From Apophysomyces variabilis (lineage: Eukaryota; Mucoromycota; Mucoromycetes; Mucorales; Mucoraceae), in assembly GCA_002749535.1 (NCBI GenBank), contig MZZL01000403.1:582209-646208 (forward strand): a DNA stretch of 64,000 bases. The letters run 5' to 3'. This document shows positions 1-64,000 of this stretch, one piece after another; the first letter of the stretch is position 1; each line of letters opens with the position of its first letter. The position numbers and the translations under genes were made by a program. A model generated the notes under the pieces. The model saw only the letters and a list, made by a program, of their open reading frames with translations. It had not been told where the DNA came from and did no database searches.

Positions 1-523
1 ACGACGCTAGAAATGTGAAGTTCTTCCACATTCAGACCCTTGGCTTCGGCGTTGCTCTCGGCGTTCTTCAGCAAGTCGGTAACGAACTTGACGGACTTGA
101 CGGGCCAGCGGGCCTGAGTAGTACCGAATTCCTTGGCCTGAGCGGTACGGCCAACACCACCGTTGAAACGCCGGAAAGGAATGGCTTGCTTATGCTCGGT
201 GACGTTGTTCAAATAAGCATAAGCCTTGCTCAACTTCATGCCCTTGATAGCAGCGGCAACTTCACGGGTGTTCTTAAACTGATCCACAAGGAAATGAACG
301 CATCGGTAAGTGCATCCGAGGGATCCGGTCTTTCCGACTTACATGAACGCGGAGGTAGGCACCCTTAGACTTGGCGGCTAATTAAAGACCTCAGGTTTAA
401 GCATTTTATGGTAACTTTTTTTATTTCAAATCTAGTTTTCTCTTTCTCTCTCTCTTCTTTTGTTTTGTAATGCGTTTGCTTACCCTTAGCGGGATTGGCA
501 GGTGTAGTAGCGTATTTGACCAT
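1..523 (-). CDS. RPL17: 60S ribosomal protein L17 (uL22), 5' part, runs off the left edge
   Basis: Structural protein of the large ribosomal subunit lining the polypeptide exit tunnel. The model is complement(join(<1..278,343..377,484..523)). The start ATG at 521-523 opens [13 protein letters not shown]. Exon 1 (40 nt) and exon 2 (35 nt) join in frame to an exon containing [40 protein letters not shown] and [11 protein letters not shown]. These match eukaryotic L17 throughout. About 130 residues are visible and the C-terminal end lies outside the window. Two short introns in the first 25 codons are typical of fungal ribosomal protein genes. Identity is certain and splice sites are very likely. 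Confidence 0.95.
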
Positions 524-1830
524 GCTTGCTCAAGTCTAACCATCATGTTCCAAAAAGAAAAAAAGGTGGCGTATCGTGAGTGCTTCGCTTCTTTGTCTTT
601 TTCGTCCGTTCAATCCATCAATAAGTCTGTTCATCCATCTATCTATTTTTCGCTCTCTATATCGCTTCTAACCTTGGATGATACGCACTTACGAAGAGAG
701 AAGGAACTTCTTATTCTTGGTCCTGATGTGGATGCTTCACTATGCCCGTATTCATTTCAAATCCCGACCGGACCTGGAATTTACTGGTTCTTGCAAGGTA
801 ATTTGCGTCAGCCAAAAAGTACTTTTGCGCCAGCGGATATGATACCTTAACGTTCATTCCTATGCTAAGTCTAATTGCCTCCACTCCAACTCCAGATGTG
901 GTACAATCCCCCAAAACTGCGCTTTATTCGTAGAAAAAATAATATAAAATGAAAAACTCCTTCATCCATCTCAACTCATATCTTGAAAGACGCACTACAA
1001 TCGATTTTTTTTTGGGGGGAGGGAAGATGTCAGAAGAAACGATGGAAGAAGCAGGGTTGGGTGTGAGCCATATCTTTCGTCTTCTCTTCGGCAACCTTCG
1101 CCTTTGCGCCAACTAGAAAGAAGAATGCCCAATGTAAGTAGTCCAAATCTTGCCAAGTTCTAAGATAAACATGAGAATAAACTGGTATGCTCTTATTGGG
1201 TTATGGTGCATTCAAGTAAGCGGCACTATAAGAAAAGAAAGATGGTTGGGTGATAAAGCAAAACTAGTCATGTCTACTAACTAGTGTACGAAATCTATAT
1301 GTTTGGTTGGAGGATTTCTCTACTTCCTTTGAACTTCCGAACCTACTTTTTCCTGACTCATATGCTTTAAAATATATTTCCAACATTTTGTTTTAATAGT
1401 GGTAGGTCTTGCTGATCATTCCAGACTCTTCAGTGAATGTATTGGCTGTAATTATCATTCAGATTTGGTTAACACATTAACATTCTATTCTATCTATGTG
1501 CTACTGAGGCACCGGTGGACACAGAATAGCAGAGTGAAAAAAACACTTATCATCACCAATCGTTCAGATTTTACAAAATATGTTAGTAACCATCCCAACC
1601 GGCGCATTATCCGCGCCCTATCATATATATCCTAGTAGAGCAATTATTTATCACATAGAAGAATTAATCAGAGTTTCGCTTATTCCTTGGCGTTTCTTAC
1701 TTTTTTATACACAGAAGGCTCTTTTTCTCTTTCCTTCCCATCGCCCGTTTCTTTTACAGTCTACCTCCTCTTTATGCTCCCAAAAATTTTAGTAGCAAAA
1801 CTGCGGTAATATGCCACAGCCTGTCGAAAC
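524..1830. other. Intergenic region, possible decayed transposase fragment
   Basis: No convincing gene. A minus-strand frame at 711-914 contains YFLADANY, which weakly recalls the second catalytic block of PIF/Harbinger-type (DDE_4) transposases, but it is only 67 codons and has no partner exon I can recognise. The part next to 1700-1800 is pyrimidine-rich and precedes the Fanzor reading frame. The left end of the Fanzor-carrying element must lie somewhere here but I could not locate it. Confidence 0.3.
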
Positions 1831-4642
1831 ATGTGGAATGGCGCCACGGTTCCCTACATTACCCAACGACTCATACTGTTGCTATTACGATTCGCTCTGG
1901 CTCCCGAAAGGGAAAGACAAAACTACAACTTGCGAAAGCGGAAGCAGGAAAGAAAAGACAAACATGAAAAGTATGTATACTCTTTCCTTACGTGTCATGT
2001 AGATCTAACTAGGATATAATAATCTAGGTGCGAGAATATATCGTCAGTTGCAACTCTTGACTGGCGCATAAAGTATCAAAGTCGCGGCCTAAGAAAGCTC
2101 GAAAACCGGGTATCTGCGGACGATCCACGGGTACAGAACCTGTCCGCCATTATCGCTACCCTAAAATCGACCAGATCAAACTTACTTGCACAAAAGAGCA
2201 ATCAAAAGGAACTAGCAAGTAACCCATCTAGGGAAAGAGAAGATGACGAAATGGACAAGGTCCAGTTGAACGATGAAGATGCAGAATGGGAAAGGAACGG
2301 AGAAGAACACGAAGAAGACGAAGAATATCAGAAAGGTACGAAAAATGACGAAAAGGAAGCAGAGGAGGAAGAGGAAGTGCCACCATCCCGGAGCCATCAA
2401 GCAGGTGAAAAGCGCCCTATTCTAGCATCGACATCTTCAGAGCCGAATTCAAAAAAGAGGAAAATAACCCAAGAAACGAGCCACTCCAGACTTCAAAGGT
2501 TAACAACTCTAACAAAACGGCTATTAGCATTGGAAGTTGTCTCGGTAGACAACATCACAGTGAGGAAGCTACAAAAGGAATTTAGCACTGCCAAGTTGAA
2601 CCTGAAAGAAGCCGAGGCAGTCATAGACGTGTATAGCTTCATCAAGCCTTTTTTCCTTTGTCCTACTGGCGGGCTTGCTGTTGATCGACACCCATTGCTG
2701 AATGCCCCTTTGGTGCTACTCGCAAATGTAGTCTTTACGATAACTGATAACAAAAAATTTACGCTTCTATTTGCCCCGCTGTTCGACCGTCGGCCATATA
2801 TTCCCTTGTTTTAAATCCTACCACAACCTTCGAAATATTATGCTGTACAAGAGACGACATGGACGGGTTTGACGTCGTTGGCCCAAATGGCAAAACAATG
2901 ACAAGCTGCCCCGATGCCACCCATAATCCTAAATACATTCTCGGTGCCTTTTTTGACTTCGAGCGAATAGATCGCATATGCCACAAACATGGTCTGAAAT
3001 TTGACAATGTCCTAAAAATTTCATCATATGGTTCTACGAGCATACAAGGGACTGTGTTGGAAAGCAGAAAAGTTGCAAGATCCCGGATACGAGAAACGCA
3101 AAAAGAAGCATGCACGGCCTTCAGCAACGATTTTGCGAAAGGCTCAAGAAAGCGATACCGTTACAGCCATCGGCAAGCATTTCGTTAAACCACAGTAAAA
3201 GTCAAGCAATTGGGAAAATAGCCTTAGAGATAGGACGGAAGCTATATGTTTATTGACGGAAGAAATCAACGCTATCAAAGACGGTCGATCCAACACGTCG
3301 AATGCAGAAGATCTCATAGATACTATTGCCGTCAGGAATGGTTTGAAAAACGAAAGGAAACAAGAAAACAAAAAACTGCTTCTTGAACGCAAAAATTGCA
3401 GAATTTCCGACACGACAAGTATCTCGCAGTCCAGGTAAAACGCCTACTGGCACAAACCTTGCTAAGTAAGCGTCTCCCTTTTACAGGTCATCGTTGACGA
3501 AGAGATCGAAAAGAGCAACCAAAAATTAAGCAAAGGACGCAAAAGAAAACGGAAAACGAAGGACAAAGACCTGACGAAAATTACAGCGAATAGTTTCAAA
3601 TGTGAAGATGACGTTTTAAAAATGGATATCAGAGGAATGACCGAAGATCCAAGTACAGGAATCACGTTTTGCGGCACCGATTACGGTGTTATCACAACGT
3701 CGGAATCGGTTTCTTTGCCAATTGAACGTTTTGCCTACCATCTGAAGCTTGATAACCGATTCAGTGCACTTGAGACTCAGGATGACGACACCGACGATGA
3801 CTTGGCGTCAGATTTCCAAAAGATAGCAAAGACCTTCAAAATCACTGCGAAACAGATTGATGACCTTTCCTTTACAAGACGCGTCAGAAGACAAAGGGAG
3901 TATAGGAAAAGGGTAAGAGCCGTATTTCATGTGGAGCTACGCTGCAATGACAACTCTTTCTGCATCGCAGGCGACCGAAGAGGGAAAGAAGGTAAAAGCT
4001 GTCGAAAAGAAATTTGTCAAAGAGCAATGTCGGAAATGCAGTTGACATCGACAGTTTGCACAATTATCGCAAGGTAGTATTTTACGGTTCTACTGAACTA
4101 AGCAACTAGCTTAGGTCTGATTATAGATTGCGATAGATAACAGAGATACATTGAGGAAATTTTATTCGGAGAAGAAATCAATAAAGAAGTCAAAACGCAC
4201 TCAAGATATATACGCGCAGAAAGCATACGCTATCGTTGCTTCGAATGAACGCAATTTCCTGAATGGTTCGGGAAAGAAGACCGATATCTTACTTATGATG
4301 ACTGGCTCGGCCGGAACAGGAGTGTGCTCCCCTATCCGAGGGCATTACCGGCGTGGTGGGAAGAAATTGAGAGAGCAACATTTACAACAAACATCGGTGG
4401 GGATGACAAACGAATTCCGTTCTTCTCAACTGTGTCCTTTCTGCTACCAAGATCTCTCCCACCCGAACAAGAAAAAAGATGGCGATATCAAGAAAAACTT
4501 TGGCACAGTTATTTGCACAAATTCCGAATGCATTAGTGTGAAGAAAGGGCATGACTCACGTGGCCGGGACCAAAATGCTGCCCTGAACATTGCTCTCGCC
4601 AAGACGAGTGCCCTTTTCTCAAAACACCACAAACCATTCTAG
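1831..4642 (+). CDS. Fanzor (eukaryotic TnpB-like RNA-guided nuclease), divergent copy, integrity uncertain
   Basis: Reads as a multi-exon TnpB/Fanzor-family protein. Exon 1 (1831-1970, starts MWNGATVPYITQRL) joins in frame to an exon from 2028, which is rich in acidic and basic residues. A frame change near 2780 is needed to continue into 2859-3188 (DFERIDRICHKHGLKFDN). The frame at about 3487-4074 holds the RuvC-I block with GTDYGVITT. The last block (about 4151-4642) holds the rest of the RuvC fold: TNEF (catalytic Glu) just before a zinc ribbon (CPFC then CTNSEC), then GRDQNAALNIA (RuvC-III Asp). All three acidic positions are therefore present. I found no AG to splice around the 2780 shift, so a 1-nt indel is likely and this copy may be decaying. 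The segment 3189-3486 is unresolved. Proteins of this family cut DNA guided by an omega RNA encoded next to their 3' end. Confidence 0.72.
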
Positions 4643-4710
4643 GAGTTCAACCCAAAAAAAGCCAGTAAATACTTGCTGGATAATAATTTGTTAGCTTCGC
4701 TTATGTCCAT

Positions 4711-4995
4711 CCCGGAGGGGTGCGGCGTGGGTGCCCGCGCTTAGCAGCGGGATACCTTCGGGGTAAGTAAAAAGACAGCAATGTACCCTTCCGGTTTGCT
4801 AACCATGAATTATATTTCTCGCTACTCGAATGAATTGTGGCCCACTGAAGTACCAGATTCATGTAAGCAAAGTATACTTTCCGCATAACAGATTTGGTTA
4901 ATGACATAAAATTAGTTTACTTTTATCGTAAATTTGGTGCTTTCATGGGCGCAGAATTTGTTTTGCAGTAGCGCAAAATATGACTCAATAATCAG
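4711..4995 (+). ncRNA. Candidate omega RNA scaffold and right end of the Fanzor element
   Basis: Starts about 70 bp past the Fanzor stop codon. It contains two adjacent hairpins: CCCGC (4734-4738) with GCGGG (4747-4751), and TACC (4753-4756) with GGTA (4762-4765) around a TTCG turn. The same pair of hairpins, preceded by GTGCGGCGT, recurs near the right ends of two elements at 18.9 and 27.4 kb. The first stem there is CCCGT/ACGGG, a compensatory C-G to T-A change that supports an RNA structure. Similarity between the copies continues to a right terminus CAG followed by TA (993-997 of the 4 kb line, i.e. 4993-4997). In known TnpB and Fanzor systems the guide RNA scaffold sits exactly here. Transcription is inferred. 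Confidence 0.55.
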
Positions 4996-5005
4996 TACAT
5001 ACACA

Positions 5006-5921
5006 CTAGTCCTTCTGCACTCGCTTCGCTCCTTCCGTTACAGCCGCGTGCGGCTGCAGGGAATGAATTTGCGGCGACTTCTAGCATATGTTTACGTTAA
5101 CGTAAGATATTGCCAAAAATGAAGTCCTCATTCTAATAAAGATACACCAATTAAGATAAATAGTCTAAAACGCGAAAACGATCAGGAGACATAAGAACGT
5201 AAATAAGCCAGTATCTCTTGTGGGCAACAATTTCAGATAGGCAAAAGAAGAGCAGAATGAATGTTTGAAGCCTAAGTACCTGCCTTGTATAACATAGCTT
5301 CTGAAACTTGGTCTTTACGTTAAAAAATTACAGAGCGAAGGACAAAGTTAGCATAGGAATGGTTACTTCTGTTGGCAATAGAATATGTAAGAAACAGAGA
5401 CAAATTGGCAGTGTTCACTGAAGGTACATGTCTCTAGGAACAAAGCAATAGTCCTCCATATAAAGATCCTATCATTGAGCATTTTTATCGTATATAAAAC
5501 GGATGGAGGTCAATTAGACAATATATTAAACTACTCATTGCACTTTTGCAAAGCGCTTGACCCTTCTCATTACTGCTGAAGTTCTTACACAATGCCTATT
5601 TAACTGTCCTTCGTAATATCTTCTACCCACCTATTGCAGCTCAACTCTCTTGACCCGCACATCAAGATTGCATACACATACCAAATTGCTACTGAGAACA
5701 ACACGACCCTTTGGCCTTCTTGGAAAGCGTCAGACAATATCTCTAACGGATCTATTCCTCTACTTCATTGCTGGATGTATTCTTTTCTCCTAAATAAAGA
5801 CTTCTATATATCAACTGGATAGTACTACGGTCGAACCAGCTTGCAAGAAACTGGATGTAATACCGGCAAAACGTTTTTGCGCGAAAAAATTACTCGAAAA
5901 TACAGTATACTAATAGAGAGA
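5006..5921 (-). mobile_element. 0.92-kb repeat, left copy of an inverted pair; Helitron-like ends
   Basis: Inverted copy of 15904-16872, with small indels between the two. Read on the minus strand it begins TCTCTCTATTAG and ends CTAG followed by T, with a GC-rich palindrome (CAGCCGCACGCGGCTG) upstream of that end. Helitrons begin TC, end CTRR after a hairpin, and insert between A and T. Here the base before TC is A and the base after CTAG is T, as expected. The hairpin is about 34 nt from the end, further than the usual 10-12, so the class is not certain. A palindrome TTACGTTAACGTAA lies inside. There is no coding capacity. Confidence 0.5.
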
Positions 5922-6804
5922 TAAGAGACTGACTCAATGATTTATTGCTCATTTCGTGTTAATCAATGTTTTGTATTGTCTCAGTGCAATAAATGAGCAG
6001 AGGTTACTTACTGAATAATGCTTAGCATCGGATTTGGCCACGTTAAACTGATCATTTTCGGCGCATGCATATGCGCAGCGATATCGGCTTTATCAAATAC
6101 GAAGATTTTTGGAATGCAAAGTGTAACTTTTTACTCCTCGGTGTTACATGTCGCATTGTTATTCTATTGCTCCACATTTTGATAGATCTGTACCACGTTT
6201 TATACCCTTGTTTATGCATATTTTAGACATTGAGATGAAATAATCAGTAGCACCGATAATGCAATTTTACCTATTTTTAATGCACCTGCGCATTGTAATT
6301 GTTGCACTGTTTGTTCATGCAACTGAATGTTCGTAACCTCTGAGTAACCATGAGACCTGGCAATTTGACTGACAGTAGGCAGGGACGCTGGCGGAATTAA
6401 TATCTCTATAGAAGGGTATTTTCGGAGGGTATGGTCGCTGTCGAAAATGCCACACATGATAGCGATAAGCCAAAGACAGACAAGACTAACTTATCTAATC
6501 TTTCTGTGTCCTCCAAAGTTATATTCTTGCTGTTGTATATTACCTTTATCTATCTTTACGGTTATAGCTATGTGTAATATACTGGGCGGTTTCTGGTATC
6601 CTTCCCTTTTCTTACACTTGTCGACAGATAAACCTACCGTAGGCGGAGCCTGGATCAAATCCAATAGTACTGTAGCTTAAAAAACATTTTTTTTTCTCGG
6701 TTCGTAATCCAAACTTCTGCCTTTTCGCCTTCCTTTTCCCTCTTCCTTCTCCCCTTTTGGGAGTTCAAAACCAAATTACATAATATACGTATTAGCATAA
6801 AACA
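5922..6804. other. Intergenic region upstream of the purine permease
   Basis: No gene seen. AT-rich with pyrimidine-rich tracts at 6690-6770 just before the permease start, as expected of a fungal promoter and 5' leader. Confidence 0.5.
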
Positions 6805-8877
6805 ATGAGGTGGACTGAAAAATTGAACGACGCTGTGGCACGTTCCTTCATTGGAAAGTTTTTTCAGCTGGATGGATCGGGTGCAAGACGAGAACGTAAA
6901 GGAACCCGGTTCACAACTGAAATTCGTGCAGGCCTTACTATCTTCTTTGCCATGGTATATAAAAGATAATAGCGAGATTGAAGAATTTGTTTACTTATGA
7001 CCTAATAGGCTTATATTATTTCCGTTAATTCCTCTATTATCAGTGCCAGCGGTGGGACTTGTGTTTGCAACGGTGTGCCCGAAGATCCGACCTGTGACAA
7101 TGATCCAGAGTACATGAATTGTGTGTATGAAGTCAAGTTAGACTTAATCATGGGCACAACCTTGGCTGCGATGATCGCCAGTTTTCTCATTGGTGTGTTC
7201 GCTAATCTCCCACTTGGCATGGCACCAGGGTAAAACAAACCGCGACTGCAGGGTATTCCCGAAAATTGATCGTTTCCCCTTTTTTCCTTCTCTTTTTTTT
7301 TATGTATCGCTTAGCATGGGACTGAACGCTTATTTCACTTACACTGTTGTGGGTTATCATGGATCCGGCAAAGTTTCCTATGAAACCGCCTTGGCTGCTG
7401 TATTTATCGAAGGTCTTATTTTCTTGGTGCTCTCTATCTTCGGCGTCCGCCAATGGCTTGCTCGTATAATTCCTATGAGTATAAAAGTGGCCATGGGTTG
7501 CGGTATTGGTCTGTATCTGTGCTTTATCGGTCTTCAATCTTCTGCTGGTATTGGTCTAGTGTCATTGGATTATTCTACCTTGGTCACATTAGGTAAATAT
7601 GGTTCCGGCTTGTTTCTTCCCTATGCGCTTGTAATTTGCTGAGAGTTTGTATCTCTAGGTGGTTGTCCGGCTGAAGCTAAAGATGTTCATGGCGTATGCC
7701 AATGGGGTCATATGGAGTCCGGCACAATGTATATGGGTCTTCTTGGCTTGATAATTATGGCCATTTTATTGATGTACCGTGTCCGTGGCGCTATTTTAAT
7801 ATCGATCGTTTTCATCGCCATCACCTCGTGGCCACGCATGAACAAGGTGACCTATTTCCCTTACACCGATCAAGGCAACACTATGTTTGACTACTTCAAG
7901 AAAGTGGTTACTGTGCATCAGATGAAGCAGTAAGCTAGTCTATCTTTTTCTCGTTTTTGACCAACTAATCCTTTTCGTGTGACTAGTACGCTTGGGAAAT
8001 TCGACTTCAACTTTAATAGCAAAGACATTTGGATCGCGTTGGTCACTTTCTTGGTAAGAGAGGCCTTAGCAAACGATACCTTTCAGCTCAATGGATGCTA
8101 TTTTAGTATGTCGATATTCTGGATACAACGGGTACTATGTACTCTATGGCCCGATACGGAGGCTTCACTGACAAAGCTGGCGATTTTGAACATTCCACTT
8201 ACGCTTTCATGACCGATGCTATCTGTATTACTATCGGATCTTGTTTTGGTAGCTCTCCTTGCACGGCTTTCGTCGAATCAGGTGCAGGCATTGCCGAGGG
8301 TGGCCGCACAGGTATCACTGCTATCACCGTAGCCTTTGGCTTCTTTGTGTCCATTTTCTTTTCGCCGATTTTTGCAAGTTTCCCTCCATGGTCTACTGGT
8401 CCAGCTCTGATCATTGTAGGATCGATGATGACATCCAGTATTCGTAATATTAACTGGGATTATCCTGGTGATGCCATCCCTGCATTTATTACCCTTGCCG
8501 TCATGCCATTTACTTATTCCATCGCTTATGGTGTTATTGGTGGTATCATCAGTTATATCATTATCAACGGATTCGTATATACTGTTGACAGACTCTCGGG
8601 AGGTAGAATCCAACCCGATTATTCCATGCGAGAGGATTGGTGGTCAGCTGTGCTGGGTCGATCCTTTGTACCGTTGTGGATGCGATTTTTAGCTGCCAAG
8701 GCCCGCGGAAGAGACTTTGATTGGCACCAGGACGAATATGACTTCGACACACCTTCTCGCAGCGAGCAGGCAGAGGTGGTTATTCCAACGTGCGATTCAG
8801 AGATGTTGGATTCAACTAATGCCCTGAATATGCATAATAACCATAGCAGTCATTCGGTAGAAAAGACCGAGCTGTAG
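6805..8877 (+). CDS. azgA: Adenine/guanine/hypoxanthine permease, AzgA family
   Basis: Proton-coupled purine uptake carrier of the plasma membrane. The model is join(6805..6954,7009..7229,7315..7592,7659..7929,7987..8053,8107..8877), 585 residues, all junctions in frame. Family landmarks are the opening [49 protein letters not shown], and [20 protein letters not shown], the substrate-site region of AzgA-type NCS2 carriers. About 12 hydrophobic spans are visible and the hydrophilic tail is short. The length equals that of Aspergillus AzgA. The ATG at 6805 is the first that fits the conserved N-terminus. The gene lies between the two inverted 0.9-kb repeats and is convergent with the RhoGAP gene. 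Introns are 53-86 nt. Confidence 0.95.
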
Positions 8878-9276
8878 ATAACCAAAGAATGAACGACAAT
8901 ACTTTTAATTGTGCGTAAAAGCATGCAATATTTGTCAGATAAACTTTAGATTACAAGCTTTGAGAATAGATATGATGTCCGCTAACTTATAGGGTAGATT
9001 AAATGAAGCAATGGATATTTGCAACTAGACCGAGCATGAATTGCATGTTGCTAGCAGGATTATCATACAGATAATCCGAAAAGAGATATATTCTTACAGC
9101 AAGTGTCACTTTAGAAGGGAGCTTTTGTCTTCCTCTCTTTCACAAGTGTGCAAGCTCAGTTAGAATGATTTTGTAACCCACGATTCATATCACAAAATCT
9201 TATTTATCTTTTCTGGGAAGAAATGGGTAAGATATACGGTTGAACGGAAATATTACATTATAATACAAAGTAAGCA
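8878..9276. other. Convergent intergenic gap
   Basis: The gap of about 400 bp between the 3' ends of the permease and RhoGAP genes is AT-rich. It holds the two polyadenylation regions and nothing else recognisable. Confidence 0.5.
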
Positions 9277-12231
9277 TTAAGATATATTAACGTGTCTAGC
9301 AGGCGTAGCATCTAGTTTTCGCTTTGATGCAGCTGATTTTCCGGTAGTTGAGGATCGATGTAATGAGGTTACATGATTATCAATAGATACTCCGGTCTCT
9401 GCGGCTTGAGGAAGCCAACCGAATGAAGCTACAGTGGCACCAGCCGTAGTGATAGAGTCCTGTTGGATATCGTCTGCCTCGATAGGCGAATCGGACAGAA
9501 TTCTTTTTGTGTCTTGTTCCACGTAGACACTGCTGTTTTGGGACTGAGAAACACGCGTATCTACTTTTAAGCCTCTATCCTGCGAAACTGTTCTGAATTT
9601 CTTTTGTCGGTCTGTTCCGCGCGGTTGTTGTTGGGAAGATGGATTCGGTTCTTTTATGGGCGGGGAGGGATCCGCCGTGGGCAGTTCGGGTGGCGTGTTA
9701 ATTGTTGCCGATGAGGGAGTTTGCGCTGGTGTGCTTTCTTGATTGACCGTTGCAATGCTGGATTGTTCTCCCAAGCTCACCAGTGACTTCTTGGATACAT
9801 CCCGTTCATATTCCGCTGGGGAATCGTCGGAATCGGGCGATGGCAGGTTAAGCTCATCTTCCTGTCCTCGCTCAAAACCATAATCAATCTTGCCAGTAAT
9901 GGCTGAAGCACCGTGCAAGTCCTTTTCAGCAAATAATGTGCGGTGATTCAGGAGAAGGTCCTCCAGAACACAGTCTGCATACCACTCCCCGGGGGATCGC
10001 GCTTGATTGTGATCTTGAAAGATAGCAGGCGTGAATATCAGAGAGAGATTTTTAACTGACATCTTGTTTTTTTCCACAAAGCCTTCTAACCTGGAAAGTA
10101 CTAGCGCTTAGGCGTCATACTATTAATATAGTTATAATCTTACTTTACAAGATGCTCGACAAGAGCCTTCAGGGTATCATAGTTTCCAGTCGGCAACTTA
10201 AGGATACGAGTCAGCAAGTTCATCAGTCGAAGTTCCTTGTCAGTTTCTACCAGTAGCCAATAGTAAGCAAACCAGTGGTGATACATTTTGCCACGCTTAC
10301 GCGAATAAGTCACTCTATCTGCGAGCGTGAAAGGAAAAAGGGGCGTCTCTAATTCACGTAAATAAACCTTGAGGGTAGACGCAATGCTGAAGACGTCTTC
10401 CGGAACATCGTTTTCTCCAAATACAAGCGATTCTTCATCCCGTTCAAAGCTTCGCTTAATCTTCTCTATATTGCTCTGCTTCCCTGAGATTCGGTATATG
10501 CCTTCTTTTTGAAGGCCTCCGAAACGTTCGATAGCCTCGATACATTTGGTAACAATCAATGGTGGAGACCTACCACGCTGTTGCGCATATTCCGACAATG
10601 ACATACCGAAAATAAGATCTATAAAGAAGAAAAAGTTATGTCAGAGGCCTATTGCATGGTTAAGTAACTCAAAGTGAAAGTTACCTTTGCATATACCGAG
10701 CTGATGGTGGATGTAATAAATAGGCACGACTTCTGGGAAATTTTGCGCTTTCAATGCCTCATCAAACACTTTGTGTTCTTCTTCAGGATTTATGGCTGAA
10801 ACGTTCGCTTGCATAAACTGTATGGCCTATTGAAAAAAGAAAGGTTCATTCAGTACAATATCAATCTGTGTCTTACTCATGGTCCGACCTCTTGTGTACG
10901 CTTAATCTGTTTTAATTCGGTGGACAGCATCACGTTTAGCACTTCTTTCATCACACTTGATTTCTCTAGCAGCTGAGACTGTAGGGCACTAAGTGAATAC
11001 TCGTTGGCTGCCTTGTGCTTCTTATTGAGAAGATCAAGGCGTCGTATCACCTTCCGATAGTGCACATCTAAAATACAACAATCTCGCTCAGATTCTTAAA
11101 CTTAATGCGATATACTAGTATCTTACCCGCCTCGTGTGCTTCCACTTTGAGTTTAGCTACCCGAACATTCTGACGACTATGATCGTGATGATGGGTCAGA
11201 TAAGAAAACTTGTTCATAAATCGTTCTATCCTGCGATGCGGCGATTGTGGAATTCCTTCTGCAGGTTTATTATGGATCGAATTGGCCGCCATGGCAAGTG
11301 AGATGGCCGAAGTTCGCTCGTCATCCATACTAAATGTTCCACGATCACTTTCATGTTTAGGCGCTTCTGACATGGTACCAGTAATACTGGTGGATCGATT
11401 AACTTTAGCAACAGGTGTGTTAGGAGAGATAGGCGAGATAACGTTGCCGGTGCTCGACTGATATCGGTCAATCTCTTCCCATTTTTGCGTATATGCTTCT
11501 CGAGCCTATCCATCAATTCATTAACCATCTTTGTAAAACTAAAAGTAAAAACTAACTGAAGGCAACTCCTGTGTCCTTGTTTGAAGGTACTGTGTGCCAA
11601 TGGTCATCATATTCTTTTTGTGTTGTCTTCTCAGCCTGTCTTGTTGTTCCTGTTGGCAATTTAATGCGATAAATTTAAACCCAGTCAATCACGGCCCCGA
11701 GTTTCACTGAATCATGCCGTTACCTTGAGCTGTGTCAGCGTCTTTAATTGTGCCTTCATGGTCTGGATAAACTCAGTACGAGCCGTTTGAAGCGCGTCGC
11801 TCATATGGATATAGTCATTCACCGGTTTTTGTATGCCTTGTGTATGTTTCGTGTCTTTGTCTGGTGCTTTCAGGTCCAAAATGATCCGTGCTAGGTTCTC
11901 CTGGTACCCTTCTTCTAGTTCAATTCTAACCGACGCCATGTTTAGAGTCTATGGACTGCTCATGTTGGTCTTTGTGTTCGCTTACCGCTGCTGCACGTAT
12001 TTAGCCAGCTTGTCTATATCTTTAAGAGAGCTTTTCATAGCACCGTCTATGGTTGCCGAATGAGCGTATACCTGTTTTTCTAGCTCATCGTCTACAGGAA
12101 AGGCCTATCGTACGTTTAAGCGAGCAGCTCTCTCTACACGTTAAAGAGAAATGATAGGACGAAAGGCTTACTGTGGTCATTCTTTGAGTAGGTGATGCTA
12201 CACCTTTACGTGGAGAGTGTTTGCCATGCAT
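9277..12231 (-). CDS. RGD1: F-BAR and RhoGAP domain protein (Rgd1-like)
   Basis: Membrane-binding GTPase-activating protein for Rho-type GTPases. In yeast, Rgd1 acts on Rho3/Rho4 in polarity and cytokinesis. The model is complement(join(9277..10090,10144..10618,10685..10826,10889..11067,11127..11505,11591..11635,11724..11925,11986..12104,12172..12231)), 804 residues, all phases consistent. The N-terminal half is coiled coil of F-BAR type (DDELEKQVY, IELEEGYQENLARIILDL, KEYDDHW, HYRKVIRRLDLLNKKHKAANEY). The RhoGAP domain starts near residue 376 (FGMSLSEYAQQRG), with the arginine finger in GIYRISG at about R418 and NKMSVKNLSLIFTPA further on. The C-terminal 200 residues are low-complexity and Ser/Pro-rich. 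Exon 4 is only 45 nt. Domain order and size fit Rgd1 orthologues. Confidence 0.92.
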
Positions 12232-13250
12232 TTATTCAGCATGAATGACAGAAGAGATCGATGTGTGAAATTGACTATTCGGACACGAAGATAGACAAAG
12301 TAGAGTCAAAGTTTCGGCAACAAGTTGAGAAAAAAGGAAACCCAAGGTTCCTGCCAATATGTACCGGTGTGACGCTCGTAAAGTCTGTACCACCACCATA
12401 CTCCACACAACGGCAACGGGACTTGTTCCAGCATGATGACACAAGAAAATCTTCAAAGTCCCGGTATACACATATGATAGGCTTAGAAAAGAAAGCAGTT
12501 CCTTGTGACAATAATATATACGTACTGTTTACTGCTTGTCACTCTATTTTTGTGCCAAGGTGTGGTTCGTTTCAGTACCAGGGAATTCGCACATATTTCA
12601 TGTGAATATTTTGATCCTCTAGGTACATTACACATAATTTAGCCGAGCGTGATGAAGCCATGGTTAGGTTTTGCTTTGTATCACTGTCCAGTTTCAAGAA
12701 AACTAAAGTGGATTATCTGCAGGACCGGGAATGCCACATAATGCATGTTCCGCATTTCATTTAGCTGGCGCATTTGCAGCATAGTTTCCACGTGCAAGCC
12801 AGTATGAAAAAAAAACGTAGATATTGATCAGGATATGGTTTGTAGGGCACGCCAGATCTTTTTATGATCCACCTAGGCAACTATAGACTCTTCAAATCTA
12901 ACAAACCAATAAGGCAAAAACGGATTTTGGGAAGTGTTGACACTCCCAGAAAGGGCAAGCTGGAATATATGTCAGTTTGCATTTACTCTTATTTCTAAGA
13001 AAGAAGCCATATCCGAACTATCTTCCCCACCCCCTATACACCAAAATCGGTCATATGTACATGGAAACTCTCGTGTGCAAGTAGAACGGAACGAGCGAGA
13101 GACCAATGGCAGCCTATCCAGAGAAATTGAGATTCAAAAGGTTTCCATTTTTCCGTCCTTAAGCCGCTCAGACAGCTCAAGCTTTGTCGGTGAACGATCG
13201 AGAACATCAAGCTTAAGACCGCAAGAATGGCTACGCCCATAAATATTCTG
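12232..13250. other. Intergenic region, no gene recognised
   Basis: Lies between the 5' end of the RhoGAP gene and the decayed Mutator-like element. Short open frames on both strands show no recognisable domain, codon bias or splice pattern. Confidence 0.4.
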
Positions 13251-13254
13251 CAGG

Positions 13255-15900
13255 TCATCTTACTGTTAAGAACTCATGTGCGTAAAATGCTAATCCAGCA
13301 CTAGCCGATATCGACCATGTCTGCATCATGATTCTATAGGGTCCATCCAATGGAAATAGAAGATTCTCGTTTTTCTCGTCTTGTGGAGTTATCGCTGGGC
13401 GATCTGTCTTATTGTGAGAGATTAAGCTCCTTCTAAATTTATGCATGCTTCCAGTTCATCAATGGCAATATTATAACTATGCCTGACCTCAAGCTGATGT
13501 TTGTCTAATATCAATCTTTTACAAGTCCTAATCGTCTATTCGCGTCTATTTCAGGAAGTCTCTAGCTGCGCCATACTTGACTCTCAAGTCCATCCGGAAG
13601 AAAACCTAAGCCATCAGCATAAACATGGGGATACTTCTGAACAAATTGGAGCATCTTTGCCATAATGATTAGGAACTTGTTTTCGTCTTTTTACAAAAGA
13701 TTTCCAAGTATTCTGAAGACGCACCGGCCATCAGCTTTGGGGTTGAATGTGGAAACAACAGCAGCTTCGTTTATTACTAAAGGCAGTTCAACGTCAAGCT
13801 TAGGCTTTTTATCCCTACAAAGAGGGATTGGTGCCTCATAAACAAATTCTGAGTCTAAGTGAGAGACGGTTGGATGCTCTTCAGTAAAGCGTACATTCAT
13901 ATCAATCGGCAAAATCAGTATTTAGATGCAAATTCAGTCTTCACAAACATACCATCATTGACTACAGATTGTTCAGCTGCTTTTCGGTTTTTAGTAATCG
14001 TTGAACGATATTGTCTGTTTTTTCTTCAGGATTTGACTTTTTAGCCATTTCTTTGGCAAACCTTCTGACCATCGCTTTGATAGCGGCATTGAGTTTTAAT
14101 CGTCAATATACGTGCATTCTTTTTGCTTAACGTCATCTATTACCTGGCCTTTGCTGATCTTTGTTTTTCTCTAAAGGACACTGCCAAAGTCTTTTGAAAG
14201 AACTGTCTTTCTCTGGCGCTTCCGCTGTCTTCCAGGAGCTTTGACTGCAGTTTCTTTTGGAACCGTCAGATGAGGATGCGCAGTCCTTTTCTTAATGTTG
14301 TCGACGAGTCCGTCTACTCCCGGCATCAACTCCTGCAGCTGCTGGTGTCCCTCACATTGGTGGAATGCTCGTTCCAGCTTCATGATGCATTCCATCCATG
14401 GCTCACATAGTTTCTATGACCGGAATGCTGCTTAGAGGCTGTTCTGCTTTTGCTGGGTCAAGGTGCCATCTCCTGGAATATCTTGTATTCCAAGAAATCT
14501 GTGTTTAGGTAGCCTGTGTCTGCAGGAAATGTCATAGCAGCGCCAAGCTTCACAGTTGCAACTGCTGTTGTTATCAACTTCACATAGAAGTTCTTCGTGC
14601 ACTGTTACCAGTGCCCGGCTGGATACATGGCACAGCAAATTCTGGACATGCTTGTTACGGATAACTAAGACGTCCACGCTGCTTGACTCCTTTAGTTGCA
14701 GGTCCATAAAGTCTCTTTCGCTTTGGATAATATATTTATGCACATTTTGAAAAGCCAGATCCAATGGCTGGATCGAATGCAATTGGCGTTTTAATGCGCT
14801 GTGGGAGCTCTCACATCCAAAATGCTTTAGCTGAGACGTGTGATAGCCTGCCCACTTTCTACGCAGGTCAGCCATTCAGCGTCAAAGGTATTCGTAAATT
14901 CCGGGCTTTACTTCAGCGTAGAGGCTTTCGTCAGTTGGCAATGATCGGAAGCTGCTAAGGCACTCTTGAAATACGCCCCTCTGTGTTGCTTTCGATCGTT
15001 TCATGACCAGTTAAAGCCCTATTTTTCGAAAAATGTCAGCATTATTTCCATCAGAGTAGTTATCTAACGTTGCAAAACAACTAGTTATGAATACCATTAA
15101 TTAGCTTCTTCAGGCTGCCTTCGTGCTTAGGATCTGCTTGAGCTGCCAATGAGCACCTTCTACTCGCTGGCTTGTTCAGGCTCAAAGATGATGTGACGCT
15201 TTGCCCACGGACCAGCCCACATCTCCTTATACGAGAGCAAGCTAAATCAAGTTGGTAAGATGACCATGATGTTACTATTGCTGTACAAAATTTACTCGTT
15301 CATGTGGCTCTGCAGTACCTGAGTTTGCATGTCTTGCTAGCAAGAGGACGCTACGTCTGCAAGGTTTTGTCGAACTCTTCTTAGTCTGTGCTCCAGATCA
15401 TCTTGCCCATAGCAGCTTTGAAAAAAGCGCCATAATAGAATCATCCAGCTACATGCACCTTGAAGTTGTTGTTAAGGTACCATGCGCAAAGCATGTGGGC
15501 AGTGAATAAGCTCGTTTTGCGGATGGCTGCACCAGGAATCTTGTCATCATCTGTAATAAATGACATAGGACGCACCGTGTCATCAACAAACACTGCTTCC
15601 AAAGGCTTTTCAAAAAGCCATGAATTGGAAAACTCCTTTTCATCCGACATTGTTGCCGAAGCTATAAACGAAGACCGCGGAAACTGATCGCCACTTTACG
15701 CAGTAACATTGTTGATGCCTACAACGTGAAACAGATGCCTCTGGCGCATGTTGGTTTCCAGCTATCGTACTGGTAATCTCTGGAAACTTTTGTGCTCGTT
15801 CGGTTCCTGCTTTATGACCAACGAAAATCTTTTCTGTTCGCGACTTTCGCGTCGGACTAAGGCGGACATTTTCAAGCATGCCAGAATTCCAGTAAAAGTA
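13255..15900 (-). pseudogene. Decayed Mutator-like (MULE) transposase with SWIM and possible OTU domains
   Basis: Read from right to left, the pieces appear in family order. At 15441-15650, FITDDDKIPGAAI followed by LFTAHMLCAWYLNNNF matches the MULE DDE block (Asp, then Ala-Ile, then Leu-Cys-x-Trp-x-x-x-Asn). Near 15.2 kb comes WAGPWAKRH. At 14432-14875, GCESSHSALKRQL is followed by a SWIM zinc motif, CNCEAWRCYDISCRHRL (C-x-C..C-x-H). At 13691-13912, ADGRCVFRILGNLL resembles the DGxC..R catalytic block of OTU cysteine proteases, and a possible continuation lies at 13.5-13.7 kb. Stops and frame changes separate the pieces, so it is probably broken, although some breaks could be introns. It abuts the right inverted repeat but no 8-11-bp target duplication was found. 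Confidence 0.6.
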
Positions 15901-15903
15901 AGT

Positions 15904-16872
15904 TCTCTCTATTAGTACACTGCATTTTCGAGTAATTTTTGCGCGCAAAAACATTTTGCCGGTAGTACAACCAGTTTCCTGCAAGCTGGTTCGACCGTCG
16001 TACTCTTCAGTTGATATATAGAAGTCTTTAGTTAGGAGAAAAGAGTACGTCCAACAATGAAGTAGAGGAATAGATTCGTCTTAGATGTTATATGACGCTT
16101 TCCAACAAAGTTCAAAGAGTCGAGTTGCTCTCAGTAGCAATTTGGTAGGTGGGTGCAATCTTGATGTGTGTGTCAAGAAAGTTGAGCTGCAATAAGTGAG
16201 TAGAAGAATATTAAGAAGATCATTAAATACGCATTCGTGTAGAAACTTCAGCTGCAGTGAGAAGGGTCAACTGCTTCCGAAGTGCAGTGAGTAGTTGAAT
16301 ATATTGTCTGATTGACCTCCATCCGTTTTATATACGATAAAAATGCTCAATGATAGGATCCTTATATGGAGGACTACTGCTTTTTTCCTGTAGACATGTG
16401 CATTCAGTTAACACTGTCGATTTATCTTTGTTTTTCCATATTCTATTGCCAACAGAAGTAATTGTTCCTGTGCTAACTTTGTCATTCGATCTGTAACTTT
16501 TTAACGTAAGATCAAGGTCCATAAGCTACGTAATAGGAGGCAGGTACCCAGGCTTCAAACATTCATTCTGCTCTTCTTTTGCCTATCTGAAATTGTTGCC
16601 CACAAGCGATATTGGCTTATTTACGTTTTTATGCCTCCTGATCGTTTTCGCGTTTTAGACTATTTATCTTAATTGGTGAATCTTTATTTCACAACACCAT
16701 ATCATATCAGTCACTTAAGTACACCTCTTGGATATCTTACATTAAAATGAGGACTTCATTTTTGGCAATATCTTACGTTAACGTAAACATATGCTAGAAG
16801 TCGCCACAAATCCATTTCCCGCAGCCGCACGCGGCTGTAACGGAAGGAGCGAAGCGAGTGCAGAAGGACTAG
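15904..16872 (+). mobile_element. 0.97-kb repeat, right copy of an inverted pair; Helitron-like ends
   Basis: Same family as 5006-5921, in opposite orientation. It starts TCTCTCTATTAGTA, has a GC-rich palindrome (CAGCCGCACGCGGCTG) near 16826-16841, and ends CTAG (16869-16872) followed by T. It is about 50 bp longer than the left copy because of a segment near 16680-16740. The base before its TC start is T rather than the A expected for a Helitron. It could alternatively be a long terminal repeat-like end of another DNA element. No open frame of interest. Confidence 0.5.
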
Positions 16873-17059
16873 TTCCGTAGCTTTACTGTCTTTTTTCTAT
16901 TTGTCTGCGCGTTTCTATATTTTATTTGCAGACTTAGGATACAAAGTTCTTGCGGAATCCAAAAAAAAGGTTTTGCATGATTGGAGAATATCTTTGGTCA
17001 GACTACCCTTCTTTGCGTAAAATCGTGTCTATGTTCACTATTTACTGAGATAGTTTATT

Positions 17060-17290
17060 TCAAACCACAGCAAGACGAATTTGTTTAAGAAGTGGCTCTC
17101 TACTTTTGCATCTAACGAAAAAGCTCTCAGCGTGTCTGATGCATCCTTGACAGTCTGAGCGCTTTACTTCTCGCGCTGCTTGAACAATACGCTCTTGAAG
17201 GTTATCGTCAACTTGTAAGGGCTCCCTTCTTACCCAGTTGTCACTTTGGCCCAAAACTCTTTATTGGGTTGAGAAAGGGAGAGTAGAGAG
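17060..17290 (-). pseudogene. Tc1/mariner transposase remnant (C-terminus) in R1
   Basis: The translation contains LQERIVQAAREVKRSDCQGC then IRHAESFFVRC, aligning with the last 40 residues of the intact transposase at 57892-59265 (RIVEACKEVRKKDCEGWIRH and SISFFPRC). Just upstream, the complement of 17248-17275 encodes LNPIKEFWAKV, matching LNPIEEFWSKV including the catalytic Glu. The rest of the transposase is missing. The stop lies about 175 bp from the element end, similar to the 140 bp seen in the intact element. Confidence 0.7.
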
Positions 17291-18900
17291 GAAGACAGAG
17301 ACATTAATATCCCCTTTCTTCAGCCAACTGCTTAACCTTGACTGGTGTATAGATGGGTACATTATCTATGACAAGATACTAACCGTTCATTTTGTGGCAA
17401 TCCAATCTTCTGTGATTCCCTGATAGACAAAGATTCTTGGCAGGCAGAAGTTCGTACACAACATGGTTTGACACACACACAGAAAGCCCGCCCTTTTCCC
17501 CAGTGCCACTTAAAGGTTTCCATGTGGGCGTTTGTCATGACAAAAAGGAAAACTATGTGAATTCATTTTGATGACTCAGTTCTTTTCCCCTCTTCTTCTT
17601 CTAATTTCTTCTTTTGACGTCAACCACATTTCTGTATTTGCAATAACGGACAACCATGACTCTAGTTCTCTCTCTAATGACATAACCAATGCAGTGCCAA
17701 GTCAACCCCCTAAAATACCCGAAACAGAGCTCTGATGCAGAAAAGAGGTGCGGTAGTCGGTATTCCAAGATAACGAAGCTCACTGTTGATGAAAACATGT
17801 TATTTTTTGTAGAACACATGTTATCATGATATTCCATGAACGCTCGTTATATTGGTAATACGCATATATTATACCTTTGCTAACCATTGATCTTCTATGC
17901 ATATGACAAAGAAAAGTAATATTTTGATTGACAGAATCCATTCCTTGTCAATCTCATTTGTGTAAGAGTTATGCTTAACATGAAGCAATAATCTCGTCCA
18001 AAATCTCAACCTTATTTTAGATGACTTTTTATAATCTATTAGATCCCCTTTCCATCAATCTCTTGTATAAAGCTTTTAGAGAAGTCTGAAGGTTATATGG
18101 GGTACACAATTTTTTAATGCATTTCTGTTCTTTGTTTTCCTTATTATATGCTAGACTTGTTATTGATAAACAAACCAGTGGACTTTATTTCTTATTTTAG
18201 ATTCGAAATGCTTGACGACAAATTCTTGCTCTAATCTTGAAGAGATCCATGTCTTCTGGTAAGGTCCTATCTAAAAAAGCAGAGTGTTAGTTCAGTAACT
18301 GTCTTCTTAGTTTCCTCTCTTCTGATATTCTGGCTTGCTTCTAGTTTTTAGCTCACTGTCAAATGCATGAAAGTCTTTGTTACAAACTATAGTCTAATCC
18401 CGTTAATTGTTTCCTATTACGATATAGCTAGATCCAACGACAACAGTATTTTAAAGGAAAACCTATATTCTTTTTTCAGTTACTCTCTCTTTCAAACATC
18501 GCATCTAAAATTTTCTTTTCTTTCCTCTTTCTGATCTATCCTCTTTGTACTTTTTGGATTTCTATCGACATGTTCCGGTTTTAAAGTTTTTTTTTTTATT
18601 TTCTTTCGGTATAAAAAAACGCTAATATACCATATATCAACGTACTTGTATTTGTTGTTGATCTATTTAGCATGCACGACCTCTGTTCCTAACCGTTACC
18701 GGCTTTTCAGTGCTCCCTATATTTGTAGAAGTAAGTACTTTTTAATGTGTGTACATACAGAACTAAATTTATTCTTTGTTGTGCCTCACTATAAGGCCCG
18801 CCATACGCAGTATCGTTTCATGTCCTCTGCAGTGCTACATCTAACATGGCCAATTCTACGCCATCACAATTTTTCTTCCACCACGACCCACATGGCCAAG

Positions 18901-18945
18901 GTGCGGCGTAGGTCCCCGTCCCCACGGGAATACCCTTCGGGGGTA
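18901..18945 (+). ncRNA. Candidate omega RNA hairpin pair in R1
   Basis: The element GTGCGGCGTAGGT is followed by stem CCCGT (18915-18919) / ACGGG (18924-18928) and stem TACCC (18931-18935) / GGGTA (18941-18945) with a TTCG turn. It is homologous to the element behind the Fanzor gene at 4734-4765, where the first stem is CCCGC/GCGGG. The paired change and the kept UUCG-type turn point to an RNA fold. Similarity with the Fanzor 3' region continues for about 230 bp to the right end of R1. Confidence 0.55.
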
Positions 18946-19177
18946 AGTAAAAAAGATGTCAAGCTATCCTTCCATTTACTAACCATGAACGTATTTTATA
19001 CGCTGCTCGAATGAATTTTGTGTCCACTGGAGGACCAAGTTGAGGTAAGTAAAATACATTTCCTGCATAATTCATTTACTAATGAAGCTTATTTATATCC
19101 CTTTTAGCGCAAACTTTGATCCTTGCATAGACGCAAAACTTATTTAGAGTAGCGTAAAAAAATTGTTCAATAAACAG

Positions 19178-20139
19178 TATGACGTTAAATAGTAACAAAT
19201 GAGCAAGCCATTCAATGCCAATATGCAAAGCCATGCATATTCGCATAGCAGGAAAAAATCATGCTTCGCCAAAACAAGAGAGCATGGTTATACTGTGCAT
19301 ATTCACTGAGCAAGTCAATTATGTAGCAATTCGACTATTACGACCCGGAGAAAAACACGACAAATGTGAACGATAAACAATAACATAGACCTTGTATAAA
19401 TTTTTGCGTCACATAATCCGCGACTTTAACAATTCGTGAGATCATTTTATTCCGCACTGAGACTAGGGAGGGGAAACGGCGCGAATAGAGACGAAATATA
19501 TCAGTCTGAAGGTGTCGAAAATGATGGGATAATAATGATATGCCCCGTTTGCTCTATATCTTTCCAAGTGCATAATCTGTAAGAATAAGCAGAATACTTA
19601 TGGGAAAATTGATTGGGTTGATACTGGCCATTCAGGAACTCCATGCGCAAGCCTCATAGAAAATACAGAATGATGTCTAAGTACAGTCTTGCGCTATATG
19701 TGTACTAGGACCCAACCATCCTAGCAACGCTGCAGCCGTGAAGCCGTGTAATTTTGCCGAGTGTGGCAAGCAAACGAACTAATGGAGCAAACGGTAGACG
19801 CGCTGAATGTGCATGGATACGTCTGAGATACAGTAGAGCGTGCCATCGTGTTTGCCAAGTTGGTGATTTCCTTACCAAAACCTGCGAAATGTGCGCGTTT
19901 CTAGCGCATGCTATGTAACTCAAATCAATAGCTTTAAGCATTTCATTATTTACTCCATAAACACGCAACGTAATCCTTTTACATTTTTAATATAGATTTT
20001 ATGAACATTCCATACCATTTCCCTTAAAATACCATCCGCGGTTAATGACCCATTTGCCTGTCAACGACCATCAGACTGCCTACAAATGTCAAATTCTACC
20101 CAGCCAGTGAAGTTAGATTTGCTTTATCTCATTATGAGT
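19178..20139. other. Intergenic region, no gene recognised
   Basis: About 960 bp between R1 and the 3' end of the fimbrin gene. Short frames only, none with a recognisable motif. Confidence 0.4.
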
Positions 20140-22398
20140 TCATCGTACCATTTTGGCTCTCACTTCGACTATGTCTTCAGGTACGAGGAAGATTGTGGCC
20201 CCTAGCTTGCGTGCTATGGAAATTGCTAATCGGGCGTTATTAAATGCATCGTCATCTAAGATAAGCATAAATTAACTTTTAGACCGGATGCTTATATGTT
20301 AAGGTTCGTACCATTTGAGCCCGGTGTGACTAGCGAATAGTCAACGATGCCAGGCTTGAGACCGTTCAGAACATCCAGGAAGAAGACGCCTGTCCGTAGG
20401 GAAGGGTCGCGGAAAGATATCATTTTGGATGACTTTCCGCCTTTTTGAACTGTCTCGTTTGCCCATCGAACCATATCCTGATCTGTCACTGGTCGTCCGC
20501 CCTTGGATAGTGATTGAAGAGTATGGACGATATTTTCACGCATCAGCTGCCACACTAGACCAAGTGTCAATGTTCTCTGACCATCTACAATATCTGCTCC
20601 TTGAATGCCAACCAAAGAGAATCGACGTTCCTGTCCAAGACGGACGGCATAGTTGCAGTTTTCGATTTGTTTGAACCTTGACAGAGGTTGCTTACGACTA
20701 ACCATGCGCCATTGCACGAGGCCAGGAATAACTTTGTCAAAGGCTTGCAAAAGAATCAAGCCGTCCTGGAGATCATCGAATAGATTATACACGCCAGGTT
20801 CCACGTTGAGGCTGTTGAGCCACAGTGTAAACACTGCAATTTCCCCATGCGACTTAACAACTGTGGAGAAAGAGATATCTAAAAGGATTTCAATACTTAC
20901 TTCTTGCTTCACGCTCTCCCTCAGCGTCAAATGGTTCTATTTCTGGTGCTTCTTCTTCAGTTAAGGGTTCGAGACCGGGGTTGGTGTTGAACAGATGGGC
21001 GACAAAGGCCAGATTCAGTTTAGGATTACCCGCAACCATGGCGGTAGGGGTGAGGTATTTGCGGCAGTCAATCTTTTCTGCATTGTCAAGTACCATTTCA
21101 GCTCGATGTAACAGATCCCTTTCTTGCAAAGGTGTGCGGGAACATATGTCTGGTTTCAATTGATTCAGAAGAATCGTGTAAACTTCACCATCGGATACAT
21201 CCTTGCTAAAGTTGTCCACACTATGATATTATCCTACGTCAGCAAACAAAAATTCTCGCTCATTCCAAATTTTATCTTTTTCGTTTTTACCGACGATCCC
21301 AGTTAGCCGCCTTGAGATGATAATTAACCCATCTTAATAAGATTTGGTCAGGCGGCAGTCGCAGAAATTCATCTAACGTTTCGTTTTCCTCCAGCAAGCG
21401 ATAAAGTTCCGGATGCAACTTGATATCGATTTTACTAAGTAAGCCTCGTTTGATAATCTGCCAGATGAGTCCGAGTATCAGATGTTCACGACCTTCGATA
21501 ATATCTTGCGATCCAATGTTAACGACTGAACAACCAATCGCTTTAGCTGAGTTGACAACTATATTGTTATTTTCGACCATTTGAAAGCTGTTCATTTTTT
21601 TTGCCACATTCAGTACACGTTCGTCAATAGTGTCAGGCACAGCATCATTAATCAGTTTACATAGGATGAGACCATCTGCACAAAACATGGCTTTTAGCGT
21701 ATGCATCCTCCCCATCTTGTTTCTGTTCTACCTTTGCATTCATCAAAAAGCTGCATTGTATTAGTCGGAATAGGCAGGCGGGGACCCACGTGCCGGTCAC
21801 CAGCCATGACACTGTTGATGTGGCGCGTGAATTCCGTTCGTTCATCTTCATTGATCGTATGTGTCACGTTAGCCGTAGTGCCCTGTACCTTGATCTTGTG
21901 TTGGTGTACATCAAATGCACCTCTGTTACGACCTCCCTTCAGTTTAGCAGCTAGCTTTGAAACGAAAGTGTTAGAACATGGAAAGAGGAAAATGAATGCC
22001 TGACGATCGCAGCTTCTTTCAAACACCGCCTTATGCAAACTGTTCTTTTTCGGCCGGCGCTCAGCTGTTTGCTGGGAAAGAAGGGAAAGTTGGGTCCTTT
22101 TGTTCATTACCTCGACGAACTCTTCTACGTCAATCTTATTCGCAGAGCTTGTACTAACTTGCTTTAAAGTGGCTCGAATTTCATCATAACTATCACTATA
22201 ACCACTGTCTTTGCATGCTTGTTGAATCTCGCGCTGATCGAGATAACCATCTCCATCTAGATCACAGTCACTGCAAACTTTGCTGTTGGTTTATCATTCC
22301 AAAGCCAGAACTCACTTGAATTGATCAATCAATAAGTTAATATCATTAACTTGTAATTCAGGATACTTCTTTTGCAGAGTAAAAGCGTTAACAGGCAT
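20140..22398 (-). CDS. SAC6: Fimbrin / plastin, actin-bundling protein
   Basis: Cross-links actin filaments in cortical patches and cables. The model is complement(join(20140..20255,20312..20833,20901..21220,21291..21675,21732..21954,22111..22270,22316..22398)), 602 residues, all phases consistent. The N-terminus (MPVNAFTLQKKYPELQVNDI) is followed by an EF-hand with DCDLDGDGYLD near residue 29. Then come the linker KIKVQGTTANVTHTINEDER and four calponin-homology domains. Diagnostic blocks are DGLILCKLIND, IGCSVVNIGSQDIIEGREHL, LLRWVNYHLK, NFSKDVSDGEVYTILLNQL, FTLWLNSLNVEP, and the end ATIFLVPEDIVEVRAKMVR. The acceptor before FTLWLNSL is the least certain: using ATTGCAG gives REARMFTLW, close to the REARVFTLW of yeast. 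Length matches fungal fimbrins. Confidence 0.94.
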
Positions 22399-22912
22399 AT
22401 TGTAAGAAAACAAGAAAGAAAAGATAAATGTGAAAATCCCGATGACCTCGGATTATTATAAGTCAATTTTTTCCCTTCCTAATATGGCATATTTACAAAC
22501 CTGACAAGGCCTGTTTCTTTTCAGCCTTTCGCTGCACTTTTTGCCAAGCATAGATAGGAGAGGACATGTATGGATAAATCCAACTTTAGCTTTATGCAAA
22601 TGCATAGCACTCAATTATAATTCAAGCAACACTTCTATAATTACACAAGTCTAGTATCTTTTGAACGAAAATAAGTAAATGAAATAACGTCGCGTGTAGA
22701 ACGTCAGTCCTTTTTCCTGCTGCAGAAATCGGATTTGGAAGTCAGAACAATGGAAGTCCACTGAACCATACCGGCGGACATCAAAAAATAGTCTTAATTC
22801 TGCAAATGACGTATCTGTAAGGCCATTGAAAAAAAGTCGGTTTCTTTTTTTCTTCTTTTTCTTTTCTTGGCTCTTTTGGTTTTTTCCACTTCTTTTACAC
22901 TCATAGTTTATT
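22399..22912. other. Divergent promoter region between fimbrin and the MARVEL-like gene
   Basis: About 510 bp shared by two divergently transcribed genes. T-rich tracts at 22840-22900 lie just upstream of the MARVEL-like start. No coding signal. Confidence 0.5.
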
Positions 22913-23935
22913 ATGAGTAAACCTAATCCATTTGAAGATCCTTCTGGAAACCCGTGGAGTCATTCTTACGGAGCCCAGACAGAAGGTCCACGGTTTGGAA
23001 ATGCATATGAAGATAGTCAGAATGCTTGGCAGCCTTCGTCTCAAGCTGGATCGACTACCTTTGTACCACACCAGATGCCATCACCGTCTGATTACAGAAC
23101 GAATACGTGGACTGAATCAAACAAAACAGAAATGCAAAACACATGGGATCAACAACCAATCAGTTCCCCACCCCCAGTCGCTTCACAAGATGCCTATCAG
23201 TTTGCTGGTACTCGACTTGGCAATCAATCAGCAGAAGCTGGTAACGCTTATTCACCCGTACAAGTTCAAACACCATCCACTGCTCCTGTTTCCACACCCG
23301 CCAAGACGAAACCCAGTTCAGCCGAGGTCGAAGCAGCCCTTCCACCTGTGTGGGATGACTCGAGAATGAACCCATCCAAATTACGTTTATTGCTGCGCCT
23401 ATTACAATTTCTTGCAAGTATAGGTCATCTAGGTTTTGCTGCAGGAGCATCACCGGTATGCTGTTGAAAAAGGAAACAAAAATGGATCAAAAATATTTAT
23501 GCGATATGTTAGTTCTCTAACCATCCAGTTCCGTTGTCCAGTCCAGCCTGTTTTTATTACCTTTTTGCCGTTGTACGTAGCACATAGCAGTTAAAGAAAG
23601 TTTGGAACTGATCACCGACAATCTCGGAACTTGTATAGGCTATTCTGTCCATCCTGTGGTCCGCGTTTCATCTCGGCTTCTTTTGCTATCGTCGACTTTT
23701 ACATGGACATAAACTAAGACGACCATTAATGATTGGCATTGACCTTTTACTCGCTGTTATGTGGGGTATTGGTGTCATTATCGAGATTGCAAAGTATCAC
23801 TGTCCCCCAGGTGGATACGATAAATGGTGCGACTTTTACAACGTCAGTATCTTTTGGGGCATGCTTGCGTTTGCTCTCTATATTGTAGCTGTAGCCTGGG
23901 ATTTTGTGGGAGCCTGCGTGGCAAGACAGAGATGA
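22913..23935 (+). CDS. MARVEL-domain four-helix membrane protein with N-terminal NPF motif
   Basis: The model is join(22913..23455,23513..23572,23639..23935), 299 residues. The first 150 residues are hydrophilic, rich in Pro/Gln/Ser, with NPFEDP at residues 5-10, the type of motif bound by EH-domain endocytic proteins. Four hydrophobic spans follow: LLRLLQFLASIGHLGFAAG, the one containing SPACFYYLFAVAILSILWSA, LMIGIDLLLAVMWGIGVII and WGMLAFALYIVAVAWDFVG. A conserved Cys pair lies in the third loop (HCPPGGYDKWCDFYN). The 60-nt middle exon restores an unbroken second helix. This arrangement fits fungal MARVEL proteins of the plasma membrane or secretory vesicles. The NPF start recalls SCAMPs, but the core does not look like SCAMP. 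Confidence 0.82.
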
Positions 23936-24118
23936 GCTTTTTGTAGATTTACGATTTGAATTAGTTAATGTATCATACCTTTCTCCTTTGCCCTTCCTTG
24001 CATCATGATTATTTGTGTCATGCGATCCCCACCAAAAATAACAAGGCATACCAGGCGATCCTTAGTTGAACGCCTTCTTTCTTTTCCCTTCCTTATTAAT
24101 ACTACAATACAGTTTAAA

Positions 24119-24781
24119 ATGTTTATCAATCTTGTACAAAACGTAGTTGCACTGTGTGATTCGCCCAGTTTATCAACGCTGCTTCTGCTGGAGCTAACGA
24201 TTTTTGTTGTTTGTCTTCACTGGTGGTTACCGCAACGGCATCGCCAGACGAGAAGTATACGCCTCCCTGCATCACCAGACACGGTATGGAAAACAATCCT
24301 GGCGATTGAGAATTACCCATCCTGGCGATCGCACATTATAGAGATCCATCCTGTATCCACCTCGGAACATACCATTTACTACCTAGAGCATGTAGCTCGT
24401 ACTCGACAACATCTCGATCAAAAGCGGCAAGCCTCTCCCGATTCTCCACCCGTGCATAATACCCGTGAACGTCTCGTTGAAATGAGAAGGGTGGATGAGC
24501 ATCGCCTTTACCGTCTTGAACGGGCGAGAAGACAGAATTTGACGGCGACAGGATCTCCAAAACTTTCTAAAGCCGTCGCACGCGAATGGGAACTCTATCT
24601 GCAGCCATCCTGCACGGAGGATGCGACGCTCCTCACATTGACTGAAACAGTCCGTTCAGAAGGTCTGCTTGCGCGTTGGCTTGGTCCTATTCTAGGCCTA
24701 CATCGTGCCTCCCAAAGATTTCTGTACGATCTTTCTCGCGAAATAGAAAGGCAACGTGCCACTGACCATCTGAGCACATGA
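24119..24781 (+). CDS. SRPBCC/START-like protein with N-terminal membrane anchor
   Basis: Single exon, 220 residues from the ATG at 24119. The frame is open further upstream to 24005, but the 24119 start follows a clean leader and gives a standard signal-anchor. Residues about 18-42 are hydrophobic (LLLLELTIFVVCLHWWLP). From residue 50 on, SIRLPASPDTVWKTILAIEN followed by YPSW is typical of the first helix-strand of SRPBCC (polyketide cyclase/dehydrase, START-like) domains, which bind lipids or hydrophobic ligands. The middle segment is longer and more basic than usual, and the end LLARWLGPILGLHRASQRFL fits the long C-terminal helix. The ligand is unknown. It lies 183 bp after the MARVEL-like gene on the same strand. 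Confidence 0.65.
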   Translation: MFINLVQNVVALCDSPSLSTLLLLELTIFVVCLHWWLPQRHRQTRSIRLPASPDTVWKTILAIENYPSWRSHIIEIHPVSTSEHTIYYLEHVARTRQHLDQKRQASPDSPPVHNTRERLVEMRRVDEHRLYRLERARRQNLTATGSPKLSKAVAREWELYLQPSCTEDATLLTLTETVRSEGLLARWLGPILGLHRASQRFLYDLSREIERQRATDHLST

Positions 24782-25356
24782 TACTTAAGGATACCCATTC
24801 TTAACACTCTACTGATATAATCATATGTCAATGGGGAGCAGGGAAAGAAACCACTTTTTTCTTTTGGGGACACTTTCATATCACAAGCTTCTCCGAAACA
24901 TCACCGTTGTCATAGCATCGCACTGGGATTTTTATCCAATGAATGAATAAACACACATCTATTTCCCTTTATAGACGTCTTCTCAATGATCAGAGAGAAA
25001 ATAAGCCAAAGGCAAGAAAAATAGCCCAGGGAAAGAAAGATGAGCGCGGATTGACTCATTCTTACAGTTCACGAATTCCCAATTGCTTCCTAATCAAGAA
25101 TGAAGGGAAAAAAGACCTCGCTCGACCTTTCGACATACGTGTTATGGTGATGAGCAGCTTAAGTCTGCAAGCATCGAACCGTTACAGAGTCGGTGTCCAT
25201 GTAGCTTAAAGTTCCTGCGGCCATTTGGCGAAACCTATATTCAATCTATGCGGATAGCAGGCAAAAAGCCTTCATTTTCCTTTCTTTTGCAGAATATGTA
25301 TTATGCTCCGACCAAATCACGATTGCCTTGTACCACTAGGCATGTTGCATCATTTA
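24782..25356. other. Intergenic region before R2
   Basis: About 575 bp without a recognisable gene. An 88-codon frame at 24943-25209 has no domain, leader or conserved feature. Confidence 0.4.
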
Positions 25357-25531
25357 TTGTGTTTTTTTCTATTTGTCTGCGCGTTTCTGTATTTTATTTG
25401 CAGACTTAGGATACAAGTTTTTGCGGAATCCAAAAAAAAGGGTTTTGCATGATTAGATCAAAATATTTGCGGTCAGACTACCCTTCTTTGCGTAAAGTCG
25501 TGTCTATGTTCACTATTTACTGAGATAGTTT

Positions 25532-25765
25532 ATTTCAAACCACAGCAAGACGAATTTGTTTAAAGAAGTGGCTCTCTACTTTTGCATCTAACGAAAAAGC
25601 TCTCAGCGTGTCTGATGCATCCTTGACAGTCTGAGCGCTTTACTTCTCGCGCTGCTTGAACAGTACGCTCTTGAAGGTTATCGTCAACTTGTAAGGGCTC
25701 CCTTCTTACCCAGTTGTCACTTTGGCCCAAAACTCTTTATTGGGTTGAGAAAGGGAGAGTAGAGA
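25532..25765 (-). pseudogene. Tc1/mariner transposase remnant (C-terminus) in R2
   Basis: Same remnant as at 17060-17290, including the LNPIKEFW block with the catalytic Glu. One extra base near 25562 changes the frame relative to R1, so it is not functional. Confidence 0.65.
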
Positions 25766-27386
25766 GGAAGACAGAGACATTAATATCCTCTTTCTTCAGC
25801 CAACTGCTTAACCTTGACTGGTGTATAGATGGGTACATTATCTATGACAAGATACTAACCGTTCATTTTGTGGCAATCCAATCTTCTGTGATTCCCTGAT
25901 AGACAAAGATTCTTGGCAGGCAGAAGTTCGTACACAACATGGTTTGACACACACACAGAAAGCCCGCCCTTTTCCCCAGTGCCACTTAAAGGTTTCCATG
26001 TGGGCGTTTGTCATGACAAAAAGGAAAACTATGTGAATTCATTTTGATGACTCAGTTCTTTTCCCCTCTTCTTCTTCTAATTTCTTCTTTTGACGTCAAC
26101 CACATTTCTGTATTTGCAATAACGGACAACCATGACTCTAGTTCTCTCTCTAATGACATAACCAATGCAGTGCCAAGTCAACCCCCTAAAATACCCGAAA
26201 CAGAGCTCTGATGCAGAAAAGAGGTGCGGTAGTCGGTATTCCAAGATAACGAAGCTCACTGTTGATGAAAACATGTTATTTTTTGTAGAACACATGTTAT
26301 CATGATATTCCATGAACGCTCGTTATATTGGTAATACGCATATATTATACCTTTGCTAACCATTGATCTTCTATGCATATGACAAAGAAAAGTAATATTT
26401 TGATTGACAGAATCCATTCCTTGTCAATCTCATTTGTGTAAGAGTTATGCTTAACATGAAGCAATAATCTCGTCCAAAATCTCAACCTTATTTTAGATGA
26501 CTTTTTATAATCTATTAGATCCCCTTTCCATCAATCTCTTGTATAAAGCTTTTAGAGAAGTCTGAAGGTTATATGGGGTACACAATTTTTTAATGCATTT
26601 CTGTTCTTTGTTTTCCTTATTATAATGCTAGACTTGTTATTGATAAACAAACAAGTGGACTTTATTTCTTATTTTAGATTCGAAATGCTTGATGACAAAT
26701 TCTTGCTCTAATCTTGAAGAGATCCATGTCTTCTGGTAAGGTCCTATCTAAAAAAGTACAGTTCAGATTGTTGTTAGTTCAGTAACTGTCTTCTTAGTTT
26801 CCTCTCTTCTGATATTCTGGCTTGCTTCTAGTTTTTAGCTCACTGTCAAATGCATGAAAGTCTTTGTTACAAACTATAGTCTAATCCCGTTAATTGTTTC
26901 CTATTACGATATAGCTAGATCCAACGAAAACAGTATTTTAAAGGAAAACCTATGTTCTTTTTTCAGTTACTCTCTCTTTCAAACATCGCATCCAAAATTT
27001 TCTTTTCTTTCCTCTTTCTGATCTATCCTCTTTGTACTTTTTGGATTTCTATCGACATGTTCCGGTTTTAAAGTTTTTTTTTTATTTTCTTTCGGTATAA
27101 AAAAACGCCAATATACCATATATCAACGTACTTGTATTTGTTGTTGATCTATTTAGCCTGCACGACCTACGTTCCGAACCGACACTGGCTTTTCAGTGCT
27201 CCCTACTTTTGTAGAAGTAAGTACTTTTTAATGTGTGTACATACAGAACTAAATTTATTCTTTGTTGTACCTCACTATAAGGCCCGCCATACGCAGTATC
27301 GTTTCATGTCCTCTGCAGTGCTACATCTAACATGGCCAATTCTACGCCATCACAATTTTTCTTCCACCACGACCCACATGGCCAAG

Positions 27387-27431
27387 GTGCGGCGTAGGTC
27401 CCCGTCCCCACGGGAATACCCTTCGGGGGTA
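27387..27431 (+). ncRNA. Candidate omega RNA hairpin pair in R2
   Basis: Identical to the R1 element: CCCGT (27401-27405) pairs with ACGGG (27410-27414), then TACCC (27417-27421) pairs with GGGTA (27427-27431) around TTCG. It is followed by about 230 bp shared with R1 and with the Fanzor 3' region. Confidence 0.55.
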
Positions 27432-27662
27432 AGTAAAAAAGATGTCAAGCTATCCTTCCATTTACTAACCATGAACGTATTTTATACGCTGCTCGAATGA
27501 ATTTTGTGTCCACTGGAGGACCAAGTTGAGGTAAGTAAAATACATTTCCTGCATAATTCATTTACTAATGAAGCTTATTTATATCCCTTTTAGCGCAAAC
27601 TTTGATCCTTGCATAGACGCAAAACTTATTTAGAGTAGCGTAAAAAAATGTTCAATAAACAA

Positions 27663-28043
27663 TATACTATGGACCGGCAACAATGAAGGTGTTGACTAGA
27701 TACTATTTTACTCATTTTTTCAAATGTCATAGAGATGTCTCAAGACTGAATCTTTGTTTCAAATCTTACATACATACTTCAGATACGATTTCTCAAGCAA
27801 TAGAAATGCCTCTTCGATGTGTTTCTGTGTCAATGGATTGTTTTTAATTTCTGGGTGTGAAAAAAGGTCTGTTACATGTGAAAAAAGTTAGGTAGAGGTT
27901 ATTTACAGCTGGAATGCACGGAGAAAAGAATAGAAAGTAAAAATAGAGAAATAGAGATAGAGAGAAGGGGGAAATTACGTTTGAAAATGACTAAACTAAT
28001 AGATGGTCTTCTTTTTAGAGACAAAGGGATGCTATGGTATGTC
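27663..28043. other. Intergenic gap after R2
   Basis: 380 bp, AT-rich, no gene seen. It contains a purine-rich stretch (27920-27975). Confidence 0.4.
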
Positions 28044-28703
28044 TCAAAGACCCATGTCTCGCAGTTCGTGTACGATGGAATCCACATTCTCATGCCTTGC
28101 TCGCTTCAATTGATCCATTTTTTCTGCTGCATCTGATATGCCTTGAAGTTTTTGGCGCATGGCACTTGTTCTCCACGATGTACTATTATCAGCTGATGAT
28201 GACGAAGACGAGATCTGGACCATCGATACCGCATCCGCCAAATCGTCTGTTGCCTTGCGAAGGGCAGATTGTGCTTTAATACGGGACGAAGACAAAGGAA
28301 TACGAGATGGCCGACGAAGACGGCGACGACGATGGCGTTGCTGCTGACGACAAATGTCTTTGGCTATCTTGTTCCGTTGTTGAATGGTTCTTCGTAGCCT
28401 GTGGTCAAGCGTTTGGGCATGTTCTGCTGGCGAGTACAAGACCTGTAGCTTGGCCGTTAGCTTCTGGGAGAACATAGCTTCTAGCATAGACGGTTCTTGC
28501 GGGGATGGGGGTGGTGCTACCGGGCGATTATTCGATTCATCGTCGCTAACGCAAAGCTGACCTCGACCCGCTCCTGATCTTCGATTGCAGAATCCATCGA
28601 ACGGCCACTTGGGTGGACTGAAACTATAGCTACTTTGGATCGCAGCATGATCCATGCAGATGTTTATTGCCGTTGGCTCGATCAAACTGGATTCCATCGG
28701 CAC
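28044..28703 (-). CDS. Uncharacterised coiled-coil protein
   Basis: Single exon, 219 residues if the first ATG (28703) is used. A second ATG two codons on is equally possible. A TATA-like TATATAAA at 28735-28742 lies about 33 bp upstream, so transcription may start almost at the ATG. The N-terminal 75 residues are Pro/Ser-rich. From about 80 on it is highly charged with a run of Arg (HRRRRLRRPSR), and two predicted helical stretches follow (IKAQSALRKATDDLADAVSM and LQGISDAAEKMDQLKRARHE). I do not recognise a family. The length of the open frame and the composition make it a likely real gene. Confidence 0.5.
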   Translation of the reverse strand: MPMESSLIEPTAINICMDHAAIQSSYSFSPPKWPFDGFCNRRSGAGRGQLCVSDDESNNRPVAPPPSPQEPSMLEAMFSQKLTAKLQVLYSPAEHAQTLDHRLRRTIQQRNKIAKDICRQQQRHRRRRLRRPSRIPLSSSRIKAQSALRKATDDLADAVSMVQISSSSSSADNSTSWRTSAMRQKLQGISDAAEKMDQLKRARHENVDSIVHELRDMGL

Positions 28704-30308
28704 GAGAGAATAGTGAAGAAGAAACAGCTTTTTCTTTATATATTGCTGCTGAATAAGAGTATTTGAGAGAAGCTCTGTCCGCTAAATGACTTTCTTGAAA
28801 ATTCCCGGGTGACTGCTGAGCATCCTCTCCTCCCCCGAGGAGATCCGGTTCTTGCAGGACGCAATGAGTTTTCCGGAGTAGATTTACCCGCGATGACAAC
28901 CTGACTGCATGACCTCCTCCACAACCTCTTCAAGGAATAAACCTAGGTGCCTTGGCTTTAACTCCCAATTCTAGTTTACTACGGATGGTTGCGAGAAAAT
29001 CAAACTACCTCGATTTATGGGTGAATGTACAAGCACGCAATTGGTGCGCAGCACCTGCTGTAATCTAAGCTGCCGTAGATGATGCCAGTTCGGCGCCTGA
29101 AACTCTAGATGAACTTCGCAGTAAATGGAGAAGGCGTTAGATAATACTACAAAAAAATCTTCAAATAGTTTCATCAGTACGTACGCTTCAAAATGTGCTA
29201 AATATTGGGAGACAAAAGAATTTCCCATAACGTTGTGCAAGCTGTTCGATGATGCACATCAAGAACGTGAGCTAGAAGAAATGGCAAGAAAACATCGACG
29301 GGCAGAAAAAACGGCAGAGGAAGAAGGATATCTAGATGGTGTTCTCGTTTCTGAGCTTGGAACAAGGAACTACCGTACAAAAATCCAACAAAAGATTTGA
29401 AACAGAGAAGACTATGAAATTGATGTACAAAGAATGAGTCATTTTGCTGCTGTGTTAACGGTAATGCTTAATATTTATAAGTATCAGGCTGAAATAGCAA
29501 CCGATCAAGAGGAGTATAAAGATATTGAAGAAGAGCTGGAGGAAGAGCTAGAGGAAGGAATGGAAGAGGGGAAAGATACATATGAAACCTGGTCAAGTGT
29601 CAGAAATATGCTTTTTAGATGGATGCACAAAGCGATGAGTTATCTAATAGTCTTTGAAAATGTAACGTCAATACTTAGCACTGCCGTGGTGAAGAATTTC
29701 ACTATTTCCATTTCATGGGCTCGAACAAAGCGGAAAGCAGCTCACGATAGTTTAAATCGGTTTTCTTACTCACTTGTTTTAGCGGTTCGACTTAAAGATA
29801 TCTCAGCGTTGTGCACACTGAATCCCCTCTGGTCTTTGTCCTCTCTGCCAGATAGAGCCTGCCACTGATTGACATCTCCTTATTAGCTGGCCTTTCAGAT
29901 GGAGCGGTTGCAAGCTGGCTCTTGATCATTTCCAGCTATCTACTGTCATCCCTAACCATGATGTTCTTTGGAAAGTTTTATTTCCTGCCAACCTACTTAT
30001 TATTACTTGTTTCAAGCAAATTCGTGATGCTCAGGTCACTATAATGCTTCATTTGAGTTAGTAATATATTACTTACATTTTACCCACTTGCCTTCTGTAA
30101 GATTGACAATCTGCTTCCACATGCATCATATCTGGTATAGCCTACAAGTCATCATACATAAAGGAGACCGTCATGTGTGTGGAAAATGATGCTGCCTCCA
30201 TGCTCCGCTTTCGTCGCCATTGTCCTATAGTCCGAAACCCAGCAGCAAAAAATTCATAAGGGCGAAGGTCGTTTTGTACAGTTCAATGGGATGTATTTGC
30301 AGAGACTG
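28704..30308. other. Gene-poor region with two short open frames, possibly transposon debris
   Basis: On the plus strand, 29125-29400 (91 codons) and 29434-29868 (144 codons) are open. The second holds an acidic repeat (EEELEEELEEGMEEGKD). Neither shows a known domain. They could be exons of one low-complexity protein or remains of an element ending at the mariner-type terminus at 30309. Confidence 0.3.
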
Positions 30309-30358
30309 CAGGTTTTTCCACAAGTTTTTTAAAGATTCCACCCAAAATTGTCTGAAAT
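30309..30358 (+). repeat. Mariner-type terminal sequence, third copy
   Basis: Matches the left end of the intact Tc1/mariner element at 57752 over about 48 bp with a few changes. It starts CAGGTTTTTCCACAAG and then runs through AAAGATTCCACCCAAAATTG. It is orphaned: I found no inverted partner nearby. It lies 3' of a Fanzor-like fragment on the minus strand, the same arrangement as at 47162. Confidence 0.6.
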
Positions 30359-30449
30359 TTCGAAGAGTCAAATTTTGGAGTACCATTCGATCAAACCATG
30401 AAGATTCCCAATAAGAGATTTTGAATCAAAAGCGTTGATTCTTGTTCAG

Positions 30450-30833
30450 GGGCAAGCTGAACTACATCACCAAGACATAGATAACCACCCCACTGACCGG
30501 AAAGTAATTTTAAACGACAGAATGCTTAAAACAGTTGAGAATACGGTAAAATAACAGCAAAAGTAGTGTAGCCGATTCTGTTTGACTTGCGAATTTGGTG
30601 GCGAACCTTCTTCTGGTGAAGCCAAGATTGGCTCGTTAGGCTTTTCAGAGGCATTGATATAAGCACAAGGGCCAGGTGAGTTGGATCCCACAAAGACTTC
30701 GGTAACACCGGGGTCCATCCCCTATATTTCCAAGTCTTCCACCATATACGGATCCCAAATCATCAGTGTTAAAAGCGATGCCAGAGTAAGACTGCGTACG
30801 TTTCATGGACGGAAAACACACGAATACCACCAT
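30450..30833 (-). pseudogene. Fanzor remnant (RuvC-I region)
   Basis: The complement of 30720 downward encodes MDPGVTEVFVGSNSPGP, which resembles the RuvC-I block AIDPGINQVFTASYG of the intact Fanzor at 47-50 kb. The preceding sequence continues in another frame, so at least one frameshift is present. The zinc ribbon and RuvC-II/III parts are missing. The mariner-type terminus at 30309 lies on its 3' side, the same order as in the 47-kb copy. It is best read as a 5'- and 3'-truncated, dead copy. Confidence 0.5.
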
Positions 30834-31275
30834 CAGTGGAGAATTTGATTTTTTGAATTAATCAAATATCAGTATAACCATGTATTAAGCATAAAATATA
30901 TTTTTAGTTTAGAGCCAGAATGATTGACATAGGGCAAACTCCTATGGGCAGTTATTGCTTTTCACTTGACTGGCTCACCCTACAAAGAGTTTAAAGTAGC
31001 TAATATGTTGCTCAGAATATGATACTCTATATTACTTGCAGCGATTTTACTCAATATTTTCCTTATATAGCTTTTGTATCAATGATAAAAAAGAAACAAA
31101 ATACGCTCCACTGATGTGTCTCGGTAGAATATCTCACTGTTGGACCTTCGATTACCATTGTTTAAGAGAGCCTGATTGGTCATCTCACCCAACATGGATG
31201 AATTGTGACCGTTTTACCTTCCACCTGGCATTCAACACACGAATCCCTTTTCGAATCTACTTGGTTCCCTCCGTC
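30834..31275. other. Upstream region of the DnaJ gene
   Basis: 440 bp without a separate gene. It should contain the DnaJ promoter and leader. Confidence 0.4.
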
Positions 31276-32928
31276 ATGGCGATCGAAACAAAATATTACG
31301 AGATCTTGGGTGTGAGTGAAGATGCAGGAGACCATGAAATTAAGAAGGTAAGAAGAAAATGTTTTTTTTATATTGTTACTTACTCGATGTGTTCACTGCA
31401 GGCCTACCGTAAACTGGTATGTAAGGGAACACAACAAGTCTTGTTCAACTGTTAAGCAGTATGCGGGATCGATCAAAAGCAAGTCTACTGATTAACAGGA
31501 CAGACTTTGAGCAGATCCATGTGTTTCCTTTTTTTGTTGTCGTTGATTAAGCTAGTTATATTTAACTGTCGTGGATTATCCTGTGTAGGCCATGAAATAT
31601 CATCCGGACAAGAATCCAGACGAGGGTGAAAGGGTACGATCAAATAAGGGAAACAGATAAAAGCAAAAGCTCAATTGCGACTTTTTATCTTCTTATCTCT
31701 AGTTTAAAGAGATTTCGCACGCCTATGAAGTTCTATCGGATCCAGAACGGCGAGCACAGTACGATCGCTTCGGAGAGGATGGGCCTGGAGGTGCTGGCGG
31801 TTACGGTATGTCTGCCGATGATCTGTTTGCCAATCTCTTTGGTGGTGGTTTTGGAGGCGGGTTCGAATTTGGAGGTGGTGCTGGATTTGGCGGAACGCCT
31901 CCCCGTCCTAGGAAAGGAGAAAGCATGAAGTACCCACTTCAAGTTAGCCTGGAAGATCTATATAATGGTAAACGCACAAAGCTTGCTTTGGAAAAGAACG
32001 TGATCTGCAGTAACTGTAGCGGGTGAGTCTGATTGCTAAGAAGGGGCTATGTTCCCGGTTCGCTGACATGGTGTTATGATTGCAGTAAAGGTGGAAAGAC
32101 TGGAGCTGTGAAAAAATGTACGGCATGCAAAGGTCGTGGTTTTCAAATCGCAATGCGTCAAGTTGGCATGGGAATGATCCAGCAAATGCAAGTTCCTTGC
32201 GGCGAATGTAACAGTTCAGGACAGATTGCAAAAGACAGATGCAAGAAGTGCAAAGGCAAGAAGGTCACGGTGGAAAAGAAGTATTTGGATGTATTTATTG
32301 AGAAAGGCATGGCGGATGGGCAAAAGATCGTCATGAAAGGCGAAGGTGATCAAGAGGTAATGTCCGATTGGTTATCAAGAGATAGGGATGACTGAACAAT
32401 TTACAATAGCCTGGAATTGAGCCAGGCGATGTGAATCTGGTATTGAACCAGAAAGAACACTCAGTCTTTACACGCGAAGGGGCAGATCTTTTATGCAAAA
32501 TTAAGATCACATTAACAGAAGCGCTTTGTGGATTTGATAAGATCATTCTGACACATCTTGATGGCCGTGGTATTCATGTATCTCATCCTGCAGGCCAGGT
32601 GATCAAGCCCGGTATGGTAAAACGTATTCCTCATGAGGGTATGCCAATCTACAGACGGTCGGATGATCGGGGCGATTTATATGTTGAATTCGACGTCGAG
32701 TTTCCCAACGATATGTTCGCAACGGCTGCACAGATTGCATCGCTTGAATCTATCTTACCTGGCAGACCAGCTCCTTCCCCTGGAAACCATGAAATCGTGG
32801 ACGAATGCGCCCTCATTCCTGGTGATATGGACGCATTCGGTAGTACTGGACGATCTAGAAACGCATATGAAGAAGATGATGACGATAGTGATGAGGATCA
32901 CGGTGGTATTCAATGTGCTCAACAATAA
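31276..32928 (+). CDS. YDJ1: Type I (class A) DnaJ/Hsp40 co-chaperone, Ydj1-like
   Basis: Stimulates Hsp70 ATPase and delivers clients. The model is join(31276..31347,31402..31416,31589..31633,31703..32022,32086..32356,32410..32928), 413 residues. The J domain has HPD at residues 34-36 (AMKYHPDKNPDEGER). The Gly/Phe region contains FGGGFGGGFEFGGGAGFGG. Four zinc-binding CxxC blocks follow (CSNCSGKG from C146, CTACKGRG, CGECNSSG, CKKCKGKK). The C-terminal client-binding domain contains IPHEGMPIYRR. The last residues are CAQQ, a CaaX box, and yeast Ydj1 ends likewise in a farnesylated CaaX, so membrane tethering is likely. Exon 2 is only 15 nt (AYRKL). Length agrees with Ydj1 (409). Confidence 0.94.
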
Positions 32929-35243
32929 TAGAAATGGTATATCCCATCACTGTTAACACCATAAACTTCGTTGTTTGTCTTGTATAAAGAGAGGAAAGAG
33001 GAGGCTCAGACGATCGTCTATCGTAAACAGATAGTTGCATTAAATGGTACGCAGTTCGTCACTTTCAACATCGTCGCTACAACACCTAGATGATCAGCAG
33101 ATTAAACCTGATAATTATACCTGGTATCCATATCCATCTGGGTTTTAGAAACAAATACAGCTTGTTTCTGGGACATGGCTGTACTTTATCTTAAGCGAAT
33201 TACTTATTGCAGATTTCAGGAATAGGCTATTTTCACACTTCGCATATCATTTTTCTGGGAGGATACTTGTTAAGGTCTTGATTTCTTGAGCAGTTCTTTC
33301 TCAGATGTAGCAAGCATGCGTATACATCAGAATAGTAAAAGGTCTCTTGTACCTGCATAACCATCCGTCAGAATTAGTCATAGTTTGCTTGCTTTTAATA
33401 GTAAATGATCATCCGTATTAAATCGTTTTGTTTTGCATATCAGAAATATAACAAACAAATCACATACCAAAGACAGTTACACTATGAAGACTTTGAACTT
33501 TTGATACAAGTGATAGCGGCTGTTTAGAATCGACAACAGGGAATTATTTGAAAAAGGCAATCGAATAGCCATAGAGACAATAAGTCAACGTTCTTCGTTG
33601 GTAACAAATCTTGAACGGTCGGTATAGGTATTCTACACGTAAAAACAGAGAGGTCGCCGTAGCCTGTGTCATTCTAAAGGTTTATTTGTGTCTTTCTACA
33701 GCGGAAGCTTCATGCTGTTAGGTGATACATGGAATGGGGTAGTGGAGAAAGTCAGTACAGCTTGTTTCAGGCATGCAAAAATTGTGGTCTTGTTGTAGGT
33801 TACTCAAGCTGAATAGGCCTGTGCTTTGGCAGTTCTTGTCTCCTGCTCTAGAAATGGGAATATGTTCTGTTGAGTCCTTTTTTTCCCTTTTTCCGTCCAT
33901 TCGTGACACTTTAAACCGAATTTGCCAAAGTAAGGATTTCTCAAGGGTACATCTGAACTGGAGCCATGTTCATAAAGGGACATTGTGTCGGATAAAGCAC
34001 CCTGGCAAATAAAAAAAGTTTTTGTTATTTTTTTGTATTCTTTGTGAGGCCATCCTTAGCTTCAAGTAACACAAACTGATACATAGTTTCGGTCATGGTC
34101 GGGTTAACCTTGCCTTTGGTGTCTCAAACTTTTCTGTCTGACTGTAAAACAATGCTTACCTTATCCAGCTAAGAAAAAGGGGGCTGGCGGTAATAGAGCG
34201 CGCGGCAAAGAAAAAGTTGTACTATTTTTTTAATGTCTAAGAATCATGATTCTAGAACGCGATGGATGCAATTATTTAAAGCGGAACTTCTTTTTTGGAT
34301 GTTCCTTTTTGAAGATCACAGTGAGTTAAGTACTTGTCAACAACTCGCGATGGAAAATGTATGCAAGAACATGTTTTTAGGAAAAGTACTGTCTATTCCT
34401 AAATGGAGGAGAATAAAGTCTAACCGAAACTACTAATGCAGAAAAAGAACAAATGATGTTCCACGCGAAGAGCGGAATTTGTATCTTGGCATAACCTTTC
34501 TGCTTAGTACAGGACGGGAAAAAAATGGCAGCCCGCCACAAAGGTATAGAGATCCGCCTTTTCATATATAGTTTTTCACTCAACCATTGCATCAAACCAT
34601 AACAAAACGTGAGCTAGTAGCCAAGGTTTCAAGTAAGTGCAAGATTCATTTCATTTCTATTTGCAGATGCGAACACGTTACGCTGCAATGATGATCAAAG
34701 ATAGAACGAAAAAGGATTCAAGATCATTGGAAAGGCCGATAATATAGTCAGGGGCCCATGTTCAGTACATGATTGCTGAAATGCAAATGGACTAAACAAG
34801 GTAATACGTGTAAATCTGTAGCCAGGATCGTGCCACTTATGGAGACAACTGGTCACGACGCTGATAATGTTCTCAGACGTCATATATCGATGCGGGGCGG
34901 TGGGTACGCAAGAGTTGCAGGGATTTTAATTGGGTAATACTGATTGGTCAGAACTTAGATGAAACAGTCACTTGAAAAGTTTTTTGGCATTTATAAAGAG
35001 GCAAGGAAAGCGAACCATTGGCACCGTTTCTATTAGAGCATTTTGCTTCTTTTCTTGTCTTTTGTATTTACTTCTTTTTCAACGTATTGATCATACGAAT
35101 GGTTATTACTTTTACCACCATCGTTTGTTTCCGTACGCAGATTTCTTCGAATTCTATCTAACACAAATCTTTCTCTCTCACATTTCTCTTCTATCGTCGT
35201 TTTTCAGTCGATAACAAACCCAAACTTATCTTAACAACCTGCT
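32929..35243. other. 2.3-kb intergenic region
   Basis: No convincing gene. Several 60-80-codon frames on both strands (for example 33773-34012 and 34377-34595) show no domain. The right part (35000-35240) is T-rich with a possible TATA (ATTTATAAAG near 34993) and probably holds the promoter of the decarboxylase gene. Confidence 0.4.
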
Positions 35244-35330
35244 ATGCGCTCTGATTCTAACAAAAATAATTTAGTTCGTTTTCTTATTAGCTTACCATTC
35301 CGGCTTCACTTCTCTAACTTTTGGTCTTGA
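35244..35330 (+). promoter_or_regulatory. Possible upstream open reading frame in the decarboxylase leader
   Basis: An ATG at 35244 opens a 28-codon frame (starts MRSDSNKNNLVRF) that stops at 35330, about 280 bp before the main ATG. Decarboxylase mRNAs of this enzyme in animals and plants carry regulatory upstream frames. Whether this one is in the mature mRNA is not known from the sequence. Confidence 0.3.
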
Positions 35331-35608
35331 CACCCCTAAACACTTTGATCTTTATTTTAATTATTTTTTTGGATACTCTCCCATTTTTTTTATTTTATTT
35401 GATTATTCAAAAAGAACCACGCACCAAAAAGAACAAAAAAAAACACCCAACAAAAAAAAAAGAACCAACAATCCCCCGTCAGCAACTCGTCCCGCGTCGC
35501 AACACAGTACTCTTTTGAATTGTCGACGCCACCGTATCACAAACCGCACAGCAACAACAGACAGCAACAAAACAAATTAAACAAACAGAAAGAACAACAA
35601 CAACAGAA

Positions 35609-37184
35609 ATGGTCATTGATCAACTCGCTCTTCCATCTGCTCCACCTCCCAGTGGTTCTAACTACTCTGCAGAACACGGCTGCTTCGAAGGTCCTGAAAA
35701 ATTACTCGAAGTCTGGTTCTCGCCCTCACCCGAAAGTCCGCGTCCGAATAGCCCGGATCAGTTTGATTCGGATATGTCGGACGTCTCTAACCCACCCACA
35801 CCACGTGAGGCTGGTCTGCCTCTAGGTCTATATCCTGATCTTCGAACCGTCGACAAACCCACTTGGGATGCTATGTTGGCCACTGTCAAATGTACTGTCC
35901 TTAGTGTCCTACAGAACGATCACGTCGATGCCTATCTACTCAGGTAAGACATTCGAAAAAAAAAGACACCAAATAGAAATAGCTTCCCTACCTCGCGAAC
36001 GAGAGAGAGAAGAAAAAGGAAACATCCAGGAACAGGCTATCCAATTGACGATCTATCGCGCTTTCGCACCTCTTTCTTCCTTTCCCAGTGAGTCGTCCAT
36101 GTTTGTCTATCCACACAAGTTGGTCATCAAGACATGCGGTACAACCACCTTGCTTAAGGCTCTGCCTTATATCCTTGAAATTGCCAAGTCGCGGTGTGGT
36201 TTCGACAGAGTCTACCGATTATTTTACTCTCGTAAATCCTTCATGTTTCCCGAAAAGCAACCGGGCCCTCACAGGAGTTGGGAAGAAGAGGTGAACTATC
36301 TGGACAACCATTTTGGTAAGTGGGAAATAACGAAATGAAAGGCGTGGAAGGCAAAGGAAAGGAGTTTTTCTCATGGAAGACAAAAATTGTGCTTTGCTTT
36401 TTTAGACAATGGGGCTGCTTATGTGATCGGTGACACAAATGTGGACGAGTGGTATCTTTATCTGACGACCCCCAGATACGATGACCACCACACGGTTAAC
36501 ATGCAGCAGCTGATGGCTGAAACGGATGGCATGTCCTGGATGGCTGAAAAAGAGTGTTCCTGGACAAAAATGTCCTCGCGTTCCACAATACCAACGCATG
36601 CTATTACGCATCATTCGGCCTATCGTACCCATGATGAGACGATCGAGATTCTCATGACAAATCTGGATCCTATGGCAATGAAGGCCTTTTACCAACAAGA
36701 TGATGAACCATCAGGCCTGATCGGTGGCAAGCGTGTGGACATCGATACCGGTCTGCGAAAGGTTTATCCCAATGCCAAGGTCGATTCATTCCTGTTTGAA
36801 CCCTGTGGCTATTCCGCCAATGGTCTTCTCGAGGACGGGTACTACACAATCCATGTGACACCTGAGCCACAATGCTCCTATGCCTCCTTTGAGACGACCA
36901 TTCCTGCCCATCTTTCGCATCCTATCCAGAACCCCGGCAAGAGAAGCTCGACGGAAGAATCCGTTTGCAGATTGATTCGCCAAGTCGTCGATATCTTCCA
37001 GCCAGGTTCATTCACCGTGACTTACTTTAAAGCCAATGATTCGGTGGATGGAAAGACGTCGGATGACAATGTCGGTCACCTCATGCGTACCTTGGGCCAA
37101 TATGGAGGCTACAAGCGAAAGGATCGTATCCTTCATGAATTTGACGGCTATGACTTTATCTTTGGTCACTACAAGCGTATTTAG
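35609..37184 (+). CDS. SPE2: S-adenosylmethionine decarboxylase proenzyme
   Basis: Makes decarboxylated S-adenosylmethionine, the aminopropyl donor for spermidine and spermine. The model is join(35609..35943,36089..36315,36406..37184), 446 residues. The self-cleavage site SESSMFV spans the first intron, with S114 as the residue that becomes the pyruvoyl group after cleavage behind E113. The catalytic Cys is in KTCGTT (C128), 14 residues on as in the human enzyme. [41 protein letters not shown] and [18 protein letters not shown] complete the family signature. The N-terminal 60 residues are a Pro/Ser-rich fungal extension. The gene is transcribed toward Trm11 with about 830 bp between. Confidence 0.95.
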
Positions 37185-38018
37185 CTTTTTTTTTTCTCTT
37201 TCAGCTTGCTTTCTTCAAATTTTTTTTTATTTCTATGTTTACCCCTTTCTATCCCGTCTTATGTGATAAACTTTGTTTTAACGGGTTCATCTTTAAAATT
37301 GTTTGTCGTCAGGCATCGGGATCAACTCTTCGCTATCTTTTATCTCTGAATCAAACTATATCAAGCAGCAATGAAGAAAAAGCATTGTGCAACTTTATGG
37401 TACGATCGTTTCAGGTCCTTCTCGTATCATCGTCAATAGCATGAAATCATTTATATGCGTTAATTCACAACGAGATGCTACTGTAGCGTGCCATCTCTGG
37501 AGGAATACACGCTTCCCATAATACCGTATGGATTGCCGTCCAAGTAAGTCAGCAATGACTGATCTGGTGGAAGGTTAATAGTTGGGACGTCTTTGTGTGT
37601 AGGATTCTACGTCATGCAAAAACAAACACCATGAGAAATGCGAGATAGCAAAGTTACGTCAAAATATATGAGGATAATTTGGCATAAAAAACCAAGACTT
37701 GACGTATTACTTCATGTAAACCAACGCTCAACCCTTCCAGAAGTGAAGCTGTTTTGAAAAAACGTACTGGGCAACAAAGGTGCTTTAGAAACAGTAAATA
37801 TACCGTGTTGTATTCCTTCTGCTACAGTAATATGTAGCAAGCGTGTGCAATAGGGAAGTCTCTGTGCACAGGTGTCCTTGTTCGTTTTCTTCCACGTAGA
37901 GGAGCAATAGTAAGGGACTCCGATTTGGGGTCCTTGCGGGGGGTGGCTGAGAAGAAAAAGCATTGTTGCCTCTTTTTTTCATTCTTTCGGTTCGTTCCTT
38001 CTTTTTTTCTTTTTTTCG
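37185..38018. other. Intergenic region
   Basis: About 830 bp between the decarboxylase stop and the Trm11 start. It contains the 3' end of the former and T-rich tracts (37970-38016) just before the latter. No gene recognised. Confidence 0.5.
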
Positions 38019-40030
38019 ATGCCGTTGTACCTCATTCAGTTTGCTCAAGTGCGTCCATAAAAAGAAGAGGAGTTATTCATAAAATAAACCAAAAACCAAC
38101 AACCACATGTAGTTCCACAACGAATTTCGACTTCCGGAATTCCGATCCTTGGCCCAACTTGAGAAGATCAAATATAGTTATGTCGAAGAAGACTACAAAC
38201 TTGACGTAAGAACGCTGCACATACACAGAGAAAACACTGGAGAAGTGTTGATGCGCCATGAATAACCATTGTATTAGAATCCTTTCTTCGTAGTGGAACT
38301 GGATTCCGATGACGATGCTCGAAAACTCGTACGAAGAGCCATTTTGATTAAGTAAGGGAAACAAAACCTTATTTGTTCAATAAGCATGAATGAGGAAAAT
38401 TCTTAAACAGGACGATTGATGTTCTGTTTTATTATGATCTTATAGAAATGTGTATGAAATTTGGGGTCAAGGCAAGAGTTATGAAGAAGTTCATGCGGAT
38501 GTCAAATCAAGCCCGGAACGCTGGGTAAGAGAAAAGAAAAAAAATCGAACAAAAAGGAAACAACGCGGTATAGACTAAAGAGATATCTCGATATACAATT
38601 ACAAAGCCTGCGTACAATGATCTATCATTCAAATTTACAGTTTCTTGCTTTGGTTCGACTATCAACGCCAAACGACAACTTGAAGTGATCAATTCTTTTT
38701 CGTACCTTGGCTTTGATGGTCCCATCGACATGAAGAACCCCGATGTGCAATTTGGCGTGCTCGAGGATTATGGGTCCATGGCAGGCATCGCAGGTGCACC
38801 TGCAGAAGCACCTGAACGTATCTTTATGGGCCGACTGGTAGCATCCGGTAGCCGCGATTTAGTCCAGAAATACAATCTCAAAAAACGAAAGTATCTTGGT
38901 ACCACTTCAATGGACGCAGAACTTTCTCTAGTCATGGCAAACCAGGCCCTGGCTGGACCAGGCAAATTGGTCTATGACCCTTTTGTGGGCACTGGCAGTT
39001 TTCTGTTCACTTGCGCACATTTCGGATCCTATACATTGGGTTCCGATATTGATGGTCGTCAGATCCGAGGCAAATCAGCAGACAGCGGCGTGAAATCCAA
39101 TATCAAGCAATATAATCTTCAGGGTCGTGTACTGGATTCGTTAGTATTTGATGTATGCCACCATCCTTGGCGATGCAAGGATTGGTTGGATGCCATCGTC
39201 ACAGGTAAAAGACAACAAGAGAATTAGCGAGTTTATACAACGGAACTAAATTTTTTTTTATCTATAGATCGTAAGTTCGTTTTTCCTTGACAGTATGACG
39301 GTAAAAGTTCTGCTGGCTTCTGGAACTGACTGTATGCCTCTCATAGCTCCTTATGGCGTGCGTGCAGGCGCCAAAAAGTTAGGAAGAAAAGATAAAAAGC
39401 CTTTGCAAATGCGAATGTACGATGGCGTGCCCATGCATACGTAAGTTATTCTCGTATGACTATACTTGATTGGATGATTTAACGAAGCAACAAAAAAAAG
39501 GAGGGAAGATTACTATCCACCTACTAAACCCTACGAAATGTCTGAAGTCTTGATTGATCTGCTCAACTTTGCTGCCGAGCATCTTCGTGTTGGCGGTCGA
39601 TTGGTGTACTGGCTCCCCACCGTAGTGGATGAGTAAGGAAAACAGTAGAAGCGTCGCTGTCAGACTCAACGTATTTCTGCCATATAGATATTCCAATACA
39701 GATGTGCCTGAACATCCTAGTATGCTGTTGGTTTCCAACAGCGAGCAAAACTTTGGGCCTTGGTCGCGCCGTTTGATCACTATGGAGAAGACCCGTCCTT
39801 ATGACTCGAATGAAACAGCTACTATGCCAGCTAAAGAAGAAGACAAATCGTTTGTTTCTGAGAAATCTGCACAAGAGGGAGAAGATGCATCCAAACAACC
39901 TGGTCATTTCTTGTTCCGTGAAAAGGTAATAGCTAAAAACAGATTAGAAATATCCGCCTCGCGTTGCTGATATCTTTCTGTTATACTCTAGTACTTTAAT
40001 TTGGGACGTCAGACAGATACAGCCTCATAA
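38019..40030 (+). CDS. TRM11: tRNA (guanine10-N2)-methyltransferase catalytic subunit, with a 3-nt microexon
   Basis: Methylates G10 of tRNA together with Trm112 in the cytoplasm. The model is join(38019..38048,38113..38205,38278..38351,38446..38524,38607..39204,39268..39270,39347..39440,39504..39632,39688..39925,39992..40030), 458 residues, close to the human protein (463). An N-terminal THUMP-like part (FHNEFRLPEFRSLAQLEKIK) is followed by the SAM-binding motif YDPFVGTGSFL (D216) and the catalytic motif TDPPYGVRAGAKKLG (D292-Y295). The DPPY motif is only formed if the three-base exon ATC at 39268-39270 is included. Without it the frame is kept but reads TAPYG. The acceptor before EDYYPPTKPYEMSEV lies behind an A-rich tract and is the weakest junction. 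The gene is convergent with Utp10, 82 bp apart. Confidence 0.92.
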
Positions 40031-40112
40031 ACATCAAATGTTTAGAAATAAAATAAAAGTAAAAATTTTAGAAAGATATATAATACAGACATTAAGAAAA
40101 AAAAAAGGTTTC

Positions 40113-43100
40113 TTAATTGAAGAATTTATCTAAGCTTTCTCCCAGATGGGTCTCAATTTGTGCATTGACCTGCTGCACAAGTTTCTCAACCCGGACATCA
40201 TCGTCTAAAAAGTTGAAAGTGATGAGTTATTGGTATACAAATTCAGTGATAGTCAACTCACCCTCCATTAATTCAGCCAAGAAGGAGATACTTTCTGCCA
40301 GGAAGAGTAACCATTCTTCTCCAAGACGATTGTAGAACTCCTCAATACATCGAAGAGCCGCCAATCGGATTTCAGCCGTTTCTTCTCTGGTCTTCATCAA
40401 CACCTTATGGTTCAATGGCTTCCAGAGCGTGTCGTTGGATACCGTTACGGCCATTTGACCAATACATGGCACCAGATAAGTTGTCATGCGGCTGAGATAG
40501 TTCTCTGCATCGCCTGCCGCAGTCACCAGCATCTGATCGACCACAGGATCGAGAATCTTTTCAAACTTCTCGGCGTTCCACAAGTTATCACTGTCATACA
40601 AGAACGATTTACGGAGCACCGTTACCAAGACGTTCCACAGACCATCCGGTACATCATCGCCATCCACATAACGTTGCAACCGGGAAATCACATCGTCAAC
40701 GACATAACCAAAGTATGGCGTGAAAATGGACTTGAGTTTCTCAAGCAAAGCATCCAAAAGCTTGTAGAAGAACAACACTCGCTTCTTAGCTTCGTCACTG
40801 AACGTTTCACCATCCACTGCCAATTCCATCGTTGCCCAATCAACGACCTTGAGGAACAGAGGCTTGAACAGGGTCTCGTTAAGCTTCATGACCAGATCAA
40901 GGAAAGAAGATACAATAGCCTCTTCCATCTCCTGGAGCTCGTCCTCAGCAAAGACACCATCATGCTCACGTCGCATATCGAAGGCTCCAAGGAAGAACTT
41001 GAACAAGGGTTTATAATGCACCGTTACCACATCACGAGACATTGCTCGGATAGCTTGTGAGACAACCGAATATAAGGCCAATGTGGACTAACCATGGTTT
41101 GAAGAAATCAGCATCCACCACTCTTCGCTTATTGTCTTTTTTTCTTGTTTTTGTATTAGGAAAAGAGGAAAACACTTACATCTTTGCCATTCTTCACCGC
41201 TGCGGCATAGCTTGCGAAAACGGGGTTTAATAACACGCGAGGTGGTACGTTAGAGGCAAGGCCAGAAAGTACCGCTGCCACCTTATCCTTCACAGCCGCC
41301 TTTTGGGTATCAGCACTGTCATAGGCATAGATCGAAGGATGCAGGAGACCGCAAAGCATCTTAGACAGATATGGGCTCACGAAGTGAGGAAGTGTTTCCA
41401 CAATGATGTCCAATGCACTGATTACACTGAGCTGCAGTGTGGCATTGGGGTTTTCAGCCTCAATTGTGGCCGAGAGGACGTCCATCACGGCAGGCATAAA
41501 CTTGGGAAGATGCGGCACGGCTCGAGGTCCAATCTCTTGACTATACCAGACAATTTAGTAAAGAAAAAGTAACTTTCCTTTCAGCAAGAATCAATAAACA
41601 CATACCAGATCACTGCCAAAGACACGAGGCAGGAAACCTTCAACTGAGCATTCGCCACACGCAGACCGTGTTCACCGATAATCACAGGGATAGCATCTGC
41701 GAATTGAGCGGGGTAAATGCCGCCGCACAATTTTGCTAAAGAAGAGATACACAATAAAGCAGACTGCTTGTTGATAGCAGCCTCTTCCTCGCTGGCTTTG
41801 CTTGCTTCGGTTTCGATCAATGTCGTTAGGTCAGTGATAAGATGGATAAACAAGCCTTCATCGTCTTCTGGCATCCGTCCTTCAAACGAAGCGATCTTTT
41901 GGTTCAGGATATCCATAGCACGACGACGAACAGCCATTTCGGGATGCTTGCTAAGATGCGAAATCACACCAACAAACGCACGCAGAGGAAGCAACGCGTT
42001 AATTTTCTCAAGGACATCGTATACCACTTTGGGAATTGCACGCCAGAATTTGACCACTACGGCATTGGCACCTTCCGACACAGCATAACGGTCTCTGAAT
42101 GTGGTAAAAGAGGCAATGACCTTCAAAGACACCTCTACTGCCTCAAGGTAGTAAGGCTGCATGATCTCCTCATAATTATCGGCTGCGTTGGACTGGACCA
42201 TGACCTTTGTCAGGAATGCTTTGGATGCCAAGAGTTGGCTCACAAAATTGACCGTTGCCAACTTGTATTGTCGAAGCTGTTTAGCGCTGTGTTCGTTTAC
42301 ATTGAACAACGTCGTCTCGTCCATCATTGTGTCCTCAGGTTTTTCATTTGGAAGAGCCAGTAAGCTATTGAGCAAAGCAAGAATGGCCTTCATCTGGGTT
42401 TCCACGCTGAACTGTTGCGAAATGGTCAAGCTGAACTCTGTCAAAGACTCAGCTTCGGTACGCGCTCCTCGAGCCAGTTTTTCCGTAAACTTTTCGAGCA
42501 ACAAAGAAATGATGGCATATAAGAATTCGTCTTCACCAAGGGTCTGGATGAGAACTGAGAAAAGGCGGAGGCGTCTGTGTTTGGGAATGTGGAACAAAGC
42601 ATCCACAAAGACTTTGATGATAGGCTTGACTTGAAGAACCAATGCAACTTCGTTTTCGCTGGACAGTCTGCTTGAGGCAACCAATGGAGGAATGATCTTT
42701 TCAAGCGTCTGCTGAATCACCTGGAAGCTGTAATTGTCGTCTTGGCGGAGTACATTGGCACCCATGAAAGTAAATACTTGCATGATATTATGTAACACGC
42801 ATTCAGGATACATCGAAGCCACTGTGGCCATAAGCAATAACGCATGATTGTGCGTCTGAGGGTTCTCAGTATTACGGATGCATTGAACGACCGTGTCGAC
42901 CCGCAAGATGGACTCTTCGATTTCTTTCTGTTGCTCTTCAGCAGATTGTATGATTCTCGTCAGAGAAGACATAAGCAGTTGATTGATATACTCCAATGAT
43001 ACAGGTGCGTCACGTAGATCAGCATTCACCATGGCTGTCAAGATCTCAAACAGTGGCTTAACTAACAGATGGTCGTCGATGATAGTCTTGGATTCAATCA

Positions 43101-46100
43101 ATTCAAGCATAGTAACCAACTCGTACAGGTCTACTGTTTTCGTGGTACTACTTGGCAAAATAAAGAGCAACAATATTAGTATATGGTAATTTGAAAGGAT
43201 GCCAGTTCATCGCACTTACGCTTCTGTTCGCTGACGCTTAGCTGTTTCGGTAACAGTTCCACTGATCGCCTTTGCTGTGCTTAGAAGGGGTTCCTCAAGC
43301 ATTTTAGCCGATAATGAAATATTCACAAAAACGCGTTTAGCTGCCAATACATCATTTTGCTGACCGTTCGTAGCAATATCCACAAGCACAGAAAGGATGT
43401 TTCGCTTCGCTTTATCGCTGGCCTGCTCAAAGAAATCATCTGTGATTTGCTGAAGAGCATAACGACGGGTGGAAGCTTGCCAGCCGTCTTCATCTTCTCC
43501 CTGCAGAGAGTCTTGATTAGAAAGAAGACGAAGGAACAATGGCAAGGTCTTGTCGCCTCGACCGCCAAAAGCCGATGCATTGCAAGGCAAGTAAGTACGG
43601 ATAAGTGAAGCAACCAAAGGAGTCTTGGCTGCCATACGTGGACCATTCAATGTAGATTCCAGCAGAGGTGCAAGGTTGTTCAATAAACGAGGGGTCTCAA
43701 TTCCTTGCAAGACACGCAGCAATTGGTACTGCATAGAGACACGGGGAGCTGCGTTGACATGCTTCAGTAGGTGATCCAATACATGCCCACCACGCGTCTT
43801 TGTTGCCTTGTCATTAGATCCTTCACAGAGGCTGAAGAAATCTCTGACAAGCCGCTCAGCATACACACTGTCTTGCTTGATCTCGAGATGTCGCGACCAC
43901 AGGTAGTCCACAAAGTGAGCTACGTCGTTAGAACGTAAATCAGGAATATCAGCGGCCTTCTTGGAGCCGTAAATGCTTGCTGCACTGATCACTGTTGCCT
44001 TGATGGAAGACTTGCGGTCGGTCTTATTGTCCATCACCGCATCGGTCTCATGAACCTTACGGCCAGTAGGCAAAGCCATGCTTTTATACGCAGTAAACAT
44101 ATTTTCGAGACAGTGTACAGCTTGCAAGCGAAGCATCGTATGAGTATCGCTCAAAATAGGCAGCAACGCTGGAAGAATATTTTGGTAGTCTACATAAACG
44201 TTGTTTTGAGAGTTGCATTGACCAATGTACGAAGCTGCGATTTGAATAGAGCGGGATCTGACGATAGGTGTGGTATCTATCAATAGTAAAAACAATTTTA
44301 ACATTATTCGCTTTCCTTTGGTCTGACTCTTTTCATTACCGTTGTCGGTCCAGATGCTGACAAGGAAACTAAGCATATCATCCTTCAATTGGCTCGACAG
44401 CAGTTTGACAATCATTGTTTCAAAACAGCCGAGCTGCTGACCGCCAGTGAATGTCTTGAAGAGTTCTACAACAGCATGCTTGCGTGGTAATTCTTTAACG
44501 GAGCTTTCAGCAAACCATTCGATGGTTTCGTTCGTTTGTTTCATCGAAGCGGCCATATTCCAGAGTGTTCTTTGAATCAGATTAATCAGCAATGCTGGTG
44601 GAAGGTTATCCACGGCTCTAAGCTTTTCAACAAGAACGGCCGATAAAAAAGGTTCCTTATCAGATGGTTGCTTCCAATCCACGGTGCTATATAGGTCATG
44701 TTTCGTCTTGGGAGTCATGGACGAGAAAAGGGCTGCATGCGTGTCTGCAACCAGGACAGGTTGTCTATCAGTCGGGGCAATCGAAACAGCATGACCAAGT
44801 ACCAACAGTCCGAGAACACATTCAGCAGTAGTTTGTTCCTTGATCATGCTCAGCCAGAAAGTGAGAATAGTATCTTCTTTCTGCAAATGCTCCGCCTGAG
44901 ATCGAATGAAACTAATCGTCACGTCGGAAGAAGACGACGTCTTTTCTGCTTTCTTCATATCATTGATCATCGTTTGTAGTACGCCTGATTTCTTCAAAGA
45001 GCTTTGATCAACTTGTTTCATCAATCGTGCCAAGTTTTCAACAGGCGCAGCAAAGATGAAAAGAGCGACTAGACGCGCTACAGCATCGGCTTCGGTTGGA
45101 TGGCGCTTGGTGAATTCTTTGATCAGGAAGGTGACTACTTGCAAAGTCTGTTTTCTGTTCATCGCTCCACGTTCATGCAGCAATTGAGTGACAGAAGCCA
45201 AGATCTTCTGGGAAGACACATGATCTAGCAGATGTCCAGGCACGTCGGTGACAACGTAGGACAATAGTTCGTCAAAGTTTCCGAGGCAAGCGGCAAAAGC
45301 CGATTCGATCACATCCGGCGACTACAATTAAAAGTTAGGGTACCAAAAACTTTATTCGATATTTTCCCACGCCTCACCTGTAACAATGGGCTAGTCTTAT
45401 CGCTCATGATATCCACCAACTTTTTCATGGCGACTAAACGGGCCGAGACAGCAGGGCTATTCAAGCACAAATAGAGCGTAGTATTTCCTTCACCAATCAC
45501 CTCATGTCGAGTGCCTTTGAAAGCAGTAGAAGTGAACTCATACAATGCCTTTGATTGTGTCTTGTTCAATTTGCTTGATGACTTTAATCTGGCTTCCAGC
45601 ACGGCATCTAAATCCTCAACATATCGCTGGGAGACGGTGACCAAAAGACCGTGGAAACGGGAGATGTACTTTTGTTTGTCTTCTTCTGTAAAATCGGCAT
45701 TTATGGCTGCTTCCAAATAACCGTCGAGGATCCGGTCACACATCAAGCGGATGTTGGCGCTGGACATGTATCCATTCAGGACTAATTGTTGGAGGAATTC
45801 GGCGTGTTTGATGTCGGAGGTCACGGCTGTGCAGAGTTTGGGCATCATTGCTGCCAAGAATCGATCCGTTGCATATTTTTTCGCAATCTGTAGGAAATCC
45901 TTATGGAACGACGGTGCTTTCAAGAGCTTTTCTGAAGCTTTCTTGCCAAGACCCCGGAAACTAGCTTGGGTCTGTGCCAAGTGAACCACTGTCAAAAGGC
46001 TATGACTGAAGAAAGCTTTAGAACACTTTCTAACCATTGGATCAGTGATAGCGCGTAGGCCATCATGACTGAGGGAAGCTTTTGAAGCCAACTGGGAAAT

Positions 46101-46992
46101 AATCATGTATGCAGATATCTGTAACTCTGGGGTATGACGTGCTGTTAAACTATCGATCAGATGGGGCGTCAATGCTGTTGTCATATCCTCAGTGATAGAA
46201 TTCGCCAGTCGAATGTAATCAGTGAACGTAGCAGCAAAGAAAGCATAAAGCGTCTGGAATGGTACAGGGCTGGAGATCACCATATTGCAGATGAAATCCA
46301 GGACATAGCGATCTTTGTGCAGTTTCTTAATCAGCAGCGATCTTTCGAGAGGCAATTCGCTCTGTTTCACCGGTTTCAGGAACGCCCAAGGCGACTCATC
46401 CCTACAAGAAGAAGCTTACCGTTAATTCTCATGGAATCAAACAGATATCTAGTTTCGTTCCGGATACCTACTCTATCTTTAAAATGGACACCATCTTGAC
46501 AAAAGGCTTTGTCTCATGATACGGTAAGATGCATTTCAGGATGGCCTCAATATTGAACTCATGGATGGAAAAGCGACGGATCAACCATTCCAAAACCTTG
46601 CCAGCCGGTTTAAGTAAAAAGTAAGGAGCTAATTGTTGGAGAAAGGAATTGATACTGGCATCCAACTTTTCGTTTTCTTGTTTTGTCTGAAGTAGCATTG
46701 TCAGTAAGTTTAGAGGCAAGCTCTGTATCTGTATTCTAGCATTTACCTGAAGCACTCTGTCAACCGACTTCATACTTTCCGAAAACAAGGTATTCTCAAA
46801 GGCCGAAAATTTATCGTTCATTATTACGAGCTCCATAATGCCATTGTAAGCAATGGAGTAGATCGTGTCAAGGTCTTGATCAGCTGCTTCTCGAGAATTG
46901 AACAAGAACGAAGCTTTGTGGCGGCGCGATATTTCAGTGACATTGCGTAAATCGGCGGTGCCGAGACGCTTTAGTTGCTGCTGCAATGACAT
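40113..46992 (-). CDS. UTP10: U3 small nucleolar RNA-associated protein 10 (HEATR1/BP28)
   Basis: Large HEAT-repeat protein of the small-subunit processome (t-UTP subcomplex), needed for rDNA transcription and early pre-18S processing in the nucleolus. The model is complement(join(40113..40204,40262..41087,41180..41540,41606..43147,43220..45321,45378..46401,46472..46686,46747..46992)), 2135 residues, all phases consistent. The N-terminus MSLQQQLKRLGTADLR and SSTxLF-type helices match the U3 domain. QTKQENEKLDASINSFLQQL follows once a 60-nt in-frame intron (46687-46746) is removed. HEAT repeats fill the middle, and the end contains the BP28CT domain (WNVLVTVLRKSFLYDSDNLW, GEEWLLFLAESISFLAELME). 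Length is close to human HEATR1 (about 2140) and longer than yeast Utp10. A Fanzor element sits 170 bp upstream of the start. Confidence 0.94.
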
Positions 46993-47161
46993 GACCCGAC
47001 AAACAAAGCCCTCTGATCTGCAAAGAAGAGATTCACGCAAGAAAGCAAAAAGAAAAAAAAAAAAGAGGGTCGAATGGGACGGTTATGTGACTGTGGCTAC
47101 AGAAACGGTTGTCGGAGTTGTAATTTTTTGCCATTGTTGAGGAAGATGTTCGCATCAGTTA

Positions 47162-47211
47162 CTGGTTTATTCAAAGTTTTTTAAAGATTTCATCCAAAAT
47201 TGTTTGAAGAT
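47162..47211 (+). repeat. Mariner-type terminal sequence next to the Fanzor gene
   Basis: Preceded by TA (47160-47161), it starts CTGGTTTATTCAAAG and continues AAAGATTTCATCCAAAATTG. This matches the terminal repeat of the intact Tc1/mariner element at 57752 across about 48 bp with a handful of changes. It marks one end of the element that carries the Fanzor gene. I did not find its inverted partner beyond 50316, perhaps because the CACTA element or decay interrupts it. Confidence 0.65.
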
Positions 47212-47369
47212 TTGGTATAAAAGTTATAAATAATTTGCCAACAAACTGTTAGTGATTATCCTCTGTTAAACTGTGATAGTGAACTTACCGGCGTGACCAC
47301 CTGCGAAAGATAAACGTTAGTAAAACAATCCTAACTAGAAAAATTGGCTAATACACTTACCGTAAAAAC

Positions 47370-50316
47370 CTAAAAGTCCCCGGAGGGACCAACCGTATTC
47401 GTAACGGCGGTGTATTGATCTAATGAAGGCCGGGCAAACTCTCTTGGTCTTCCTTGCCCAGACCAAATTGACTCCGCAATCAAGAATAAATTTTTACTGG
47501 CCAAGACGTCTCGGTCCCATAACATCTTACAGTTTTTGCATACCAAGATGCTATGGTGAGAAACGCAATCGGCTGTGGTAAGCTTTTGCAGGGACCTGTA
47601 TCTGCAGCTATGGCACACCTAAACGACGTTTGTGAGCATTATATTACTATCAATCGCTCCAACTTACTTGCGAAGAAAGGTATTCATCTATCGTGAGCAC
47701 CAATAGTTCTTCGCGCTTTTCTCTCCGTTTCAAAGATCTCCATAGGATATTCACAACTCCCTTTCGGTGTCCTTTGTAGTTGCATCGATTGTTGAACATC
47801 CCGTCCCCAAATACAATGAGTGGCACTTTCCTTTCAACAGTGAATTTCTTTTGCCTCCAGTGAGGTAAACGCTTGGTTTTTTTAAGCGTACTGCGCTCGG
47901 CAGATGTATTTGGCTGGGGAAGGCTATCAATTAGCTGTTAATTCCTGCAGGTAACGAACTGTCATGCAGATAAATACTAACCTTTGGTGTAACGGATTGC
48001 CAACTTCTGAATCTTTATTGACATGCTTCTTCCGACTTTTTCGCTTCCTTTTCCGGGATTTTCTGTTTGATCTCGTCCGTTTCCGTCTGCTACAGTTGTA
48101 CTTTTTACCACCAAATGCTAGTATATTGACCATTTCCTCTCTTGCTCTTTGCACGCCTTGATATCCTCGAAATCGAGCTTCAGCTCGATGCGGACCATAA
48201 AACTGGAAAAGCACGTCCATATTGCCGAATATAGATCGTAGATAACCGTCGTAGGCTTCGATATGCGCTGTTTTTCCAGACTCCAATGAGGTTTCAATGT
48301 CTTGTATACCTTGCTGCTTTTTTTCCTTCTCCATTTTATTCTGTCTATTCGGCGAACCAGTATACACATAGTATTCTTTGGTTGAGCATCTCCTTATTTC
48401 ATGAGGTTCTGATCCGCAGCCATAAGAAGCAGTAAAGACTTGATTGATGCCCGGATCAATCGCACATGGTGCAAAATTGTCATAGATATGGTTACCGTCA
48501 ATGTCTTCAACAGAGAGGCTGGCGTCCGTGACCACTGACTCAATCTTTCGTGCGCGAGCGAACTGGAAGTCAATCGCGTAGCCATCGGTGAAGATAACAT
48601 TTTTGAAAGCGATTCGTCCACTGTTACCGAAATTTTGAAGCTGCTCCAGACTAACAAACATTTTTGAGAGATTTAGCTACAAATAATCATAGTAAATACC
48701 TGTCAAATCCCAGCTTGTGGAAATCAAAAACTTGATAAAACTGGGCAAGCTGGTCCTCATAGTCTTTTCGGTGGCTGATGTTCGTTAACTGTTGAAGGGT
48801 CTTGGAATTAACGCAGATAAATCTCCAATGAGTTGAAGGAGACGGAGACAGAGAAAACAATCGCGGTAGATCCTTAAAACTACCTTTTGCCTTTTCGGCT
48901 TCTTCGTTTTTTGGATCGTATTGCTCTCCTTGAGCGTTTTGTTTTTGTTTGGCTTCTTCATGCTCTCGATTGTATTCGGTGAGTATATATGCTAACACTG
49001 GAATGTAGCTGCCTGGAAAAGCAGATAGTTTTTCCGCGTTTGTTTGCCATTCGGGCATTAGTGTCGCAAACTCGCCACAAATGGTTTCTACAGCCTGATC
49101 AAAGTCCGAGACGGCAAGTTCATCTTCGAAAGGCCAGTGAGGATCACCTCTAGCAAGTAGTTCATAAATATAGTCTCCTGCAATGGCTTTTGCATTTTTT
49201 TGGGATAAGCCCTATACATATATAGTTAGTTGAGAGGTATGCACTATGTATGCTTTCATCTTACAAGTATAAGCTTTGTAAGTCGTCTCGAGATATAAAA
49301 CTTTAGGCGACCTTCAAAGTTTTCAGCGACATTGTTGGAATATGTGGTGGCTAACGTGACACAGGCCGCGGAAAGGGCATCACTGTAACCGGAAAAATTC
49401 CTAACAGGATAAAGAGCATTTGGATGGTTATCCAAGAACGCTCTCCAGTGATCACGTAGGTCTTGAGGGAAATTGGGGTTGTTGTTGCTAATATTGATGC
49501 CCATGATAAGCTGACACGCCGAATACCAGAAGTTTTGAGTATAAATATAAGAAGGCACCGGTCTATCACAGTTCGCAATAATGTACGAGTTGACAAGTAG
49601 CTGAGCACGGAAGATAACTTTCCCTAAGGAATGCCGATAATCGAACGCTATTCTCCTGGAAAATCTCTCGAAATTCTTGACGCACCACAGATGAAGTTGG
49701 TAACTTTCGAGTAAAAGTTTCGTAATGATTGTCGTTTAGTTTCTCCGCGATAACGCTCTTTTTCGTTTTGGAGGGTTTCCTGCAATTTTTAGAAGAAGAT
49801 TTCGAATGATCGATACCGCCGCAGCTCGGGCATGGTTTGTTGGATTTATTTGGATTCGATGTCTCCTCCGCTTTGAGTTGTCTTCCACGTTTTTTTGCCG
49901 CTGAAAACTCTGCCTCCTCTGTAGCATTCAATTTTCTTTTTACTCCAACTTACACAGGAAGGGACGTTATCAGAGACACGTTGCGGATTAGAAAATGTAT
50001 TAGCTTACCAGGTTTCTTTCCATGGCGCGCGTTCAATGGACATGCCTTGTATCGTTTATTTGGATGACCATTCTGCCCGCAGTCTTTGCAAAAGACTGAA
50101 CATGATATGTGTGCAATGATAAATAAGGCTATTGATCAAGAAAAACTTGTCCCTTCTGTAAGACTCACCTTCTTCTCGTTTTAAGCGTTCTGCTTCTTGT
50201 TGGAAATATTTTCTGATTTTGCAAAGGCAGACGATACCTTGCCAGTTCCATTCATAGGAACGCGGAATCAAAGCTGTCAATTTTGAACAGCACCACTCAA
50301 AGACGGCTTGAAGCAT
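47370..50316 (-). CDS. Fanzor (eukaryotic TnpB-like RNA-guided DNA nuclease), intact reading frame
   Basis: The model is complement(join(47370..47618,47668..47923,47982..48650,48700..49211,49265..49655,49705..49948,50009..50095,50169..50316)), 851 residues, eight exons with every phase matching and no stop. Two zinc knuckles lie near the N-terminus: FCKDCGQNGH with C68, and CPSCGGIDH with C134. RuvC-I is APCAIDPGINQVF with D526. RuvC-II contains VPLIVFGDGMF and TIDEYLSSQ with E764. The zinc ribbon has VCHSC (771, 774) and CKNC (796, 799). RuvC-III is WDRDVLASKN with D806. The three acidic residues of the RuvC centre are thus complete. A basic Arg/Lys tract lies between RuvC-I and II. Fanzors are omega-RNA-guided DNA nucleases carried by eukaryotic transposons. 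Splice site 49705 (AA|GTTACC) and the start (ATG at 50316) are the least certain points. Confidence 0.82.
47376..47389 (-). ncRNA. Hairpin at the extreme 3' end of the Fanzor gene, possible omega RNA part
   Basis: Five perfect pairs, GTCCC (47385-47389 complement) with GGGAC (47376-47380 complement), close a TCCG tetraloop. It overlaps the last sense codons and ends a few bases before the stop. UNCG-type tetraloops also cap a hairpin behind the other Fanzor copy (TTCG). In TnpB/Fanzor loci the guide scaffold overlaps the end of the gene and runs toward the element end, here 47162-47390. A transcript is not shown by sequence alone. Confidence 0.35.
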
Positions 50317-50617
50317 AATGAGAAAAGACAACGCAAAAGAGATGTGATAGAATGTTCTTGTTACTTCTGTTGTCTCTTTTAAGGTACGATGGTAATCCGA
50401 AACCGTCACATGCGTAATTGGACAACTTTTGCTCTTCACTTATTAATGACGGTGTATCCAGACTATAACTTAGTCGTCTTTACATGGAAACAACTTTTCC
50501 ATTATGCCATTCAATGATCTATTCCTCGACATTCATAAATAAGACCTTCGAAAGTTTAAGACCGACTTTTTCATTTTTCTAACAAAACAAATTCTATTAA
50601 ATTTTTTAAGCTGGTAG
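50317..50617. other. Flank between Fanzor and CACTA element; 80-bp sequence repeated at 55704-55783
   Basis: No gene. Bases 50538-50617 are identical to 55704-55783 on the other side of the CACTA element. The duplicated block begins AATAAGACCTTCGAAAG and ends AAGCTGGTAG. Confidence 0.7.
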
Positions 50618-50618
50618 N
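50618..50618. other. Single ambiguous base (assembly join)
   Basis: An N sits exactly between the left 80-bp copy and the first base of the CACTA element, and is the only ambiguous base I saw in the window. Confidence 0.95.
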
Positions 50619-50635
50619 CACTACGGGAAAAATAA

Positions 50636-50835
50636 TCATAAAAATCGATGATGCATCCGAGAATAATCATAGAAAATAATCATAGAAATAATCACGGAAA
50701 TGCACTTTTCTATGATTATTCTATGATTATTTTCTACGATTAATCCATTATGGATCATAGAATTCGATGATAATTTAAAGGATAGGTTCTACGTTCATCA
50801 TATAATTCGATGATTACATTTACATAAATGGACCA
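50636..50835. repeat. CACTA left subterminal repeat array
   Basis: Repeated ATAATCATAGAAA-type units in both orientations, such as CATAGAAAATAATCATAGAA and CTATGATTATTCTATGATTA. The right end carries the same units in mirror order. Confidence 0.8.
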
Positions 50836-50896
50836 ATAATAAATGAATGGTTTACATATTAGATTCAGGATGCTAGGATTTGAACGAATGTTTTAT

Positions 50897-53800
50897 TTAT
50901 AGGCTTGAGACATTGCCGCAGGTCTCATGGTTACTTTTGGTAGATATCATATATGGCCAAACACAGTAGTTTCTTCCATTTCTTTCTGTGGCAGCTTCTG
51001 TTACCACACCTAGGAAGTCATCAATGTTGGTACAGTCAACAACATACAGCTTTTCTGCAGAGGAGCGAAAAAAATATACACTGTTGGTGAGAGCATCTAC
51101 TCTGGTACGGTATATTCCTACTAGAGCCAACGTCATAGTTTCATTCTGTTCAGGCTCAAAGTAGAAATACACTTTCCCAAAATACTGCTTCGTTTCCATA
51201 CAGATCTGCTGTCTGTTGGTTCGAGCATACCTGTGATTTCTGTTAGTTATGTAATCTAGGTACTAATTGCTTACCTATCGACATCAATGGCCAAACGAAC
51301 AAAGTGGGCAGCACGGTTGCGCTCTGAATGCTTTAGGACGCTGCCGAACACTTTGTGATTATGCCATAGACGCCCCGAGAATTTGAAGCTACCGGGTGCA
51401 GTATTAGGTAGACCCATTCGTCGGTAAAAGGCAATTAAAGCTCTTTCAAAAGCGGAAGCTGAGATGCCAGCAATGGTACCCATAGTTCCGAATGATGCAT
51501 GTTTGAACGGACCTTGCATCTCTGGTACCAGTTCAGCTAGGGATGGATCTATATCTTTATAGCCATCATTTGCTTCAATGTTTGGTTCATCCAGTGCATC
51601 AGGCTCAGTATAGCGCGCTTGTGCTAGCTTGACCATGACGTTAGCGGCATTTGGTCCTGGCGCGCTTCTTGAGGCGATGAAGCGGCTGTAGATGCCAATG
51701 GTGCGTTCTAGTGGCCTGGTACTAAAGTACCGGAGTGGACCGACTTTCCGGATTATATCCGGCACATGTGAGAGATAATGCTGGTTAGGTGTAAATATTG
51801 AAAGATGCAACACCTTCTTTTCTACCAGTTCCAATAAGTATCCATGCCACAGCTGTATGTCACTAACATAATCATATCAGGTTAAATATTTTTAAAAGTT
51901 TAGAATCTTACGCTTTCATGGCAACAAGATCAGCCTCTGTGATCTGATACTGAAGACTGCGTTGACATGCTGTAATTAATGCCATTGCAGCTTCTTGGGC
52001 TTTTCGATCCGGAAATAACCTGACAATGAGAGTTGGGGCGACATATAATAAAAAGTCTAACCAATCAACGGCCCTTTTCATCGCATTCGTCCAATTTCCT
52101 TGAAAAGCGGCTGGTACAGATTTCCTTGATGCTTCAATATCATTCATAACGCTGTTAAGAATAGAAGCACCTATCTCAAACGGATTAGAGGCACCGGGCA
52201 TGTTGTACTTCCCTTGAATTAATGCAAAAAAGAGACGGCTGATGCCATGGCCGATTAAATGCATTTCATCAAGACCGAAGAACTCTGGTCCATAGAAGGA
52301 CTTAAGGAACGCAAACCGTGGTGGGGAATCAACACCAACCTACAGATGAGTGAGGAGTAAGGATACTATTTCAGCAACGTTGATAACCCTTACTTCATTT
52401 GCTGTTCGGTAGCCTTCCGCTGAGCGCCATCTAACAGGGCCATTGCGCTCTGGAAAATAGATACCTCCAGCATCTGTTGGAGACTCTCCCTCGAGCAGAC
52501 AGATCCGGCAGCCTTCCTTAGATTGATGACCGCTATGGTTGGCCAGGACAGCTACTGCAGGAATATCGCCTGATGCAAGCAAGACGTGAACCTTCGCATG
52601 AATACGACTGTTGCCAACATCGACAATCATTCCATCATTCTGTAGAGCTTCCAGCTCAGACAATATTGGGTCAAGGAAAGACCACAGATTTCTCGGGCGG
52701 TTTGGGCCAGGGATGATACACATCTGGATCATGTTTTTGACTTCATATCTACAGGAACGTCATTAAATTAGATATAGCATTTCATACACCTTACCTCACA
52801 GAAGGATCCATGTTTAATATGACTGCATGGATAATGGTCATAGAATATTTGTGGTTGTGCTTGAAAGGCTGAAAGCCATCAGCATACAAAGCAAGCGCTA
52901 TGTCATATTCAGAGTTAAATAAACTAGATGTGTGGCTTCTATATGTTGAGCCATCAAACACATCTTCGTACACTCCTGGGTGATGACAGCGTTTGTGACG
53001 GTACGTCAGCATGTCTCGCGTTTTTTCATGGCTTAACATAAATGCTAGCTGTTTGCCAACTGACAGTATCTGTGCTGTGCTATACGGCTTCGGGCCTGCT
53101 GATGGAATGGTCGCTTCTTCATTTTTGGGACAACCGCAGAAACGACAATGACTGTCATCATACTCGCCGTAAAAGAGCATGCACCCTTGCCTGCAGACAG
53201 GTATATGCACTGGCTTTATGGGATACACAGTATTCAGAAGCTTGCGTGATAAGTATAGAGAGAAAAGGTGTAAAGATTCTATTTTTATGTTCAATTTGGT
53301 CATGTAGATATTGGCCAAGACATCACGGTATACCTGGGTTAGCAGCAGTCAATACACTGTTGGTAAACTTCACCAATTCTTCATGTGCAGCTCGAGGTAT
53401 GCCATACTGGTCCACTATACGCTGGAGCAGGATACTCTGCTTGTTCACTGGGTCCTCCAGAACATTGGATCTAGTAAATTTGTATTCAACAGGAATACTA
53501 GTTGATGACATCTCTATCGGCACCATTACAATCAATTAGAAGTACGAGATTGAATAGCTATCAAATATACCTGTGTTACTAATTCTATCGTTGTTAGCAA
53601 CCCTTGTATCTCTATTAGTAAGTTCATTCTCGGTGACTTCGACGTAATGTTCTTCATTGGCGGAATAGTTGTCATAGATATCATTGTTCTCCTCAACAGG
53701 ATGATCGCTATGATGCTTAGAGAGGCTCATATCAATGTACGAATCGAAGTTATACTGGTCGCTGTCCAAGTCAAGTGATGTCTGGCAGTGCAAAGTAGCA

Positions 53801-54211
53801 GGCGAACCTTTGTTCATATGATCCTCATCTGGCATATCCAAATTATCTTCCAAGCTAACCTGAGGTGTGGCAATCAAGGCATCACTATGCCCTCCAAAAC
53901 CCTCTTGGCTGGGGTCCTCAATAGAGAAAGATACCTGCCTATGTTCTGTCACGAATGTTCTATTGCATGCTCATTCTGTTAGGTACAAAGTGTAATATCG
54001 CGTAAACACTCCAAACATACTGTTGTGTTTCCATTTCAACTGACATATGGGAGGAACTTCTTTCTCTTGCAAGATATGATCGCTTGCATGGTCTATTATG
54101 CTTTGAAAACATACGTTCACTGATGAAACTTTTGCACCAGGCACACTCGAGGTATCCTGGTGGAGGAGCTAGCGAAGTCTGTTCATACATGCGTTTAGTT
54201 GGGGTAGTCAT
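50897..54211 (-). CDS. CACTA transposase (Tnp2/transposase_21 family), intact reading frame
   Basis: Catalyses excision and insertion of the surrounding element. The model is complement(join(50897..51230,51275..51862,51912..52339,52394..52748,52795..53278,53334..53513,53571..53938,54021..54211)), 975 residues with every junction in frame. Family signs are a C2H2-like N-terminus (LECAWCKSFISERMFSKHNR), a cysteine cluster (VCRQGCMLFYGEY, SHCRFCGCPK), SEYDIALALYADGFQPFKHN, and IIPGPNRPRNLWSFLDPILS, the typical Tnp2 stretch. CRICLLEGESP, GLDEMHLIGHGISR and NQHYLSHVPDIIRKVGPLRY, the latter a standard block before the C-terminus, complete the picture. Introns are 44-82 nt. The intact frame implies a young or active element. 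Confidence 0.88.
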
Positions 54212-54446
54212 AGTAGAAAATGGGGAAAAGAGAAAAGCTCAAATGAGAAAAAAGCTTTGCTAATATACACGTAGGACAAATTAACTTTTGTACCCCCGAG
54301 GAACAAATTGGAGGCCTTCATTTCTTAAACAAGAGGATATAGTGTAACGTATAAAAGTTTGGTCTAAAGTCCGTTTCAAACTTTATCATAAGTACTATAT
54401 ATGTAAGGATCTAATCATTTATCATCACAACTTCGCTTCAGACACT

Positions 54447-55221
54447 ATGAGAAACCAATCTAACACTCAAATCATTCTTTCTAAGCTAGATGACATCCTT
54501 TCTACAATTAGGAGGATAGAAGATACCCAGAGACAACAGGATGAGCGTATTGGCACTCTTGTTGGATTAGTAGCACAGCAGCAGCAGACTTTAGATTCAT
54601 TAACGGCCAGGTCTGTGTCTCCTCAGCCCCAGCAAGAAGAAGATCGAAGCGAGCTAACTGAGGAGCATCGAGACCTTGAGCGGCCCAATAACGTGTTGGA
54701 AGGAAGAAGAGTACCTGTCCGGCTAACCATGACTGTAATCAGAGAATTTGTCTGCAACAATTTCTTCGGTGGTGACGAACAGAGAACGAGAAGTGCCATG
54801 ATGAACCTACGTTTCGTTGTGCGCGACACCATTCGCGAGCTTCGCGAGACACTTCCCGAGTCACAACTCAGCATCTCATGGAGCGAGCTTGAAGTTAGCA
54901 GGCAGCAACAGGCAGTTATGGCTGTAGAAAGCCAGGCTGCACTCATCGGCGTTAGGCTGCAGCGCTGCCAGCATTCGTGGGCAGCTCGCTGGCTTCTTCA
55001 GACGAAGTGGGGAAGCCAATACCAGTATCAGCTAGCAAGGGTAAGATTAAATTATAGTTATTGTAATATAATAATCACTTTAACAAACTTTAACAGGCAA
55101 GAACTTCCCGAAGAAACACCAGGTACATGTTGTGTAGTGAAACGTTACTTTAATAACAGTCTTTATTTTAAACAGTAATGGTGATGATGGGGGCATAAGA
55201 AGACATCGAAACAGATCTTGA
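54447..55221 (+). CDS. Second CACTA gene, coiled-coil protein (TnpA-like role suspected)
   Basis: The model is join(54447..55040,55097..55122,55176..55221), 221 residues, transcribed away from the transposase from a shared 235-bp intergenic region. A coiled coil spans residues about 5-50 (ILSKLDDILSTIRRIEDTQR then QQDERIGTLVGLVAQQQQT). A mixed helical part follows (VRLTMTVIREFVCNNFFGG), and the tail is basic (GIRRHRNRS). I do not recognise a family. Plant En/Spm elements carry a second, DNA-binding product that recognises the subterminal repeats, and this gene may do the same, but that is inference from context. Confidence 0.7.
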
Positions 55222-55404
55222 TCAATAAATAAATGTTCTTAATCTTCTTCATATCGCTTTTATTCCTAAAGATATGATACAAAAACAATAGTCATTGTAA
55301 ATTAAAAGATAACAATACGTACTAAAAGGCAATTAAAGTGCGTTGCCATATTGTAAGATTGAGAATATAAAGTAATGTATACAGGAGGACAAAGCGATTC
55401 TATG

Positions 55405-55695
55405 ATGAGCTATCGATTAATCATAGAAACTGACGTTAGTCCAGTAACCATCTGACTTACAATTGCAAGCATAGATTTCTAGGTCATAACCGACACTAAT
55501 CACAGAAATAAACATATGTTTCTATGATTACTATATGATTGATCCTATAATATGCTATCATAGAATTTCTATGATCATCCTAGAATTATCCTATAATTTA
55601 TCATAGAATTTTATGATCCATCGTATAATTATCATAGACATCATAGAAATCATAGAAATAATCGTAGAAACAGGGCGTTTCTATGATTATTTTTC
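55405..55695. repeat. CACTA right subterminal repeat array
   Basis: A dense set of units such as TCATAGAATTTTATGATCCA and CATAGAAATCATAGAAATAA in both orientations, mirroring the left zone. Confidence 0.8.
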
Positions 55696-55703
55696 CCGTA
55701 GTG

Positions 55704-57751
55704 AATAAGACCTTCGAAAGTTTAAGACCGACTTTTTCATTTTTCTAACAAAACAAATTCTATTAAATTTTTTAAGCTGGTAGGTTGGACAACTTTTTTT
55801 AAACAGAGACGCATCATGCTTGAAACAAGAATGTCAAATTAAGCTTCAGGGTCTACGCTGCGCTACTAATTCAAGGTTATCAAAACCATACAAGCCCCGC
55901 TAAACAGGACTTTTAAGATGTGTAGGCCTAACCGGTTTTCCGAATTGTAAGTTACAAGCCAATATCACATACTTGACAGGTGAGTCGTGCCGAATGTCGC
56001 GTATGTGTAAATCATACAGTATACTGCTATATTCTACGATACTCATACTTCTGTCAAAGAAGATTACAATATCTAATTTTGAAATGTATACAAAGACACT
56101 TGTAGGTCAAAAAGATAAGCCTTTATGACAAACCCTTTGTTTGTGGCCTCTACTTTTTGAAGCTTTTCTGCTTTTCTTAAATCATGAAAAAAGCAAAGGT
56201 GAATAGACTAATAAACTGATGGAAATGAAAAGGGCAAATAGGAGGTCTATGGAAATGTGTAATACGGAATCAGTCATTGATGATAACCATTGAAGGAAAA
56301 ACCAAGGGAAAGTGGACGTAAGAAAAAGAGTATTATATTCGTGCTTGTCAAAACAAGTATCCTCTCTGACTGGACTCGAACTAGGTTTTGCCTTTGATAA
56401 CGTTTTGTTTCGCACTCGATTCACACGTGCCTATAATGCGGATTTCCACAGCTTTGCCAAACTTCGTCCATTACACAGGTGGTGACGATAGATTCAATTA
56501 AAAACAATATAACTATCAAAGCTAGAGAAAGAGAATACGAAGGTGCAGTATGTGATGCCTCGTGTCACCAACCGGAATGCATTAGTGTGTATGAGATCAG
56601 AATTCATCTAGAGATAATACAGGTATGATGTGTCATTACGGTCATCGTCTGCTCAACGAAGGGCTATTGATACAATTCTTTGTACACTCATTGTTAACTT
56701 TACCACTAAAACATGTATTCATCATTGTTTTGTTAGAAAAAACAATCAAACTTTCTTTGATATGCATTCTGGATCACACTTTATAAACAAAGCAGGGTCA
56801 TACTTAGTGGACCTTTTTAAGTCTCATTTTCTAATTTTCTATCACTTATTCTTGTGATCACTAACTACACTATGAATAGCGTTCCTGGACAGGAAGTGCT
56901 ACTCTCATTTATTCAGCGTAACAGGGCAGCTATGGATGAGACCTCACGTATTGAGGAAGCTGATATGGTAGAATGGTCAAAAGTTCCGTAATTATTTTGT
57001 TTGTGACAAAATCAACAGGATATTGAGAACAAGGATCAGATGGTTGGGGAACCATGGCTTGCTTTAAATATCACGTAAGCCTCTATGGTATGTGTTATAG
57101 ACTTTAGCCGGAAGTAGAAAGTAGAAGTAGAATTGAAAGCCAGCTATTTAATTAGTCCGTGCTTAGAAAAATAAAGAACTCTTTTTCAGCTATATCTATC
57201 TTAGACCCTGGAATTGTAGCTCTATTGTCCTCTACTACAATCCTAATATAGTAGTCAGTAACAGTATGCCCTGACATAATACTCAGTAATTCAAACTGTC
57301 GGTGTTTATAATTATCAATGATTTTCTTTTCATTGCTAGGGTAAATGATATGTTTAATAAAGTTTAACCTTTACTTATTGTATTTGCATACATCATACAA
57401 GTGTCTGGAGTTTTGCATGAGACAAACAGAATCGGCTACATTACTTTTGCTGATATTTTCGCGTATCCTCAACTGATGTATAAAAATAAGAACAGACGCT
57501 AGAAAAATAAGCGAGACTCTGATTATCTTTATTTCATAACTAATTGCTCTCTTTAAATATTTTAGACAGTGCGTGCGGGTAAAAGCGGGTTGGGGTAGTT
57601 ACTAGTATCTTTTGTAAAATCCGTACGATCGGTAATGACACGTTAATCTTCTGTCTTTTGATATTCTGTGTCCGCTGGTGTCTCAGCAACAGATGAATAG
57701 AATATAAAAGGTGTTAGTGTAACCTGATCCGAACAGTCATTACAGCTGACA
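55704..57751. other. 2-kb gene-poor stretch
   Basis: Begins with the second 80-bp copy (55704-55783). No gene recognised in the rest. A 75-codon frame at 56630-56857 shows no domain. Confidence 0.4.
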
Positions 57752-59375
57752 CTGGTTTTTTCAAAAGTTTTTGAAGATTCCGCCCAAAATTGTTTAAAGC
57801 TGCTGAGATGGAATCTTTATAAATTGGTCTAATGAAATTCTGAAGAAAAGCAAACACTTATTTCGGATTCAGATATTTGAAGATATGTTTATTACAAATT
57901 CTTTTGCTCTGCCAAGCAACGAGGAAAGAACGAAATTGAATGTCTGATCCATCCTTCACAATCCTTCTTTCGAACTTCCTTGCATGCTTCAACAATCCTA
58001 GGAGTCAAGTGATCACTTTCACTCAATGGATGCCTTTTTATTGCACCTTTAACTTTGGACCAGAACTCCTCGATTGGGTTAAGAAATGGTGAATACTGCG
58101 GTAATCGAAGAAGTTTGTGACCTCTTGCCTTAATTTCCTCAGCTATACCATCAGACGAGTGAATTGGAGCATTATCAATAACGATGTTAAAGTTACGTAG
58201 GTTGTTTCTGTCAAGCACATCCAACACATTTCTTACAAAGACCCGCAAAATCATCGGCCCTAGTTCCACGGTGTGTTTCAATCTTTTCTTTCGGTGATAA
58301 ACACCTGGCAAACGCAAAGATACATCAATCACTCCAGCGGAAGAAATGGCACCTAGAATAGTGATTGATATGCCACGTTGGGCTGGAATGATGACTTTTG
58401 CTGGCTCCCCTTTTCTTAACCTCGCGTAGTTTCGCATACTGTGCATATTAAAGCCAGATTCGTCAAGGAAAACACAATTTGTAGTGTACTCGATTGAACC
58501 ATCTTTCATGATCATTTCTACCCACTCTTTCCTTTCCTTAATAATTTCTTCGCTGTTTCGTTTAGCTGGTAACTTCTCTGCTCTTTTCAACGTAAAGTTG
58601 CATTCGCTAATGACATGCCTGTGCACAGTGGGGATACTGACGCTTAGACCTTCAAAAGCAGTACATAAATCATTTCTAGCGTCTTCCAAGATAGCAAATG
58701 GCTTACCGTCAAAGTATGCTGTCAGAAACTTAGTGTGCTCCTCATTCAGCTTAGTAGGTCTTCCATGTTTCTCTCTCTCTTTCCGTTCAATGCCAGGCAA
58801 AGCTTTGTCGGGGTCTTCTTCGTATTGCTTAACAAAATTGTATGCGGCACTGTCATTAATTCCGGCCTTTCTGGCAGCCTCGGCAATGGTTGAACCGGTT
58901 TCAATCCTGTAATGGATTAACTTCGCGATTTGGTCTGCCGAGTACTTGCTATTTGTCCTCTTTTGATGTTTTATAACCTTTATAATTGGCTTGTCTTCTT
59001 CTTTTGCTTCTTCCGAAAAGCAATCCTCATCAGGAACGCGTTGTTCTTCATCTATGTTCATCTGATAAACAGTAACTAAATTCACTTGGGCGTCATCAAC
59101 AACCATGTCCTGCGCTAAATCAGTTTCCTCATCAGAGTATTGTTGCATTTCAATGTCTTGCTCAATTAGATGATCGTTTAATATTCCGTAGTTGGTGCTA
59201 TGAGTGCCCATGGTTTTTAAATATTGTTGCGCTACGCCCTGAACAGAAAAATGTACTTTGTTCAAAATATCAGTAACAAGATTTTCATAATTTCATTGGA
59301 TGATTTTTCAAAATTCGCTCTCCGAAGCTTTAAACAATTTTGGGCGGAATCTTCAAAAACTTTTGAAAAAACCAG
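57752..59375. mobile_element. Intact Tc1/mariner element
   Basis: 1.62 kb with near-perfect inverted ends of about 50 bp. The left end starts CTGGTTTTTTCAAAAG and the right end finishes CTTTTGAAAAAACCAG. The right flank is TA (59376-59377). The left flank is CA (57750-57751), most simply a mutated TA. Confidence 0.9.
57892..59265 (-). CDS. Tc1/mariner-family transposase (DD34E), intact
   Basis: Cut-and-paste transposase of the IS630-Tc1-mariner group. Single exon, 457 residues. The first 100 residues are acidic and not conserved. A helix-turn-helix follows at about 105-150 (SADQIAKLIHYRIETGSTIA then EAARKAGI), with a second at about 170-230 (RPTKLNEEHTKFL, IPTVHRHV). The catalytic triad is D268 (VFLDESGF), D364 (IVIDNAPIH) and E399 (FLNPIEEFW), with 34 residues between the last two. 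The C-terminal block RIVEACKEVRKKDCEGWIRH is what survives in the R1 and R2 elements. The complete frame and intact ends suggest recent activity. This is a candidate source of transposase for the Fanzor-bearing relatives, whose ends match. Confidence 0.92.
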   Translation of the reverse strand: MNKVHFSVQGVAQQYLKTMGTHSTNYGILNDHLIEQDIEMQQYSDEETDLAQDMVVDDAQVNLVTVYQMNIDEEQRVPDEDCFSEEAKEEDKPIIKVIKHQKRTNSKYSADQIAKLIHYRIETGSTIAEAARKAGINDSAAYNFVKQYEEDPDKALPGIERKEREKHGRPTKLNEEHTKFLTAYFDGKPFAILEDARNDLCTAFEGLSVSIPTVHRHVISECNFTLKRAEKLPAKRNSEEIIKERKEWVEMIMKDGSIEYTTNCVFLDESGFNMHSMRNYARLRKGEPAKVIIPAQRGISITILGAISSAGVIDVSLRLPGVYHRKKRLKHTVELGPMILRVFVRNVLDVLDRNNLRNFNIVIDNAPIHSSDGIAEEIKARGHKLLRLPQYSPFLNPIEEFWSKVKGAIKRHPLSESDHLTPRIVEACKEVRKKDCEGWIRHSISFFPRCLAEQKNL

Positions 59376-61572
59376 TAGCAACAATGCATAGGCTGGCTAA
59401 TAATGACTTTGTTACCATGACCAAGACAGATAACAAGTGGAAGAAACATAGGTTTTGAATATTGAGCCATTTAGGAAAAGTTTTGGATAAGAGGTTGGCT
59501 GACTTATCGTGCTTCGGCGGTTCCTGCGTGTAACACATCACAATTCAAACACACAATGGTTGTATCGATATGTTGCATCATGATCAACAATGGCTTTGCT
59601 TTTGTATATGGTGCTTTTAGTATACTTAAACCTGATTTAAAATTTTTTTTGGGGATAGGCTGTTTCATGATGTCGATTGAGAACAATTTCCCAATATCAG
59701 CGACTACCCCAACACAACACGTCATAACATGAAGCGTCTCTTCCTGATAAGAGGATACGTTATCCCTTTTATTCTTTCTTTTAGTTTTGTCTTTTACTGC
59801 ATATTTAGTAGCATAACTATTGATATCTTCGTCAATCCAATGCATCACCAAACTAGCTAATAAGTCAAAGTGCACAGAGATCAGAAAATCGATTTAATTG
59901 CCTAATTCCAGTAAAAGACGTCAAACTTGCAACTATGACCTGAGAGCATTGTACTATTCTTTCAGTCAAGGTAATTTCCTACAACAACAACAAAAATCAC
60001 TATCCGCTAGCATTATATTTTCCAGAAGATGCATAAACGGCTGAGCAAATGATGTGTGCAAGAAAACTTTCCTACTTTTAAACAACAAAGATCATCCGTG
60101 CCAACAACACTATGGGAAATGGTTCCTGATGTACTAATTGTCATTAAGCAAAAACCAGTATTTCAAAAAGCAATGTTTTCAAGCCCGCTGCAAATTCTAA
60201 CATTGATTCCCGATGGACTAGCCTTTACTTGATGAAAATAGTACATCGGGAACCAGAAATAGCTCAACAGGAACTGACGGAGATCAGGCGGAATCCGTAT
60301 TTCGCATAACGAAGTGCATGCTACGTTCCATGCTGAAGCTTGGAATTGATGATAAGCAAACTTTAGTATGCATATAATTTCTGTGAAGTGGAGATTTAGA
60401 TTGCCTGCATTACGCGACCAAATACACTTGTTGATTTTGTCTCGTTAGTAAATTTGATGGGTACCTGTTTCTGTTCAAAGTTGGATGGCGCGTACACAGT
60501 TATGTATCAGCAAAAGCCAGTGATTCCGAGACACCATGACTAGTCAAAAGCTTTAGGCAGATCTTGACTGGAACTTTGAGAATGAAGCTAAGCTAGTAAA
60601 ACTTTGACATATAGATTTCGACACATAGTTCTATGCTCTATCGCCCATCACAGGCCCAATCATTTGGAATTGTCTCAACGGATAAAGCTAGCAACGCTTC
60701 AGGCAAAGATCAAGATGAGCTTCTCGAGCATTGCGAATGATAATGTGTCACTCTTTCCAGAAGAAGCATACAGTCCAGATACTTTTTCCTCTCTAAAATC
60801 CCGTAAAGTCCTGTTTATGCATTAATTATGAACAATGACTCTAATGATCCTATGGTTGTCTCTATTATATTATGTTACCAATCTCCATGTTGGTTCTTTC
60901 GCAGAGATATTCGTATTTATCTCAATTAAACCCATCATATCAGGTCACTGTAACTATCCTATTTGTTGGTGCACAAGTAGTCTTGGAACAGAAATTTCCC
61001 AAAATGCCATTACCGGAGATTCAAAAATAAGAAACGAAATGACACCCGCCATTTCTCGCAGCGGGGAATAATTGCTCATTTTGGAATGTTCCTGATTTTT
61101 GAAGAGGATTCTTCTGTCAACTGATGCTATGTTAAACTATATCAGTGCAAAATGAATATAAAAGGATTTTTCTCCTATATAAGCGTTATCAATGAGTTTA
61201 ATAATGAGAATAAAATAGTATATCACTCTTTGGATATAAGGAGATAGGTTACAAATAGATATATATATATAGATAAGTCATCTGGACGGGCTCAGGGCAA
61301 AGATTCAAGTTAGATAGAGAAAAGAGAGAGAGAGAGAGGAAATATCAGTCATAGTTTATCAAAGGTCTTTAATCAGCTGAAAATCGCATATGAATCAAAT
61401 TGGCATTTTCGCGGGTTTTTGTAATACGGATCTTTTCTCTCCCCCAACTTATTCTTGTGACCATCGGGGTCCATTTCCCTGCCAACAAAAAAAAACTTAT
61501 TTTGATGACTTCCCTCTTTCAGCTCAACACTTGTCTTCCCTCTTTCTCTTTCTTCTTCTTCTCAATACAAAA
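59376..61572. other. 2.2-kb gene-poor stretch
   Basis: A minus-strand frame at 59504-59875 (123 codons; contains CVGVVADIGKLFSIDIMKQ) could be part of a gene broken by the neighbouring mariner element, but I do not recognise it. An imperfect inverted repeat lies at 60121-60254. Short AT and GA repeats (61261-61275, 61318-61340) precede the PH-domain gene. Confidence 0.35.
60121..60254. repeat. Short imperfect inverted repeat
   Basis: GGTTCCTGATGTACTA at 60121 is mirrored by TAGTACATCGGGAACC ending at 60254, with one mismatch, and a related copy (ATTCCCGATGGACTA) lies between. It could be a tiny non-autonomous element. No flanking duplication was identified. Confidence 0.4.
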
Positions 61573-62734
61573 ATGTTGCCTCTTCTATATCCGGAACACC
61601 CAACCAACCCTCATGAGAAAGAGGTCCAACCAATGCAGGACGAATTAACAGCCAAAGCAATAGCCAATGCCAAGTCTATCTTACGACGTTCCGTTGCTTC
61701 TCAATGTTCAACCGCGACAAGTCTCACTGACAGTCAACGATATAGTTTCAGCAGTGAAGATAACAATCATCCATCACTCAACGATCAACAACAAACACGA
61801 CGATGGTCAGCAGAATCGGGAGGATTGGACAAACGTAAGTCCTTCTTCTTTTTCATTGAAACAAAAAGCATATGAAGAAAGAAATTGAATATATAGGAAA
61901 AGAAAGAAAAGAAATAATTAATTCGTCCTCTTTTTTTTTTTACTCTCAGCATCCTCCAGCTCCTTTTCATCCTTACCACCTTCTTCTCGGTTACTCTTAT
62001 CAGGAGCAACGAGTTCAGAAAGCTTCCGCCAACAAGAACTCAATCGTTTTCTTCCTCCATCCTCACGACATCTGAAAGCACTTTCAGATCCTTTTGTACA
62101 TACGCCTTTCTCAGCCCTCGCCGCTAACATCGACCCTTGGTGTATGTCCGCCAAGCTGGCGTTAGATCATGCCGTCTGTAGTGACTGGTTACACAAACAC
62201 AATCCCTCCTCGTTCGCTTTCGGTCGGTCGTGGAAAAGGCGCTTCGTTGCTATTGTCAATCGCACCGTCTATATATTCAAGTCAGAAAAACCAACCGTTC
62301 CAGCCCATGAACATTTTCTTTTGACGGAAGATACGATGGTCTTTGTTTCCGAGAAATCGAAAAAGGGTTTTGTACTCGAATTACGCAAGCCTTTGTGTCA
62401 GTGGCATCTCCGCTGTAGTTCCGTTACACAAATGAAAGATTGGCTCGAGACGATGAAAAAAATAGTCGGTTGCGCTAAACTGAGCCTCGGAGGCACTATC
62501 ACTAAGCCGCTTCTGGATTCAGTGCAGCTCACGGATGACCATCGCATCCTCAAACTCACGAACACCGCCGAACAAAAAGCATCCTTACAACAACAGAATC
62601 ATCCCTCCCTCCGAAGAAATACTTCCGCAGCATCTCAACATCATCAACGCAGGTCTTTAGCAGATATTCCCGACTGGGAAAAGATCTTACCCCCACCATT
62701 ACCCCCACCCAAAATTCCTCTTCCTTCACCTTAA
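61573..62734 (+). CDS. PH-domain protein
   Basis: The model is join(61573..61834,61950..62734), 348 residues. The N-terminal 150 residues are Ser/Gln-rich and probably disordered. A pleckstrin-homology domain covers about residues 163-265. It shows the usual opening (SWKRRFVAIVNRTVYIFKSE), a middle strand (KGFVLELRKPLCQWHLRCSS) and the closing helix with the invariant Trp (QMKDWLETMKKIVG). The C-terminus ends in poly-proline (LPPPLPPPKIPLPSP), a possible SH3 or profilin ligand. PH domains bind phosphoinositides, so a membrane-signalling or polarity role is likely, but the exact orthologue is not recognised. Confidence 0.8.
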
Positions 62735-63359
62735 ATCAAACGATATATATATACATATATATATTTGTAGCTAATCCTATAATTCCTTCCCGCTTCCCCC
62801 CCTTTTGCCCTCCTCAAAACCAAAAAAAACAAAATCCGACAAAACCCCAAACTTCATCCATATTCACACACTCAACATAAACTCATTTACTTTACGCATT
62901 CATTATATTTTTATCGTTTATTCCTTTATTACATTCACTCTATCGTTTTAACTTTTTTAGTACAGAACCCAAAAAATCCATCCCTGTAAAGAAAAAATGG
63001 ATAAAAATGAAATAAATCAACGCCATTATTTATGGAAATTTTTGTCTTTCTGAAATAAGGTCAATCCAAAAATTCTTTTCAACTATTGGAATATGGAATG
63101 AGTCAAGGCAATTACAGCACATGCCAAAACCAATGGTAATATTAGAGAAGAACAAAAACAAAAGAACGAGAATGAGTGTATACATAGATGGAACACGGGG
63201 AAAAAGAAGAAAAGAAACAGAGATAGAGAAAGAGGATAAAAGAAAACAAGGTGTACGTGTAAATATGTAAAATAAAGAGACAGAAGGGGGAGAAAGGGTT
63301 GTTCGCTGGATACTGTTTCTTCTTCTTCTGATGCTACTTTTTTTTCTTTCCCTTTAATA
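62735..63359. other. Convergent intergenic gap
   Basis: Contains an AT-repeat (62743-62764) and the 3' ends of the flanking genes. No gene seen. Confidence 0.5.
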
Positions 63360-64000
63360 CTAAGAAGTCTCTTCTGGAATTGCAAGAGAATTTGTAGTTT
63401 CTGGCAATGGTTTTTCTATCTCGGTTGCTGCAATAGCGTTACCAGGTGAGGTGGGTGGATGATTTCGTTTCTGAAATTCTGTGTGTAAGAATTCCTTGAC
63501 TTCTTTGCCAGGTCGCATACGTAAAATGCGCAGAATGGTATCACTACTGGGCATATCAAGAGCCGCGTTTTTGCGACCGTTGCTGTTATTATTGTTATTA
63601 TTTTGGCTGCCACCAGCACCGCTAGCACTCTTGTTTCGTTTCATGGTATGTTTGGAATGATATACGGTCTTGCTCCGGTCCGCTTTCCGTCCACCCCGCA
63701 TCTTCATCTCCGCCTGACCCTTTAGTACAGTGTGATAATTCTCCATCAAAGTTTCGGTTTCAACGTAGTACGCGGCATTAATCGCTAGTAATGCGTAGTA
63801 CTGAGAATTTTCAAGTCTGTCTAGAGGTACACCATCGCCATCTTCACCACCATTAAACAGGATTTTGAGAAGCTAAAACAAATCATACAATGACATGTCA
63901 ATCACTTTTGCCATTCTTGTAGAAGCATTCCCCTTTTGCCGACCTCGCCTCCGCGGGATCTCCCCCTTTTTTTTTCTTTGTTACCTCAAGCCATTTGAAG
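63360..64000 (-). CDS. Uncharacterised protein, 3' part, runs off the right edge
   Basis: The last exon (63360-63872, 171 codons with stop) joins in frame to a preceding exon whose end is visible (63985-64000, FKWLE before GTAACA). The exon starts LLKILFNGGEDGDGVPLDRL, continues with ENSQYYALLAINAAYYVETE and becomes basic (MKMRGGRKADRSKTVYHSKH), then has an Asn run (NNNNNNSN) and a Pro/Thr tail. The first 60 residues are well ordered and likely conserved, while the rest is low complexity. I do not recognise the family. The gene starts beyond the window. Confidence 0.6.

Follow-up and report, generated by a model that had tools for sequence, protein, structure and literature searches.

A structured 3' end shared by Fanzor-bearing and Fanzor-less Tc1/mariner elements of Apophysomyces variabilis as a probable guide-RNA scaffold

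The last ~270 nt (4728-4997, + strand) of a Fanzor-bearing transposon of Apophysomyces variabilis probably encode the guide-RNA (omega-RNA) scaffold of its Fanzor, kept as well in transposase-bearing 'ghost' elements. Positions refer to the window, the whole stretch of 64,000 nucleotides that was analysed. The element has an RNA-type structure at its end and shares its ends with its relatives, and the structure lies where a Fanzor1-type gene has its 3' end and the transposon its right end, which the initial annotation had rightly recognised as the position at which known systems encode an omega RNA. We infer its transcription, its binding by Fanzor, its use as a guide and its service in trans, the last being an idea already known under the name of 'ghost loci' (PMC10432273). 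The evidence, which consists of sequence, points to one Fanzor guide-RNA architecture common to nuclease-bearing and transposase-bearing elements.

The two-hairpin block

The initial annotation had described a block of two hairpins at 4734-4765, 18915-18945 and 27401-27431. These coordinates proved exact on re-reading, with stems 1 and 2 at 4734-4751/4753-4765, 18915-18928/18931-18945 and 27401-27414/27417-27431. The sequence also agrees with its description of stem 1 (CCCGC/GCGGG in one copy, CCCGT/ACGGG in the other two) and of stem 2, given as a TTCG turn with a length changing from 4 to 5 pairs and found here as 4 or 5 pairs around TTCGG. Both hairpins are thus present, but they are not the full extent of the structure, which is conserved further on, to 4985. 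The two additional copies are indeed Fanzor-less; they are not independent, those at 18.9 and 27.4 kb being 98% identical over 2.3 kb, and their carriers are not the short elements that had been supposed, measuring ~2.3 kb each (16886-19177 and 25357-27662). The features of the window are as follows.

780..783, + strand: left flank TTTA (TT plus the TA target-site copy), predicted Fanzor TAM, from the F left ends
784..4995, + strand: Fanzor-bearing Tc1/mariner-type element (F family), from ends common to 11 copies with mostly different flanks
2023..4744, + strand: Fanzor1-type gene of several exons, start approximate, broken in the window copy, from the published signature and genome relatives
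4734..4751, + strand: hairpin 1 (P1), CCCGC/GCGGG, from family-specific compensatory stems
4753..4765, + strand: hairpin 2 (P2), TACC-TTCGG-GGTA, from genome motif matches and a sequence-and-structure model
4808..4985, + strand: long irregular hairpin (P3/P4), arms 4808-4859 and 4931-4985, from RNAalifold, pair counts and strand tests
4863..4926, + strand: intron-like segment in the apical loop (GTAAGC...), last base differing from the usual TTTAG
4996..4997, + strand: right TA target-site copy, from the F end comparison, coordinates re-read
4998..5012, + strand: predicted guide, host flank of ~15 nt, by inference from the SpuFz1 layout (PMC10432273)
16886..19177, no strand assigned: Fanzor-less Tc1/mariner element T1 with antisense transposase remnant, frames read by eye
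18915..18945, + strand: P1 and P2 of T1, coordinates re-read
18987..19161, + strand: long hairpin of T1, from folding, coordinates re-read
19045-19107, + strand: intron-like segment of T1, within its long hairpin
25357..27662, no strand assigned: Fanzor-less element T2, 98% identical to T1, from comparison, frames read by eye
27401..27431, + strand: P1 and P2 of T2, coordinates re-read
27473..27647, + strand: long hairpin of T2, coordinates re-read
27531-27593, + strand: intron-like segment of T2, within its long hairpin

In the genome searched (38.7 Mb, 126 contigs), the hairpin-2 motif has 200 matches at up to 3 mismatches, most of them known from the motif match alone, against 0 for the reversed control; chance is ruled out as the cause of its recurrence. 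With the 285-base query, 40 scored places were obtained among 212 candidates, 13 of the scored ones at 91-100%. From two genome queries we cut out 50 copies of the 3' end (L001-L050, the window's own being L001, L021 and L022), which belong to families F (13 copies), X (7), T (21, two of them divergent) and M (9, including one divergent copy, M2). The F family is the one with Fanzor sequence upstream of the 3' end, and its members L012 and L013 are truncated.

Five family-specific sequences of stem 1 occur among the 50 copies. The stem reads CCCGC/GCGGG in F and CCCAGC/GCTGGG in X, with CTCAGC and TCCAGC variants. T copies have CCCGT/ACGGG, changed to CCCGT/ATGGG in four copies and to CCCAT/ATGGG in L037, and M copies have CCTACC/GGTAGG, CCTGTC/GGCAGG or TCTGCC/GGCAGG, with CCCATG/CGTGGG in L046. 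Under a template that fixes stem and loop length for each family, every pair (G.U included) is kept in 39 of the 50 copies; the other 11 have one mismatch or a deletion, or are misparsed. A sequence-and-structure model of the block, trained on 27 Fanzor-less (T/M) copies alone, picks it out in 19 of the 20 copies of F and X, each at E <= 0.002. The single miss is L011 (E 0.79), which is without the 5' arm of stem 1, and one extra partial match falls at the end of L034. None of the 4227 Rfam models matched the window at gathering score, nor the region 4700-5010 at E <= 1.

The Fanzor-bearing element

Judged by its sequence, the 4.2-kb F element has the anatomy of a Tc1/mariner-type transposon. 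Eleven copies have in common the left end CTGGTTCTTGCAAGG and the right end TTCAATAATCAG, or close variants of these, with TA outside both. The ends are weakly inverted repeats, and the TIR is short and imperfect. Among occupied sites, which are the ones compared, TA follows 12 of 13 F right ends and precedes the F left ends. The flanks of the 11 copies are mostly different, L051 and L057 having the right flank in common. No transposase was recognised in F elements.

The published Fanzor1 signature is D-X(125,275)-[TS][TS]XX-[C4 zinc finger]-X(5,50)-RD (PMC3627910), and the F gene reads GTDYG ... SSQLCPFC ... CTNSEC ... GRD, with 247 codons of DNA from D to SS, or ~230 residues after removal of an inferred intron. 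Against the Pfam PF07282 cut-off of 26.3 bits, the window exon scores 15.6 and the L053 exon 11.2, while a set of loci that are 32-34% identical to the F exon (family C) reach that cut-off with their neighbours. A PDB search with the last Fanzor exon of L053 gave no match to any chain. The C-terminus has three protein matches, the best from Apophysomyces ossiformis (91% identical), the others 48% and 40% identical. In other F copies the Fanzor frame runs to a stop inside the loop of stem 1 (window TAG at 4742-4744); in the window copy a TAG comes before the usual frame end. The frames, as listed rather than fitted to a gene model, are interrupted, split or shifted in 11 F copies.

Fanzor sequence is abundant in this genome, which holds 109 stretches related to the F Fanzor C-terminus, including multi-copy families with open frames. 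There are also 73 PF07282 matches, and within several groups of open copies the scores are identical, suggesting a rich Fanzor population that was active recently. Two further Fanzor families, A and B, both multi-copy with open frames and each read in one copy (L071 and L072), have 3' ends with a GCTAT-loop hairpin on compensatory stems (CCGTC-GCTAT-GACGG and CCTGTC-GCTAT-GACAGG), which from its sequence is likely a guide-RNA element of another type. Neither family matched the T/M-trained model at E <= 1 and the hairpin is a different one, so A and B are not obvious suppliers of Fanzor to the elements described here.

The Fanzor-less elements

T elements measure 2.2-2.3 kb in the 6 copies with the left end read (the two window copies, L063, L064, L065 and L067), and M elements 1.41-1.56 kb in 7 of 9 copies; at up to 4 mismatches the M left end was not found in L046 and L047. 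PF13358 (DDE_3) scores above its cut-off in all three M/M2 frames tested (43.6-52.3 bits, frames broken), and pieces of a DDE transposase, again in broken frames, were read by eye on the opposite strand of 8 of the 9 M loci and of the two T copies in the window. These broken antisense pieces indicate decayed transposase-bearing mariners rather than miniature elements. A listing of the frames on either strand of six T/M loci showed no conspicuous long frame on the + strand. Those further hairpin-2 carriers that were read are Fanzor-less Tc1/mariner elements with a decayed antisense transposase or no recognised gene. The T and M groups are Fz-less and IR-flanked and have a common omega-RNA-like end, as ghost loci are defined, part of the copies having been read at both ends.

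X elements (L014-L020) have in common up to ~1.7 kb of sequence that runs upstream from, and includes, the 3' end, and neither Fanzor nor transposase was recognised in the sequence reached, the left ends lying beyond it. We considered X as a second Fanzor family and rejected it. No Fanzor-like frame was noticed in the 6 of 7 X loci listed (all except L016, with less than 0.8 kb upstream in L017), and by coordinates no Fanzor C-terminal match lies within 10 kb of the 7 loci.

The long hairpin and its coding strand

The two-hairpin block opens an element end of ~270 nt, the last ~180 nt of which form one long hairpin (4808-4985). RNAalifold was run on 41 of the 50 copies (L011, L022, L027, L031, L032, L034, L036, L037 and L039 were left out for deletion, truncation or redundancy) and predicted 49 pairs, 9 of which change on both sides. 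Over the 40 pairs of the long hairpin in these 41 copies, 96.4% of cells are paired, against 36.8-51.9% when one arm is slid, and covariation scores 0.240, where shuffles give 0.158 +/- 0.005. Of five covariation measures, two do not exceed the shuffles; pairs with two-sided change number 8 against 6.6 (87/500) and pair types 38 against 40.3 (494/500). Covariation over genomic copies, which had been proposed as the check on the annotated structure, is thus found in stem 1 and in the long hairpin.

Folding of single copies gave z values of -5.3 for the F + strand and of -4.1 and -3.4 for the + and - strands of T1. The RNAalifold consensus energy is -22.5 kcal/mol on the + strand and -6.4 on the - strand, and 60 column shuffles of the consensus fold had a mean of -1.8 and a lowest value of -7.6 kcal/mol. 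G.U cells outnumber A.C cells by 301 to 23 over the 41 copies, in a structure that had been chosen on the + strand. Held-out comparisons, which carry noise from misaligned stems 1 and 2, gave a mixed picture. From 22 T/M to 19 F/X copies, 88.2% of cells are paired on the + strand (G.U:A.C 189:67, 12 of 18 changed consensus pairs kept) against 75.5% on the - strand (159:153, 10 of 27 kept) and 45-48% for slid controls on +. No strand signal appears in the reverse direction, from 19 F/X to 22 T/M copies (+: 80.6%, 185:84, 13 of 22 kept; -: 80.2%, 169:61, 8 of 16 kept), or from 12 F copies to the other 29 (+: 74.5%, 344:273, 17 of 40 kept; -: 74.3%, 315:171, 18 of 37 kept). In all held-out tests pairing is well above the slid controls (36-57%). 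That the structured RNA is encoded on the + strand is well supported, short of proof.

Further structures were weighed by eye or by prediction. A long-range GTGCGG/CCGCAT pairing was dropped by eye, GTGCAG copies being without the matching change. A Pol III promoter in the upstream part of T/M was dropped in the same manner, since Pol III would terminate at the T runs within the long hairpin. RNAalifold also allows a pairing of GTAAGTAAA with TTTACTAACC that is incompatible with hairpin 2; this could be a switch or a coincidence.

An intron-like segment in the apical loop

Within this loop, 38 of 41 copies have GTAAG, 40 have TAATGA or TAATAA and 35 have TTTAG, and the segment so delimited is 63-64 nt long in 38 of 41; the window F copy is without the final G. 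When the segment was cut out in silico in one copy of each of the four families, a 7-nt loop was left each time. Between the F, X and T consensuses, identity is 93% in the segment signals, 64% in the segment interior, 79% in the flanking stems and 62% in the unpaired sequence linking stem 2 to the long hairpin; given this last value, the interior is not specially fast. A strict search of the 64-kb window for such segments found only the two T elements, with 0.35 expected in random sequence, and since these two matches are near-copies the rarity of the segment is by itself weak evidence. The segment looks as an intron would, and it may alternatively be a conserved protein-binding loop.

A second splice-like pair, with GTAAGT over stem 2 and a branch-like CTAACC, occurs at 4762-4850 and at the equivalent places in other families. 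We set this candidate (GTAAGT at stem 2 ... CTAACC ... AG) aside because its removal would delete the 5' arm of the long hairpin.

It is possible, if doubtful, that the guide-RNA precursor is spliced, with a 63-64 nt spliceosomal intron (GTAAGY...YTRAY...TTTAG) in its apical loop, within a system split over Fanzor- and transposase-bearing Tc1/mariner elements that each carry the same guide RNA. Among the titles and abstract starts of open papers we found no report of a spliced omega RNA, the queries having been made without a splicing term, and the word 'intron' occurs 0 times in PMC11423790.

Element flanks and the predicted TAM

TT stands before the TA in 9 of the 11 F copies whose left end is readable (the exceptions are L053 and L059), and TTTA stands before all 6 T left ends read; in the window, TT precedes 9.3% of TA. 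For a larger count of T/M left ends we used a 23-nt query that starts at the A of TA and was chosen without regard to the flank. TTT comes before that A in 65 of 77 left ends and is missing in 12 (present in 29 of 32 exact and 36 of 45 one-mismatch matches), kinship being unweighted and the left ends not each traced to their own right end. No mirrored AA motif was seen on the right side of the elements. A one-sided TTTA left flank is common to Fanzor-bearing and Fanzor-less elements, and by analogy with described systems it would act as the Fanzor TAM. A flank motif confined to one side is uncommon among TA-targeting transposases.

Directly beyond the right TA, 24 of the 25 T/M copies whose right end is readable have a T (5 further copies are truncated); F copies vary at this base, and none of the 6 X copies read has a T there. 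A repeat of ~950 bp, found in the window at 5005-5921 and 15904-16873, has its ACTAGTCC end within ~12 bp of the outer edges of several F and T elements, at the right ends of F copies (window, L051, L057 and L058) and of the T copy L028, and at the left ends of T copies (window 16882 and L063). As L051 and L057 represent one junction and the two T left junctions look alike, these repeat junctions are not all independent.

Interpretation

We picture the scaffold as two small hairpins followed by the long hairpin, the TIR end, the TA and the guide. The RNA would read through TIR and TA, and the guide would be the first ~15 nt of host DNA past the right end. It would load into Fanzor as in the published Fanzor1 model (PMC10432273), and Fanzor would cut TTTA plus the guide sequence, which is the donor site emptied by excision; repair from an intact copy would then restore the element. 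T/M elements would profit from the Fanzor of F elements, and F elements from the transposase of T/M. In the F elements read the gene is broken or split, so the arrangement may belong to the past, or a different Fanzor may provide the service, and since the copies read look old the system may be a fossil in this genome. In favour of a guide is the Fanzor frame that ends within loop 1; against it stand the two intact-looking Fanzor families, A and B, which end in a different hairpin. Of the guide-RNA scaffold as first proposed, the covarying RNA-type structure has held up, whereas the two hairpins turned out to be its 5' part alone.

The long inverted repeat might instead be a DNA feature that is never RNA, namely subterminal transposase-binding repeats composed of the TIR and an inner inverted copy. 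The 3' arm of the long hairpin does lie inside the TIR region, the - strand folds too (T1 z -3.4), and two of the three held-out comparisons are without a + strand preference. Yet the consensus energy is far lower on + than on -, G.U cells prevail over A.C cells (though in a structure chosen on +), one held-out comparison favours +, and stem 1, which is far from the TIR, also covaries, passing through G-C, G.U and A-U states within T; we consider the DNA feature unlikely. Mere shared ancestry of T, M and X, with the end kept only for the transposase, would agree with 3' ends that are ~72-80% identical between families and ~91-93% between T and M, but plain descent does not change both arms of a stem together, and this explanation seems highly improbable.

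The structure could also be RNA of a different kind, a 3' processing or stability element of a + strand mRNA, with TTTA reflecting which targets the transposase prefers. The splice-like signals found here would suit such an element. The structure is kept, however, in the six T/M loci without an outstanding long + frame (+ frames read by listing alone), and the one-sided flank motif matches the TAM layout published in PMC10432273, which makes an mRNA element rather improbable. If the guide-RNA scaffold is the right reading, the arrangement would amount to a division of labour like that of the two genes of IS605, set on separate eukaryotic transposons, and one nuclease may once have served all these elements. 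It predicts TTTA as the TAM, says where the guide should lie at many loci, and suggests that making the guide RNA may involve splicing.

Comparison with known systems

Transposase-bearing loci with a Fanzor guide RNA, or Fanzor RNAs of Apophysomyces, were not reported in the titles and abstract starts of the open papers found. What follows rests on passages of the papers cited. The closest parallel is SpuFz1 of Spizellomyces punctatus (PMC10432273), likewise a Fanzor1 in an IR-flanked element, with a conserved 3' RNA that adjoins the right end and is also found in many Fz-less loci (134 against 42 there), the published ghost Spu-1 loci with an omega-RNA end. In both systems a dinucleotide precedes the left IR and TA; CA plus TA gives the TAM CATA there, also at ghost loci, and TTTA is predicted here. 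The ghost Spu-1 loci are ~550 nt long with no ORF described, whereas the elements reported here measure 1.4-2.3 kb and carry an antisense Tc1/mariner transposase remnant. The SpuFz1 scaffold has 75 nt, and omega-RNA scaffold lengths are given as 75, 90 and 150 nt in PMC11423790; the scaffold proposed here is longer than all three, with ~270 nt, or ~206 without the loop segment, and has in addition that intron-like segment at its apex.

As in GtFz1 (PMC10432273, PMC11423790), the putative RNA overlaps the C-terminal coding end of the Fanzor, by 17 aa there, while here stem 1 covers the last 3 codons; the GtFz1 omega RNA has 150 nt and comes from another host with another sequence. The F element also resembles the mariner-type Fanzor1 elements of Bao and Jurka 2013, such as PUl-4, which are Fanzor-only with mariner-like TIRs and TA duplications (PMC3627910); RNA is not among the features described in the passages compared, and the element studied here ends in an RNA-type structure. 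Finally, the reRNA of insect-virus Fanzor1 (PMC10711439) extends ~15 nt beyond TIR and target-site duplication, which are predicted to be part of the scaffold here too, and belongs to a different transposon family from this Tc1/mariner-type one.
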